A DNA stretch of 64,000 bases from Phytoseiulus persimilis. Lineage: Eukaryota > Arthropoda > Arachnida > Mesostigmata > Phytoseiidae. This document shows, piece after piece, positions 1 to 64,000 of the stretch. Position numbers and translations under genes: made by a program. The stretch covers positions 8,562,775 through 8,626,774 of the forward strand of contig CM075104.1 of the NCBI GenBank assembly GCA_037576195.1. The letters are read 5' to 3'. The notes below the pieces were generated by a model that made no database searches, was not told the DNA's origin, and saw only the letters and a list, made by a program, of their open reading frames with translations. Numbering within the stretch: position 1 is the stretch's first letter; each line of letters starts with the position of its first letter.

Positions 1-1899
1 TGAATTCGGAGAAATATATAATTCATCAATCGTCTCATCTCTGAGGGTACAGCAAGGAATCGACCATCGTCGCTCCAACCCAGTTCTTAGCTGAGTCGCC
101 GCTCCACGAACGCTTGAAGACTGGTCTATATTTAATCCCCTAGTCTCTGATGAAAATGTTCCAGATTGAGATTTTGAATGCAGACGAAATACCGAATTCC
201 TATATCGCTCGAAGCCTCTACTTGCTAGACTTTGTCTAGCTCTTGAAATCGGAACTCCGATCCGATCTTCAAATTTCAAAAGGGAGAGATCTGTTGATCT
301 ACAGAAACACGTACCATTCGAGCGGATGTGACGCGGAGACCACCGAAATGTTTCAGCATGACGTTAACACCCTGTTCATGAATATAATCTCTATTCACTC
401 ACTCGAGAGTCCATCCTACTGCTGAATGTCGAGGTTGGAACCCACAACGCAGGAATTCCTCTGAAGCCCCACCACAGGCGGGGCGTAGAGCACCAACAAC
501 TAATGGTTCACTGACCGCTGTTGGCTCCCGCCGCTTGAGTTGAATCTCCCCAAACCTTGGTGGTTGATCGAGAGTTGCATCACTGGCATGCCCATGATAC
601 AAGTTCGTGTGCTTTTGCGTAATGAATCAGCCATTGGAGACCACACATTATTGCGGTTGAGAGCATCTCCGAGTCATGTGCCTTGCCTGGTCAAGACCGA
701 GCTAAGGATTGAAGTGAGATGAATTTAGTAGCTGATGTTACGGAGACCTTCCTCCTACTCGATACGAGTTCGTCGACATCGGAGAACGGCAATTTGGGGA
801 AGCATCTTCGGCAAGACAATTCTGACGGCCCCACATCCGTCCCTTGAGTAAAACGAAGACTTCGTCATGTTTCAACTCGTACAACCAAAGTATTGAAATC
901 TACGTTCATCATGGCTTTCGCTATCGTTGCACTGTTGATCTTCCCGTGACTCTCTGAGTTCGTGAGATACGTTTGCTCCACATTCCTTAAGTGTATGAAA
1001 AAGCTGTTTTCATGCTTGAGAATTCCATCTAGTCGACATACTCCAAGCTTTGGTAGGGGAAGGATCTTATTCGCGAATCAAAGTGCTCGCGAAGCAGCAA
1101 TCAGGGACGCACTGCACGCTCTTGAAGACAGGGTGTCATGACGCTCAATACAAAGGTTCTGCACATTCGAAGCTCCAAACTTTTCGACCCGCGGCGGGTT
1201 TTCACCCCGTGATTTGACCCGCAGCGGAAATTCCGTGAGCGCCTCTGCTGTGGAGCGTCTTGCGTGATTGCTTTGAGTTCTTGGATCGACTTGGCATCCG
1301 TGGTCAGTACTAGGTCATGTTTCAGAGCAGTCGTTCCCTCCGACAGTGTCATCAGTGTCAAGAACTGCATCGTATCTCAGGTTCCACAGCGTTGCTTCGA
1401 GCACACTTTTCGGGGCTCATGGAGGTGATTTTGGTGTCACATCTGCCTCGCGCATGCGTTCTGTAACGAGCTTCACATAGATTGTGTGTAATGAGCGTCA
1501 AATTTGCTCATTGATGTGAATGCTAGATGAACGGATGTGAGACGTCAATGAAGGGATCCGATTCGACGAATTCCTCCTTTCTTCCCCACATAGTCGTCTC
1601 GGAAATGGATGGAATTTCGTCCTCCTCTTGGACATCGGGGAGGACGCTAGGAGGACAGACTTCATTCTCCAGAAAAGCCTTGGTGCATCTACCAGTTCGT
1701 TTGGCCTTGAGTTGCGATTTCAAATCCTCTCATTACAAATCTGCTCTTGTGACCTACCACGAGCCTCAGTTCCTACAACTCGGAATTTCCTGGAATTCCG
1801 AGCTCCAATCTGAATCGGAGGAGTTCCAGGTAATGAGAAGTCGGAAGATTGATCTGGAATGGCGCGATGCTTTATTGAAAATTTCATACAGACTGCCCA
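1..1899. other. No recognisable gene; unassigned sequence
   Basis: I see no recognisable domain, RNA gene or element boundary here. Short open frames exist (the longest is about 130 codons on the plus strand, near 1527-1919), but they overlap frames on the other strand and show no motif. The stretch may be old transposon debris or intergenic DNA. Confidence 0.4.
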
Positions 1900-2637
1900 T
1901 CAATACATCACGCCGTTGACGCCCAGGTGTAGGAGGGTGCAATTCGGGTCAAGTCGACGGCGTCCAGCTTCAAAAAACCTACACAAGGACCTTGGCGCGC
2001 GGCGGAAAGGTCTGCCTCCTGTCTTCCGCCCATGATCCTGTCGGGAAGCCAGAATCGTGAACTGAGGTTGTACCGAAAGCAAGCCCTGGACCTGATGATT
2101 CCCTGAGCTCGGACCCCAAAACTGAGGAACCAGACCATAGGGAGGCGGGGTTGGCGGTGCTTCGACACGGCCCCGCGCGGCAAGATATTCTTCAGTGAAA
2201 TACTCCGGGATCCACTTCTGCGGAGCCATCTGCGCGTGTGAACTCCAATCAACGATTGGAGGAGCTGCTCCACCGTTCCACGAGCTCGAGGCCGTCTCCA
2301 GCGAAGCGCCGGCAGACCACCCGCCGAAATATTTAGAAGCTGACGGGATCTGCAAGCTATGCCGGGGTGGACGGAGGGCTTGAACTGGGGGATTCGAAAG
2401 AGTGTCCGGCGAAGCTCCACCAGCCGATTCTTCCTCAGTGGAGTTTTCAGGAACCGATGGTCCTTTCGCGGCTCAAAGAATCAGCCACAGTCGATGATCC
2501 ATCTCGAGACTTTCACGAGGCGGCGCTGGGACGTCCAATGCAGATGCTGGTTTTCCCGAGAGCCTGGGTATTCGACAACTCCGAGGTTGAGCGGACCCAG
2601 TGGCAATCGGAGCAACATTAACGGCCATCTCCGACAT
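1900..2637 (-). pseudogene. Unrecognised Pro/Ser-rich ORF with one in-frame stop
   Basis: One minus-strand frame can be read from an ATG at about 2637 to a stop at 1900, broken only by a TGA near 2473-2475, so about 245 codons are spanned. The product is rich in Pro, Ser, Ala and Gly, with a tryptophan-containing central part and a basic C-terminal third. I recognise no catalytic motif. The composition would suit a degenerate retroelement Gag, but that is only a guess. Two other frames on the same strand are partly open, which weakens the case for coding. Confidence 0.25.
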
Positions 2638-2929
2638 TTCGCCGGGCGATTCTCCGTTGCGCGTGGTGTATCAGGAGTCGGTCGCTTCATCGGGATGCGT
2701 TTACATCTGCGCTCACCCAAGGGAGGAGAACTCGCGCTCATTTCCCCACGATTTGTTGTTACAGCGTGAATCACGTTTGGAGACTCCTGCACTGATTGAT
2801 AGCTCAGAACGCGGTTCCGAGTTGCTCCCGCGACGCGGGTCGACAGAGAACTGTGCTTCAGCGAGAGCTGCGCTCTTCTCAAGAACTGATCGAGGCGGAG
2901 AGACCAATGTTCTCAGGCGAGGGGTTGTG

Positions 2930-3032
2930 ATCAGGGGTTGCAAATCCGGAACTGGTTCTTGCGGAATCGGTTCCGGATTCCCAGAACCGGTTCTGAGCTG
3001 CCCGGGACCGGTTCTAGATTCTCAGAACCGAT
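2930..3032. repeat. Cluster of AACCGGTT-like palindromes
   Basis: About 90 bases hold at least five variants of the palindrome GAACCGGTTC or its half-site (GGAACTGG, AATCGGTTCC, AGAACCGGTTCT, GACCGGTTC, AGAACCGAT), spaced roughly 10-25 bases apart. It could be a degenerate minisatellite. The core AACCGGTT also matches the published Grainyhead/CP2 binding consensus. Nothing adjacent identifies a regulated gene. Confidence 0.45.
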
Positions 3033-3601
3033 AGCTGGGCAGATTGCCGCCCGGGGCGGAACTTTGAGGTTCTAGCAATGCCGCCACTCCGCCCTCAAGG
3101 AACTGGAACAGCTCTCGTGAGTGGCAACGAACGAATATTGGGTGGAGATGCCAGAACTTTGGTACTGAATGTTGGAAGTCTGCTATTTTATTTCCAACGC
3201 GTCTTCAGTTTTCACCATGTGCCTCAGAGTCCAATACTTCGAGCTTGGCGAACTGCAAACCCATTTGTCGCTTCCTCCATGCCGATCTAGGCAGCTCGTT
3301 TTCTGTGGAGATTATCGGCACAGTCGTCAAACGCAGCAGAAGCATACTGGAGCGCAGATCGGATTCGACAGGCCTGAGCTTAGGAGAACTTGCCTCACAA
3401 CTGGCAGGGCTCATAGTTACCGTCAAGGAAATCAGCAAGCGAAATAACATGTTTGCCAGTTAAATGTCGAGCTTGTAGTTCTCTACGAACATCAGAAGCT
3501 CGAGCCGACTCCTTTCGATGACTGCAATTATTTCCTGCGCTGAAAAACCTACAAGTTTCTAAAGCCGTTTTCGTCCGACTTTGAACCCTTCCTTGTTGAT
3601 G

Positions 3602-3986
3602 TCAGATAGTGGGTGTTCTAGAATGGAGGATCTTCCCACGGCTCGTTTGTTTTCGATGAAACCGTTCTCGGCTCAAGTGCCGGCAAGCTCCCTCATGCGT
3701 TAAAGTTTTCACTGTCTCTCTGTCTGATGACTGCAGAAAACTCCCATTCCATCTGACGAGCTTCCTCAGTCCCGATATCGATGAGAGACATCCGCAGAGG
3801 GTCTGTATACAGGGTCGTTTTGGTTTGGGTGGCATTTGTGTTCTTGAGAGTCTGAGTTTGTCTGAAATGATTTTGTATCCCGTGCCCCATGGATTCATCT
3901 CAACCGCTTCGCAGAGATCTCTCCATGCTCGGCGCTTGGCGTCGGTGATTTGGTTTTTGAGTTTTTTGCTGGCGTTGTTGTATATT
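3602..3986 (-). pseudogene. LINE fragment (R1/Jockey-like, linker before RT), downstream half
   Basis: The minus strand encodes the linker between endonuclease and reverse transcriptase of an R1/Jockey-type non-LTR retrotransposon. It has a basic helix followed by the signature AKRRAWRDLCEAVE and PWGTGYKII, then the start of the pre-RT region in a shifted frame (3693-3890). The fragment is frameshifted and lacks the RT core. Its upstream half lies beyond the Ty3 insertion, at 8725-8870. It differs from the LINE at 9014-11527. Confidence 0.75.
3983..3986. repeat. Target-site duplication (TATT), left copy of Ty3 element
   Basis: The four bases TATT directly precede the 5' LTR and recur at 8725-8728 directly after the 3' LTR. 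Removing the element and one copy makes the interrupted minus-strand LINE frame continuous, which supports this boundary. Confidence 0.85.
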
Positions 3987-4265
3987 TGTAAGGAACCGCG
4001 CTCAGGTTGAACGAGCGGCTTTCCTTTTGTTGTCATACAGCCACACGTCGTTGGAGACTGCCACGTGTCGGTCGTCCACCAGAGTGAGACTGCTTAGGAC
4101 TTGTAATCGATTCTCCTATTTAGGTAAGGTCTTTCTGGATTGGGTAGACCACCATACTCAATTGCTCCGTATGATTAATCCTGTATCGATGTCCCTGACC
4201 TCTATTCTGATAAATAAAACTCCTATTTAGATGGTGCATCGATCAGCCTAAGAACGTGTCCTACA
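3987..4265 (+). repeat. 5' LTR of Ty3 element
   Basis: A 279-bp direct repeat of 8446-8724, starting TGTAAGGAACC and ending CCTACA. An AATAAA lies near the downstream third (about 4213). Confidence 0.92.
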
Positions 4266-4275
4266 AATCGATAAC

Positions 4276-5442
4276 ATGATGGCTCAGGAGATCGTTGTCT
4301 ATATCTGCCGAAAAGCAACGACGCTAGGAGAGGAGAAAAACTGTTTGGTTTGGATAAGAAAGCCTGAAGAAGAAGTGTGTTTTAAGTTCCCAAGTTCACA
4401 TCAAGTGTCGGAAAATCACAGGGAGTTTTTCGAACTACCATCGATCAAGAGAGCCGTGAGAGCTGTGACCAAAGTCGGACATTATCGAACGCTGACCGTG
4501 ACCGTGGACGGGCCTCTCAGAGCAAGTTATCTAGATGAGGAGAACAACTTTCTATTCGAAGACGTACATCTAGAAGAAATCGAATACGTTCCCACCACAT
4601 CGAAAGCAACAAAAACAGAACCGGGAGCCGTGAGTGGAACGAATCTTTCCGATTTACTCAAGCTCATAAGGAGCCAAAACATCTCTGAAGAATTCAAGAT
4701 CGGTGACATCGAGAAGAAGTTCAGAATTGAGAAATTCGATGGAAAAACAAAGGCTGCGGATTGGTTGCGCATCTTCGAAAATGAATGCATGAGACACAAA
4801 CTTTCGAAAGATGATATCAAAATCAAATGCCTCAGAGTGTTCCTGAAGGAGGAAGCCGAGGAATGGTTCCGGGCATCCCTCATGAAATTATCGGATGATA
4901 AATGGTCAGAATGGTCGGATTCTTTTCTGTCGGTATTCGGCGAGAAAGGATGGTCGAATCTCTGCTATGCGTCCAGCTTCAAATACATGTCTGGACCGTT
5001 GGTAGCTTATGCACTCAAGAAAGAGCGCCTGGTTCTAGAAGTTGAGAGAGATATGACCGAAACCTCTCGGATTAACCATATTGTCTATGGACTTCCATCA
5101 GAGATCCGAGATAAACTGGACAGAGAAGAAATCCGCACCACAGATGAGTTGATGAACCAGCTGGGACGTTTTGAGTATCGAGTTAAGCCAAAGAAAGAAT
5201 TCCCAAGAGAGCAAAGATTCTTGACTCCTCACAGAGTAAACACCCTGAACCCTATGGAAAAGAAGCCATGTCATATCTGTGAAGCATTGAAATTCCCGGG
5301 TCGCTTCCATCCTGTAGAGAGATGCCGCAACAGAGGAAAGTTCGAGAGACAGAAGCCTCGCCGAGAAGTGAACCTCAACATCAAGGAGTCGTCGGATGAA
5401 GACGAGGATGTGGAGATCCAGTTAGAGCGCGAAAAAAACTAG
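4276..5442 (+). CDS. gag: Gag of Ty3 element
   Basis: A 388-residue protein that forms the retroelement capsid. The central region (about residues 155-310) has the capsid-like hydrophobic pattern of Ty3 Gag, including an FDGKTKAADWL-type segment and an EEAEEWF segment. Near residues 330-350 a variant zinc knuckle (Cx2C...HxxxxC) would bind RNA, followed by a basic then acidic tail. The first ATG after the 5' LTR was chosen as the start. The frame is intact and ends 17 bases before the protease frame, so pol is probably expressed by frameshifting or a separate start. Confidence 0.88.
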   Translation: MMAQEIVVYICRKATTLGEEKNCLVWIRKPEEEVCFKFPSSHQVSENHREFFELPSIKRAVRAVTKVGHYRTLTVTVDGPLRASYLDEENNFLFEDVHLEEIEYVPTTSKATKTEPGAVSGTNLSDLLKLIRSQNISEEFKIGDIEKKFRIEKFDGKTKAADWLRIFENECMRHKLSKDDIKIKCLRVFLKEEAEEWFRASLMKLSDDKWSEWSDSFLSVFGEKGWSNLCYASSFKYMSGPLVAYALKKERLVLEVERDMTETSRINHIVYGLPSEIRDKLDREEIRTTDELMNQLGRFEYRVKPKKEFPREQRFLTPHRVNTLNPMEKKPCHICEALKFPGRFHPVERCRNRGKFERQKPRREVNLNIKESSDEDEDVEIQLEREKN

Positions 5443-5459
5443 ATAGCCCGGAAGAAGTT

Positions 5460-6005
5460 GTGCCACCGATACGACTTAACGTCCGAATCAACAAGAAGAG
5501 GATTGTCGAAGGAATCTACGATACTGGGTCGAATGCGACATTATTTAACTATGATCTCATTGAACAATTGGAACAAGAGTTGATTGGTCGTGAGAGTATG
5601 TTCAAAACCCTCGGTGGTATCGATTTCTCGCAGAGCCGGGCCAAGCTAAGAATGAAAATCAATCGAATTGAAAGGGTAATGGACGTACACGTTGTTCGAA
5701 ACAATAATTTCTCTTATGACATTTTGCTTGGGTTGGATGCCATCAAACAGTTCAAGCTGTTGCAGAACGAGAATCTCGAAGTGTTCCAAAGAATCAATAA
5801 GAATAAGATAGAGCGTGTTCAGAATGTGAAGACTGAAACCGACAGAAGAGAAAATATGAAGACGAATCTCAATGAGCAATTAGGGGAGGCTGAGTTTGAA
5901 ATCAAGCTAGGACACCTGCCCGTAGAGCAGAAGAGCAAGATTCTAGAACTCTTGAAAGAGAACGAGAATGTATTCGCAAAACAAAAATTCGATGTGGGTG
6001 TTTAG
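5460..6005 (+). CDS. pol: Pol N-terminal part: aspartic protease
   Basis: This frame encodes the retropepsin that matures Gag-Pol. The active-site signature DTGSN is near residue 20, and the flap and ILLGLDA-type second motif are near residue 85. The remainder is the linker to reverse transcriptase. There is no convincing ATG at its start, so it is presumably reached from gag. It stops at 6003-6005 where the next pol section begins in another frame, and some residues expected before RT seem missing, suggesting a small deletion with a frameshift. Confidence 0.82.
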   Translation: MPPIRLNVRINKKRIVEGIYDTGSNATLFNYDLIEQLEQELIGRESMFKTLGGIDFSQSRAKLRMKINRIERVMDVHVVRNNNFSYDILLGLDAIKQFKLLQNENLEVFQRINKNKIERVQNVKTETDRRENMKTNLNEQLGEAEFEIKLGHLPVEQKSKILELLKENENVFAKQKFDVGV

Positions 6006-7071
6006 ATGTTCCATTCCGGATCAGAAAGAAATCGAGTCACAGATCTCGAAACTCCTGGAGGCGAGATTAATAGAGGAGTCTAGTTCGCCTTCCGCCGCGC
6101 CTGTCACCCTGACATACAAGAAAGAGGACGGACGAAAGACACGGCTCTGTATAGACTTTCGGGACCTCAACAAATTGGTGGTACCTGAAGCGCAACCTTT
6201 TCCCAGGATAGACGATATTATCGTGAAGGCCGGGAATTGCGAATGGTACTCCACATTTGATATAAATTCCGCATTTTGGTCCATACCACTCCGCGAAAAA
6301 GACAGAGAAAAGACTGCATTTGTAACTCAGGGAGGCCATTATCAGTGGATTTGTCTACCATTCGGGCTGAAGAGTTCCCCAGCGATTTTCCAAAGGGTAC
6401 TCATGAACACCATACGGAAGAATAAGTTGACGGACTTCTGTAGTAATTACATCGATGATATCCTCGTGTTCTCGAAATCGTTTGAAGAGCACGTTGAACA
6501 TATCGGATTGTTGATGAAGGCAGTGGAAAGAGAAGGGTTCAGATTGAAACTATCGAAGTGCGATTTTGCGAAGAGCACGGTGAAGTATCTCGGTCATATC
6601 ATAACTAAGAATGGGGTCAAACCGACGAAAGACAACTTGAAAGCGATTCGTGATTTCGCAAGACCACAGAACAGAAAGAATGTTCGACAACTCTTGGGAA
6701 AGATCAATTTTTACTACAAGTATATCGAGCACGCTTGTACTAAATTGGAACCTCTGCACAATCTTTTGAGGAAGTCGGTGATATTCAGATGGACTGATGA
6801 GTGTGAGAGAGCTTTTCAAGATGTAAAAGAACTTCTGTGCTCTCAACCGATACTGGCAATCTACGATCTCGAAAAACCTGTGTACATATATACGGACGCC
6901 AGCGGTATCGGTCTTGGAGCTGTGTTAAAACAGTCGCAGGATGATGGAATCCTTCATCCTGTTGCATACTTTTCAAGACGCCTCAAGCCTGCCGAGCTTA
7001 AAAAAAAGCAATATACTTGGAATGTCTCGCTATCAAAGAGGCTATCGTATACTGGAAACACTGGCTTATAG
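5968..7071 (+). CDS. pol: Pol middle part: reverse transcriptase and RNase H N-terminus
   Basis: Copies the genomic RNA into DNA. RT motifs in order are an SPSAAPV segment, RLCIDFRDLN, FDINSAFWSIPL, LPFGLKSSPAIFQ, the catalytic box YIDD near residue 161, and LGHIITKNGVKP. RNase H starts with YTDASGIGLGAVL. The first 20-odd residues of this open frame are out of frame with the protease section and are probably not used. The frame is lost at an A8 tract near 7002-7009, after which the true RNase H reading continues in the frame of the next section. Confidence 0.9.
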   Translation: MYSQNKNSMWVFRCSIPDQKEIESQISKLLEARLIEESSSPSAAPVTLTYKKEDGRKTRLCIDFRDLNKLVVPEAQPFPRIDDIIVKAGNCEWYSTFDINSAFWSIPLREKDREKTAFVTQGGHYQWICLPFGLKSSPAIFQRVLMNTIRKNKLTDFCSNYIDDILVFSKSFEEHVEHIGLLMKAVEREGFRLKLSKCDFAKSTVKYLGHIITKNGVKPTKDNLKAIRDFARPQNRKNVRQLLGKINFYYKYIEHACTKLEPLHNLLRKSVIFRWTDECERAFQDVKELLCSQPILAIYDLEKPVYIYTDASGIGLGAVLKQSQDDGILHPVAYFSRRLKPAELKKKQYTWNVSLSKRLSYTGNTGL

Positions 7072-8450
7072 GTAGGGAATTCATTGTAATAACCGATCAC
7101 AGACCGCTGGAATCAATGAAAGTGAAAGCGAGAACTGACGAGCTCCTCGGTGATCTCATGTACTACCTGTCCCAGTATCAGTTCAAGATCATTTACTCGA
7201 GTGGAAAGAACAATATCGAAGCTGACTCATTATCGAGGAACCCTGTTCTCGAAAGCTTCGAAAACGAAGAAGATGTTCTCAAAACAGTGAATCTCGTGAA
7301 GTTGGAAGACATTAAAGCCGACCAAGACGCGCACAAGAAAGGGATACAAGACTCCAAGAACGTCACGGAGAGAGGAGACATCTACTTCAAAAAACTCAAG
7401 AATAGAGAACGCATCTTCGTGTCGAAAGAATTCGGTGAATGGTTGATCACGAAAGTTCACGACTTCTACGGACATATTGGAAGTCATCATATAGCCGATA
7501 AGTTGAGGCCCTTCCATTACTTCAAAGGAATGGATAACTCAATTGGTGAGTTCTGTCGTTCATGTGAGATATGTGTCAAGAACAAAACCCGCAGCAGCAG
7601 ACCCATCGGTGAACTCTCAAAACTAGGGCCGGCCACGAAACCATTTGAAATAATGTCATTGGATACGGTTGGTGGCTTTGCGGGAAACAGATCACCGGAA
7701 ATATACATGCATATTCTTGTGGACCATTTCTCTCGTCGGGTGTTCATCTCAACGACGACAGGTCAGACGGCCAGAGACTTAATCAACCTGATAGAAAAGG
7801 CTGTCGGAAATCGAGAAGTTCGGATCATTTTAGCTGATCAGTATCCTGCGATAAACTCGGCGGAATTAAAGTATTATCTCGAGGGGAAGAACATATCGTT
7901 AGTCTTCACGGCAGTGAATAATGCCAGCTCGAATGGTTTGAATGAGCGTGTCAATCAGACGTTGGTAAATCGAATTCGCTGTAAAATGAATAGCGGTGAT
8001 GGGAGAGCTTGGTCGAAGATCGCAGAAGAATGTGTGATGGAGTATGACCGTACTGACCACTCAGTAACCAGATTTGCTCCTGATTATCTCATGTACGGAA
8101 GAACTTCTGAGATCGTACCAAAAGAATTCCATGAAAAACGTGACATTTGGAAAGACCGGGCAGAAGCGCTGCTGAACTCAGCGAAGGACTTTGAGAGAAA
8201 CAAGAAGAAATATGATCTACACCACAGAAAGGGTTGTTTCAAGGAGAATGATCTGGTTTACGTAGAAAACGGGAATCGATTGAACAGAAACAAGCTGGAT
8301 GAAGTAAGACTTGGACCATTCCGGGTCCTCAAGAGAATTTCGAACTCGATGTATGCGATCGACTCTGGCAAGCGGAAATCGGAGGCAAACCTCTTCCACT
8401 GCAGCAAATTGACACGCGCAGGTGGACTAGTGGCAGGAGGGGAGGTGTAA
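7017..8450 (+). CDS. pol: Pol C-terminal part: RNase H end and integrase
   Basis: Begins with the end of RNase H (an ITDHRPLE motif and an EADSLSR motif), then integrase, which inserts the cDNA. The HHCC zinc-binding domain is visible (HDFYGHIGSHH with a CRSCEIC pair). The catalytic core carries SLDTVGG, ADQYPAIN and the glutamate in NGLNERVNQTL. The C-terminal part has a GPFRVLKRI-type fold. The stop codon TAA falls inside the first bases of the 3' LTR, so coding overlaps the LTR. Confidence 0.9.
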   Translation: MECLAIKEAIVYWKHWLIGREFIVITDHRPLESMKVKARTDELLGDLMYYLSQYQFKIIYSSGKNNIEADSLSRNPVLESFENEEDVLKTVNLVKLEDIKADQDAHKKGIQDSKNVTERGDIYFKKLKNRERIFVSKEFGEWLITKVHDFYGHIGSHHIADKLRPFHYFKGMDNSIGEFCRSCEICVKNKTRSSRPIGELSKLGPATKPFEIMSLDTVGGFAGNRSPEIYMHILVDHFSRRVFISTTTGQTARDLINLIEKAVGNREVRIILADQYPAINSAELKYYLEGKNISLVFTAVNNASSNGLNERVNQTLVNRIRCKMNSGDGRAWSKIAEECVMEYDRTDHSVTRFAPDYLMYGRTSEIVPKEFHEKRDIWKDRAEALLNSAKDFERNKKKYDLHHRKGCFKENDLVYVENGNRLNRNKLDEVRLGPFRVLKRISNSMYAIDSGKRKSEANLFHCSKLTRAGGLVAGGEV

Positions 8451-8724
8451 GGAACCGCGCTCAGGTTGAACGAGCGGCTTTCCTTTTGTAGTCATACAGC
8501 CACACGTCGTTGGAGACTGCCACGTGTCGGTCGTCCACCAGAGTGAGACTGCTTAGGACTTGTTATCGATTCTCCTATTTAGGTAAGGTCTTTCTGGATT
8601 GGGTAGACCACCATACTCAATTGCTCCGTATGATTAATCCTGTATCGATGTCCCTGACTTCTATTCTGATAAATAAAACTCCTATTTAGATGGTGCATCG
8701 ATCAGCCTAAGAACGTGTGCTACA
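8446..8724 (+). repeat. 3' LTR of Ty3 element
   Basis: 279 bp matching 3987-4265 with about four mismatches by eye. It is followed directly by TATT, the second copy of the target duplication. Confidence 0.92.
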
Positions 8725-8870
8725 TATTGTTTTCTCATTGTTACTTTGCTGTGGTGCTGCTCTGGTATAGGCCCTCCTGGCTTTGACGCATTCTCGCCTG
8801 GCGTCTGCTGCTTCCCGCTCCACCAGTACGAGTCGTACATTGCGTGTTGAGTTCTGGGTTTACCTGCTTT
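8725..8870 (-). pseudogene. LINE fragment, upstream half of the split LINE
   Basis: Read on the minus strand, this continues the LINE at 3602-3986: a YWW motif, a DARRECVKARRAYTRA helix and a YNNASKK helix span the insertion point once the Ty3 element and one TATT are removed. There is a one-base frameshift just after the YWW motif. Homology fades beyond about 8870. 8900-9010 is T-rich sequence with no gene. Confidence 0.7.
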
Positions 8871-9013
8871 GGTTGTAGCTGAGTTGAAGCCTATAGTGAG
8901 TTGGTCAAGTTTTGTGGGAAGGCTTGGATGTCTATATATTTATATTTGCGTTTATTTTTGTGTGCTTTGGGTTGTTTTGAATACTTTATTTCGATTTCGA
9001 ATGTTTTATAGTT

Positions 9014-11527
9014 ATGTTATCGCTGATTGTTTCGAGGGCTGAGATGACGTGCCAGTTCTCGATTTTGTGGACGTTGTTAGGTCGAGGTAGGAACCTCGAT
9101 CTTACTCTTGTTTCAGGAGAGATGATCGGCCTGGTCTCTGGCTGGAGGGTCCTGGAGGAAGACAGTCAGGGTAGGTACCTCTACTTCGAGGTTGCCCTGG
9201 CTGACGAAATTCGTACACCGGTAGTCCAACGTGGCAACTGCGAAGGTTGGATCAAACCGTCCTCCGTGCCTTACTTGCTGGTCCATGCGAGAGCCTCAGC
9301 GGAGACACTGCAACCGCCGACGACCTCCAGGCCATAATGGAAACGGCCTGTCGAGAGGCTGGTCCGAGCTCGGAACCGTACACGGGAGCTCACAAAACCG
9401 ATTTCTGGTAGACAAAACAGATCGCGACAGCTTCCAGAAACGAGAGAGACGGCGCAACGGTTTGGCGGACGAGATCGAACAGAACCTGCGGCCACCGCCC
9501 GAAGTCGAGCGTGACAAACGCGCTGCCGAGAGCCTCCGTGCACCGATTTGGAAGGCGAAAAGGGACAAATGGATGGAACTGATCGGGGCGGTCGACAAAG
9601 ATGCTTTGTGGCTGCCCTACCGGGTGGTCATGAAGAAGCTTTGTAAGAGGCCCCCTGCGACCCCCCCGGACATTGTGAACTCCACCGTCCGCGAACTTTT
9701 CACAACCCCAGGTCGCGAGACCCCCTCGCTCGTTCCAAGTCGACGAGGAGGACGTTCTGGAGGTTTCGGACGATGAGCTGACCCGGGCCGAGGAGCGCCT
9801 CGCCGGCGGGAAGGCACCCGGACCCGACGGGATCCCAACGTTGTAGGCCAAGATGCTAGTCACCGCGGCGTGAGGTGAGATTGGGAAGCTCTTCACTAGG
9901 TGTCTACGGGAGGGTAGGTTCCCGGGAATCTGGGAAAGAGCGCTTCTCGCGCTGATATCAAAGCCAAGGATCATCGGGAAATTTCGTCCCATATGCCTCC
10001 TTAGCGCTCCGGGCGAAATATTCGTGTACATCATTCTTCAAAGGATAGAGCACGAAATAGGCACCAGGAGTGCTCCATCGGATAGGCAATATGGCTTCAG
10101 GAGGGGCAGGTCAACTCTTGGAGCTCTGGAATCAGTTCTGCAACGCGCCAGGGCAGAGAGGGAGAAAGGCACGTCGAAGACGAGGAACTTTGTACTTCTC
10201 ATACTCCTGGACGTCAAGAACGTATTCAACTCGGCCAATTGGGGAGTAATCATGGATAGCTTAACGGGGAAGGGTTTCTCCCAATACCTCTGCAGGCTAC
10301 TCTCGGATTATCTCGCGAACCGCTGGCTGGAAGCGGGTGGACGAAGCTACGAGGTCACCGCTGGTGTGCCCCAGGGATCGATCCTCGGACCGACTTTCTG
10401 GAATCTCGCCTATGACGGGGTTCTGGAAATGAACCAGCCCGAAGGAGTAGAGACGATTGGCTATGCCGACGACCTCGCTCTGCTGGTAACGGCACGGGAT
10501 CTGGTCACCCTAAAGGAGAGGGCGAATGAAGCTTGTGCACGGGTGGTAGAGTGGATGAATTCCCTCCATCTGGAGCTCGCGCCTGCCAAGACTGAGACCC
10601 TCTTCCTGTCAGGCCGGAAACGGACGAGCGCCTTTGGCGGCCTCGTGGTGGACGGACACCTCGTAGAGATCAAGAATTCTGCGAAATATCTCGGGACTGT
10701 CCTCGACGCCGCACTTACCGGCTATGTACGCGGCGTCCGTTTGGAGCGACTTGGCTTTGCGAACGAGGCATAACCGGATGAAGTTGGGGTCGGCCCAGCG
10801 GACACTGGCTATCAGGGTATGCCGGGCATACCGGACGGTCTCGACGGACGCACTCCTGGTGCTTGCTCGGACGCTGCCTTGGGACCTCCTGGCGGGGGAA
10901 CGGCGCTCGCACTACGTGGCTCAAAACTTCGACCTCCTACACGCCCGAGAGGCAACAATGCGCATATGGGAAGAGGAGTGGACCTCGGTAAGACCTGAGG
11001 AGGCGCTCACGGGAGCATGGACGAGGCACTTGATCGCGGACCTCGGTGAGTGGTTCAACCGCCCTGGCGGCGAGCTATCCTATGAAGCCACGCAGGTTTT
11101 GATCGGCCACGGTCAGTTTCAAACCTACATGGTCAGGATCGGGAAAGCTAGTTCAACAACTTGCGTTCTCTGCGATTCGGGCGTACCGGACGATGTGGAA
11201 CACACGGTTTCGCATTGTTCCGCCCTGCAGGAGGCCCGGAACGTAAGTTCAGCCGAAGTCAGAGGCCTGCAGGTGAGGGAGTTACTTGGATATATGTTGG
11301 GCTCTGTTGCCGCCTGGAACGAAGGGATAGGGTACCTCAATAGAATAATGCGTGCAGAAAAACGGTTGGAGGATTCCAGGCGGAAGGCTTTGGTGTCACA
11401 GACGGCCCGTCAGGCCAGCCAGGACGGGACGGAGGGAGGAGTGGGTTCTAGTGACCAATCGTCCCCGTATGTTTTCTCAGGTCTTGGCGCGTCGCTCTTC
11501 GGGGATGACGAACAGCCTGGCGAGTAG
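9014..11527 (+). pseudogene. LINE ORF2 remnant: endonuclease end, RT, CCHC tail
   Basis: Four overlapping frames make one broken polyprotein. 9014-9337 holds the end of the APE endonuclease (IDLTLVSGEM-like signature), but its SDH catalytic motif is not intact. 9231-9776 is the linker. Around 9780-9850 is GKAPGPDGIP, followed by in-frame stops near 9843. 10024-10773 is RT with QYGFRRGRST, LILLDVKNVFNS, GVPQGSILGP and the catalytic YADD at about 10460-10472. 10724-11527 has the R1-type C-terminus with CVLCDSGVPDDVEHTVSHC. In-frame stops and frameshifts show it is dead. Confidence 0.88.
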
Positions 11528-11640
11528 GCCGCCTTCGGTTCGGGAACATTCACGGCACGCGGATGAAAAATCTCTGGAATCCAGAGCAACTTGCAGTGAC
11601 TGAATGAACCAGGTGCCCCCTCTTCGGACTTCGAAGTAAT
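9014..11640 (+). mobile_element. Decayed, 5'-truncated R1/Jockey-like LINE
   Basis: A plus-strand non-LTR retrotransposon remnant. Order: end of the APE endonuclease (9060-9230), linker, reverse transcriptase, thumb, and a C-terminal CCHC zinc finger. It lacks the start of the endonuclease and all of ORF1. The 3' boundary is uncertain, after the last coding frame at 11527. Confidence 0.85.
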
Positions 11641-13298
11641 TGCTCTGCAGGTTTCCGACCCGAAGAGGGACGGAGGGAATACGGTGTTTAGTGAGTTTGC
11701 GAGTCTCACACTAGCTGCATGGTCACAGCAGTGCATGTGCACCAGGCATTCACCGAAACCCCCACAAAGAAAAAGGTAGTTTACCACGGCCGCCACGGGT
11801 GAGCAGCAGTTGGGATTGTGCGAGTCCCGCTCGCACACTCGCGATAACGACGTTTGATTGCTGCATGACCGATTCCAGGCATATAATCAATGTAGCAACG
11901 GTAAGTCTTCCCCTTCACATGGCGCGACCGAACTTCCAACTTCAGGATATTGCTGTAGGCACGAATCATGTTGAGGTTGATGGTTCCGTCCTCATTCAGC
12001 ATTTCAGCGAGATAGAACACTGACTGCGGTAGCTGGCAGATCCCGGTGAAAAAAGATCTTCAGATCCCTCTCTGTCAGTTCGGAGAAATCTTGGAACGAG
12101 TCAGATCCCACGGCGTATCATACCCTCCTGTCCCTGCTCCATCCATTCTCCTCAACTTCTCGTATTTGGGACGTTTCGCATTTGTTGCATGCGCTCTAAA
12201 CCTCATTGAATATGGTCTGATCGGATCTGAGACGCTTACCGAAAGTGTTGTTCAGGAAGCACGCGATTTTGGTCAGAGCTCCGATCTGGGGAAGGAGGTC
12301 ATTATCCACCCGATGATCCATGATGCGGTTCTTCTGCTTGATGATGCCATGCACTCCGCGATCTCCATAATTCGAGCATCGTTGATATTCGCAGTGAACG
12401 GTCCCAATACTAATAATAATATCCCGTAGTTGTGCAAACAGTGAAAGGCTTGCAGAGTGCTGTTTCTTTCTGACCAGAGTGCGACTTCCTTGGGTACCAA
12501 TTGTTGGGGCTTTGGCCGTGACGAATATGAGATCCATCGTAAATCAGTGCCAGACGATCCGTTGTTCCAAATAGGTTTCTGACGAAGTCTGACGTCTCGT
12601 TCTGGATCAAGTCAGCTCGCCACCGAGCGTTAAAACCAAATCGAAAATGGGGAAAGTCTCTCTCGAACGAGCCGACGACCGATTTTGCAATATCGCTGAC
12701 CTGCTGAGGACGCTGCAATTCGAATACTGCGGCGACCGAAGCGTTTGAACTGGCGCTCCTCATCTTGAAAAGGAAAATGACGAGAGTCTGAACGATAATC
12801 CGGTGTTGTACGTTGCGCATGGATGTGAGCATAACTGCGAGTTAGCCCAACTGGTCGTAATTAAGGCCCGTGAACAACATGATTTGTTCATCTGTCAGGC
12901 TGAGGCAGCCGACTCGGTCTCTGATGGTTGCATCGGCTTCCTTGGCGAGCACACCGATGCACTGGACGAGACCTTCCTTATGAATGAGTGAAGTGTCGGC
13001 ACTCAGGGGGGCACTTGGGGACAAAGAGTCTCTGTTTCAAGAATACCTGCATCCTGAATTTAGGTGGCACTCTGTTGCGACCTTGTATTGAATCGCAAAC
13101 GAAACAATACCTTCCTGTAGAGACAACCCTCTTGTACGGCATCTCTTCAAGTTGCGGATCTCCATGCTTCACGTGAATCGGTGACAGCGTGAAGTCTTCG
13201 TCATTTGGATCAGGATCAGACGGACTGCTGGATTGATGGAGAGTCGAAAGTCCTGAAGCCGATAGGCCGGCGTCCGCCAGGCTCAGGTGGCTCGCCAC
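11600..13298 (-). pseudogene. Decayed DDE-SWIM transposase (DDE_Tnp_4-like)
   Basis: This is a minus-strand relative of the intact transposase at 39804-41405, in pieces. 12978-13298 has an N-terminal Cys/His segment (CFVCDS...CPPECRHF). 12842-13024 matches the ERIGCL region. 12410-12832 matches through the first catalytic segment (LALIYDGSHIRH, SGQKE, KPFTVCTTTG). 12196-12537 matches the VDNRFLP region. 11781-12020 has a RSRH...YRCYIDY segment, and near 11800-11830 there is an NCCSPVAA remnant of the SWIM finger. Several frameshifts separate the pieces. Confidence 0.82.
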
Positions 13299-13329
13299 TG
13301 TCGCAGGGCGCGTAGCGATTGCACGCTAC

Positions 13330-13653
13330 CTAGAACAGAACCGATCTTCCATGCTCACTTTCATTTACGGGGAAGGCTATTCCGTAAACTCGAATGTCGT
13401 CGTTATCGCTGATGGTTTTCTCAAGGTTGCTAACGCAGATTCCACAACCGCAGCAACGTTCACGGAGCATTCTCGCCAAGGGTGAATATTGAACCTTCTG
13501 GGCACTGGCACAATGACTTATATCCGATTTGGAGAGTACACAGTGCACAATCCTCTGTCTTGGTCGGCCACGATGGATCTTCTTCATCACCAGATGCAAG
13601 GATGCTATGATGACGCCGATGATGATGATCGTCGCGAGATTCTCATGACGCAA
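13330..13653 (-). pseudogene. Unrecognised ORF with one transmembrane segment
   Basis: A 107-codon minus-strand frame whose first third is a strongly hydrophobic helix (ATIIIIGVIIASLHLVM) flanked by basic residues, followed by a Cys-rich tail (ERCCGCGICV). Upstream in another frame is an amphipathic stretch that could be the juxtamembrane part of a larger protein, which would imply a frameshift near 13650. The pattern suits the C-terminal end of a type I membrane protein, but I recognise no family. Confidence 0.3.
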
Positions 13654-13659
13654 TCAACA

Positions 13660-14821
13660 TGGTTCTCAAACCTGTGAGAATTTTCCTAATAAGATCGAAT
13701 GTTTGTGCCCCCCTCCTGGGTGCGCCACTGCTTCTTCCCCCTACTGCGGAGTTCTCGATTCTGTGTGCGAATATTGATGCAGCCCCGCATCTCGAATACG
13801 ATGTCCTACAATCGATGGGATATTAACCTTCATCGGAATCGATCAGGAGCTACAAACCTGAGGAACCAATACGAGAACAGGAGTAGTGAGACTCCCCGTG
13901 AGTTGACCCCGCCCGTTGATGTCCCACAATTTCATGACGAAGGATGTCGTTGGTCCCTCGACACATATATGACGAACTCTTCTAAAGACGATCATCGAAT
14001 CAGGCCGAGGGCTCTTGTCCACGAGGTAATCTAGGAAGAGCCATCGCGACTGCAAACCGCTCTCTGCAACAGAAGTCAGCAGCAGAAATTCGCGCATGGA
14101 TCTCCCGGAAAATTACTTACATTCGTCACTCCCTACACTTGACAACCAGAGTTATGATTCCATCAGTTATTTTCTGACTTTCTTGATTGGAGAAGTACGG
14201 CGCTGTGACGCCGCTGTTACTTCGTTCACTTTGGTATGTCCTGCTCTGTTCCACCAGACTAAATGTCGCGCGAGCTCCATCGCACGGAGTCATGAATTCA
14301 CCAAGTCCACTCATTTTCAGGGAGAAAATTGTCGAGTTCTGGACCTTTCCCTACGGAGCATTCAGGTCTGAGCCTTGCAGGCCGCCCAACGGTTCTAGGT
14401 GCGCTTCACAGGCACTGACGAAGTTGACGTTGCTGCGCTTCAGTTTCTCGTTTCACGGAGAGGCGTTCATTGTATCAAACACCAATTCGTTTAGTTTTCA
14501 TCAGCGAAAGCTTGAGCCTTGAGCAGCTCTGCGCGGCAGCCACAGCCACCCAGCACTAAATTGATTCTGGGGTGCTCGAGAACCAAGAGATCACGAATGT
14601 CAAGTCATCGAGCCCGCTACAGGCCGAAAGAGGGTGATCAAATTTCGATATGGGCAGGCTGGGATCTCAGGTTGGGACCTCCCGAGGTTCCCACCCGCGC
14701 TCCCACGCATGAAGCTCCGTTTATACTCGAAAGCGTGGATTTTCGAATGCGTTTATCCTCGATATACAGCTGTCATGGACCTACAGCTGCTTTCAAGCCC
14801 TCTTTTCGCAGTGGGAGCGAA
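13660..14821. other. Unassigned stretch with short ORFs
   Basis: Holds only short frames. The clearest is minus-strand 13843-14097 (84 codons), with a mixed hydrophobic/charged sequence ending in a PVLVLVP stretch. It may belong with the membrane ORF at 13330-13653, but stops separate them. No domain or repeat boundary is evident. Confidence 0.3.
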
Positions 14822-15119
14822 TCAAAGGACTGGAAGAAATTGCCGATCTTGAATAATGAAGTCAGATGGTCCGCTGGTCTGGGTATTCTGGACGGATATC
14901 GCGCGTGAGAGATTGTAGATCACAGGCGCGACTTGCGAGCAGCAGCCTACAGTTCGATTTCCGACGCGGTTTTTGCAGAAAACGCAGATCCACGGCACCC
15001 AAGAGCGGAGCTGTCCGGATCCACATTTGATGACCCCTCTTGCCCACACTCTTTCCACCTGTCGCGGGCTCAATTTTCAGCTCTGACTTGACATTCTTCC
15101 TCTCTTGACTCTCGAGCAT
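14822..15119 (-). pseudogene. SWIM-finger fragment of a DDE-SWIM transposase
   Basis: One minus-strand frame contains WICVFCKN...GNRTVGCCSQVAPVIYNL, closely resembling the C-terminal SWIM-type zinc finger of the intact transposase (WCECPNGARTVGCCSHVA). The final His of the finger is replaced by Gln. The rest of the transposase is not seen upstream, so this is a third, truncated family member in the window. Confidence 0.6.
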
Positions 15120-15421
15120 TCCAAAAGGAATTTCGTTCTCGGTGGCGGTGGCTGTGGCTGCCGCACGGAGCTGCTCAAGCCGTCGGCTTCCCCCGCTGAC
15201 ACGGCGGCTAATCCCTCCAGAACCCGCGGGATTCCGCTGGAGTCTTCAACCGCCCGCGCTCAGAGAGCGGAGCATAATACATCCATTCCTATAAACAAAT
15301 TGGCCAAAAGACGTACACCCCCCCCCCCCCCCCCCGTGATGGTGGGGCACGGTCAGGTAAGAAAACTTTTGGAACGTCAGGAACGGAAGAACGCCGTTCC
15401 TGAAGAGGAACTGTATCACCT
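15120..15421. other. Unassigned, with an 18-base poly-C run
   Basis: No gene seen. A homopolymer of 18 C lies at about 15318-15335. The segment ends where the long inverted-repeat arm begins. Confidence 0.5.
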
Positions 15422-16293
15422 CAATGAGAAGAAGAACGGGGGGAAAGAGTTAAGCCTCGTCCCTGAAATCGCTCGCACAGATAGCCGATGTCCCTGATGA
15501 TCTAAGCCGAGGGCGCCGCACAGCGGTCGAGATTGTCGGCAAATCACAACTTTTGAACGGCTGGACCGATTTTCCCGAATTTTCGCGAGCGAGTTCTGAG
15601 TCCAGAGGAGCAACTTTTGAGTGTATAACCAACTTCAAAACTCTCTCCGAAGGGGGCAGAATCGAAAAGAAAAATGGAAAATTTACGATTGCGGCCAAAC
15701 GGCTGGATGGATTTGAAGCTGCGAAGAGGATTTGAAAGCTGGTGCGATTCCGCATTTTTTCACCCACGAGGAAAATTTTCCCCGGGCCTTTCGTAAGGGA
15801 GGTATGGACCGATTTTAAAAAATGCCCATAACTCCTCGAAAAATGCACTTTTCGCGCCAAATAAAGAACGGAGGTGCGTGAAATTTCTCGGGCTAGCTGA
15901 TGCCGTCGATGAGTCAATTACTTTTTCTGGGCAAATTGCTGTTACAACCTCATTTCGGTGAAAAAACGCATTCTTTTTAGTTTTTCCTCCAAAGCGATCC
16001 ACCCTTCAGAGCACTCAGGCTCGCACGCGGCTTTGAGAGGTGCGTCTAGTACCCCCGTACGTCATCCAGTTCAAAGAGTTTGCGCCAAACCATTTTAGTT
16101 TTCGAAAATTTTCGATATATGCCCCCAAGTGCCCTATTTTAATCGAAATCGACCCAAGGGTCAGTTTGACCACGAGTCTAAAATCCTTGGAGTCGATTTT
16201 ATAGAGTCATAACACTAGCATGAGATCGGGTTTGAGCCAAAAATTCCAAATTCAGCGCCTCCCACCATTTTGGGATCCTCGCGGCGCCGATGT
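15422..16293. repeat. Left arm of long inverted repeat
   Basis: A continuous arm of about 870 bp. Landmarks shared in inverted form with the right side include GAACGGGG/CCCCGTTC at the outer end, GAACGGCTGGACC (near 24312), the GGAAAATTTTCC palindrome (near 24165), CGTCATCCAGTT (near 22190) and GGCGCC near the inner end (17147). No convincing coding frame. Confidence 0.78.
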
Positions 16294-17140
16294 GAACAAC
16301 AGAAGCCACGCGGTTCTCCGACGCGGGCTCAGTGAACTACAGAGAGGCACCGAGTGATAGTGACGGAACCTGAATGCCTTCAACTGCCAATCTTTCTGAC
16401 GTTGTTCGCTGCTCAACTACTTCCTACAAGATGAGAACCTTCCACTATTCGATCACCAATCGAGATCTGATGGAGATCATCGTTTCGAAAGGGCAAGATC
16501 CCGAACTCATCATGAAAGAAGGCCAGCACCGATAGCCGATGATTGACCAAGATGTCTTCAAACAGTTCGGGGGACACATGAGCCAGTACATCTGGCCAAA
16601 CTTCGAAAGAAGGTGGGAAAGCGTGGTGGAAAATTTGAAGCGGAGCACGGCGATTGGCTCGGAGAATTTCTGTACGTGAATATTGACGTCGAAGACTCTC
16701 CGAGAGCTTCCACGAGTGCAGTTCCGACGGTAGTCTCAGGGAAGCCCAGGGAGCGTCCGACAAAAGTGTTTGAAGAGTGTAGTGGAACTCAACAGAAGGT
16801 GTAGGCGGAGGAACTCAGGCAGATGTATCCAGATTCCCTGATCCGCGCTGCATATGAGCTTTCGCCCGAGTTCAAGGCTGATCAGCTGATGAAGCCTACA
16901 GTGAAAAGCGCAGGAAGCATTGAACAAGCTCTTGAAGAACTTCCGAGAAAAATTCTCGCTCAGGGACATCCGTTGGAACTTGAATCGCGATTTGATACAA
17001 AGGTTGATGATTCATGCGGATCCCCCCGTGAACAGTTACCGGCAGGATGTCCCCTTGAGTGATATTGACATGCTGGATGCCGGAGGGAACTTCTGAGTGC
17101 CGAGTGATGTTCATCGTTACTTCCTGTGGAAGCTATTGCC
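16294..17140 (+). pseudogene. Interior of long-inverted-repeat element: unrecognised decayed ORF
   Basis: The only non-repeated part of the foldback element. Plus-strand frames read like fragments of one protein. A segment from an ATG at about 16431 is followed after one stop by a MIDQDVFKQFGGHM segment, then a frame at 16823-17062, then after a frameshift a segment ending in LSDIDMLDAGGNF before a stop near 17096. I do not recognise it and see no transposase signature. It may be the remains of the element's own gene or captured sequence. Confidence 0.35.
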
Positions 17141-17310
17141 TATATTGGCGCCGCGTGGATCCCAAATTGGTGGGATATGACTCAATAAAATCGATCCCAC
17201 GGATTTTAGACTCGTGGTCAAACTGACCGTTTGGTCGATTTCGATGAAAATAGGGCACTTGGGGGCATATATCGAAATTTTTGAAAACCAATATGGTTTG
17301 GCGCAAAAAC
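17141..17310. repeat. Right-arm piece 1 of long inverted repeat
   Basis: The inverted match to about 16075-16293, ending at GGTTTGGCGCAAA. The mirrored left arm continues without a break from TTTGCGCC into CTCTTTG-type sequence, which reappears only after the LINE, at 22171. Confidence 0.8.
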
Positions 17311-17462
17311 GTCGTCTGCTAGCGATTGGAAACACACGTGCTCCATCGACTGGGTTGAAAAAACCCGGAAAAAAAGCGAAAAAAAAGCCTAGACAAGGCT
17401 GTGAGAGTTTGTTAAGGTGCAGAATCGTGCCAGGAACGAGGAGGTAAGAAAAATATACCAAA

Positions 17463-18641
17463 ATGCCTCAGTTCACATGCTCCCCATGCGAAAACAGCGT
17501 GCGGGAAGCCGAGAGAGCGGCGGGCCAGAATTGTGCCTACTGCATCTGGAAGCAGAATTTGCTTCGAGATGCCAACCAACAGGTAGCCGCTATGGCGGAA
17601 CAAATTAGAAAACTAGAGGAAGACCTGAGAAAACAGGTCAGGCTCACCGCCGAGGCAGTAGAAGCCCGCGGGCAAGCCCTCAACCAACTAGCCGCAGAAT
17701 TGACACGGCGCTCGGTCGCGGAACAGACAGCACCGAGAGACTCGCAGAACAGCGAGGAAATGGAGCAAGGCGAGATCAGTACAGATCCAACCTCATGCGC
17801 CTACCTGATTGGAGAAGAATATCTCGAAGCAATCAATCAGGAAAATATATTAACAGGCATGCTGGGAAAGAAGTGTGTCCTGAGAGCTAGGCCTAGATTG
17901 GTCGCCGCGCACTTCGAAGTAGCAGAAAAGCTACTGAACGAAGGTGACGCGGATTACTTTCACATATTCCTGGAAATTGGGATGTGTAATATCAAAGATG
18001 CAGAATTTAGGCCCTGGAAAGGTAAAGACCTGGCGGAGGACATTATTAGGGGAATAGAAAACATTCTCGCTAACCCTAAAGTGATTTCGCTCACTTGGAT
18101 GAGTTTACCGGAAAAAGGTGAAACACTAGAACCCGCCAGAGTGGTCAATAGACTAGTGGAAGAGTGGCTCGAAAGAGAGCCAAATAAATGCAGCCTCTTC
18201 AATATGAGAGGCCTTTATTTCAATAATACTCTATTCCACAATGAACGCCTCACCAGAAACGGTGTAATCGAGACTGGAAAACGAATAGTCTCGTGGTATA
18301 TGGAGGCGTTGAAGCTCGGAAAAAAAGAGCAAGAGGAGCTCCGAGCAAATATGCGGAGAGCGAAAGCTAAGGTCCTCGAAAAAGAGGAAGAGAAAAAAAG
18401 AGAAGCCCTCGGCAGAATAGCCAGAGGCACAGACCATCCCGGTAGAGGGAGAGGCTCCACCCGGGGAAATGGTCGAGGCCGCGGAATAGCGGACCTCGAC
18501 ATGTATCCATTTCAGGCAATACCCGGCCCCCCCACCCAGCAGAGGGAAATGCCACAATGGGCAAGGGGAACCAGAGGAAGGGCGAGAAACCAGCCCTACA
18601 ACCCTGGACCATCGCGACATGAAGGAAGAAGGGGGCGGTGA
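17463..18641 (+). CDS. LINE ORF1 protein (Gag-like, RNA binding)
   Basis: A 392-residue protein that presumably coats LINE RNA. The N-terminus has paired cysteines (CSPC and CAYC, 20 residues apart), possibly a zinc-binding module, then an alpha-helical stretch with heptads (about residues 35-80). The middle is globular, with several WM/WY-containing segments. From about residue 315 it is arginine/glycine-rich with RGRG and RGNGRGRG repeats, typical of nucleic-acid binding. The ATG at 17463 is the first in frame after the leader. ORF2 follows after 81 bases in another frame. The frame is intact. Confidence 0.85.
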   Translation: MPQFTCSPCENSVREAERAAGQNCAYCIWKQNLLRDANQQVAAMAEQIRKLEEDLRKQVRLTAEAVEARGQALNQLAAELTRRSVAEQTAPRDSQNSEEMEQGEISTDPTSCAYLIGEEYLEAINQENILTGMLGKKCVLRARPRLVAAHFEVAEKLLNEGDADYFHIFLEIGMCNIKDAEFRPWKGKDLAEDIIRGIENILANPKVISLTWMSLPEKGETLEPARVVNRLVEEWLEREPNKCSLFNMRGLYFNNTLFHNERLTRNGVIETGKRIVSWYMEALKLGKKEQEELRANMRRAKAKVLEKEEEKKREALGRIARGTDHPGRGRGSTRGNGRGRGIADLDMYPFQAIPGPPTQQREMPQWARGTRGRARNQPYNPGPSRHEGRRGR

Positions 18642-18722
18642 CAGAAACAGTCCCCCCCTGGAACTGCGAGCCCGAAGGATAGAATAAATCCAAGGAGGAG
18701 AAGAGGGAGAAGACACAGAATA

Positions 18723-21700
18723 GTGAATAAAACTCCCGAAATGGGCTCAGAGCGAAAATTCGCGTCCAAATTCGAAATAGCTGTTCTCAATCTTAGGGGG
18801 GGACGTGAAGAGAGTAAATGGAATAATCTGATTAGGGAAGTCTTCTCAGAAAATGAAAGCGAAAAAGAAAGAGTTACTAGGGGAATCATCCTAGTGAATG
18901 AAACGTGGCTGATCAACGATGAAATGCCACCGAACATACCTAGATATAACTGGGTAGGGAGTAATAGGACAGGCCTGACCGAGAGAAATGCGAAGGCAGG
19001 AGTGGGCATTCTCGGCAAACAACTGGCTTCCAGAACAGGGAGAGATTTCGCAGCTACTAGAATCGAGATAGGATCGACCGAATGGCTGTTCATATCAATA
19101 TACGTAGCTCACGAAAAAGGGGGGCAAAACGCAAAACTGTTCGAAGAGTTAACAGAGACGCTCAACCAAGACGGAACAGGGGAAACTCATGTCATTGTGG
19201 CCGGGGACATGAATGCGCATATATCCCAATTCGCGGGACGTGAGGACGCAAGAGGTTGGCTACTGAAGAATTTCGTAAGTCAAAATGGGCTTATTATAGC
19301 CAACCTGTCGGACAGATGCCAAGGCAGACGAACACGGAAAACCGCTGTGATTGACTACATCCTCTGTAACGCCAACGCGTTCGAGAAGCTCGAACAAGTG
19401 CAGGTAGACGAAGACAGAGTACGCACACGGATATCGGATCACAATCTACTCTCCGCTATGTTCAGAATTGAAAAAGAGCGGGAAGGTAGTGCAAAACGGG
19501 GTAAGAAAACGAGAATCGTCACAATGGTAGACAAGAATAGAGTTACCATGGCGACAATAGAATCGATCACGGCACAGATGGTAAGAAATCTACCGGAATC
19601 ATATGATTTTTTTAGTAAAACCATTCGAGAGAACATCCTGAAAAGTACGAAGAAACTCAAACTCGACGATACATGGCCTGTCCAAACGAGAGAAATCTCC
19701 AGGATGACCAAAGAGAAGAAGCGACTGAACAAAGAGCGGAAGAGAGCAAAAAAGAGGGGAAACGAAGACGAACTGCAGAAGATAGCGGTGGAAGTTGACA
19801 GAATTCAAAATCGAATATACGAACAGGTCGAGATAGAAATATCTAGACGGGATAGGGAAATATACGACCACATAATCAGGGCACCTAGAGAGCAAAGAGC
19901 GAAACGCTTCTGGAAATACACGCGGAAGGAAGAGGGAAAAACCCAAAAATTGGTATGCCCGACTAATGAACTCGGCCAAGACATCGCGGATGATGAAATG
20001 AAATCATATCTAACGGATGTCCTCAAAACGGTTCTTGAATGCGAAAAATCGGCAACAAGAGACGGACTGGAACCACGGGACATCACGATGCCACAGGGAT
20101 CAAAGCTACCCATCGATGCACAGATGGTGGAAGAAGCGATAGGGAAAGTATCCACAGAGTCCGCGAAAGGACTGGATGACATACCTGCATATGTGATCAA
20201 ATCCATCGGAATGGCAGGACACGAATACATAGCTCGAATGTTTACGGGCATAGCGGAAGGTACACAACCAATCCCGGCAGAATGGCGCCGAGGGAAAGTC
20301 ACACTACTACCAAAAGCTAACTCAAAGAAGAAGGACCTTAAAACATATCGCCCGCTTACGATATCCAGTATTATGTATAGACTATTCGCAAGGATCCTGT
20401 GTAAAGAAATACAGAATTGGATGGAAGATGATGGGATCCTCGGAGAAATGCAGCACGGCTTCCGAAAAGGAAGGAGAGGAGACGACTGCATCTACATCCT
20501 CACAGCGTTGATAGAGGTGGCCAGGCGGGGAAAAGCCGGACTAGTCACCTGCTTCCTGGACTGCACGCGGGCCTATGACAGAATAGACAGAACTCGCTTG
20601 TGGGAGGTGCTGAAGAGGAAAGGTATGCCCAAAACCATACTAGAAATAATTCAGGGTCTGTATAGAGACAATGAGGTGACCCTAAAATATGGCACACACA
20701 TGTCCGAAACGATCCCAAGTGATAAAGGACTCCGACAAGGATGTCCAATGAGTCCAGTACTATTTATTCTATACATCTCCGACCTGGAAAAAAGGTTGGA
20801 GCAAACCAAAGCTGGACTCAGGGTCAGGACGAAGGGAAATATCTTCGACCTACAACAACCAAAATACCTCAACATATGTGGCCTATTATTTGCCGATGAC
20901 CTGGTGCTGATGGCACAATCCATGAAAAACATGGAGAGGTTATTGGAAGTTGTATCGGAATTCGGAGAAGAAATGGGACTCCGATTCAACCCCGATAAAA
21001 GCGCGATTGTAGAATTTGCAAAAGTAAAGGACTCAAAACCGGAGGAAACACTCCGAATACAGAACCAACTGATACCGGTACTCGACCAGTACAAATACCT
21101 GGGAATAACGCTCTGCAACGAGAAAAACCACCTCCAGGAACAGGAAAAGATCTGGGAGGAAAAAGCGGAGAAAGTGATCAGACAAATGCACTCCAAGTCG
21201 CTGTGGAGATTTAACAGATTCGAAGTCACCAAGATCCAATGGAAAAGCACAGCAGTCCCAGCACTAACGTATGCAAACTCGGTTACAACCATGCCCGCCA
21301 AATTGCGGAAACGGCTCGAAAACCTGCAACGCGAAGCAGGACGGTGGGCCTTGGGACAACCGAACGCGAACACCGCCGTCGAATTCATAGACGGAGAACT
21401 AGGATGGTCACCCTTCGAGGCACGCGAAACGAAAGCGAAACTCATGTACTCGGCCAGAATAAGCGAAATGAATGAAGCCAGGTGGCCAAAAGCGATCCAT
21501 ACCATGCTGGAGATCACGAAGACGGAAACCTCATTGAAGAAAAGAATTAACCAAGTCAAGAAACGATTCAAATGCCAGGAATTGAAAGAACGTTCAACCA
21601 GCGAGGCAAGGATGGGTCTCAGAAGCTACAAGAAATATGTGGAAGAGACGCTGAATAACAAGCTGGATAAGGAATGGCGAAAAGGTATGTCGGAAAAGAG

Positions 21701-22079
21701 AACGCTTGACCGATATCGCAATTTCAAAAAAGCTCGAGGAAATATCGAACACATATATGATAACAGTAGAGGCAGTCGACTGCTCGCGAATGCCAGAGCG
21801 GGATGCCTACAGACTAGGAAATACAGGTCAAGATACATAGACATCGAAGCGACCTGCCAACGGTGCGGAAGGGAGGACGAAACTATGGATCATGTGCTTC
21901 TTGAATGCGAAGAAATCCCAGATGCTGAGTGTACAATACAGAAAAGGCTAGGACTACACGAAGAGAGCACACCAAGAATGATATTCGACACCAAGAGAAT
22001 ACTTGAGAAGTGGGAACGGAAAAACGACCCAAACCGTATGTCCGAAAAAAAAATAATAACCGCACCGTCGACCAGCTGA
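18723..22079 (+). CDS. LINE ORF2: APE endonuclease, reverse transcriptase, CCHC
   Basis: A 1118-residue enzyme that nicks the target and primes reverse transcription there. Endonuclease: VNETW near residue 59, AGDMNAH near 161, ISDHNL near 237. The RT domain starts about residue 510 with YRPLTISS, then QHGFRKGRRGDD, FLDCTRAYDRID, GLRQGCPMSPVLF and the catalytic LFADD near residue 722. A zinc finger, CQRCGREDETMDHVLLEC, lies near residue 1043. No stop or frameshift interrupts it, and the key catalytic residues are present, so this copy may be mobile. The start was chosen as the only long open frame, where M replaces a leading GTG. Confidence 0.93.
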   Translation: MNKTPEMGSERKFASKFEIAVLNLRGGREESKWNNLIREVFSENESEKERVTRGIILVNETWLINDEMPPNIPRYNWVGSNRTGLTERNAKAGVGILGKQLASRTGRDFAATRIEIGSTEWLFISIYVAHEKGGQNAKLFEELTETLNQDGTGETHVIVAGDMNAHISQFAGREDARGWLLKNFVSQNGLIIANLSDRCQGRRTRKTAVIDYILCNANAFEKLEQVQVDEDRVRTRISDHNLLSAMFRIEKEREGSAKRGKKTRIVTMVDKNRVTMATIESITAQMVRNLPESYDFFSKTIRENILKSTKKLKLDDTWPVQTREISRMTKEKKRLNKERKRAKKRGNEDELQKIAVEVDRIQNRIYEQVEIEISRRDREIYDHIIRAPREQRAKRFWKYTRKEEGKTQKLVCPTNELGQDIADDEMKSYLTDVLKTVLECEKSATRDGLEPRDITMPQGSKLPIDAQMVEEAIGKVSTESAKGLDDIPAYVIKSIGMAGHEYIARMFTGIAEGTQPIPAEWRRGKVTLLPKANSKKKDLKTYRPLTISSIMYRLFARILCKEIQNWMEDDGILGEMQHGFRKGRRGDDCIYILTALIEVARRGKAGLVTCFLDCTRAYDRIDRTRLWEVLKRKGMPKTILEIIQGLYRDNEVTLKYGTHMSETIPSDKGLRQGCPMSPVLFILYISDLEKRLEQTKAGLRVRTKGNIFDLQQPKYLNICGLLFADDLVLMAQSMKNMERLLEVVSEFGEEMGLRFNPDKSAIVEFAKVKDSKPEETLRIQNQLIPVLDQYKYLGITLCNEKNHLQEQEKIWEEKAEKVIRQMHSKSLWRFNRFEVTKIQWKSTAVPALTYANSVTTMPAKLRKRLENLQREAGRWALGQPNANTAVEFIDGELGWSPFEARETKAKLMYSARISEMNEARWPKAIHTMLEITKTETSLKKRINQVKKRFKCQELKERSTSEARMGLRSYKKYVEETLNNKLDKEWRKGMSEKRTLDRYRNFKKARGNIEHIYDNSRGSRLLANARAGCLQTRKYRSRYIDIEATCQRCGREDETMDHVLLECEEIPDAECTIQKRLGLHEESTPRMIFDTKRILEKWERKNDPNRMSEKKIITAPSTS

Positions 22080-22144
22080 GTCATCGCCCCGTATTAAGGG
22101 TCTTCAGCTATATTTGGAATGAAAATACAGCATGAAGATGGTCA

Positions 22145-22170
22145 ATAAACAATCAATCAATCAATCAATC
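22145..22170 (+). repeat. TCAA microsatellite tail of LINE
   Basis: Five to six tandem AATC/TCAA units directly after AATAAA mark the 3' end of the LINE. Several LINE clades end in short microsatellites rather than poly(A). Confidence 0.85.
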
Positions 22171-22251
22171 AACTCTTTAAACTGGATGACGTGCGAGGTT
22201 CCTAGATGCACCTCTCAAAGCCGGGTGCGAGCCTGAGTGCTTTGAAGGGTG
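22171..22251. repeat. Right-arm piece 2 of long inverted repeat
   Basis: About 80 bp, the inverted match to about 15998-16078 of the left arm (AACTGGATGACG, AGGTGC, CTCTCAAAGCC). It ends at GGGTG, the target duplicated around the next insertion. Confidence 0.82.
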
Positions 22252-22269
22252 TGTTGTAGAGGAAATTCG

Positions 22270-23532
22270 TCTCCAGAGTTGGAAAGTAATGGCCAGATTG
22301 GTCCCAGAATCACCCCTCCAGAGTTGGAAAGTAATGGCCATATTGGCCTCGGAATAACCCCTCCAGAGTTGGAAAGTAATGGCCAGATTGGTCTCGAAAT
22401 CACCCCCCAGAGTTGGAAAGTAATGGCCAGATTGGTCCCAGAATCACCCCTCCAGAGTTGGGAAGTAATGGCCAGATTGGTCCCGGAATCACCCCTCCAG
22501 AGTTGGAAAGTTATGGCCAGATTGGTCCCGGAATCACCCCTCCAGAGTTGGAAAGTGATGGGCAGATTGGTCTCGGAATCCCCCCTCCAGAGTTGGAAAG
22601 TAATAGCCAGATTGGTCCCAGAATCACCTCTCCAGAGTTGGAAAGTAATGGCCAGATTGGTCTCGGAATCACCCCTCCAGAGTTGGAAAGTTATGGCCAG
22701 ATTGGTCCTGGAATCACCCCTCCAGAGTTGAAAAGTAATGGCCACATTGGTCTCGGAATCACCACTCCAGAGTTGGAAAGTAATGGCCAGATTGGGCCCG
22801 GAATCACCCCTCCAGAGTTGGAAAGTAATGGCCAGATTGGGCCCGGAATCACCCCTCCAGAGTTGGAAAGTAATGGCCATATTGGTCTCAGAATCACCCC
22901 TCCAGAGTTGGACAGTTATGGCCAGATTGGTCCCGGAATCACCCCTCCAGAGTTGGACAGTTATGGCCAGATCGGTCTCGGAATCACCCCTCCAGAGTTG
23001 GAAAGTTATGGCCAGATTGGTCCCGGAATCACCCCTCCAGAGTTGGAAAGTGATGGGCAGATTGGTCTCGGAATCCCCCCTCCAGAGTTGGAAAGTAATA
23101 GCCAGATTGGTCCCAGAATCACCTCTCCAGAGTTGGAAAGTAATGGCCAGATTGGTCTCGGAATCACCCCTCCAGAGTTGGAAAGTTATGGCCAGATTGG
23201 TCCTGGAATCACCCCTCCAGAGTTGAAAAGTAATGGCCACATTGGTCTCGGAATCACCACTCCAGAGTTGGAAAGTAATGGCCAGATTGGGCCCGGAATC
23301 ACCCCTCCAGAGTTGGAAAGTAATGGCCAGATTGGGCCCGGAATCACCCCTCCAGAGTTGGAAAGTAATGGCCATATTGGTCTCAGAATCACCCCTCCAG
23401 AGTTGGACAGTTATGGCCAGATTGGTCCCGGAATCACCCCTCCAGAGTTGGACAGTTATGGCCAGATCGGTCTCGGAATCACCCCTCCAGAGTTGGAAAG
23501 TAAAGGCCAGATTGGTCTCGTAATCACCCCTC
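22270..23532. repeat. 45-bp minisatellite, about 28 units, with an 11-unit higher-order repeat
   Basis: The unit of 45 bases contains TCCAGAGTTGGAAAGTAATG and GGCCAGATTGGT plus GGAATCACCCC. One block of about 495 bp (11 units) is repeated almost exactly: variant units at about 22690-22740 recur at 23185-23235. Because 45 is a multiple of three, unit variants rarely create stops, so long open frames of over 400 codons appear on both strands. These are composition artefacts, not genes. Confidence 0.92.
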
Positions 23533-23654
23533 CAAATCGCGAGGGGGGAGGAGGGGAGAGGGAGGGGGGACGGGGTGGGTGGCCTATGTCCTTCCCGGTG
23601 AGCCGCCCTACAAAACGCAGTTTGTTCCAAGTCGATCCGATCAATACCGGAGGA

Positions 23655-23725
23655 GCCTATTGAGGACAAACAAACAAACATACATACATACAAACAAACA
23701 GACCCTGGATTTTTATATATATAGA
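23655..23725. repeat. CAAA/CATA microsatellite and TATATATA stretch
   Basis: ACAAACAAACA and CATACATACATA blocks followed by AGACCCTGG and TTTTTATATATATAG. It could be the tail of a small retroposon. No coding content. Confidence 0.6.
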
Positions 23726-23941
23726 TGTGATTGGGGGAGTGAGAGTTGTTGAGTTGAGTCTTCGCGGAGTACTTCGAGGGTGTTCGTAATTACGGAACTG
23801 AGCCGGGGATGTTGGTGAACATGGGTTCACTGATGAAGGAGTTGATTGTTCTAGCGCCTCAATTGGCGTTGCTTCTAGTACGAACCGAGTCTGCTCAATC
23901 TAGATTCGGATGCATCCGCTTTCGCGTGTTGCATCTCAACA

Positions 23942-24365
23942 GGGTGGACCATTCTAGGAGAAAGACTAAAAAAAAATGCGTTTTTTCACCAAAATGAGGT
24001 TATAGGATCAATTTGCCCAGAAAAAGTAATTGGTTTATCGACGGCATCAGCTAGCCCAACAAATTGCACGCATCTTCCGTTTTTTATTTTATGAAAAAAG
24101 TGCATTGTTCGAGGAGTTATGCGCATTTTTGAAAATCGGTCTATACCTCCCTTACGATGGGCCCGAGGAAAATTTTCCTCATGGGAAAACAATGCGGAAT
24201 CGCACTAGCTTTCTTCTTAGCCAACCCTTCTCGCCGATTCTGAATCCGTCCAGCCGTTTGGCCGCAATCGTAAATTTTCCTCGGAACACGCTCGCGAAAC
24301 TTCAAGAAGAACGGTCCAGCCGTTCAAAAGTTATGATTTTCCGACCATCCCGTGCGCTGTGCGGC
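23942..24365. repeat. Right-arm piece 3 of long inverted repeat
   Basis: The inverted match to about 15525-15998 of the left arm, including the AAAAACGC, GGAAAATTTTCC and GGCTGGACC landmarks. It ends at GTGCGGC, where the palindromic insertion starts. Confidence 0.78.
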
Positions 24366-25620
24366 GTCTGCCTTCGACCATCCGGTCACATGCTTTCGTG
24401 AGTTCGAAATTTTAACGGACACCATGGGCTGTCTATGGGCGATATCTGCGAAGTATGGAATCGCTCGATGATTTGGTCGTAGACGAACCGCGACCCTAGC
24501 GTACGCAGCCAGCCACATGATGAATGAATCAACCGAATTTCACCCAAATCGCCCGACTCGTTCGTCCCGTTCTTCCGACATGGATCGGGGGCCGCCGTTC
24601 TTGCGTAGGAAGGGAGGAACGGTATTCAATCCAATGGTAAAAAAAGCGGGAGGAACGAGGTGAGCAAATGAGCTGAAACTCGGTCGGTCGATACCTGTGG
24701 TGACCCCTCACGTATGTACGGGGCGGGGTTAGTCTTCGAGGATCCAATCGTGTTCTTTCGTGAATTCGAAATCTGAGAAAAATCCTGTGATCGTGTGATG
24801 CTATGGTTCGGCAACTACACGATCAACGGCATCGGATATCGCAGACTGAGAAAGATCATGTGATCGTGTGATCCTATGTTTCGGCAACTACATGATCATA
24901 CGATCACACGATCACCGGCATCGGATATCGTAAACTCGGAGACTGAGGAAGATCCTTTGTTCGTACGATCGTGTAGTTGCCGAACCATGGGATCACACGA
25001 TTACAGGATCTTTCTCAGTCTCCGATATTCGATGCCGGTGATCGTGTAGTTGCCGAACCATAGGATCACAGGTCCCTTCTCAGTCCCCGAATCTCCCATA
25101 TCCGATGCCGGTGATCGTGTGATCGTATGATCGTGTAGTTGCCGAACCATAGGATCACACGATCACAGGATCTTTCTCGAATTTTGAATTCACGAAAGAA
25201 CACGATGGGATCCTCGAAGACTAACCCCGCCCCGTGCATACGTAAGAGGTCACCTCAGGTATGGACCGATCAAGTTTCAGCTCATTTGCTCAACTCGTTC
25301 CTTCCGTTCCTCTTACCATTGGAGTTAATACCGTTTCTCTGTTCCTACGCAAGAACGGCGTGCCCCCGTTCCCGTTCCCGCCCGTTCCCGTTCCGACCCG
25401 TTCCAGGTCGGAAGAACGAGAGGAACGAGTCGGGCGATTCGGCTGAGATTCGGTTGATTCATTCATCATGGGGCTGGCTGCGTACGCTCGGGTCGCGGCT
25501 CGTCTGCGACCAAATCATCGAGCGATTCCATACTGTGCGGATATCGCCCATAGACAGCCCATGGTGTCCGCCTAAATTTCGAACTCACGAAAGCATGTGA
25601 TCGGGTGGTCGGAGGTAGAC
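24366..25620. mobile_element. 1.25-kb near-perfect palindrome (foldback/MITE-like)
   Basis: The two halves mirror each other from the ends (GTCTGCCTTCGACCATCC against the inverse of GGTGGTCGGAGGTAGAC) to a centre near 24990. The arms are about 600 bp and similar nearly throughout. The central 400 bp carries repeated motifs such as GATCGTGTAGTTGCCGAAC and GATCACACGATCAC in both orientations. As single strand it would form a giant hairpin. It lies inside the right arm of the composite element. No gene: ORFs such as 25139-25600 are repeat-derived. Confidence 0.85.
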
Positions 25621-25715
25621 GCCGCCCTCGGCATAGATCATCAGTGACATCGGCTATCTGTGGGAGGGATTCCAGGGACGAGGCTCAACTCTTTACCCCG
25701 TTCTTCTTCCCATTG
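25621..25715. repeat. Right-arm piece 4 (outer end) of long inverted repeat
   Basis: The inverted match to about 15422-15510, covering GATAGCCGATGTC, GCCTCGTCCCT and GAAGAAGAACGGGG. It ends at CATTG near 25715, where homology to the left arm stops. Confidence 0.78.
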
Positions 25716-25960
25716 ATCGGATCGACTTAGAACAAACTGCGTAATGTAGGGCGGCTCACCGGGAAGAACATAGGCCACCGATTCCGAGGCCAATCTGATC
25801 ATACTTTTCCAAGTCTGGAGGGGTGATTCCGGGACCAATCTGACCGTACTTTTCAAAACCTGGAGGGGTGATTCCGGGACCAATCTGACCATACTTCTCC
25901 GAATCTGGAGGGGTGATTACGAGACCAATCCGACCATTACTTCCCAATTCCACTTCGTCG
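25711..25960. repeat. Inverted partial copy of the minisatellite insertion
   Basis: On the minus strand this carries four degenerate 45-bp units (GGAGGGGTGATTCCGGGACC on the plus strand), followed by the same flank as at 23575-23645 (GGCGGCTCACCGGGAAG, GATCGGATCGACTTAGAAC). It is a truncated relative of 22252-23941 abutting the outer end of the foldback element. Confidence 0.8.
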
Positions 25961-28155
25961 AGCTACCTCCTTCACCAAGATCAGATAGCGACTGTGATCG
26001 AGTGTAGGCCATTGTCTCGAAAAAACATGGTCGCCCAGCAGTCAAATCAGCCAGGGAGAGGGGGGAAAGCTGACAGCCGATCGGCGGGCGGTTTGATATG
26101 TTGAGGGCTCTTGAGAGTGACCAGATTCCCTCGCGCAGCGATGTATTCTCGTGAGCCCAGACTGGCGTAGATTACGAGAGCGGAACGAGCATCCTTTCTG
26201 TAGACCATGGAAACCACACGGAAGCGTTCCCGGAAAATAGAATATATGGGAGTCTCAGCCAGAGGAGTTCTTTTCCCTCCTCCCAAATCAAGCTCTTCGA
26301 GATCATGGTTGAGAACGAGGTTCTCGAACTCCAAGATCAAGGCAAGGTCTCCAATATCTGATTCCTAGTTTCGCTCTGGTTCTTGGAGGCTTTCCTTCAT
26401 CGTCCTAGACATCTGATTGCTGGAGATCGTTCACGATGCTGTCGTCGAGCTCCGACCTGCTCCCCCTGGATATGAGACCAATGTGGAGAGTTCTCTTGGA
26501 ATATTTTTCGGAGAATATTAGTTTCGATGTTTGGCAGAAATTATCGTGAGATGCGGATCCAGCGTACGAGCAACATTCATCCAGAGGCAGCATCACAGGT
26601 TGGTGCTCGCTGATGGCCGGGAAGACTGTTAGTCTTGCAGTATGTGGGGAACTGAATGTTTGATCGAAAGCTCGAGGCGGGAGCGGGGACCCGATCGGGT
26701 ACGCTGAGGGGACCGACTAAGTCAGACCGAAGATCGAGGAAGATTCATGCGACTGCAACTTTGAGCGCCGGGAGATTTTGTCTCTCAGCGCTGATCGGCA
26801 GCGCAACAGCTGCCACGCAGCGAAAATTCCCGACCGAATGCAACCGTCGGAGCCAAGTACAAAACGACGAAACCCCATTCATTATTTCCTTGTGACGGGT
26901 AACAGTTCGGTGGATCGATATAAAGTGACCGTGAGGGCCTTCACAAAACAGAGAAAGAGAGCGGTATCAGCGCCCTTTCTTCATCGTGTCAAAGCCGTAG
27001 GATAGTTCCTTCCCCTACAGTGTAGGAAGATAAGCAAATGAGTCAAGTTTGAAGCTCTCAATAAGATTGCATAGAAATTTATCGCCCTCAGAAATGCCTC
27101 TCCTGACTGGCATCACGGAGTGTGGGGAACCCTCCGACCATTTCCTTGGGGGCACGTTCTGGAAGAATTTCTGGTGATAAAGGAGCGCTGGTGGGCCTCA
27201 ACTGGTTAACTACAACATAACAAACATCTACTCAAGGCTCATCTTGAGGCGGAGCACAGAGCTAACGCAACTCCCGGGCCACTCAACTGCGGGGTAATGA
27301 GCTGTCACTGCGGTGGACGTCCACCATTGTGCGAGTAACATGGCGATGGTGAAAAGTTCTCAAGTTTTTCTGAAGAGCCCTCAACGATACCAACCGCTCG
27401 CTCTCCACTGTTTTCCCGCTCCTCCTCTCTCCTACCAAGCTGACGGCAGAACGGCCATGTTTTTTCGAGACAATGGCCGACCCCCACTGTGATCCGGTAG
27501 GCGACCGACGAGGCGGTCTTTAAACAAAACAAAGCAGGAGGGCAGACGTCGGCTGTGCCACCCTCTTTTCTTGTTTTCCGCTCGGCGACCAGAGGCCGAT
27601 CTGCGCGTGCTACAAAATTCACAACGAAAACCATCTTTCCGGGTAAGTTGCTGGCCCATCCTTTCCAGCCTCCAACCCACTCTACTTTCGAGCGGCCCTA
27701 GAACTCACCAACGCGGAAAAACGAAAGTCAAAGGAAAACATTATATCGAATCGACTTCCTTTTTTCCAGGCGACTTTGTTCGCCTGATGCCGATTCTCCT
27801 TAGGAACTCGATGCCGAGCAATTGAGCTTGATGCCGCTGTCTGTGACGCGATGCCGACCGGGCACAGTCCCCGTTTCGAGGATCTAATTCTTTTACGGCA
27901 AGGCCGTCCCCATGCTCGGTTCCATAGTAACGATAACGATCAAGGATGGACTCCATTCCAGATACGAAAGCGATCAAGAATCCATTGTCGGATGGTTCTC
28001 GTACCCGACCACTTGTCCGACTCGCGCACTTACGCTGAACCTCGTCGCGGCATACACAGCATCAGCACGAGTTGTGCTTCGTGCTCAATGACGGCTGACG
28101 ACTTCTTCGTCTTCATCCGCCAACGGTTGCTCGTTCTCAGGCTCGTCGACACCTT
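25961..28155. other. Unassigned region with short ORFs
   Basis: No recognisable gene. Minus-strand 26047-26340 (97 codons) has a plausible protein-like composition but no motif. About 70 bp around CATTGTCTCGAAAAAACATGG at 26010-26050 recur inverted near 27420-27480, so part of this is also repeat-derived. 27770-28150 may be the leader of the DIRS element that follows. Confidence 0.4.
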
Positions 28156-28179
28156 TTGTTCACACCCCACGTGCCAACC

Positions 28180-28812
28180 ATGGACAGTGACGAAAATCAA
28201 TTCCCGGTCGAGGTGTCGGAAGAAGAAATCATCGACGACGCTTCGGGATCGGGCCCAGATCCACCGACAGACGCACTCCCTTCAATCTTTGAGGGACTCC
28301 TGGAACCGACTGCAAGCAACACCCTTAATCCCGGCATGACCGCCGCCCTCGTGCGTTTGTTCAACACCAAAGCAGACGAAACAACCAATATATTGTCGAA
28401 CCCGCACCAGAACTATCCAGAGCCTGCCGGACTACAATTCCCAACGCCCAAACCACTCAACGACGCCGAAGCGCATTCAAGTGCCAGCAAATCGTTCACC
28501 GCTCTCAACACAGACGCCTTGTTGGTGGAACTGGCAGAGTCGCAAGCGCTGGCAGCCCGCCTACTCGCCGACGCCATGTTGTACGTGGCCGAAACACAGT
28601 CAAGTCTTCTGGTCAAAAATCCTGGCCGAGCGTCTCGCGGACCTGGCGAAGATTCTCATTCTAGGAGCCAGAATGACGGAATCCACCCATCGCATGCCAC
28701 GCGTTCGAAGTCCCCCTATCCGCGGCTAAGACTGAACGAGGAGTCTCTCTCCCAGGCCCAAACTTCGCCAAGAACGTCGAGCGACTCCGAAAAGACAAAA
28801 AGACTCTGGTAG
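28180..28812 (+). CDS. DIRS-like Gag
   Basis: An acidic, Ser/Pro-rich protein of about 211 residues from the ATG at 28180. A helical region is near residues 100-150 and an Arg/Ser-rich tail after that. The original Gag tail seems to continue beyond the stop in another frame (YRRTPFRPYNRQQ, near 28830-28880), overlapping the RT frame, so the end is probably frameshifted. Assigned as Gag by position and composition only. Confidence 0.55.
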   Translation: MDSDENQFPVEVSEEEIIDDASGSGPDPPTDALPSIFEGLLEPTASNTLNPGMTAALVRLFNTKADETTNILSNPHQNYPEPAGLQFPTPKPLNDAEAHSSASKSFTALNTDALLVELAESQALAARLLADAMLYVAETQSSLLVKNPGRASRGPGEDSHSRSQNDGIHPSHATRSKSPYPRLRLNEESLSQAQTSPRTSSDSEKTKRLW

Positions 28813-28900
28813 GAGACGAACCCTCGACCTCGGGATACAGACGTACTCCATTCAGACCATACAACCGCCAACAGGAGAACCCCGCCCCACGCCACGCCGC

Positions 28901-30298
28901 ATGGCGACAACCACACTCGAACCCCAACTGGAAGGCCCAAGGGACCCCAACAAATTTCGACCCGTCATCAACTTGAAACAATTGAACGATCACCTTCCGG
29001 ACAACAAATTCAAGATGGGAGGATGGATGGAAATCAAGGAAGCCGTATTCGAAAACTGCTTCTTCGCTCGTATTGACCTCCGAGACGCTTTTATTTCGAT
29101 TCCCATCCACGCGACCAGTCAACCGTTTTTAGCTTTCTCATGGCGCACTCTCACGTACGCCTGGGAACGTTTACCGTTTGGCCTGAAGACAAGCCCACGA
29201 GTGTTCACGAAACTCCTCAAGCCAGTCGTTGCCACGCTGCGCCAGGAAGGCATCATCCTCATAGTCTACTTGGACGATTTCTTGTTGATTGTCGACTCAC
29301 CCGCTCGGACCAACGCACAACTCGCACGAACCATCAATCTACTGCAGTCATTAGGCTACGCCATCAATCTCGAAAAGTCGGCTCTCGCTCCCAACCAACA
29401 AATCACATTCCTGGGCTATATCATCGATTCAACCAGCATGCGCCTTTCCGTGCTTTTTGACAAACGCCAACGCATCGAAGAGGATATAATCTCAACCCTC
29501 TCGGCCGACGCGCTGACCCTCAGGAAACTGAGCCGAATATTAGGGAAGCTCAATGCCCTAGCTACGATTGTCCGTTTCAATCGCTACCACTGTTCCTCCA
29601 TCACATCCCTCTTCTCCGACACTACACGCCACACGACAAGCCACAACTCCGCCGTGGCCCTCTCACCGGATACGCGCAACGATCTCTTATGGTGGCTAGA
29701 CAACCTCGATAGGGCTGCGTCCGGCCCCGTCCACCCCCCACTAGACCTCGAGATCACTACGGACAGTTCACTCAACGTCTGGGGCGCCTGGTGCACTGGC
29801 GGCGCAACGGGCGGCGCTTGGAACCACGAAGATTCACGACTCCACATTAACGCCCTGGAACTGAAAGCAATCATCCTAGGAGCTCACGCTCTCGTCGCTG
29901 ATCACCGCGACATCTCCCTCGCATCACGCACGTATAATACCACGGCCGTGCACTGCATAAACAACTTCGGCTCCCTGCGATCAGCTACGCTCAACTCACT
30001 CGCACGCCAACTCTAGGCCTTCGGACGAAATATCTACCTCAAAGCATCTCACATCCCGGGAGCCCACATCCAAGTGGCCGACACGCTATCACGAACAACC
30101 TGGCACCATCACAGCTATTCCCTACATTCTGACATCTTCCGACGATTGGACGCGCAGTACGGCCCTTTCGACATCGACCTCTTCGCCGACTTTTCCAACT
30201 ACAGAGTCCTGACCTACTTCAGTTGGCTGAAGGTCCCGTTTGCATACAGTGTCGACGCGTTTTCTTCCCGCTGGGACTCGTACTCCAACCTGTACTAA
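28901..30298 (+). pseudogene. DIRS-type reverse transcriptase and RNase H
   Basis: RT motifs: KFRPVINLKQLN, ARIDLRDAFISIPI, LPFGLKTSPRVFTK, and the catalytic VYLDD about 120 residues in, then FLGYIIDS. RNase H-like signatures follow: ITTDSSLNVWGAW, INALELKAI and, after an in-frame TAG at about 30014, HIPGAHIQVADTLSR. Next comes the DIRS-specific DIDLFADFSNYRV / DAFSSRWDS segment, up to a stop at 30296-30298. The TAG lies where tryptophan is expected, so it looks like a point mutation. Confidence 0.88.
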
Positions 30299-30399
30299 TC
30301 CCCCCCCTTCGGCCCACACAGCCGTCGTTCCCACGACTCCTACAACGCTGCATTGCACCGCCGCTCCTAATCCCATCCTTCGACGACCTCCTATGGTAC

Positions 30400-30780
30400 C
30401 AGAGAGGCAATCGGCACCCACTTCTATCGGCACGCAAGATACAGCTAGTCATCTGGCGTCTCGCCCCCCTGCAATGTCACACTTTCTGGAGAGCGCTACT
30501 CGACAATCAACGAGATCAGCCTACAACGTCTGCTGGAACAATTGGCTTCATTGGTGCCAGCTACACCGCGCCCCTACCGTTACTGCCTCTCTAAACCAAG
30601 TCTGTAACTTCCCAGCCGACATCGCCATGCGCGGATACTCTTAGTATTCCTCCGTAAACTCCTATCGTTCAACTCTCTCATACCACGTGCCCGCGATAGA
30701 CACGTTCAAAGTGGGATCGCACCCGACAATACGCCGCCTCATGCGCGGTATCTTCAACCTACAGCCGAAACAAAGCAAGT
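30400..30780 (+). pseudogene. Tyrosine recombinase, N-terminal fragment
   Basis: A frame with STRSAYNVCWNNWLHWCQ resembles the SAM-like DNA-binding domain of DIRS recombinases, followed after a stop near 30643 by SYRSTLSYHV and IRRLMRGI segments. The catalytic domain with its R-H-R-Y residues is absent. Confidence 0.65.
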
Positions 30781-31823
30781 GTCTCGTGGAAGACCCTTGT
30801 GGCGTAGAGCGAACCGTATCTGGCAGTTTGTACACCATTTCCGTCGATGATTCTTCAGATCAATGTGTACAGGCTTCGGACCAATCCGAGCGGGTGTCTC
30901 AAGGACTTGCAGAATGCTCAATGTCAGGCACGGATAGCAAGCCATGACGCTGCGGTGATGCCGCTGCTTGCGTCCGATCGTCTGATGAACAGTCGCAATG
31001 CGTCGCATATGTTTCCTTACGAGATGAACATTCTCTTCTAAGACCAACAAATCCGACGCCACTCACACGCTGCTTAGGAATCATTTCGACTCAAAAAGTC
31101 TCGCCTCAGGCCAATAGTGTCAATGTTAATGCCATCCAAGTCGTGGTTTCCCTTCTCGATTTAGACTTCAGAGGGTGAGGGGCAGCTCCAAGCAACGTTT
31201 TTCTTTGCCCGCGCATGCCTTCCCAATCGAGGAAAAGTGGTCCGAGAGTGCGGCCGCGTTCTACGGTTCCGTAAGTAGGCTTGAATTTTCGGGGTCCTTT
31301 CCCGGTACAAGTGGGCTGTCACACTCAAGGTGGACTGTGCGACAGCAGGGTAAGCCTCTTGTGCTCCGCAAGTCGCGAAAACCAAGCTCCTAGAGGTAGA
31401 GGAGCTCGGAAAGTTTTTCCGGCTTCTGAGGAACGACGGGCAGTCTTTCGGCTCCGCAAGCCGCGGAAGTCAGACACCCGTAGGTAAGGGGAGCTTGGAA
31501 AAGTTATCCGACTCCCCTTGGAAACGTAGATCGAATCGTTAGATAGTTTGTTATTCTGTCCTATTGAACTGTAATCTATCTCCTTCTCTCCTTCTCTCCT
31601 ATTTCCATCTCCGTTCCGAGCTAATCTCTCAACTCACTAGAGTATTTTCCTTGTCTCTAGTCACTTAGTCGAGAATATTCAACTCCCACCATTTTGTTGG
31701 GAGCTATCTCGATCCGTTCTAGTCATCAGGTTCTGGATCTAGTCATTTTACACCCCTTTTGGGTAGAAGTTCTCGTCCGTTCCAGTCAGGAGATTTATAT
31801 TTTCCGTACATACTTCATCCCTA
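30781..31823. other. Unassigned; imperfect 90-bp duplication at 31355-31530
   Basis: No gene recognised. CTCCGCAAGTCGCG and CTCCGCAAGCCGCG start two imperfect copies about 90 bases apart, each followed by a GTAG...GGAGCT and TTGGAAAAGTT-like segment. 31500-31800 is pyrimidine-rich sequence that may be a leader for the FLYWCH exon. Confidence 0.35.
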
Positions 31824-32378
31824 TTGGTGAGGAGCCTCGGACTTGTTTTACAATATTTTCGGAACACCTTGAATTCATTTATTTTGAGAAGAAAATGGCC
31901 AACTTTGCACCGAACGTCTTCGAGCACATACCAAGCTTGCGTCACGGGCACGCTGCAGTCTGGTGCGATCGGAGGCGAAGGTACGACACACCGGGTAAAC
32001 AACATGCAAGCTTCTTCCGCCTTCATTTTCCATGTAAGGCGGCGTGGTCCGAATGGGCTTGTCCATTTGAGATGCAAATCGGTGCCATCAGGTTGCGGAG
32101 TCACCGCTCTGATAACGAACACCGGCCAGGCCATTCGAGTACGGGGAGTTCACAATCACTTGCCTGAATTGAATGGTCACGGTCCTGGATTCCGGACAGT
32201 AAGAAGCGACTGGCATACGGAGGCGGAAAATAATCCTCGGAGACCTCCCATGGACGTGATACTCGAGCATCGACGTTTGCTGTCCTTCGAGGCCGCCTGC
32301 CAAGTCGTGCCAACCAGTCAGATGCGTTCCTTCCGCCGCCACGCTATCGCGGGGAGACCACTACAGGTATCGTGTTCG
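31824..32378 (+). pseudogene. FLYWCH zinc-finger fragment of a MULE transposase
   Basis: The frame contains a FLYWCH-like DNA-binding module (an AFIFHVRRRG strand, a Cys pair LRCKS...GCGVTA and a closing GVHNHLPE), followed by about 70 residues typical of the start of Mutator-like transposases. It is cut at 32379 by a Copia LTR. Just before the cut is CAG|GTATCG, which would serve as a splice donor, so the reading could instead continue at 34349. However, that section carries its own HNH end, so two different MULE copies are equally possible. Confidence 0.6.
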
Positions 32379-32710
32379 TGTTGGATATTTGGGCTCACTA
32401 GCTAGTCGGCGAACAGTCTCAATCTGAAAATGGGTTGAAGATCACGGCACAAAATACACAGACAGAGTTTCGGTTAGAAACGTCTAGCTCCTCAGAGCTG
32501 GGCTTTATTAGCTCTGGTATATATACCCAGGGGAAAGTACTGTAACAGGTGGTAAGCAGATCCGAAGCTGGGTCGCCTTCGGATCTGTGTCAAGACATGC
32601 GGATGCAATACTGCGAAGTGTCAGAGGTGAACTTCGTGTTCATCTCCACCTCTGACCGTAATCACTTTGACGGGTTTCAGATACCCGCAATATTGCTGAA
32701 TAATGCATCA
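32379..32710 (-). repeat. Copia-C LTR, copy 1
   Basis: 332 bp running TGTTGGATATTT...AATGCATCA on the plus strand. It shares layout with the LTR at 43816: TGTTGGA end, TTTATT and GGTATATATACC (polyadenylation signal and TATA box on the minus strand), and a pyrimidine-rich sequence immediately inside (the polypurine tract on minus, 32711-32721). Orientation is minus. Confidence 0.82.
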
Positions 32711-32755
32711 TCCCCTTTCAGTTGGAAGCCGAGTGTCGATTACCTAGATTACATC

Positions 32756-33529
32756 CTACATATCACGACTACCTAATATTTGTACTGTACATACATTTAA
32801 TTTTAACCTATGACTATTCGAATTTGGCTGGCTCCATCCATTGGTTAGGAGCGGAATCACTCCTTCCCTCGTATGAAATGACTCGAATCCTACTTCTCTT
32901 TTGAAGAGAAGCTTGAAGAAATCCACACATGCTACTCGGGATGGGAGACCCTCCCATTTGCCCTTTCTACGCTTGAATAGTATCATGGAGTTGATGTGAT
33001 CGATTAACCGCTGGATGATCAACCCTCTTCCGACACACTGAATTGTCTTCTTGAAGTTTCGAGATTCTCCTTCCCATCTTCGTTGGATCGATCTTTCTGA
33101 TGGGAAAACTTCATGGTTCACTGCCATGTAGTGTGACAGTCCATACAGGTACGCGTCGTATCCTGTGAGTGTGTCAGGCCTGAACTCATCTGTGAGTTCA
33201 GCCTCCGCGATCTCGGCGCTGAACCATTCTCTCAATGGTTCTAGCATGTCCTCCACTCTATCGGACAGAGCATTCCGGTCGATGATGTCCCCGATGTTGA
33301 TGTACTGGTCTCCAAGGAATGAATTTGCATTCTTCCCCGACAGGTGGAGTGGTGAGTCAATTTTGCACTCACCCGATTCGCATCGACATGCCATTCTTCC
33401 GTCCAGATTTGTTGCCTCTGGGAGGTTTGCGAAGCGCACCGTCACACTGTTGTAGCGGACGCGATGAGCGATGATGTCTAACTGTGATGGGGCCATTGCA
33501 AAGTTTTTCGTACTGGTCTCTGAGCACAA
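32756..33529 (-). CDS. Unrecognised 257-residue protein of Copia-C
   Basis: Lies just upstream of the 3' LTR in the sense orientation. The sequence has a Cys cluster near residue 48 (CRCESGEC), an acidic helical middle and a basic KRRKGKWEG segment near the end. There is no signal peptide or transmembrane helix, so it is unlike the membrane proteins of Copia-A. Copy 2 at 58033-58755 is about 85-90% identical by eye but diverges at the C-terminus by frameshift. Conservation over most of the length suggests it was a real gene. Function unknown. Confidence 0.65.
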   Translation of the reverse strand: MCSETSTKNFAMAPSQLDIIAHRVRYNSVTVRFANLPEATNLDGRMACRCESGECKIDSPLHLSGKNANSFLGDQYINIGDIIDRNALSDRVEDMLEPLREWFSAEIAEAELTDEFRPDTLTGYDAYLYGLSHYMAVNHEVFPSERSIQRRWEGESRNFKKTIQCVGRGLIIQRLIDHINSMILFKRRKGKWEGLPSRVACVDFFKLLFKREVGFESFHTREGVIPLLTNGWSQPNSNSHRLKLNVCTVQILGSRDM

Positions 33530-33985
33530 GGTTTCACTAGGGGAGATCGACGTCTTGTTACCTTTGAGTTTTTCTTCAGTATGAGCTTGTCTTTGAACTT
33601 TTCTGCTTTATATGAACTGCCCTCTATGGGTCAAAGGCCGGGCTGTGGTGTGCCCCTCGGACGTGTTGTTTAGCTTTTCAAAGCATTCCTTATGTTCTCA
33701 CGAGTGTTCAATACCGCCGAATGGGTATTAACACGAAGCCGCTGTTTTCAATCTCTTCGAAAACAGCATCTTTGTTATTAGAGGCACTCGTATATATGTT
33801 CTCTGTGTTTCCGAGTTCGAGTCGATTGAGTTCTAAGCAGTCGATCCTCTCATCGATATTTTTACAGTGGACTTGTCTTAATAGTCTCGTTTATCGGAAT
33901 TTTAGTCGAGGATTGCTCGTTTTGTTCCAACATTTGAATCCAGACTACTAATCATGACGAACGATTAGAGGGGGAGAGTCTAGAC

Positions 33986-34220
33986 CAGTGGTTCTCAAAC
34001 TCCACTGACCCATCGACCCCCTAGGCGACTTCGTTGAAGTTCATGGACTGCCGTCCCCCAAGGGGTCGACCGTCGACCCTTGATTCACCTACGTGGACGC
34101 CAAGAAGCATGGTCAAATCCACCCCGGCATCACCTCTGTAAACCGGAGATCAGCCACCGATCCCCTGGGGGTCGACCGTCGACCCCCAGGGGTCGATATC
34201 GACCACTTTGAGAACCACTG
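33986..34220. mobile_element. hAT-type MITE with 8-bp target duplication (GTCTAGAC)
   Basis: 235 bp bounded by inverted ends CAGTGGTTCTCAAA...TTTGAGAACCACTG and flanked by GTCTAGAC at 33978-33985 and 34221-34228. Copy 2 of the host repeat (59201-59210) shows the single uninterrupted GTCTAGAC. The 8-bp duplication and the CAG-start termini are hallmarks of hAT elements. It has no coding capacity. The interior holds GGTCGACCGTCGACC palindromes. Confidence 0.93.
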
Positions 34221-34348
34221 GTCTAGACCCTTCGTTCGCCGTTCGCTCGTGAATACTGATCTGGAAAGCGAAGCAGTTCCGAGTTCCGAATAATCTCTTT
34301 CCGGGTGTTTTCGTCGAAAATAATTCGTTTCCCGTCGACGCCCTGCAG

Positions 34349-35884
34349 GTACCAGAATTAACCGCTGTGAGAGAAAAAGGAGAGCACAATCACGCGGGGA
34401 ATGAAACGGAAGTGTTGAGACGGAAAGCCATAAACGGCATGAAGGCAACAACTTTGGCACGTCCTGATCAATCCTGTCGGGAGCTTTATCAGCAAGTCTT
34501 GGCCGAGAATTTCGACGAACTCCAAGATAACCACGATGATGAACAAATAGGAGCCGCACTCCCCACGCTCACCAATGTCCGCACGATTCTCCACAGACAC
34601 AGAGCTTCCGTACGGCCGCGAATACCTCAGAATTTAGTTGCATTGTCGGTCGCAGGAGTCTGGGCGCAAACCGCGTCGGGTCCCAATTTCGTGCTTTTTG
34701 ATGACGGAGGCGCCAACAAAATTATCGGCTTCGGGACGAGCGACTGCCTGCGGTTTCTTACGCAAGCATCAACCGTATATATGGACGGGACGTTTCGCGT
34801 TGTTCCGCCAATCTTCTCACAATCATACACTCTCCATGCGCTATACAAGGGACAAATGATGCCCCTTATATACGTCCTGCTTCCTGACAAAGCCACGGAA
34901 ACTTATATCCGCTTGTTCAATCTGATCCGGCAATGCGCTATAGGTTTGAATCTCGTATTCCAACCTCCCAAGTTCCATCTCGACTTTGAGATTGCCAGCA
35001 TCCGAGCCATACAAGATACGTTCCCGGCAGCCGAGATTGAAGGCTGCAATTTTCACTTTACCCAAGCTCCGTGGCGGGCAGTGCAACGAGGAGTACTGAG
35101 CACTTTCTATGAGAATGACCGAGATGTCAAGCGGTGAGCGTTGGCGACTGCCAGAGACCTCGGTATATTGCAAGCATGAATTTGGATGGATGGAAGGCTC
35201 TGAGCAACCGCCGGATAATCTCGTTGACCATCCTCGACCGCAGGTGCATCAAGAGCATCATGACGTTGAGCCTGGTGCCCTTCAACCGTCTCGACGACGC
35301 TTGGCTTGAGATCGAGGCAGATTCTCCAGGACCAGCGCACGCTGCCCATCTACGGCTCGGTACCTTCAAAGAGTATTTTATAAGCACATGGATGGAAAAT
35401 GCGTCGATTTTCCCACGAGCTTTGTGGAACCATTCCGGGTGAGGCTTGTGATCCCTTTCGACCAATCGACGTCACAATATTTTTATACGCGTCGCATGAA
35501 AGAATCGCGGACCTCTCTGGAATATTCCCTGGTTATCGAAGAAGTGTACTCACTAATTTTGGTTCTCTGGACGCGAGCAACAACACTGGCATTCGGACTA
35601 CAAACCACCTCGAGGGGTGGCACAATTCTCTGAACAAAAGAGTCAAGAGTGCTCATGTGAATATCTTCGAACTCATTATGCACCTCAAGAAGGAAGAAAA
35701 TAACCTCAGGCTGCAACGAGTACTACTTGATGCTGGGAATCCCCCACCTTCTCTGAAGAAAAAATTCGTGAACCTGAACAATCGCCTCAACCTCCTTATG
35801 CACGACTTGAACACCGGGGAAATCGATCTTAGAACATTCATCTTCCAAGCGGCATGTAGTGTCCCCGATGCTTCGCCGACTTGA
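34349..35884 (+). pseudogene. FLYWCH/MULE transposase (Mutator-like), broken
   Basis: Starts after a possible acceptor CTGCAG with the end of a FLYWCH module (REKGEHNH). 34367-35137 contains the catalytic region: YMDGTFRVVPPIF with the first Asp, PLIYVLLP, LDFEIASIRAI, and GCNFHFTQ. After a stop at about 35137 the frame shifts: 35134-35442 continues with IMTLSLVPFNRL, and 35399-35884 ends with IRTTNHLEGWHNSLNK, the C-terminal MULE signature. At least two frame changes make it non-functional as read. Confidence 0.85.
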
Positions 35885-36340
35885 CGAGGTTAGTTCCAGG
35901 AGCCTAAGCATGCCCTCGCAACTTTCGAGATTCGCATGCCGAATAGGAAAAATCAGGGAGAATCACCATCAAAGAGATGTCCTGACCATCGCCAGGCGAG
36001 CGAATGGTTTCTCGGCGTTCGAACGGACCACAGAGCGGTCATATTTCCCAAATAAATTTCTCTCGATGAATATGCCACAGATATCCATTCATGTTCGGTT
36101 TTTTCGTGGTGTAATTGCATTGGGTTGAGGAGGGTTTCATCCTCACAAAATATCGCAGCTTCGGCTCAGGGCTCAGCTGTAGCTCGGAGGGCAAAAAGGC
36201 CGTCGTTCACTCGAACCTTGAGAGAAGCTAAGTCTCGGTTCAAGCGAAGGGTGGTCTTAGCGGTAGTAAGTGACCAATTGTCATTCATCAGACAGGCCAT
36301 CGACACGAGGTTTCGCCTCATTTAGGGCACATAGAGAGCC
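35885..36340. other. Unassigned
   Basis: Short frames only, with no motif or repeat recognised. It may be the 3' part of the MULE element. Confidence 0.4.
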
Positions 36341-36561
36341 TCATGGAGATGTAAAAGAGTTTCTCCATTGGAGCCGTCCACAACAAGCAAGACCTTCACC
36401 AGACGCTTGGAGTTGTTGGTGACCACCGACTTCCACAGTACGGGGACAAGAGTATGCGAGATAATTCCGGAAAAGATCCAACTCATTGCAAATAGTGTGG
36501 GTCGCCCCTGAGTCGATTGACCATACCGAGGAATCGAGATTATTATGCGCAGCAGAGGCAA
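36341..36561 (-). pseudogene. Copia protease fragment
   Basis: The minus strand encodes SVWSIDSGATHTI, the Copia-type aspartic protease active site, then after a one-base shift a segment ending HEALYVP, which matches the end of that domain. Gag is missing: the protease follows an LTR-like sequence almost directly, so this is an internally deleted element. Confidence 0.72.
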
Positions 36562-36835
36562 TGTGGAACACTAGCTCAGTTGACAACAAGAGTGACAACG
36601 CAAGAGACGTGTAGAGTGGAAGGCTCTGTACCACAGTGAAGTTAATTCGAAAAAGAGGGTCCTTATATACCTAGAGGGGGAGCGTGGCTCTCCCATGATT
36701 GGTCTAGAGTCCAGACACCATATGAGTCACATCTTAACATAAGTTGACAGATGGTCTAGTTTGTAGGTCGGAGGGGTTGTAAACCCGACTCCGTACTCTT
36801 GGTTTCATGTGGACTGTCTGTATCAGTCCCTAACA
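36562..36835 (-). repeat. Probable Copia LTR (Copia-D)
   Basis: About 274 bp starting TGTGGAACAC and ending CCCTAACA on the plus strand, with a CTTATATACCT TATA-like box placed as in the other Copia LTRs here. There is no second copy in the window to fix the boundaries. Confidence 0.45.
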
Positions 36836-38394
36836 TCTGCTGTCGGGGTTGGAGTCCCGATTTCTTTGCATTCCCCAGACGTCGTGATCTGGAAGTACTG
36901 TGAGTCATCTGAATGTGTCATGCTCTCAGACGCGAGCGAGATCTGAGCCCGACAGGCTTCAGATTCTGATCTCCAACACCCCCTCTGGCTGTCGAGTCCG
37001 AAGATTTCGCAGCTGAAAAAGTATCAGCTGGATAGTTCCGTAATGTGGTTGAACGTTGAATATCCCCTCTGGCTATGAAGATTGAGGAATCGGTCGAGCT
37101 CAAGTTTTCTTGAGAAAGTCGAGTGATTCCTTTACAGTGATTATTTCAGTTTGGATTGCTCGTGAATCCAAATATTCGCGGTAGTCGGTACACGCTACAA
37201 CCGAGTCGTTCGAGTGGATCATGACCGACGCGGCGCTCAAGGCAGTTTTTGAGTCGAGCGGAGTCGTCAGTCAGTGGATCGAGTGTGCCAGGACGTCGCC
37301 AGGAGGGAGCCCCGAGAGGTGCAGCAGAGGAATCGGTAGTTGACGGAGAGACCCAGAGCAGCCAGGGCCCCCGACCCGTTGTCGGGCAAGGGACCGATCT
37401 TCTTGACATGTGGAGCTGGCTGTTGGGTCTTGTCGACCCGGAGGAGGAGCGCCGTGCAGACCAGCGTAGCGATTTGGATCGCGGAAGATCCTCCAGTGCC
37501 GGAATGGAACGTTTGGCAAGGGAAGCCAGAGGCGTTATCGATCGAGAGCGTCGGGGAACAAGCGCCCGCTACGGACGGCGGTCGACATCCGTCGACTTTT
37601 CCGGAAATCCACGGGAGGGCAGTGTCGCGCGCTCGGGCTCGGAGTCTTGGTCCGAGATGGGCACCTGTGTTTGGTGCCGATGGAGTTTGCTTCTCGTCAT
37701 TCCAGCAGTCCTGTCAGACTCAGCGACACCCGCACTTGCGATGGGCGGAGGAGTCGTGCGGGACAGTTTCGTCTGTCGACCAGTGGACAGGCGACTTTTA
37801 TGATATTCGGTCATGAGTCGTACTTGTGTTCTACTGCGCGAGCAGCGCGTTGAGAAGCCCGAGGAGGTTGTCGTGAGGCCCGGTATGGAAGTGTTTGCTC
37901 TTATAGGTCGTGGGTACGATATGTATATAGAGGTTTGATTCATATCAAATAAACGAGAGGGAAAAAAAATTCCCAGCCGGAATCTCTGTTGTGTTTATTG
38001 ACTCAAGATGAAACGTTCGTGCATATATATGTGAATAACTTAGGAGTTTGATATGGCTATTGTTTATGATTGAGGGCACCTAGCATGCATTACATAGTTG
38101 AAGAGGTTCAGACAGAACCACTGTGACTGCTAGAACTGAACTCCGGCCAGTCTAGTGGTTGAGCGCGTTTCAGCTCAATTTACGTTTTGAGTAGCTGTGT
38201 TTTCAGCTCGTAATTTTTGATAACAACAACAGTTAGTTTATATTCCCTTCGGTATGGCATTGGGTAATTTATGGCGCGTAACTTTACAAACATAGAACCG
38301 CGGACATTATATCGCCGAGTGGAGATAGTGTTGTCCTGCGGATGACGTTCTTAACAGGAGGAGTTGTTTGTCTCTCGTTTACGTGAGTCCCACC
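36836..38394. other. Unassigned; possible decayed Gag-like ORF at 37223-37803
   Basis: An ATG near 37223 starts a short plus-strand frame (WIECARTSPGG), and reading resumes in the frame of 37249-37803. That frame gives a charged, Ser/Gly/Arg-rich protein of about 180 residues, with a competing open frame in the same place. AATAAA occurs on the plus strand near 37947 and on the minus strand near 37996. The composition would fit a Gag, but I cannot support it. GAGGGGGTGTTGG-like sequence on the minus strand near 36975 may be another LTR edge. Confidence 0.25.
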
Positions 38395-39570
38395 TCAGAA
38401 GAATTTCAGTCTGTCATTAACATTCTGAGATAGGTATTCCTTAAGTTTCCTCTTAAAGAGGGGACTCGAGTCGATCTGTCTGAGCTCTGCCGGAAGACAA
38501 TTCCACACCTTCGCCGCCTTGACATGGAAAGAGTTTTGACCCACTCTTGTATTTCTCCTTTCAAGCAAGATTAGTCTTGATCCACTTGCCCGCGTGTTTC
38601 TTTCCGTACCGAGCATCCTTAGACTCAGAACCCTCGGTCCCACTCCAGAATTTGTTCATGCAGAAACTTACAGATCTCATATGTAAGGGTCAGTGGGAGT
38701 TGCAGTACACTGATGCTTCCATGGGTGTTCGCTTCTCCCCTGTTATGGAACATAGCCCGTATTGCCCTTCGTTGAATGGTGTGGAGTTTCTTCAGGTCGC
38801 TTTTCGCCGCCATACACCAGAATCCCGCACAGTAAGTTAGGTTCGAGTGAATGTATGCATTGTAGAGCAATTTTGCTGAGCCATACCCCGTCGTCTTGCA
38901 GAGGGTCTTGCACACGTAGATACCTTTCTGAAGTTTGCTCCTTAGCTGTCTAATGTGCCCAGATGCACTAAGGCATTCATCCACCGTGCAGCCTAAGAAC
39001 ATCGTTTTTGGTACTTTTTCTATCTGCCGGCCGTCCAGTTTCACACATAGTTTCGGCGTAGTTTCTTTTCTGTCCGAGAATATCATGTATTGTGTCTTCT
39101 GAAGGTTGAGTTTCAATCCGTTTGCATGATATTCTCGAGTTCGACATAGTTTTCCGCTTCGTAGATGACACTAGTATCGTCTGCAAATATGTTCACTTCG
39201 CCGCCACACACAGAAGGAAGGTCGTCAATGACCGTGAGAAATCCTAAAGGTCCATAAATACTTCCTTGTGGCACCCCCAGTTTCACAGTCATGAATGGTG
39301 ATTTAGCTCCCTCAATCTCAAGACATTGCTTCCTGTTTGACATGTATGAGTCCAGCAATTTCAGAGCTCGGTCTCCTACTCCGTATGCTTTTGTCTTGGC
39401 CATGATGACGTCTTTTCTCACAGAATCGAAAGCTTTCTTCATGTCGATGAGCAGAGCGCCGCACGCTTTCTTTCTGTCTAAACAGCTTCGGATCTGTTCT
39501 ACTGTTTTGATGACTGCATGCGCTGTACTCCTTCCTTTCCTGTATCCGAACTGGTTTTCAAAATGAGCTT
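38395..39570 (-). pseudogene. 5'-truncated LINE reverse transcriptase (CR1/Jockey-like)
   Basis: Minus strand, in three frames. 39113-39570 has FENQFGYRKGRSTAHAV, LLIDMKKAFDSV, LGVPQGSIYGPLGF and the catalytic NIFADD. 38625-39116 continues with MKLNLQKTQYMIF, FLGCTVDE and the thumb. 38395-38643 ends with SFHVKAAKVWNCLPAELRQ, a CR1/L2-like C-terminus. Frameshifts near 39115 and 38640 inactivate it. The upstream part of RT and the endonuclease are absent. 39570-39700 is unrelated sequence read through in the same frame. Confidence 0.85.
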
Positions 39571-39701
39571 CTTCTGATACGACAGGGTCATCCGCACCAT
39601 TCGGGATTGACGGGCTGTAGACCTCTTCGACTAGATAGTCTGGATTTGCATTTAGGTGACCCGCCGACGCAGGCCGAGTGTTCTCAGGCGCAGGTTCTGT
39701 G

Positions 39702-39853
39702 GAAAGGGTCTCGGCCATTAAGGCTTGGCCATCGGCCCCGCGGATTTTGCACTACTCCAGACAAAACTTGGTCAACTTAAAAGGCTCATATCTCGGCTCC
39801 TAGATGGGTTACAGCGCCGATCGAGTTATTTTTGGAAAGCTGAAGAAGAGAGC
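39702..39853. repeat. Left terminal inverted repeat of DDE-SWIM transposon
   Basis: 152 bp, inverted match to 41709-41849. The transposase ATG at 39804 lies inside it, so the repeat overlaps coding sequence. Both copies stay open over about 45 codons in another frame (GPADFALLQTKLGQLKRLIS), apparently by inheritance of one sequence. Confidence 0.85.
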
Positions 39854-41405
39854 AGAGAGAATCTATTCTCAATATACATCGATTACCCTCGAAGAATTGA
39901 AGCAGCTATTCCGCGGCAATCCGGGCACGACGTTGTACGAGCGGATAGGATGCTTAGATCTCTCGGAAATCCAGTGCAGGAATCTCACTGGTTTCTGCCG
40001 TGATAACTTCCCCGAACTGAGGCGTTGCCTGGATACGCTCAGAACTAGCAGATCCCGGAACTTGAATCAAACTCTCTTCATTTCCCTGAACAAGCTACGG
40101 ACGGGAAACTCCAACGATGTCATTGCGAGCATGCTCGACCTAGAGAGCGCTCGATTCGTCTCGCGTTGCTTCACGAGTGTCTTGGAGGCGTTTGAGCGCA
40201 GCGTCCTGAATCACTTCGGTCCTACATCCCTCACTCGTCAAACACTGCTCGAAAACACTACGATGGCTGCGAAGCGGCTTCTAGCGCTCGGCGAGGATCA
40301 ACTTGCTCTTGTTCTAGATGGGACTTACATCCGTCACCAGAAGAGCAGTAACAACGCCTACCAGCGACGGGCTTACTCAGGACAGAAGAAACAGCCCTTG
40401 TACAAGCCGTTCACCATATGTACAACTAATGGACTAATTGTCGACTTCGCTGGACCGTTCTCTGGAAGAGAAAACGACGCCACAATCGTCAAGCAAGTTT
40501 TACAAGATCAGAATCTCCTGGCTCTTCTGAGGCGAAATGATGTGCTCATTGTCGATCGTGGCTTTCGGGATGCTGTGACACACATGCTTGAGCTGGGCTT
40601 CAACGTATTGATGCCCGCGATGAAAGGCAAGAGAAAACAGCTTCCGTGCGATGAAGCCAATTTTTCGCGCCGAGTAACGAAGCTCCGTTGGATTGTCGAG
40701 GCGGTGCATGGTCGCGTTGCTCAGCGTTATAAAATGCTGCACCACACGGTCGACAATAGATTCCTACCGAAAGTCCGTTCGCTTTGCCGAGTTGTGGGTT
40801 ACCTGGAGAACCGATTTGGCCAGCGATCGTGGGGGGAGAGTAACATGTCCTCCGAGATCATCGATCACATGGTGCGACGCCAGGCCTTCCAAAATGATCT
40901 CGGAGAGGAAGTCCTCCGCGCAGGCTGGAATCGCAGACCGACAGCTCTTGAGAGAATTTCCTCCACAGAGCTCACTGACTTCCCGAAGCTGACGAGAGAC
41001 CATCTACTGCTTCTGACTTCAGGGCCATACCAAATCAATTTGGCCCTGTCCCACTTGGCGGAAGCGATGGACGCCGAAAACAACGTCAACATGACGTTCA
41101 TCAAAGAAGCACCGACCATCGTCCGTCTCGAAATCAGGTCGCGTCACAGGGAACGCACAACTTATCGGGTCTACATCGACTACGTGCCCGGGAGGGACAG
41201 CGTAGACGGAATCCGACGCTACTGGTGTGAGTGCCCTAACGGAGCCCGAACAGTCGGCTGCTGTTCGCACGTTGCGGCCTCTGTCTTCTACCTAGCCCAT
41301 GCTAGGTACCTCCCATCACTTCTGCGCCCAGCGGAAGCCTTGACCGATCTCTTCATACTCTCAGAGGGAGAGACAGGCTCAGAAGAGAGTGATGCCGGCG
41401 AATAA
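39804..41405 (+). CDS. DDE-SWIM transposase, apparently intact
   Basis: A 533-residue transposase that would cut and paste the element. It has a helical N-terminal region, then a DDE_Tnp_4-type catalytic core: VLDGTYIRHQKSSN (first Asp near 172), PFTICTTNG, GPFSGRENDATI, LIVDRGFRDA (second Asp near 249) and IVEAVHGR (Glu near 297). Near residue 474 a SWIM-type finger (WCECPNGARTVGCCSHVA) could bind DNA or protein. The frame is uninterrupted. The stop TAA overlaps an AATAAA signal. The first ATG was chosen, but an upstream N-terminal Cys/His domain seen in the relative at 12978-13298 is absent here, so the start may be incomplete or an upstream exon may be missing. Confidence 0.85.
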   Translation: MGYSADRVIFGKLKKRAERIYSQYTSITLEELKQLFRGNPGTTLYERIGCLDLSEIQCRNLTGFCRDNFPELRRCLDTLRTSRSRNLNQTLFISLNKLRTGNSNDVIASMLDLESARFVSRCFTSVLEAFERSVLNHFGPTSLTRQTLLENTTMAAKRLLALGEDQLALVLDGTYIRHQKSSNNAYQRRAYSGQKKQPLYKPFTICTTNGLIVDFAGPFSGRENDATIVKQVLQDQNLLALLRRNDVLIVDRGFRDAVTHMLELGFNVLMPAMKGKRKQLPCDEANFSRRVTKLRWIVEAVHGRVAQRYKMLHHTVDNRFLPKVRSLCRVVGYLENRFGQRSWGESNMSSEIIDHMVRRQAFQNDLGEEVLRAGWNRRPTALERISSTELTDFPKLTRDHLLLLTSGPYQINLALSHLAEAMDAENNVNMTFIKEAPTIVRLEIRSRHRERTTYRVYIDYVPGRDSVDGIRRYWCECPNGARTVGCCSHVAASVFYLAHARYLPSLLRPAEALTDLFILSEGETGSEESDAGE

Positions 41406-41444
41406 AGATCAATAACTTTGCCGGAACCATCACGGGCGTTTTTT

Positions 41445-41555
41445 TCCGGGGGGGGGGGGGGGAGAGTCCAGAAAAAAAATATGTGGGAGAGGGGAGAGGG
41501 AAACATATGGAGGAGAGTCCAGAAAAAAAAAAAGCCTCTTTTTTTTAGATTTTTT
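41445..41555. repeat. Low-complexity G15, A-rich and GGGAGAGG tract
   Basis: A run of 15 G (41448-41462) followed by two GGAGAGTCCAGAAAAAA copies around GGGAGAGGGGAGAGGG. It could form G-quadruplex structure. It lies between the transposase stop and the right inverted repeat. Confidence 0.85.
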
Positions 41556-41708
41556 TTTTGCAAAACCTTCGACTCTCAGTGACCTTTCGATTCAGCTCAA
41601 CTCCAGAGTGCGCACTCGACGCTATCTATTTTCGCATCGGTCTTGAAATCATCGATTTTAAAGGTATTCGTCAATCTTCGATCCAAACGGCATTAATGCT
41701 GTCTGATA

Positions 41709-41849
41709 GCTCTCTTTTTCAGCTTTCCAAAAATAACTCGATCGGCGCTGTGACCTATCTGGGAGCCGAGATATGAGCCTTTTAAGTTGACCAAGTTTTG
41801 TCTGGAGTAGTGCAAAATCCGCGGGGCCACTAATGGCCGAGACCCTTTC
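41709..41849. repeat. Right terminal inverted repeat of DDE-SWIM transposon
   Basis: 141 bp, inverted match to 39702-39853. On the minus strand it lies inside an open frame (41658-42020) that extends outwards, with a heptad-like stretch (KKISDLEYTIECLRQNLRS). That may be the N-terminal end of another transposase copy. Confidence 0.82.
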
Positions 41850-43815
41850 TTCTGAGGAGCTTCGCAAATTTTGTCGCAGGCATTCGATAGTGTATTCTAG
41901 ATCCGAAATCTTCTTTCGATTCGTGGCGCACTCCACGATTAGCGTTTTGGCATATTCTGCCGATCCGAGTGCAGGGGGGTATACGACATTTGGACCAGGA
42001 TTGAGTGTGCATGGATGCATTCGGGCTGGCTGCGACGCGCCGAATTGAAAAACAGTAGGGTGCTAAGCAGCGCTCAGTCACCGCGGCGAGAAGACATGGT
42101 ACTGTCGAGGACTAACGAATGACTCTCAAACTCCTGTGACTTCGATATGGACAGAGCTACGCCACCAGAGTTACCGCTTCGCAAGAACTAAGTGTGTCAA
42201 GGGAGTCACCTCTCATTAGGATCGTGGCCTGATCTCGGGCAGAAAAGGAATAAGCTGAATATTGCTTCGATTCGAATGAATCGGTTGAACCGGATGATTT
42301 TCTCCAAACAGGCAGTGAGGCAGTGAAAGAAGCAGAAAAGCCGGAATCGGCGTCGGAGTCATCTTTCGGTCTCAAGTCATTGATCTCACTTCGTCGCCAT
42401 CGACTGTACAATCCTCTGCGGTCAGCATGAACCGATTGTCTGGACGGTAAATATAGAGTTGGGATTCCGGGTGAACCATCCGCCTGGCATGGTTGCACTT
42501 ATGGCGGCAACAGAACTTCGAAATTCGATTCTTCCGCGGTTCGGGAGCCACTCAAAGTTCGATGACAGAAGAAACGAAGCGTCAACTTCAACTAGGCATC
42601 CGTGAGCGGGCCGGGAACCCGAGTTCCGTCCATCTATTCCCGACCGCTACGTCCCGCTCGGCACGTCTGCACCAGGGAAAGCTGGAGCAAAACAGGAACA
42701 GAAGGAAACCGACGATTTAGGGGATTCAGCAGTTTGTCGTTGAACGTGTCGCATCGCATTAGCATTGAGACTATTGAGAAGCTAAGATGGAAAAATGTTG
42801 CTCCTCCTTCCAACGCTGCCCCGGCTCCCATTTTGCCGGACCCATTTGGCCGAGTTATGGCTTCCAGCGGCTTTTTCTCGCAAACGAAAAAGAGTCTCGA
42901 GTTGAAGGCGCCACCCTGCATACGATGGACCCAGTCAGCGCTATTATCCTATTATCTATCTATTAGTATCTAGTATTAACTTTTCTGCGGCACAAATCCA
43001 CCGCAGCCCCCCTTGAGTCATTGTTATATCCGCTTCTGCAGCCCTGCCGGTTGAATTCCCCCGACTAGGCGACTGAATCACAGAGGTCCTTGCAGAAGCC
43101 GACTGCGGATCCTGTCATGCTTGACTACATTTCCACCGACTCCGTCCTTGCAGCGGGGGCATCATGCTCGCTCAATCCTGTCAATCTTCATGCTGCGAAG
43201 ATTTCTCCCGTAGTGCAAGACTGTATCTCGAATGGAAACTGTGTAGCCTCCGAAATAGTGCTTGGTAACGCAGTGATCCTGGTTCTCGTTCCGTCCGCCG
43301 AGGGCAAAAGCTAAACAATTAGTGCAACCCAGACTCCGCCTTCCTCACTATGATGGCAAATCAGAACGCCCGTTTTCCCGTTCATCTGCATTCAACAATT
43401 GCAAGATTCTGTCTTCTTCGCTTCAGTGGCGCGTAAGGTATTTTGTGTTCCATGGTGCACCATGCAACGGACACATTCTTCCCGTGATTTTACACAACCA
43501 TCCCGCTTTGTCGCATGTGCCACGGAACGCTGCTCAGCACCCTTCAGTTTTTCAATTTAGCGCGTGACAGAACCTTCTCGCCGACAGCCCGCATGCATTC
43601 ATCCACATTCGATCCTGGTCCAAATGTCGTATGCCCACTCAGGGGCCGTTAGTCTAGCGCGGCGTGCCGCGGTGTGGAGCAGTTTCGCTTTTTTCGCTCG
43701 TTGAATTCAGGCGCGACTGCCTGTCTGTAGTAGAATCGGGACTGTTCATCCATTTGGGGCCAAAGGCGGTCTGACGCCTTCTGAGCAGCATCGCGTGGAA
43801 CGCGATGCAAATCCT
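41850..43815. other. Unassigned, with an inverted pair at 41979-42071 and 43528-43634
   Basis: About 100 bp at 41979-42071 recur inverted at 43528-43634 (ATTTGGACCAGGAT, CATGGATGCATTC, GGGTGCTAAGCAG against GCTGCTCAGCACCC, GCATGCATTCATCC, TCCTGGTCCAAATG). The sequence looks like part of the same transposase family's upstream region. The ORFs between (e.g. 42157-42498 minus, Ser-rich; 43090-43314 plus) are unrecognised. 43646-43815 is the target of Copia-A. Confidence 0.5.
43811..43815. repeat. Target-site duplication ATCCT of Copia-A, left copy
   Basis: ATCCT immediately precedes the LTR at 43816 and recurs at 53490-53494 immediately after the other LTR. A 5-bp duplication is usual for Copia elements. 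Confidence 0.92.
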
Positions 43816-44132
43816 TGTTGGAATAAGGTCCACGTAGCTCAGTTGGTGACACCTCACCTAGAAGTATCTGTAGAGTATGGGAAGAGCACGGCACACAATA
43901 AAGAGACAGGGATTCAGTGTTAGAATAGAGTAGCTCGCTGAGCATTGCTTTATTGGGGTTATATATACCACTGTGGAAAGAAGAGCCAGTCCATGAAGAC
44001 CGGAAGGTCCTTCATGGATGGCATTGTCAGTATCTCACAGAAAAGTGTTCCGGTCAGAATGACCTCGTATTCTGGACCTCGCATTGGTTCAGACCAATTC
44101 CAGCTACCCAGAAATATGGCTATATTTCATCA
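43816..44132 (-). repeat. 3' LTR of Copia-A
   Basis: 317 bp (plus strand TGTTGGAATAAGG...TATTTCATCA). On the minus strand it has a GGTATATATAACC TATA box at about 43965 followed by CCAATAAAGC, giving a U3 of about 165 bp. Identical to 53173-53489 as read. Confidence 0.95.
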
Positions 44133-44141
44133 TCCTCCCTT
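44133..44141 (-). other. Polypurine tract of Copia-A
   Basis: AAGGGAGGA on the minus strand directly abuts the 3' LTR, the expected primer site for plus-strand DNA synthesis. The same sequence abuts the Copia-B LTR at 56144. Confidence 0.85.
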
Positions 44142-44532
44142 AGATGGAATCAGTCTGAAAAGGGCATTTGTTCTACTGGGAACAATTCACTTCCTATCCT
44201 CTTTATCTCAATGATACCGACAAATTTGGTCATTTCCTCCAAAGTTTAGTAGGATTCGCTTTTGAGTATTATTCGTCACTTGGCATCACTGGGCCAATTT
44301 CTCGATGCAGAGTATTTTTCTTCTTCAAGAAGTGAACGAGAAACTCAATACCTACCCCGCTCCATGAGGCGGACGTGCACTACATTTGAAACTTCAAGCA
44401 CGACATTTGAGAACGCGGCTAGAGACTGGGATCGTCTCCAACCCGTTGCATAGTCGGTGCTGTTCATTCCCTCCTCAGTCTACGAACTGAGAGGTACCTT
44501 CGTCCTACGTTCCGAAGATTCAGCTTGTGATC

Positions 44533-46251
44533 ATGTCCGAAGAACAGCTCTCTATGGTGAACGTGTCCGAAGACCATCCAATGACATCGACAGAGGCAGC
44601 CCCATCCCCAGAGTCCGCTGGCCAACCGGTAGGACCTTTGATACGAGAAAGCTCGTTTGTCGTCTCCAATGTCGTTGGGATTTCACGGGTTGAAAGCCAA
44701 AGTCGTTTAGTCATGGATCGTGTCGCTCGCATGGAAACCAACATTGAACTGTATCGGAACGACATGATTTCCCGCGTGAACCAGCTTTCGTCGACCCGCG
44801 ACATGCAAACAGTAATTCGCGAGCTGGTGAGCCGGACGAATCAGAACGCTGACAACTTCTCGCGACTCCTGGTACAGCTTGATCTCTTCGCGAAGTCTGT
44901 AGCATCCACCGAGCAAATTAAGCCAATTCTTCATTCGATAGAAGAGCTCCAAGTGGAATCGCAAAAACAGCTCCGAGTCAGTGTCCAGAGCGCAGCAGCT
45001 CAAGAGGCTTTGATCGAACGGCAGGACGCCTTTGCAAACAGCATGGCCACGACTGAACAGATCAGTTACTTGCATGAAGTTACAGCCAGTCTCAGAAAAG
45101 AGCTAACCACTCTTGATGACGACCTGGGCAAGCTTTCGATTGATCTGCAGTCTGTCGGTTCATCTCAACCGAACGCGTCCCCCGAGATTCAGGCCGAGTT
45201 ATTGAAACTGAGCCGTTCCATGAGTCAAGCCGAAGAGAACTCCAAGATGATTTCTGAATTCGTGAAGAAACAAATCAAGGATGTTCAAGATAGTCAACAA
45301 GACTTCGAAGTTCGTCTCACTCGGATGGATTCAGCCTTTCGAGATTTCGCTGACCGTACCAATCAACGACATCGAAGCCTGGAGCAAGCAGACAAGGACA
45401 TCCGAACTCGTCAGGATCAGCAATCTGCCACGGTCACGAAGTTTGGAAAAAGATACTACCGACGTCGTTTCGACGCAGTGTATCCTGAACACGGAGGTTA
45501 AGAATCTCACGTCTGCAGTCACCACACTAGGCTCGACTGTTTCATGCCTTGCGACCAGCGTGCGTTCTCAACAGGCCGAGGTGGACCGGCTCTCAACTAC
45601 AGTGAGATCTCAGCGGTCCTCCCTCAACTCCGTGAGACTCGCCATTGCCGAAAACCTGCAGTCAACTGAGGCCCAAACCGAAGAATCGACTCGGGTTCCG
45701 TGTGAACACGTGGAGAGCACGAATGTACCAACTGCTCGCTGGAGCTCCATTCGTCAGGATGCTCGAACGATAGTGAAGAAACGCAAATGGATCATCGGAT
45801 TCCTTCTCCTCCTGATCACAGGTACGTCAGTCACAAATTCTCTTGATCAGAGACGGTCTTACAGACCCATGGTAGTTCCAACAATCTTCTCCGGCACTGA
45901 CTAATTCGCTGCTTTGTTACAGTTGTAACTGGAAACATTCTCATGTTCCACTCTCTGGATTCAGTAGCAAGAATCAATCCGAATCCATCGCAGAATCCGA
46001 TCGATCCGGAACCTGTTACCGACCGCAGTCCCATCCCCGATGCAGCGCCACCATCCAGCAAAAGAGTCTCTACGCTGTATTTCCAGTGCGAGCGTTATGA
46101 CGATGGTTGGGCCTGTAAACATCGGTACGAAGAAACCTGCCTGGTTGTTGATGGTAATGCGCCCGTGACGCATTTTCTGAGATGCAGTGTTCCAGTAAAG
46201 TCCACAGCATGCAGTCCCTCTGGGACGGCGTCCAAGTGCGTCCGCGCTTGA
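44533..46251 (+). CDS. Antisense gene A: coiled-coil type II membrane protein, spliced
   Basis: Runs opposite to Copia-A. Exon 1 from the ATG at 44533 encodes about 430 residues dominated by heptad repeats (a long coiled coil from about residue 60) and ends in a basic KKRKW followed by a hydrophobic stretch. An intron at 45822-45922 (CAG|GTACGTCAG to TTTGTTACAG, with CTAAT before the acceptor) joins in frame so that the hydrophobic halves become one transmembrane helix. Exon 2 then gives about 110 outside residues with six cysteines. Within exon 1 the frame shifts by one base near 45442, where one extra T breaks the heptads. This is a mutation, an assembly error or programmed. No family recognised. 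Confidence 0.72.
45822..45922 (+). other. 101-bp GT-AG intron in antisense gene A
   Basis: Donor G|GTACGTCAG, acceptor GCTTTGTTACAG|TT, branch-like CTGACTAAT 20 bases upstream. Splicing is phase 1 and joins two open frames at 45281-45904 and 45925-46251. A sense genomic RNA could not splice it, so it would survive retrotransposition. Confidence 0.72.
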
Positions 46252-46475
46252 GACATGAACCATCTCAGAAACCATTTGTTTTCAATCTCAGGAGTTTGTT
46301 TATGCTTTTCGAGAGTTATCGATACTCCGATCAGCTTCTCAGAGTAATCCAACGACCACGAATGCATATTTTCTATCCGTGTCGGATTAAACAACAACTC
46401 TCACAACACTCCAAGTAGTGTTGGCAGAGGGGACCCCTTTCTCATCGAGTTCGGAGGTATACAAGACCTGACTCG

Positions 46476-48086
46476 ATGTGGATTTCCACATTACACAATA
46501 TACTTGCGATGAACTCGATGTCTCAATTCAAGTCGCTGGCCAGCCGAGTGGCCGGGGTCATCCTCTTTCTGCTGAGTTTAGCTCTCAGTCTTTATTTCGT
46601 TTGGGGAGTCTTTGTGTCGTATGTGCTCCCTTCCGTGAGACATCCGGACTTTTCATCAGTGGATGAAGAGAGTGCTTTTTACCAAACACTTTGCCCAGAG
46701 GATCATCAAAGTGCGTGTTGCTCATCTGAGTTTTTCTCGTTGTCCACATCTCGCTCGATGGACAGTTCTTCAATTTCCCTTGAGCCATCGACCACGTGGC
46801 TTGAGGTATCTTCCGCTCTTTTTCTGCTGCATGTGATTCCGGTCCCTTCAGAACTCACATCATTTGACTCTGCATCGGAACCAGTTGTTCCTTCTGTGAT
46901 CTCAACCATGATCTCGCCTACGCGTACTCTCAAAACTTCCGCAAGCTTGACGACTTTCACAACGGAGCAGAAGTTAGCCTACCAGAGAGATCTTCTCGGG
47001 GCTTCTCTCCGTCGTGAGATGGATTCATCAAAGTCAAGGCATCTTCTGTCTACCAGATCTCCGCTCCCTGAACCTGTTTATAGATCTAGCACTTTCACTG
47101 TTTCACCTTCGGGATTTGCTGAGCTTTCTTCTGAGCGCAGAGTGGTCACGCCCTCAGTTTTCCCAAGGCTTTCTCGTCGGAGTATCATAATGCCGACCTT
47201 GATTCAGCCAACACGAGTCCTTCAGACTCCAGCGTTGTTCCGGTCATCATCTCCATCATTGAGGGACAGAGTTCACTACTCTAAATCCTCCCTCAGAATG
47301 ACCAGCTGGACAAGTCTGATTTCTCCATCATCCACCATCCATTTGTTCTCAGCGTCTGTGCGTTCTTTTTCCGCCAGACCACTATCGGTTGTGCCTATCG
47401 CAGAATCTCGGGCTGTCAATGAACAGAAGAGCAAGTCTGGCCCAGAGGCCATGATTGAGACCTCGGATGATCTCGTCGTCCTCGAGGCAAACCCGGTGCG
47501 TATGAACGTGTCCACTAGAATCACGACTACGACACGTCCGACTCAACGTACCACCCCGAGGCCGGTCGGTACCACAACATCGACCACCTCTCGCAAGCCG
47601 GTTGTCACAAACCTCACCACGGTTCGCTCAACGACAACCACTGGTCAGGCCAAGAAAGCTTCATCATCGACTACCTCAGAGGCTCCCGACGTTACAACAT
47701 CAACAACCGTTGAAGACAAGTTGGAAACATCAACTACAGAAGGACCGTCATCAACCACCGATGAAACATCCAAGTCCTTTCTCTCCTCTTCCTCAACCGA
47801 TCCGGCTGTCACTGATGTTGACAGTACAACACCGGGCGTTGTTATCACCGAGCCGCCACCAATGATTCTGTACACACCCGTCAATCGGTACCAGTGCACG
47901 ATCATGAGTTACAATCGAATTTGTAAGTCGCTGATTAACAAGATCTGCATTTTCGTCCGGAGAACAACTCCGCTCAGGAACACAATGACAGTACGTCTAT
48001 ATGTTGGACATGAAGAATTTGCCATTGATGATGAGCATGACAAGTTTGGCCAACAATGTAAAAATTTTGTCAAGTATTATTCATGA
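46476..48086 (+). CDS. Antisense gene B: mucin-like membrane protein
   Basis: A 536-residue protein. A hydrophobic anchor lies at about residues 25-50 (VILFLLSLALSLYFVWG), with no other membrane segment, so the bulk is predicted to be outside or lumenal (type II). The middle is strongly Ser/Thr-rich, and residues about 345-455 are Thr/Ser/Pro-rich repeats expected to carry O-glycans. The C-terminal 70 residues contain NRYQC and four further cysteines. It starts 224 bases after gene A on the same strand and ends 75 bases before the convergent ORF3. A paralogue at 61443-62432 shares the Thr-rich and NRYQC parts. No family recognised. Confidence 0.7.
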   Translation: MWISTLHNILAMNSMSQFKSLASRVAGVILFLLSLALSLYFVWGVFVSYVLPSVRHPDFSSVDEESAFYQTLCPEDHQSACCSSEFFSLSTSRSMDSSSISLEPSTTWLEVSSALFLLHVIPVPSELTSFDSASEPVVPSVISTMISPTRTLKTSASLTTFTTEQKLAYQRDLLGASLRREMDSSKSRHLLSTRSPLPEPVYRSSTFTVSPSGFAELSSERRVVTPSVFPRLSRRSIIMPTLIQPTRVLQTPALFRSSSPSLRDRVHYSKSSLRMTSWTSLISPSSTIHLFSASVRSFSARPLSVVPIAESRAVNEQKSKSGPEAMIETSDDLVVLEANPVRMNVSTRITTTTRPTQRTTPRPVGTTTSTTSRKPVVTNLTTVRSTTTTGQAKKASSSTTSEAPDVTTSTTVEDKLETSTTEGPSSTTDETSKSFLSSSSTDPAVTDVDSTTPGVVITEPPPMILYTPVNRYQCTIMSYNRICKSLINKICIFVRRTTPLRNTMTVRLYVGHEEFAIDDEHDKFGQQCKNFVKYYS

Positions 48087-48127
48087 GGAAGTGAGAGTGT
48101 TCTTATTTGGCTAGAAGTTGCTTTCCG

Positions 48128-48133
48128 TTTATT
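48128..48133 (-). terminator. AATAAA downstream of sense ORF3
   Basis: CAAATAAACGG on the minus strand lies 28 bases after the ORF3 stop, in the gap between the convergent genes. It could end a subgenomic sense mRNA before the antisense genes. Confidence 0.45.
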
Positions 48134-48160
48134 TGAGAGATCACCGTGAATGAGCGAATC

Positions 48161-48667
48161 CTAGATGTTTTGAGTGGTGGCGCCATAGGGCGAGCCGGTG
48201 TTCATGTTAGCCCCAGCAGCAGAAGGCTGATCTTCTCTGCTGAGACGCTGGTACTGCTGCCGACGCCATGTTTGAATGACGCATCGGGAACAGCTAGTAC
48301 CGCCATAGACCACTACGATCGTTGTGAGGATTACCGCGTAAAGTAGGAGAAAGTTCGTCTTTGTTGATGGGTTTGGAACAGGACTTGGTGGATTCGGATG
48401 TGTATAGTTGTAATACGCTTCCCAGATGTCTTGGCCTCCAAACACCTGTCCGTCGGGAAACAAACATGCGACCGTTGGTGACGCTTTTTCTCTGCAGCCG
48501 TCCAACGTGAGGATGCAATCCACTGGGAAGTGTTCCGGACTCAATTCTGAGATCATGCATGGTTGGGTGGACCGTATGCAGAGGGGCAAACAGCAGGAAC
48601 TATACTCGAAGAAGCTGGTGACCGTTGCCACAAGCTGAAGCACCAAGATTGCTTTGAAACTCCACAT
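48161..48667 (-). CDS. Copia-A ORF3: small type I membrane protein
   Basis: A 168-residue protein in the sense orientation whose ATG (48667) overlaps the last 68 bases of pol in another frame. It has an N-terminal signal peptide (FKAILVLQLVATVTSFF), an ectodomain of about 80 residues with about eight cysteines, one NYTHP glycosylation sequon, a Pro-rich stalk, one transmembrane helix (FLLLYAVILTTIVVVYGG), then a basic tail with Cys near the membrane. The position after pol is where env genes sit in retroviruses, but the protein is very small. I recognise no viral glycoprotein family and see no fusion peptide. Confidence 0.72.
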   Translation of the reverse strand: MWSFKAILVLQLVATVTSFFEYSSCCLPLCIRSTQPCMISELSPEHFPVDCILTLDGCREKASPTVACLFPDGQVFGGQDIWEAYYNYTHPNPPSPVPNPSTKTNFLLLYAVILTTIVVVYGGTSCSRCVIQTWRRQQYQRLSREDQPSAAGANMNTGSPYGATTQNI

Positions 48668-51600
48668 GGTTTTTGATGCCTGCAAGATTCCGCAGTGCCA
48701 CAAAGTGAGTTTCAGGCAGAGTTTTAGTTCCTATGTCTGCGATGTTCTTATCAGTTACACAATGCTCGATTTTAAACTCCCCAGCCTCAATCTTTTCTCT
48801 CATCCAAAAGTAGCGAATTTCGATATGCTTACTTTTTCTGGAGACCTGTGTGGTGGTGAAGAGATTCAAACAACCTGTGTTGTCCACCCGAAGAGTTGGT
48901 ACCACTGGGTATCCGACCTCTCCCAGAAGGCGGGTCAACCAGACCACGGACTTTCCCATTTCGCTACAGGCTATGATCTCGCTTTCCATGGAGCTCAGCG
49001 AAATGCAGTTTTGTCTCTTTGAGGACCAAACTACGCACGCGCCTCCGAATAGGATGAATGCGCTGCTCGTGGATCTTCTGGTTGCCTTGCACCCACTCCA
49101 GTCAGAATCACTGTATGCGATTATGCCATCAGAGACATCACCAGTGTATTTCGGACCGAAATAGCGTGTTCCAGACAGATACCTCAATACTTTGAGACCA
49201 ACGTTCCAGAGATGTTTGGTAGGCCTCTCCAGGTGTCGAGCCAACATGTTCACGCTGTACGAAATTTCTGCTCGGCTTACCACGGAAGCGAACATCAAAC
49301 CCCCCACTAGTTCTCGATATGGGAGACTGAGATCGACTTCCCCCTCAAAGGCAGATTTCGAAGTGGCATCGATTGGAACAGGAGATGCTTTGCAGTTCTT
49401 CATGTTGAAACGGTCTAGCAATTCTGCTATGTATTGAGCCTGGTTGACCTGGATAGTTCTTCGGTCCGGGGAGATTTCAATCCTCATTCCCAAGAAGAAT
49501 TCCAGTGGCTTCGCGGTGAGTTCAAACGTCTCTTGGAGTTCCTTGACCAACTCATCATTGGTTTGTTCTTTGTCAGATGCGATCAGGCAATCATCGACAT
49601 AAACCAAGATGAAAACTCTGTTTGGTCTGTTTGAGAAATAGAGGCATGGGTCGAGGTTGCTCCTCGTGAGTTTCACGGATTTCAAGTTTAGCAATGTGTC
49701 ATTCAGCTTCTTGTTGAAGCAAAGGGGACTTTGGACCGCTCCGTACATCGCTTTGAGTAGCTTACATACTCTTCCAGTTCCATCTTCCATTCCCGATGGC
49801 TGTTTCATGTATAGAGTACGGTCCAGTGGGGCAGATAGGAAGGCAGTGGATACATCGGCTTGCCAAATCCACAATCTTTCCTTGGCGCACATTGACAAGA
49901 CAGTACGTATGGTCTCGTACTTTGCAACCGGCGAGAACAGGGTATCATAGTCAAGCCCGGCTCTCTGTCTGTGCCCTCCAAGGACAAGTCGAGCTTTCCT
50001 TCTCACTATCTGGCCATCCTTGTTAAACTTCAAGGAAAAGATCCAATGATTCGAAAGGACATGCAGTCCTGGCTCGGGATCTACGAGCTGATAAACCTCA
50101 TTACTCTTGAATGATTCTAGCTCCGAAGCCATTGCGGCGAGCCAATCCTTTTTGTACTTAGAGCGATTAACATCAGCTAGGCATGAAGGTACGTCTACCT
50201 CTTGTTCTGAACTGCCTAATGTTTCGCTAGTCTTGTTAGACTTCGTAGCACTACTAGTGGCAAGGAAGGCTAACCCTGCCTGGTACCTATCCGGCTTCTT
50301 GAGAGTTTCTCTACTTCTCAAGGCATACTTGCAGCCCTCGGATTTTTCACTCGCCGTTGCCGGAGTTTTCCTTGGTGTCCTCTGTTCGCGCGAACTTACG
50401 GCAGGCGGTGTCGGACCGCCGGGCACATCATCCGGGCCGATCCCCAATTCGACATCCACATTTCTCTCTCCACTCCAGTCGTTGCTGTCGTCATCGGCGC
50501 TGTCTCGGCCGCCGGCGTCGCTGGGAGAGGGTTCTTCATCATTCGCTGGAGGCTCGTTGCTATCCGTTGATGGGGAATTCTGTGAAGGTTCTTCGGGAAG
50601 TTGATTTTCTTCCTCGAACAGGGGTGCTGGTTCCTTCACTAGGATATCTCGGATACGATGAATCCTGGTCGTTCCAAGTTCGAGTACACGGTAACTGAGA
50701 CCGTCTTCGTCGATGCCAACGACTGCTCCTGCGATGGCTCTGTGATCCAGCTTGGTTTTGTCAGGCTTGATATTGTAGAACCAACAGCGGGTTCCGAACC
50801 TCAGAACTCTACCCAGATAGGGCTTGTGACCAGTGATGATTTCGAATGGGGTCTTGCCAGGAGGGTCGAGGAATTTCGTGACATTCAGGCAGAAAGTTGA
50901 AAATGAAATTGCTTCCCCCCAAACCCCCTTCTTTAACTGGCTGTCGATAATCATGGTTCTTGCGAGGTTCAATAGTGTACGATTCAGGCGTTCACTAATC
51001 GAGTTGAGCTGCGGTGTGTATGGGGGGGAGTAGGAGTAGTCACATCCTGTTGAGGTAAGGAGTGACTGCAATCTCCTGTTGACAAACTCACTCCCGCCGT
51101 CCGAGTGGAAATGATACACTTGTTGTCCGGTTCTGAGCCTGAACCATTTGAGGAAGTCCTTTACTCGATCGTAGACTTCCACTTTGTTCCGGAGGAAATA
51201 CGTTTTACGGAAGCGGCTATAGTCGTCAGTCAATGTGAGGAATGCTTGATGTCCTCCGTAGGACATGGTGCTGACAAAGCAGACATCACTGCTGATGTAT
51301 CCGATCCGAGGGGCGCGGGAGCTCATCGGCTTTGATCGATAGCTCGCTCTATGCATTTTTCCTTTTACACAGCTCTCGCAGCTGGTAAAATCCTTGAGCA
51401 CCTCATAGCCTTGTCTCTCCAACATTGACTGAAGCCATCCTACGTTTATGTGGGCGAATGTTCGGTGCACTTTTGTTAGGCTGATCTTTTTCTTCTTCTC
51501 TTCTTTGCCCTCAGCTTCGAGTCCTTCGGCCGTTTCAGTGGAGTACAGAAGGTAGAGACCATTTTTACGAATCGCTCGTATGGTCATCTTTCCTTTTGTC

Positions 51601-52418
51601 ATGAGCATAGAATCCCGACAGATCCGCATATCGAAGCTATCATCAGTGAGTTTCGAGACTGACAAGAGATTCCGACGGAGTCGTGGAACATACAGTACAT
51701 CCTTCAGAAGAACAGTTTTGGGCTGTCCATTCTGCACGAAAGTCACACAGGCAGTCCCGGACCCAGGAGCGCTCAGAGTCCTAGACCCCCCAAGTCTGAC
51801 CTGTCGTGCCTGAGGATATGGTACGTAGTTTATCAAATGATCTTTGGAGTTGATCATATGAAAATTCGTTCCACTATCCACGATGAACTCATTGTCTGGA
51901 GTCACGCTGTTTGTCTCTGCTTGCTCTAACTCACAATTGTAGAACTCGATGGCGCGGACTTCGCTGTGGTTGGCGGTTGCGGGTTGTTGATTTTGCCGGT
52001 TTCCAGGTCGCCTTCCGGGGCGCCTCTGGTGATTCTGATGTTGTTGCTGAGGACGATGATGGTGCTGTCGTTGATTTCGGCCAGAGTGCCCACCCTGCAC
52101 TGGGACGCGACACTGGGCCATGAGATGTCCAGTCCGCCCGCACTTGTAGCAGGTTCTCTCTGTTGTTCGAGTGACGGTGTGGTTAACACTTGTTCTGTTG
52201 AAGGTCTTCTGACGATGCTGTTTGTTACGGGATGTACGGAGTCTCGAGAACAAGGCCGTAACCTCGTTAGCATCGAAACGTCCTGTTCTGATCGCCTCAA
52301 GTTCGATAGCTGCCATCAGATGTGTCAGAGATTGAGACGCATCCTCCCTCGCGTTGAAACCCTGCTTGAAGGCCTCCCAGGATGAGGGAAGACTATCGAG
52401 AAGAACCGTTATCTTCAA
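48600..52418 (-). CDS. pol: Copia-A Pol (Gag end, protease, integrase, RT, RNase H)
   Basis: A 1272-codon frame. It opens with the end of Gag (DSLPSSWEAF) and a zinc knuckle CYKCGRTGHLMAQC (residues 90-103). Protease IVDSGTNFHM is at about 179-188. Integrase has an HHCC domain ending CESC (about 347-350) and catalytic Asp 378, Asp 440 (HSDGGSEF) and Glu 476 (ISERLNRTL). RT starts at NHWIFSLKFNKDG and has LVYVDDCL near residue 938. RNase H has YSDSDWSGC and SSMESEI, ending with VTDKNIADIGTKTL. All catalytic residues are present. It begins without an ATG, in the -1 frame relative to gag, at about 52440. Confidence 0.95.
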   Translation of the reverse strand: MKITVLLDSLPSSWEAFKQGFNAREDASQSLTHLMAAIELEAIRTGRFDANEVTALFSRLRTSRNKQHRQKTFNRTSVNHTVTRTTERTCYKCGRTGHLMAQCRVPVQGGHSGRNQRQHHHRPQQQHQNHQRRPGRRPGNRQNQQPATANHSEVRAIEFYNCELEQAETNSVTPDNEFIVDSGTNFHMINSKDHLINYVPYPQARQVRLGGSRTLSAPGSGTACVTFVQNGQPKTVLLKDVLYVPRLRRNLLSVSKLTDDSFDMRICRDSMLMTKGKMTIRAIRKNGLYLLYSTETAEGLEAEGKEEKKKKISLTKVHRTFAHINVGWLQSMLERQGYEVLKDFTSCESCVKGKMHRASYRSKPMSSRAPRIGYISSDVCFVSTMSYGGHQAFLTLTDDYSRFRKTYFLRNKVEVYDRVKDFLKWFRLRTGQQVYHFHSDGGSEFVNRRLQSLLTSTGCDYSYSPPYTPQLNSISERLNRTLLNLARTMIIDSQLKKGVWGEAISFSTFCLNVTKFLDPPGKTPFEIITGHKPYLGRVLRFGTRCWFYNIKPDKTKLDHRAIAGAVVGIDEDGLSYRVLELGTTRIHRIRDILVKEPAPLFEEENQLPEEPSQNSPSTDSNEPPANDEEPSPSDAGGRDSADDDSNDWSGERNVDVELGIGPDDVPGGPTPPAVSSREQRTPRKTPATASEKSEGCKYALRSRETLKKPDRYQAGLAFLATSSATKSNKTSETLGSSEQEVDVPSCLADVNRSKYKKDWLAAMASELESFKSNEVYQLVDPEPGLHVLSNHWIFSLKFNKDGQIVRRKARLVLGGHRQRAGLDYDTLFSPVAKYETIRTVLSMCAKERLWIWQADVSTAFLSAPLDRTLYMKQPSGMEDGTGRVCKLLKAMYGAVQSPLCFNKKLNDTLLNLKSVKLTRSNLDPCLYFSNRPNRVFILVYVDDCLIASDKEQTNDELVKELQETFELTAKPLEFFLGMRIEISPDRRTIQVNQAQYIAELLDRFNMKNCKASPVPIDATSKSAFEGEVDLSLPYRELVGGLMFASVVSRAEISYSVNMLARHLERPTKHLWNVGLKVLRYLSGTRYFGPKYTGDVSDGIIAYSDSDWSGCKATRRSTSSAFILFGGACVVWSSKRQNCISLSSMESEIIACSEMGKSVVWLTRLLGEVGYPVVPTLRVDNTGCLNLFTTTQVSRKSKHIEIRYFWMREKIEAGEFKIEHCVTDKNIADIGTKTLPETHFVALRNLAGIKNHVEFQSNLGASACGNGHQLLRV

Positions 52419-53053
52419 ATCATCAGGAAGTTGGACGCCAAGAGCGCAACATGAGCCGCTATCTGCTTGAATCGGAAGAGGTTGTCCCCCGCTGTCTTGT
52501 TCGCCTGGTACACGAAGTTGTGGAACTTGGTGAGAGCCAACCGTTTCAGAGCACCATTTGTAAGGGTGAACTTGCCGGTTATCTCACGCCACATTTCTGG
52601 GGCTTCCACGGTGTCGGATCTTCCGGAGAACAGAGAAACAGCGAGGGCAGTTTGGAGCGATGCAAAGAGAGTGCATCGGGCGACACGGTTCCCAGCGTCG
52701 AACTTCTGCCTCTGGATTTTGGATTGTTTGTCGTTCTTCGTTTTAGGAGGCGGTGCCAGATTTCCCAGAGCAACATCGAGCGCATATGGATCTGCATCCA
52801 ATGCGGCAGAAATCAGTGTTTTCCAAGCCGTGTAATTTGAGCCGTCCAGCTTCAACTGCACCAGTTCACGGGGACGATGCCTTGGAGTCATGTTGAGACC
52901 GTCTTCATCATCTGTCCCATCGTCCTTGCCTTGTTCCAGCTGTTCGCCTACTCGTCTAGCTGATTGCTCGGGCATGTCGTCGCCTATATCACTAAAGCCG
53001 TGGGAGCTGGTGGAATCTTCCTGACCACGTTGACTCTCAGATGGATTCATCAT
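52415..53053 (-). CDS. gag: Copia-A Gag, N-terminal part
   Basis: A 212-codon capsid-type protein with the Copia Gag signature LDGSNYTAWKTLI at about residue 68. It has an acidic Ser/Gln-rich N-terminus and ends at a stop just where homology continues in pol (residues corresponding to VQLPDDLKI lie in the other frame). Copia elements normally encode Gag-Pol as one frame, so a -1 shift is needed near 52440. I see no canonical slippery heptamer there. The ATG at 53053 is 120 bases from the 5' LTR. Confidence 0.9.
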   Translation of the reverse strand: MMNPSESQRGQEDSTSSHGFSDIGDDMPEQSARRVGEQLEQGKDDGTDDEDGLNMTPRHRPRELVQLKLDGSNYTAWKTLISAALDADPYALDVALGNLAPPPKTKNDKQSKIQRQKFDAGNRVARCTLFASLQTALAVSLFSGRSDTVEAPEMWREITGKFTLTNGALKRLALTKFHNFVYQANKTAGDNLFRFKQIAAHVALLASNFLMI

Positions 53054-53172
53054 TCACGAGGACTTCTTTCACTCGATGCACCGAACGATCACTTGTACAC
53101 TCTGAGAGTCACGCACTTCACAGTACACTGTCCAGATGAAGGTGTCCGCTATTACTCGTGCGCAATAACGAA

Positions 53173-53489
53173 TGTTGGAATAAGGTCCACGTAGCTCAGT
53201 TGGTGACACCTCACCTAGAAGTATCTGTAGAGTATGGGAAGAGCACGGCACACAATAAAGAGACAGGGATTCAGTGTTAGAATAGAGTAGCTCGCTGAGC
53301 ATTGCTTTATTGGGGTTATATATACCACTGTGGAAAGAAGAGCCAGTCCATGAAGACCGGAAGGTCCTTCATGGATGGCATTGTCAGTATCTCACAGAAA
53401 AGTGTTCCGGTCAGAATGACCTCGTATTCTGGACCTCGCATTGGTTCAGACCAATTCCAGCTACCCAGAAATATGGCTATATTTCATCA
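53173..53489 (-). repeat. 5' LTR of Copia-A
   Basis: 317 bp, identical by eye to 43816-44132. The minus-strand sequence after it (TTCGTTATTGCGCACG) should hold the primer-binding site, but I do not recognise a matching tRNA. Confidence 0.95.
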
Positions 53490-53527
53490 ATCCTGGAGTT
53501 CCAGTACGTGAATCCAGAACGGTGACT

Positions 53528-53741
53528 GTTTGGGCATAGTGCAGAGTAGTAGGGATTGGGGGAAAACCAAGAAATAGGGTGCTAGCGGTCAGGGCGAACT
53601 GAGTCCAAAGAACCAAGGAAAAAACACGAGGGACGTTTGGGCATAGTGCAGAGTAGTAGGGATTGGGGGGAAACCAAGAAATGGGGTGCTAGCGGTCAGG
53701 GCGAACTGAGTCCAAGGAACCAAGGAAACAACACGAGGGAC
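53528..53741. repeat. Two tandem 107-bp units
   Basis: GTTTGGGCATAGTGCAGAG starts at 53528 and 53635. The two 107-bp units differ at only a few positions and end CACGAGGGAC. No gene. Confidence 0.93.
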
Positions 53742-53754
53742 CTGGAGGTGTACA

Positions 53755-54240
53755 TCAGGTTAATACCGTAATATTATGCCATGCCGAAGGAGAATCATGC
53801 GGGAGAAGTGGAAGAAGTGGATAGAGGCCGGAGAAGTGCTCTGAGAAACAGAGAGAGAAAAGATGCGTATGAACCACGCACAGCACCCTGCCGGTATCAT
53901 CTGACCATCCGGGGGGTTGAGTCATCCACATTTGTTCCTGGAGATCGCCATAGAAGAAGGCGGTAGTTACGTCAAATTGACGAAGTTTTAGACGCATTGA
54001 TGCACTAGTGGCAAGCAAAACGCGGACAGTGTCCAGCCTGGCAACAGGGCTAAATAGCTCCTGAAATCCTTGACCGGGAATTTGATTATAACCGCGAACA
54101 GCGAGACGTGCACGGTAACGGTCTATTTCGTTTTCAGCATTGGTTTTCCTGCGGAAGACCCAGCGACAAGTTACGGGTTTCTCGTTCTGTGGTGGGTCGA
54201 CCAATGTCCAAACACCATGAGCCTTAAGGGGGTTCCCTAC
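53755..54240 (-). pseudogene. Copia reverse transcriptase fragment (another family)
   Basis: The minus strand encodes the start of Copia RT: TCRWVFRRKTNAENEI, RYRARLAVRGYNQ, FSPVARLDTVRVLL and QFDVTTAFFYGDLQEQMWM, then loses the frame before the YVDD box. It is not part of Copia-A, whose RT is complete. Confidence 0.88.
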
Positions 54241-54388
54241 TTTTGTTCATGTTCCTCGTTTTAAGTCCCTGTATGACCGAGAGGGCTGAAACTTCGCTTG
54301 GCCGTCCCTCGGCCCTCGAAACGAAGACTGAAGTTGGAGCATGACTGGCAAAAAAAGGGAGAGGGCTCTAGCCCGATCTAACGAAAAA

Positions 54389-55831
54389 CCTTCGAATTCG
54401 AGCGGCCCACGATATTCGCATCGAGAACGGATGGAGACGCTTTCGTTATGACTCCGTATTTGGATTCCTCGTCGAAAATGCTATTGATTTGAAAAAAAAT
54501 TACCCGATTCGGCCAAGCTCTCATGTAGTTGTGGCGGACACAAACCACTGAGTTAGTCCAGAATGACGTTTCTGGTTGATGGATCGTAGATCTCTTCGCT
54601 CCTGGTTGAGATAATTTCATGAGATTGGGTTGTTTGATAGCCATACGTATCCCATACATGCACATCGAGTTTGATTCGATTAGGCCTAAGGGCAGAGACG
54701 CGTTCGATTTGATTGCATGTTCGGATTCCTCATTGGAAATGCTTTGATTTCAAAAAAAGAAGGGCTCGATTCTACCAATATTCCGCGAAGATTGAAATCC
54801 GAGCTCCGAATTGCTCAGATGACATCAAGCAGCTGATGGGGCACGCCTAATCTCTGCCGCCTTTCGACCTAGCTCGATGAAATTTTCTGTGTGTGTCAAG
54901 TCCATGGATGGCTATCGCAGGTCAAAATTTCATGAATTTATCTCGACCTGGACCGATGATATTCAAGCTCAACCAGCCAGGATCATCTTTCTGGACTATC
55001 TCGAAGGGTTGAACGATTCTTACTCCGCGAAATCTTGGTCGAATCAAGCTCCTCGTTTGTTTGAAATCGTAGCATTTTCAATGAGGAATCCGAGTATGCA
55101 CTCAGACCGAAAGCGTTTTTTCCGTTCTCGATCCGAAATCCGAGCTCCGAACCGCTCAGATCACATCGAGCAGCTGATGGGCCACGCCTAATCTTTGCCG
55201 CCTTTTGACCTAGCTCAATGAAATTTTCTGTGTGCGTCAAGTACAAAGGTGGCTTTCGCAGGTCAAAATTTCATGAGTTTATCTGAACCTGGAGCAAAGA
55301 TATTCAAGCTCAAGCAGCCAGAATCATCTTTCTGGACTATCTCGAAGGGTTGAGCGATGCATACGCCGTAAAATCTCGGTCGAATCGAGCCCTTCTTTTT
55401 TTGGAATCAAAGCATTTTCAATGAGGAAGCCGAATGTGCAATCAAACCGGAAGCGTCTCTGTCCGTTCTAGGGTTCAAAAATGTTGTTTACGTTCAGCAC
55501 AGTGAATTTGAAGTAATGTGGTCGCTCTCATCTCCGCTGCCCTTAGGCCTAGTTTAATCAAACTTAATGTGCGAGTAAAGGATACGTATGGCTATCAAAC
55601 TACCCAATTTCATAAAATTATCCCAACCAGGAGCGAAGATATCTGCGATCCAACAACCAGAAACGTCATTCTATACTAACTCAGTGGTTCATGTCCGCCA
55701 TAAATACATGAAAGCTTGGCCGAATCGGGTCATTTCTATTCAATCGATAGCATTTTCGGCCAGGAATCCGAATATGAAGTCAAAACGAAAGCGTCTCCAT
55801 CCGTTCTCGATGCGAATATCGTTGGCCGCTC
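54389..55831. repeat. Palindromic repeat block with ~341-bp tandem units
   Basis: 54389-54790 and about 55360-55831 are inverted copies (both encode the same ATKLPN..KLSQPGAK-like translation on opposite strands). Between them, AATCCGAGCTCCGAA at 54796 and 55137 begins tandem units of about 341 bp with shared GAAATTTTCTGTGTG and CATCTTTCTGGACTATC. ORFs here are repeat-derived. The block is cut at 55832 by a Copia LTR. The uncut form at 54389-54405 shows the sequence expected to continue beyond the insertion. Confidence 0.82.
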
Positions 55832-56143
55832 TGTTGGAAATAACCCACTGGGGTCAGTCGGTGGACACGATCTGGAAGTACTCTGTGAGTCTGGAAGATC
55901 ACGGCACGGAATAATGAGACAGAGATTCGGTGTTAGAATCATGTAGCTCCCCCAGCAGTTCTTTATTCAGGGTTTATATATCAGTGTGGAAAGCTGCATC
56001 CGTCCGTGAAGACCGCAAGTCCTTCACGGACGCCATTGGCAGTTTCTCACAGAAAAAGTTCGAGTCAGAACGCCCTCGCATTCTGGACCCATCAGTGTTT
56101 CAGACTAATTACAGCTACCCAGAAATATGGCTGTATTCCAACA
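55832..56143 (-). repeat. Copia-B LTR
   Basis: 312 bp, TGTTGGAAATAACCC...GTATTCCAACA, clearly related to the Copia-A LTR throughout (GTTAGAATCATGTAGCTC, TTTATTCAGGGTTTATATAT, CAGCTACCCAGAAATATGG). The same polypurine tract follows (56144-56152), so this is a 3' LTR in minus orientation. Its 5' partner is not in the window. Confidence 0.85.
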
Positions 56144-57603
56144 TCCTCCCTTAGATGGGAGAAGTCTGAATAAGCTTTTACCTTTCACCGATGAACACTT
56201 AGTTTCCCCTTTTCTCATCTAGACTTCACTGGCATGCAGTCCACAAAATTAATTTTTGTTCATTCATTCTGATCTGGTTCTCATTTTGTCTCCAACGCGA
56301 CTTCCGCGTGAGATAATGTATCTAATAGTTAGTCCCATTAGATCACTCATTGCCCTATGACTCCGGAACAACGTTTGGAGTGGTCGTCCTGGGAACTTTT
56401 TGACATCATGAAGTTCTCAAGGTGGATCCTCATGACCCTTTCCGAGGATTCCGATCGATACTACACGGTGTCGGACCAGGATGTTCCCTCTGGCAATGTA
56501 TGTTAGGTCTTTCTTCATCATCGATGAAGAGTTGTTCTGACTTAGGACAGAAATGACCTCTCGAACGACTTCGTCGTGTTCCGTTTCCGTCTCTGATGCG
56601 ATGATGTGCTTGTGAGCGAAACTTGCACATTCCGCTTTGGGCGCGTAACTTGGATCTTCGACTATTCTTTCACAAACGCCAGGAATGAGGTCTTTTGTTT
56701 CCGGGTAACCTCATCGCATCCGATAGAAAGGAAGACTTCGAAACGTTGTAATTTACCATGGCGCAGATGAGATTGTCTCTCTTAGATCAATCCTCTTCCT
56801 CTCGAAACTGTGCCTGTTGCACCATTATGGTAAGCGGGGATCAATCGCGTCGTTGATCACATAACTGTTTACCCTAAGCTTTGGAAGTTCATATTCGTTC
56901 CTCTGGGATCCACCGCGGCAAATCACCGAAGGGTGATTTCTGGAGTTTTTCCATTTTTGTGACAGGTGGAGTTTGGTTGCTTCACACAAGTGGGATATCG
57001 TCGAGCCATAAGTTTCAAGGTGATATTACTGATCTTAAATACCGGCTTCTATCCTCTCTGGAATCGATTAAGTGAGGGTTCGATCATACGGTGACAACCG
57101 AACCGTTGTTTTCTCTACTCCGGGCAAACAGTTTGTTATGCCACTGGATTCCGTTACAATGCTTTGTCACGATCAGCCTATTCAAGGCGTGAAACCATGA
57201 AACTTCAGAACCGTTGGTTCAGAGTTGGTGTTTGTGCATTGACCTTCGCTCGATAGAATTCAGCAAAGCTCGATCTCTTGTTCAGATAGCAAACCAACAG
57301 GCAACGAGAGTTCGTAGCTTTTATATGAACTTAGACAGCTGGGATCGCGATGAATCAACCCTTGACGTGTTCGTTGCAGAACACTCTGGTCAGCAAAGAT
57401 GCTTTGTTCATCTTTCATCATGGGAGCTTTCACCGCCAACATCGGCAACGTTATCAGGGATCAGATCAATACAGTCGAACACAGTCTTGAATAGTACTGT
57501 ACCGAGATGATAGTCCAAACTGAAACGTCAGCTCAACCAGTTTTGCTTACGGTTATCCTGAATATGAGTCTGGTGCTCATGCTGTAACCCTTTAGCACAT
57601 TCG
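56144..57603. other. Internal remnant of Copia-B, no intact gene
   Basis: The first 30 bases resemble those inside the Copia-A 3' LTR. Beyond that there are only short plus-strand frames: an ATG near 56345 gives about 50 codons (a WSSWELFDIMKF segment), 56881-57075, and 57214-57510. Near 57500-57590 a frame has a short hydrophobic run (VLLTVILNMSLVLML). Decayed cargo is possible, but I cannot show homology to genes A or B. Confidence 0.4.
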
Positions 57604-57935
57604 TGTTGGATATTTGGGCTCACTAGCTAGTTGGCGAACACTCTCAATCTGAAAATGGGTTGAAGATCGAGGCACAAAATAAACAGACAGAGTTTCGGTT
57701 AGAAACGTCTAGCTCCTCAGAGCTGGGCTTCATTGGCTCTGGTATATATACCCAGGGGAAAGTACTGTAATAGGTGGTAAGCAGATCCGAAGCTGGGTCG
57801 CCTTCGGATCTGTGTCAAGAAATGCGGATGCAATACTGCGAAGTGTCAGAGGTGAACTTCGTGTTCATCTCCACCTCTGACCGTAATCACTTTGACGGGT
57901 TTCAGATACCCGCAATATTGCTGAATAATGCATCA
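57604..57935 (-). repeat. Copia-C LTR, copy 2
   Basis: 332 bp, differing from 32379-32710 at scattered positions. TCCCCCTTCAG (polypurine on minus) follows at 57936. Confidence 0.82.
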
Positions 57936-58032
57936 TCCCCCTTCAGTTGAAAGCCGAGTGTCGATTACCTTTATTACATCCTACATATCACGACTACCTA
58001 ATATTTGTACTGTACATACATATAATTTCAAC

Positions 58033-58755
58033 TTATGACCATTCGAATTTGGCTGGCTCCATCCAGTGGTTAGGGGCGGAATCACTCCTCCCCTCGTATA
58101 GGAATGACTCGAATCCCACTTCTCTTTTGAAGAGAAGCTTGAAGAAATCCACACATGCTACTCGGGATGGGAGACCCTCCCATTTGCCCTTTCTACGCTT
58201 GAATAGTATCATGGAGTTGATGTGATCGATCAACCACTGGATGATCAACCCTCTCCCGACACACTGAATCGTTTTCTTGAAGTTTCTAGATTCTCCTTCC
58301 CATCTTCGTTGGATTGATCTTTCTGATGGGAAAACTTCGTGGGTGACTGCCATGTAGTATGACAGTCCGTACAGGTACGCGTCGTAACCTGTGAGTGTGT
58401 CAGGTCTGAACTCGTCCGTAAGTTCAGCCTCCGCGATCTTGGTGTTGAACCATTCTCTCAATGGCTCTGGCATGTCCTCAACTCCATCGAATAGGGCTTT
58501 CCGGTTGATGATGTCCCAGTTGTGTATATACTGGTCTCCAAGGAAAGAATTTGTATTCTTTCCCGATAGGTGGAGTGGTGAGTCAATTTTACACTCACCG
58601 GATTCGCACCTACATGCCATCTTTCCGTCAAGGTTTGATACCTCTGGGAGGTGTGCGAAGCGTACCGTCAGCCTGTTGTAACGGACACGGTGGGCGGTGA
58701 TGTCTAACTGTGATGGGGCCATTGCAAAGTTTTTCGTACCGGTTTCTGAGCACAA
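58033..58755 (-). CDS. Unrecognised protein of Copia-C, copy 2
   Basis: A 240-codon paralogue of 32756-33529, starting with the same Met-Cys-Ser-Glu-Thr and keeping the CRCESGEC cluster, the TDEFRPDTLTGYDAYLYG segment and KRRKGKWEG. The last 20 residues differ by frameshift. Substitutions are mostly single residues, suggesting copies that separated recently. Function unknown. Confidence 0.62.
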   Translation of the reverse strand: MCSETGTKNFAMAPSQLDITAHRVRYNRLTVRFAHLPEVSNLDGKMACRCESGECKIDSPLHLSGKNTNSFLGDQYIHNWDIINRKALFDGVEDMPEPLREWFNTKIAEAELTDEFRPDTLTGYDAYLYGLSYYMAVTHEVFPSERSIQRRWEGESRNFKKTIQCVGRGLIIQWLIDHINSMILFKRRKGKWEGLPSRVACVDFFKLLFKREVGFESFLYEGRSDSAPNHWMEPAKFEWS

Positions 58756-59295
58756 GGTCCACTAGTGGAGATCGACGTCTTGCTTCCTTGAAGGTTTTCT
58801 CCAGTATGAGCTTGTCTTTGAACTTTTCTGCTTTACACGAACTGCCCTCTATGGGTCAAAGGCCGGGCTGTGGTGTGCCCCTCGGACGTGTTGTTTAGCT
58901 TTTCAAAGCATTGTTCTCACGAGTGTTCAGTACCGCCGTATGGGTATTGTATTAACATGAAGCCGCTGTTTTCTATCTCTTTGAAAACAGCATCTTTGTT
59001 ATTAGAAGCACTCGTATACATGTTCTCTTGTTTTTCCGAGTCAGAGTCGCTGAAGTTCTGAGCAGTCAATCCTCTCATCGATATTTTCACAGTGGACTCG
59101 TCTGAATAGTCCCGTTAATCGGAATTTTAGTCGAGGATTGCTTGTTCTGTTCCATCATTGGAATCCAGACTACTAATCATGACGAACGATTAGAGGGGGA
59201 AAGTCTAGACCCTTTATAACCAGTATCTGAGGTCATGAGGCTATTACTACTCTTCACGAACTCTGGTCAAACGCTCAGTTGATCCCTCCTGCATC

Positions 59296-60228
59296 ATGGA
59301 TCCGAACCAGTCGCCGTACCGTGTGGTTCCATCACCTTCACCACCGCCTCGCATCAATCATCCTCCAGGTATTCGATCTCCCGTTCCAGTGAACTACATT
59401 GGGTATCGTCCTCCGGTACCAGTTAATGTTCATGTACCAATGCCCATTCCTGTGACATCTGGTCAAATGATTGTTCATCCCAACAACGATGGGAACGTCG
59501 TTACTGTGAACGTTCAGGAATCAGGGCTGGTATCCGAGTATGGGAAGCGACTCATGGATCCACTTGTTCAAAGGGAAAATGCAGTTTCCATTTATCGAAG
59601 CGAAGCTCTTGCCATGCCCAATTCAAACATTGATATTGGAGTGCTTCATGAGGAAGTTAAAATTCTTCGTTCCAATCTCGACACCTACGCCGAGAATTTC
59701 TCCAGTCTTCTTACTCAGCTCAATGCGTTCGCTAAGTGCGTTCCCAAGACTGCTGCTCTTGATGAAGTCATCAAGTCCATGAGTCAAATTCATGATCAGG
59801 TACAGGACCAAGGATTGGTCATCAAAATGACTCCTACAAGTCACAGTGGACTCTCTGATCGTCAGACTGAATTTGCGTCAGAAAGTGCTACAATCGAACA
59901 GATTCAACTTGTTCATGAAATGATTGCCAGTGTCCTCACCGACGTTGCCATGGTCGTAAGTCAAGTCGGAGTCATGTGTTCCAAAGATCGCTCTCCTGTC
60001 TCATCCGCTCTGGGAAATGTCGATTCCCTGACGCGAAGCATTGCAGAGCTGGAGGACAACATTCATCGTCTTGAGAACAAGATAATCACGGTTGATAAGT
60101 CAGCCAAAAAGGGTACAGCCCGTTTCCCCGAAGCCGTTTCCCCGACCGGGAACCCTCTTCTGATCCTGAGACCCTACGAGTCTATGAGGCTTCTATGTGG
60201 AGCGCAGAGTCGAGACCAATTACGCTGA
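59296..60228 (+). pseudogene. Antisense gene A' : coiled-coil paralogue, 3' truncated
   Basis: 310 codons from the ATG at 59296. A Pro-rich N-terminus (about 70 residues) precedes a coiled coil that aligns with gene A: ENFSSLLTQLNAFAKCV against DNFSRLLVQLDLFAKSV, and an LSDRQTEFA...TIEQIQLVHEMIASV block against IERQDAFANSMATTEQISYLHEV. The transmembrane and Cys-containing parts are missing, lost before the MULE fragment at 60430. Same strand and same order relative to the LTR as in Copia-A. Confidence 0.68.
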
Positions 60229-61442
60229 TAAATTGGGAAGAAGTGCGAAGTCGGCCCACCATAGACACTAACTCTCGACTTCGGGAATGATGGTGCTGGA
60301 GCTTGGCGAGTCACATTTGGCGGTGAAGGGTTAATTATGATTCCGCACAACTTTGCTCGCCGATAAGCTCGTTATATCATTACAAATAAGTATGAGGATT
60401 CATATCAGGCCTCGACAAGTGACCCAAGGTCATACAAGAGCTTTCACGGACGCCACGTTTTGAAGGTATTGTGACAGCGAAACTTGATTGGTCTCCAATT
60501 CCTCCGCGAAGTTCATCAGTTCCTGATTGATTCTTCGATTTCGCGGTCGTGATCGAGGTGGGGGCCCTCCCTGCCGCAGGAGAAGCATGTCATTTTTGAA
60601 CCGTTGCTCTTGTTGTTTGAGATGTTTCACCAAATCGAAGACGTTCGGATGAGCCTTCCCAGCCGCCGTATTCAGAGCTTGATGCCATCCCTCGATGTGG
60701 TTCGTGGTGCGGGCGCCGTCATTCCGGTAATGATTCCACAGCCCTCGCAAAAATACTCTTTGGAAGTTTCCAAACCCTGGTATGCAGGATGGTCGGGTCC
60801 GGGAGAGTGTGCGTTTATCTCCATTGTTTCCGTTGTCCCACTCAGTTGTGTTTCGTCCGAGTCGGCTCAAACAACTCTCGTTTCAATCGCTCACAAGAAG
60901 AAATGAAACACTTTAGGAACACAGCGGAACAAAAACTGCGGTCGAATCGTACGGTAAAATCGTTCCTGAGATTCCAAACCAAAAGATGCACCGGAACGAA
61001 AAGAAGTTTTCGATCCGAAACCGTGAGTGTCAACAACCGCCACTGCTTGCCGAGCGAGTTTATAAGCACTCCGATTTCGACCGGCAAACTGCTTACGTGC
61101 AACGCACATGGGATCAATAGAAACGTCCCGAGTTTTATCGAAAGCCGGACGGACAATACTACAGAACATCCAAGCGATTCCAAGCGACAAGCGACTAAGA
61201 GACGTTCTATGATGAAATGATGCCAACGGCTCAGTACGACTCCAGAGAATGGCAAAGCACTGAAAGAACGGTTCCGTAGGCTTTCCGATTCGTTCTCTGA
61301 TATGGAAACTTTCGAGATGCGCACGAGCGCTTTAGTTGAATTATGACGGACGCAATAAAGACAAAACTTAAGGGGAGCGACTTAAGTAACCTCTACACTC
61401 CCTCCGAATGAGTCTTCTGAACCTAAGCGTGACTACGAGAGG
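60229..61442. other. Insertion zone between A' and B'
   Basis: Contains the MULE fragment (60430-60870) and otherwise short unrecognised frames on both strands (e.g. 60842-61324 minus). It has replaced the end of A' and the membrane anchor of B'. Confidence 0.45.
60430..60870 (-). pseudogene. MULE transposase C-terminal fragment
   Basis: The minus strand encodes FLRGLWNHYRNDGARTTNHIEGWHQALN followed by HPNVFDLVKHLKQQEQ, the C-terminal signature shared with the MULE at 35590-35700. The catalytic core is absent. Orientation is opposite to A' and B'. Confidence 0.85.
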
Positions 61443-62432
61443 ATGACCATCAACTCACCATTCCGTTTTTCTCCTGCCAGTTCCAGTGTATCATTTACGG
61501 AACTCAACGCTGATGCTCAGGTTAGCGTGGGCACAACCAATGCTCCACCACACTCTGAGCATCCTGCATCCTCACCTTTGCTTGCTCCCTCTGTTGCCTC
61601 TTCAATGGAGCCCTTCTGCACTGCCTCGACTCTGCATCCAACATTCAAGACTGAATTTTTAACAAGTGCACCTATATCTGCGGCAAATAATTCCGTCTTT
61701 CACCCTTTCACTGCTCAACTGCTGGTGGAGCTGAGGGAGCGTTCGTTCATCGAGTCGGGTCGACAACCCGATCGCATTCCTGATCGGTACCACCGATCTC
61801 CAATTCGGTCACAACGACCGATAATCCACAGAAGTGCCTCTTCTAAGCCCATGAGTGTGAGTGTTACAACTCTCCCTACCAGGTCTTTTGAGAATGCTGT
61901 ATCTTCGAATCAACGTTTGCCTCCACGTGGCCTGAATGGCCAATCTTAGGTTCCTCCAATATTTGGAGTTACCTCCAATTTTGACCTCCAAGGAAGTGAT
62001 TCTAACTCATCATCTGGCAGAGCAAACTTGAAAACGATTTCTCAGCCCTCAACACAGTCATCGTCATTGCTCACGACGACCACTCGGAAACCAATGATCA
62101 AAGTCATGACTTCAACAACTACCTCAACAACAACAACAGCCTCAAAAATAGCCAGCAAGCCTTCAACATCTGCTACGACTCAACAGTCCTCATCCGAGAG
62201 TTCTTCTCTCACTACCACTGCCTCATCAATTGCTGATGAGAGCTTTGTACAGAAAATGGTAGCCTCTTCTACTGAGACAACCTCAGCAGAGGTCTCTTCA
62301 GAATACTCAACGCCTCAACCGACCACTACCAGTGCTCCGCCACCTGAAGCTCTCCCCATGATCTTTCACATACCATCTAATAGGTATCAATGTGAAATCA
62401 TTTCATTCAACGATTATGCAGATCCATCGTAG
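61443..62432 (+). pseudogene. Antisense gene B' : mucin-like paralogue with one stop
   Basis: A single frame of 330 codons interrupted only by TAG at 61947-61949. The first half is Ser/Pro-rich. The second half has Thr/Ser repeats and ends PPPEALPMIFHIPSNRYQC, which aligns with the gene B segment PPPMILYTPVNRYQC. After the stop at 62430, other frames continue to resemble the end of gene B (a DDHVLDEVC-like piece), so the C-terminus is frameshifted. The N-terminal anchor of gene B is missing. Confidence 0.65.
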
Positions 62433-63067
62433 ATCGGACCTGTGTTCTTGTAAAGCGAATGACCAGACTTAATCATCATCTATCTGTTCTCCCATACAAG
62501 AACGATGACCATGTTTTGGATGAGGTGTGTTAATTATTCCAAGGGTTTCAAAGCTCCCTTGTTCGTTGTTTCGCGCGCTCTGTAAATTTCCTCGGGAGAA
62601 GTCCCACACACGTAGCGCGCCTCGCATTGTGTAGATCTTCGAGCGCGCTCCTCCGGCGCGGGGACCGCCATCTTAAGATAAGTTGAGAAAGTGTAACAAA
62701 CCGGCCCCACTTGTGTGCGAAAGTCTGCTCCGACGTCGTCCCTTCCGAGTCATGCCCGTGCTCCATTCTCCGGAAAAAGACGACACGGCGTCAGGTAGTT
62801 CCAAATGCGTCTAAAATTAACAAGGTGCATTCAAAGATTCCACAAGTTTGTGATGGTCATCGTAACTTCATTGCGTGAAAAGTAAATTTTCAATTCGAAC
62901 AATGAGAAGATTATTCATTCTACTATGGGTCAAATATTGATAACAGTTGTACTGTAAGGAGATTCAGGGCTTGGTTGCTCTCTTGAATCTGGCCGCTGTT
63001 CTGTTCCAAGCTGCTGATACGCACGTCGGCGTAGAGCTTGAATTGTGCAGGCGAACAAGCTGCACAA
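62433..63067. other. Unassigned
   Basis: Apart from the decayed tail of B' up to about 62530, no gene or repeat is recognised. Confidence 0.45.
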
Positions 63068-63200
63068 ATTCAAAGAACCGCCTGATCTCCTCATCCGGAG
63101 GACATTTCGTTTCTCTGGGACACGGAAGTCATGGGTATCGAGCCATACTTCAAGGAGAACGACGAAGCACCGGATGAGGAGATCAGGCGGTTCTTTGAAT
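63068..63200. repeat. Perfect 31-bp inverted repeat (hairpin)
   Basis: 63068-63098 and 63170-63200 are exact reverse complements (CCGGATGAGGAGATCAGGCG is the core of the right copy), separated by 71 bases. The right copy is inside the BEL coding frame. The left copy looks like a fold-back duplicate at the truncation point of the element. Confidence 0.9.
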
Positions 63201-64000
63201 CAACGACGACGAGAGACCCAGACGGGCGGTACGTCATTCAGCTGCCGTTCAAGCCAAACATTCATACTTTGGGAGACAATCGGGATCTCACGGAGCGGCG
63301 TCTGGGGAGTTTCCTCGCTCAAGCAAGGAAAAACCCACAGCTGCTCGAAGCGGTGGATGCAGAAATGCAAGATTTGCTCGAGCAGGAGTTCATAGAACTC
63401 ACGGATCCTCCCACGCCCGGAGAGCAGTCTCATTATTTGCCATTACTAGCAGTAATCAAGAAGCAGGCGACGGCCACTTCGAAGATGAAAGTCAGAGTAG
63501 TGAACGACGCCAGTGCGCGGTCACGAAATGCGGCAGGCCTGAATGATGTATTGTTCCAGGGTGAAAATCTCATTAGGGAGTTGATTGCGGTGGTGTTACT
63601 GTTTCGGCAGTTGCCAATAGCCATAACGGCAGATATAGAAAGGGCATATCTACAGTTCAAAATCACGCCGGAACATAGGAAGTTTTTGAGGTTTCTGTGG
63701 CCGTTAGGAATCAGCAAGAACCCGAGGGCCAAGTTTCGAGAAATGCGATCGTGTCGGTTGTCATTCGGCTTGATCTCGGCACCATTCCAACACTGCGCGG
63801 GGATCCGATTGCATTTAGAGCACGAGATCGCGCGGAGACCGGAGCATCGAACACTCCTGGGATTCGTAAAGAAATATTTCTACGTCGACGATCTGCTGGC
63901 AGGCGCGGAAAATGTCCAACAGGGACAAAAAGTGGTCGAAGTTCTGAATGAGTCGTTTGCTGTGGGTTGTTTTCCGCTCAAGAAGTGGTCAACGAATTCA
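63131..64000 (+). CDS. pol: BEL/Pao Pol fragment: reverse transcriptase, runs off the window
   Basis: An open frame of 290 codons from an ATG at 63131 to the window end. It matches BEL/Pao pol: PHYLPL-type HYLPLLAVIKK, VRVVNDASARSRNAAGLNDVLFQGEN, AITADIERAYLQFKI, RFLWPLG, LSFGLISAPFQHCAGI and the catalytic FYVDDLLAGA near residue 255. The protease that should precede RT is missing, so the element seems 5' truncated near 63100, at the inverted repeat. The ATG is only the first Met of the remaining frame. Confidence 0.88.
   Translation, partial: MGIEPYFKENDEAPDEEIRRFFESTTTRDPDGRYVIQLPFKPNIHTLGDNRDLTERRLGSFLAQARKNPQLLEAVDAEMQDLLEQEFIELTDPPTPGEQSHYLPLLAVIKKQATATSKMKVRVVNDASARSRNAAGLNDVLFQGENLIRELIAVVLLFRQLPIAITADIERAYLQFKITPEHRKFLRFLWPLGISKNPRAKFREMRSCRLSFGLISAPFQHCAGIRLHLEHEIARRPEHRTLLGFVKKYFYVDDLLAGAENVQQGQKVVEVLNESFAVGCFPLKKWSTNS

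Follow-up and report, generated by a model that had tools for sequence, protein, structure and literature searches.

Layout and state of the element

The window, i.e. the whole 64,000-nucleotide stretch of Phytoseiulus persimilis DNA analysed here, carries at 43816–53489 a Copia element of 9,674 bp that reads on the minus strand, with ATCCT on either flank (Table 1). Its two 317-bp LTRs begin and end with TG..CA on the sense strand and show no mismatch at any of 317 positions, which indicates that the insertion is recent. The order along the element's own strand is 5′ LTR, gag, pol, ORF3, gene B (antisense), gene A (antisense), polypurine tract and 3′ LTR, and the ~4.4 kb separating pol from the 3′ LTR form a cassette of ORF3 in the sense orientation and genes A and B in the antisense orientation. 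An earlier note on this DNA had described the identical LTRs, the flanking ATCCT and the polypurine tract, and all of them were recovered in place.

Table 1. Features of the Copia element and its flanks, in window coordinates
Feature	Position	Strand	Description
Target-site duplication, left	43811..43815		ATCCT
3′ LTR	43816..44132	minus	317 bp, same sequence as 5′ LTR
Polypurine tract	44133..44141	minus	sense AAGGGAGGA, abuts 3′ LTR
Gene A, whole	44533..46251	plus	antisense to element
Gene A exon 1	44533..45821	plus	long N-terminal part and first half of predicted membrane segment
Gene A likely intron	45822..45922	plus	GT..AG, phase 1, inside membrane segment; by eye
Gene A exon 2	45923..46251	plus	remaining membrane segment and cysteine ectodomain
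Gene B	46476..48086	plus	antisense; N-terminal anchor, Ser/Thr-rich stalk, C-terminal cysteine domain
ORF3	48161..48667	minus	sense; 168 aa, predicted membrane protein, six conserved cysteines
pol region	48600..52583	minus	stop-to-stop frame, stop at 48600, first ATG at 52316
gag part	52415..53053	minus	different frame from pol in the window copy
5′ LTR	53173..53489	minus	
Target-site duplication, right	53490..53494		ATCCT

Searches against Pfam showed that the pol frame matches RVT_2 (5.4e-50), together with Pol_BBD, rve, SH3_retrovirus and a zinc knuckle; matches to Copia gag fell below the threshold. With rve at 340–435 and RVT_2 at 739–982 of the frame, the integrase precedes the Copia-type RT. 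The RT type, integrase order, paired LTRs, target duplication and polypurine tract identify the element as a Ty1/Copia LTR retrotransposon. In the window copy, gag-pol is broken into two frames near 52.4–52.6 kb, whereas L003 and L006 have it as one frame of 1,484 codons; the split touches the intactness of this copy, not its family assignment. Gene A of the window copy also shifts frame near 45.4–45.5 kb, whereas several other copies run on there in an open frame of ~470 codons. A second gene A intron near 45.45 kb was therefore dropped in favor of a frame change of this copy. The element had been called young and complete: its youth fits the identical LTRs, whereas its completeness is contradicted by the frame breaks in gag-pol and gene A. 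Across 44133–48160, the longest stop-free runs are 555 and 336 codons antisense versus 131 sense; these long antisense runs, together with the recurrence of the genes in diverged elements, show that the cassette frames exceed chance.

Predicted proteins of the cassette

ORF3, gene A and gene B of the window each encode one hydrophobic segment above threshold, in agreement with the earlier description of one sense and two antisense ORFs between pol and the 3′ LTR, each with a predicted membrane segment. ORF3 begins within the end of pol, the overlap being 68 nt. Two alignments, of nine and eight diverse members, show invariant positions comprising six cysteines, a Phe, a Gly, a Trp and a Pro-Tyr in the tail. 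In ORF3 the invariant cysteines lie at 26–68 and the membrane segment starts at ~106. This segment is above threshold in 8/9 ORF3s (L069 is below), all eight of which have 3–6 Lys/Arg within 15 residues past it, and an N-terminal hydrophobic stretch is above threshold in 4/9. Among the ORF3 matches listed of at least 120 aa, 76/111 are without a stop and 35/111 contain one, suggesting that a broken ORF3 does not stop some copies from spreading or persisting. One TAA each was found in 14 ORF3 matches at 41–45% identity.

The N-terminal part of gene A is long and gave weak coiled-coil-type matches only. Positive charge is higher before the single membrane segment in all three gene A sequences analysed, with a small ectodomain following it, and A and B are both predicted to be type II membrane proteins; in one antisense frame of L082, no such segment passed the threshold. 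The C-terminal domains of A and B align in hhalign with an E-value of 5.8e-5 and a probability of 66%. Run against 1,119 frames, the B profile recovered an L057 antisense frame (8e-6) and gene A of L055 (2e-5), L056 (5e-4), L054 (0.0075) and the window (0.021), and the A profile recovered antisense frames of L057 (1.4e-9), L058 (7e-4), L080 (1e-3) and, weakly, L079 (0.04). Based on the domain comparison and these cross-matches of both profiles, A and B are probably paralogous in their C-terminal cysteine domain. No relation was detected between ORF3 and gene B. The cassette proteins of the window, L054, L055, L057, L079, L080 and L082 gave no Pfam match above the curated cut-off, and TRP28 (PF04195) had no match among the antisense proteins. 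Searches of Pfam, NCBIfam and PDB sequences, together with two fold searches using low- to medium-confidence models, returned nothing significant among known envelope or fusion proteins for ORF3, A or B.

By eye, a likely GT..AG phase-1 intron is located at the same site in the gene A membrane segment of the window, L054, L055 and L056, with a length of 101 bp in the window and 86 bp in L054 and L055. Joining the exons produced one continuous membrane segment in 3/3 gene A sequences joined. As the intron is kept at the same place in lineages with only ~25% identity (exon 1, window versus L054 or L055), antisense transcripts are probably made and spliced. Gene A is thus likely a spliced gene, which corrects the earlier reading. 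An old antisense intron would be expected if A and B are expressed from mRNAs of their own and reverse transcription acts on the sense RNA.

Distribution of the cassette and selection on its genes

The genome searched comprises 181 Mb in 127 contigs. It contains 112 matches to PF00379, a chitin-binding domain of cuticle proteins that is typical of arthropods, and 23 to wnt (PF00110), which points to an animal and very likely to an arthropod. A search with cassette DNA found 15 loci, the window among them, with at least 1.7 kb of cassette at ≥94%. All nine pol copies spanning the whole 3.6-kb query have cassette DNA, at least in part, on the expected side; it amounts to 1.9 kb proximal to ORF3 at C4:1118151 and to only 362 bp adjoining ORF3 at C4:882568. 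A second 9,674-bp copy lies at C3:38412968–38422641, its LTRs the same at 316/317 positions, and a third cassette-bearing copy lies at C4:257270, with LTRs the same at 314/317. The three insertions have distinct 5-bp target duplications, ATCCT in the window and CGTGG and AATGG at the second and third copies, respectively. The cassette therefore moves together with the LTRs as a mobile unit, and the earlier claim that the element mobilises its own membrane-protein set is borne out by these copies and by the gene A–ORF3 pairing described below. Further copies with the same cassette between the same LTRs, which the earlier note had proposed to look for, do exist. The opposite picture, which it had set beforehand as speaking against its reading, was most copies without the cassette and A and B as host genes, and this is not what the searches show: none of A, B and ORF3 was seen as an ordinary host gene among the matches of these genome searches.

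The same layout was found far beyond the window's family. The ORF3 protein query gave 150 scored matches (of 220 candidates) with identity down to 22%, and an RNase H query gave 150 scored matches among 460 candidates, so that the pairing counts with ORF3 are lower bounds. For at least 95 of the 150 scored Copia RNase H matches, an ORF3 match lies downstream on the same strand at a distance of no more than 1.5 kb; by pol identity, and among the matches listed, these are 11/11 at ≥90%, 20/26 at 55–89%, 26/32 at 41–54% and 38/81 at ≤40%. Using the diverged L082 ORF3 as a second query, which also recovers the window ORF3 (E 1.9e-5), added 22 more and raised the count to at least 117/150. In the reverse direction, at least 102/150 ORF3 matches have a listed RNase H match upstream. 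ORF3 thus trails pol in Copia lineages down to ~32% pol identity, an extent that the earlier reading understated. With both ORF3 queries, 33/150 RNase H matches were without ORF3 among the matches listed; the sequence of two of these, L083 and L084, was read and no cassette was recognised.

Gene A follows the same pattern. At least 33 of the 46 gene A matches examined (of 56 found) are antisense to an ORF3 match, and at least 38 opposite-strand ORF3–gene A pairs lie within 6 kb of each other (37 ORF3 entries, some being pieces of one ORF3, and 33 gene A entries), with a spacing of 2.2–2.9 kb in 32/38 pairs among the matches listed. ORF3 after pol or its end, followed by antisense frames with a small cysteine domain, is present in L054, L055, L056, L057, L079, L080, L081 and L082; in L081, L082 and one frame of L080, recognition of the domain was by eye only, the profile matches not being significant. 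The region behind ORF3 is interrupted in L058, and L059, from a family with LTRs matching at ~81%, has a single frame of at least 110 codons, which is not cassette-like to the eye. Presence outside the source genome is indicated by three proteins on other contigs; one of these is 98% like L082, and its source may therefore be the same species or a close one. In summary, the layout is old and is found again in highly diverged Copia elements of the genome.

We compared dN/dS between two copies, L055 and L056, and the values that follow hold for this one pair. In gene A exon 1, dN is 0.071 and dS 0.660, a ratio of 0.11 (Fisher p 4e-42), and the 379 codons compared contain neither a stop nor a gap. 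The ratio is 0.15 at the pol end, 0.30 in ORF3 (p 0.0036), 0.54 in the gene A ectodomain stretch, which has one stop, and 0.41 and 0.53 in gene B, where the second stretch has two stops and both may include intron. The window ORF3 against other lineages gave 0.19–0.29 with dS near saturation. Within the window's family, dN/dS ranges over 0.46–2.10 for gene A exon 1, 0.00–0.64 for gene B, 0.35–1.29 for ORF3 and 0.10–0.87 for pol. Purifying selection is thus strong on gene A in one comparison, with weaker signals elsewhere. The comparison across copies that the earlier note had called for yields a low ratio for gene A exon 1 in that pair, but not a clearly low one within the window's family.

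Known systems and a possible surface role

Several known elements share part of this layout. The plant Gypsy elements Retand, Grande and RIRE2 keep ORFs antisense to gag-pol between pol and the 3′ LTR, yet, in the parts of the sources drawn on here, they have Gypsy pol and TRP28 or nuclear proteins, whereas the window element has Copia pol and no TRP28 (PMC7264820, PMC11963269); the sense ORFs of this region in Retand are described in the available part of one source as having no transmembrane regions (PMC11963269). HTLV HBZ is likewise a retroelement gene on the antisense strand near the 3′ LTR, as far as the same excerpts go (PMC7264820, PMC11963269), but it is a nuclear regulator of a vertebrate retrovirus. 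Sireviruses are known as plant Copia elements with an env-like gene. Many of them combine Copia pol with an extra sense ORF behind it, according to the portion cited (PMC3599292). They differ in being plant elements, and are set apart here by description. Sireviruses are not known to carry antisense membrane genes. Bdelloid rotifer LTR elements are animal elements that have a varied set of ORF3s behind pol, including some with membrane segments, but in the sections available they belong to retrovirus-like lineages, not to Copia with this cassette (PMC5408684). GalEa and other animal Copia elements occur in arthropods and other animals (PMC3587641, PMC8220671); the parts of these two papers at hand contain no such cassette, and the main text of the former does not mention env or envelope. 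In searches of one open-access collection of papers, we found no animal Copia with such a cassette.

Small membrane proteins also occur in LTR elements that lack a classical envelope, and the nearest precedent, judging from the part of the source available, is the sORF2 of Drosophila MDG1, a FAST-like protein that also has basic residues past its membrane segment (PMC11952523). These proteins belong to Metaviridae, have 63–107 aa and an ectodomain of ~30 residues and are all in forward orientation, whereas ORF3 has ~160–180 aa and a cysteine ectodomain; most, but not all, FAST/sORF2-like members start with the N-myristoylation motif MGxxxS/T, again in the portion cited (PMC11952523). An MG start is absent from all aligned ORF3s. 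With cysteines at 26–68 ahead of a segment at ~106 in place of a short ectodomain, and with no MG start, ORF3 was rejected as a member of this group.

The membrane segments, cysteine ectodomains and Ser/Thr-rich stalk, as predicted, favor a role at the cell surface, and an envelope-like role in cell transfer is the best reading we can infer. We put it at about an even chance that the window element is a recent copy from an old ambisense Copia type whose membrane proteins reach the surface of the cell and function like an envelope in the cell-to-cell transfer of capsids. In such a scheme, a sense LTR promoter would give the genomic RNA, ORF3 would be translated from its start overlapping the pol end or from a shorter RNA, and a separate promoter near the 3′ LTR would drive antisense mRNAs of A and B, which would be spliced; since reverse transcription copies the sense RNA, their introns would be retained. 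The surface proteins could serve in binding, as a mucin-like shield and as a link to the cell inside via the long tail of A, and capsids could pass to other cells, e.g. into the germ line. Counted against this reading are the small size of ORF3, the broken ORF3 copies, the lack of likeness to known envelopes in the searches above, the dN/dS that is not clearly low within the window's family, the RNase H matches without ORF3, and the L069 ORF3 and L082 antisense frame whose membrane segments stayed below threshold. A bolder form, for now a doubtful one, is an ambisense retrovirus-like branch of Copia with its own surface complex, made of ORF3 and two related type II proteins from spliced antisense mRNAs, that passes capsids between cells or even hosts and whose origin is unrelated to known viral envelopes.

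The same ambisense set may instead be translated for purposes other than transfer, acting on the host cell by masking receptors, excluding other elements or damping defence, or its antisense transcription may control the element; we regard this as a serious possibility that falls somewhat short of an even chance. It is in line with the regulatory role ascribed to plant antisense products in the passages available (PMC7264820, PMC11963269), with the placement of A and B for expression separate from gag-pol and with the broken ORF3 of some copies. However, control by RNA alone leaves the protein-level selection on gene A and the conserved cysteines unexplained, and the plant products, in those same passages, are nuclear or TRP28 proteins, whereas A and B have predicted membrane segments. 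Weak selection within the window's family and the split gene A frame of the window copy would also suit antisense frames that are relics or by-products of an element that depends on its sense part alone, ORF3 included or not. We consider this very improbable, given that gene A and its intron are kept across lineages ~25% identical and that gene A exon 1 is open and constrained between L055 and L056. For the idea that host genes were captured just once, or that the assembly is chimeric, nothing was found in its favor, and it is rejected by the cassette in all near-full pol copies and at ≥94% in 15 loci, by the separate target duplications of three insertions and by the layout recurring in other lineages; its probability is negligible.

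Animal Copia elements are usually regarded as intracellular gag-pol elements. If the envelope-like reading is true, the set of sense and antisense membrane proteins kept in many lineages of one genome would represent a separate origin of surface function in a Copia branch. It would also point to a simple route by which a retroelement may keep spliced genes, namely opposite the strand that is copied in reverse transcription. Germ-line entry by elements without a classical envelope would thereby become testable in a new group, with new protein families to seek.

A young family and a possible family with broken ORF3

L082, a locus with a diverged ORF3, and its relatives form a separate, young Copia family. 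Among the matches listed, 15 full-length ORF3 matches of this family (96-100%) are without stops, and its pol matches hold an open frame of 1,455 codons in six cases and 1,454 in one. At least 14 ORF3 matches, at 41-45% identity, each carry one TAA inside ORF3 (e.g. at C120:21463 and C3:30341714, given as contig and position); these may represent a family amplified with a broken ORF3.

Cassette remnant and neighbouring repeats

The stretch at 59298-63086, in the same window as the focal element, is a cassette relative that is old and no longer intact. Its ORF3 seems to pick up again in the locus L060. By eye, a MULE-like stretch sits inside this remnant, and the RT frame that starts at its end has a BEL/Pao-like look, its RVT_1 match being weak. 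The 107-bp tandem pair and the RT fragment of another Copia (together 53528-54246) adjoin the focal element outside its boundary. At 22215-23789 lies a run of tandem repeats that is itself open on both strands, in several frames.

Features of the cassette remnant and of the flank of the focal element
Feature	Window position	Strand	Match or remark
Gene A-like frame	within 59298-63086		27% match
Gene B-like end	61950-62429		profile E 8.6e-5
ORF3-like C-terminus	62930-63086	minus	
RT frame	from 63086 on		RVT_1, weak, E 0.0018
Two 107-bp tandem units	53528-53741		just outside focal element
RT fragment of another Copia	53755-54246		RVT_2 7e-32

Probable LTR recombination and possible exchange of cassette parts

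In the genome examined (G000), the tandem pair of elements at C4:861452-880359 (loci L029, L025 and L030) bears AGTCG at each outer end, and the middle LTR seems to be common to both elements; the pair is probably a compound copy from LTR recombination. L055 and L056, two cassette-bearing copies, were compared at the DNA level in 200-bp steps: most steps have an identity of 0.77-0.94 across the A/B half and of 0.93-0.95 across ORF3 and pol. The dS also differs, at 0.66 for gene A exon 1 and 0.12 for ORF3. The comparison hints that lineages have exchanged parts of the cassette.
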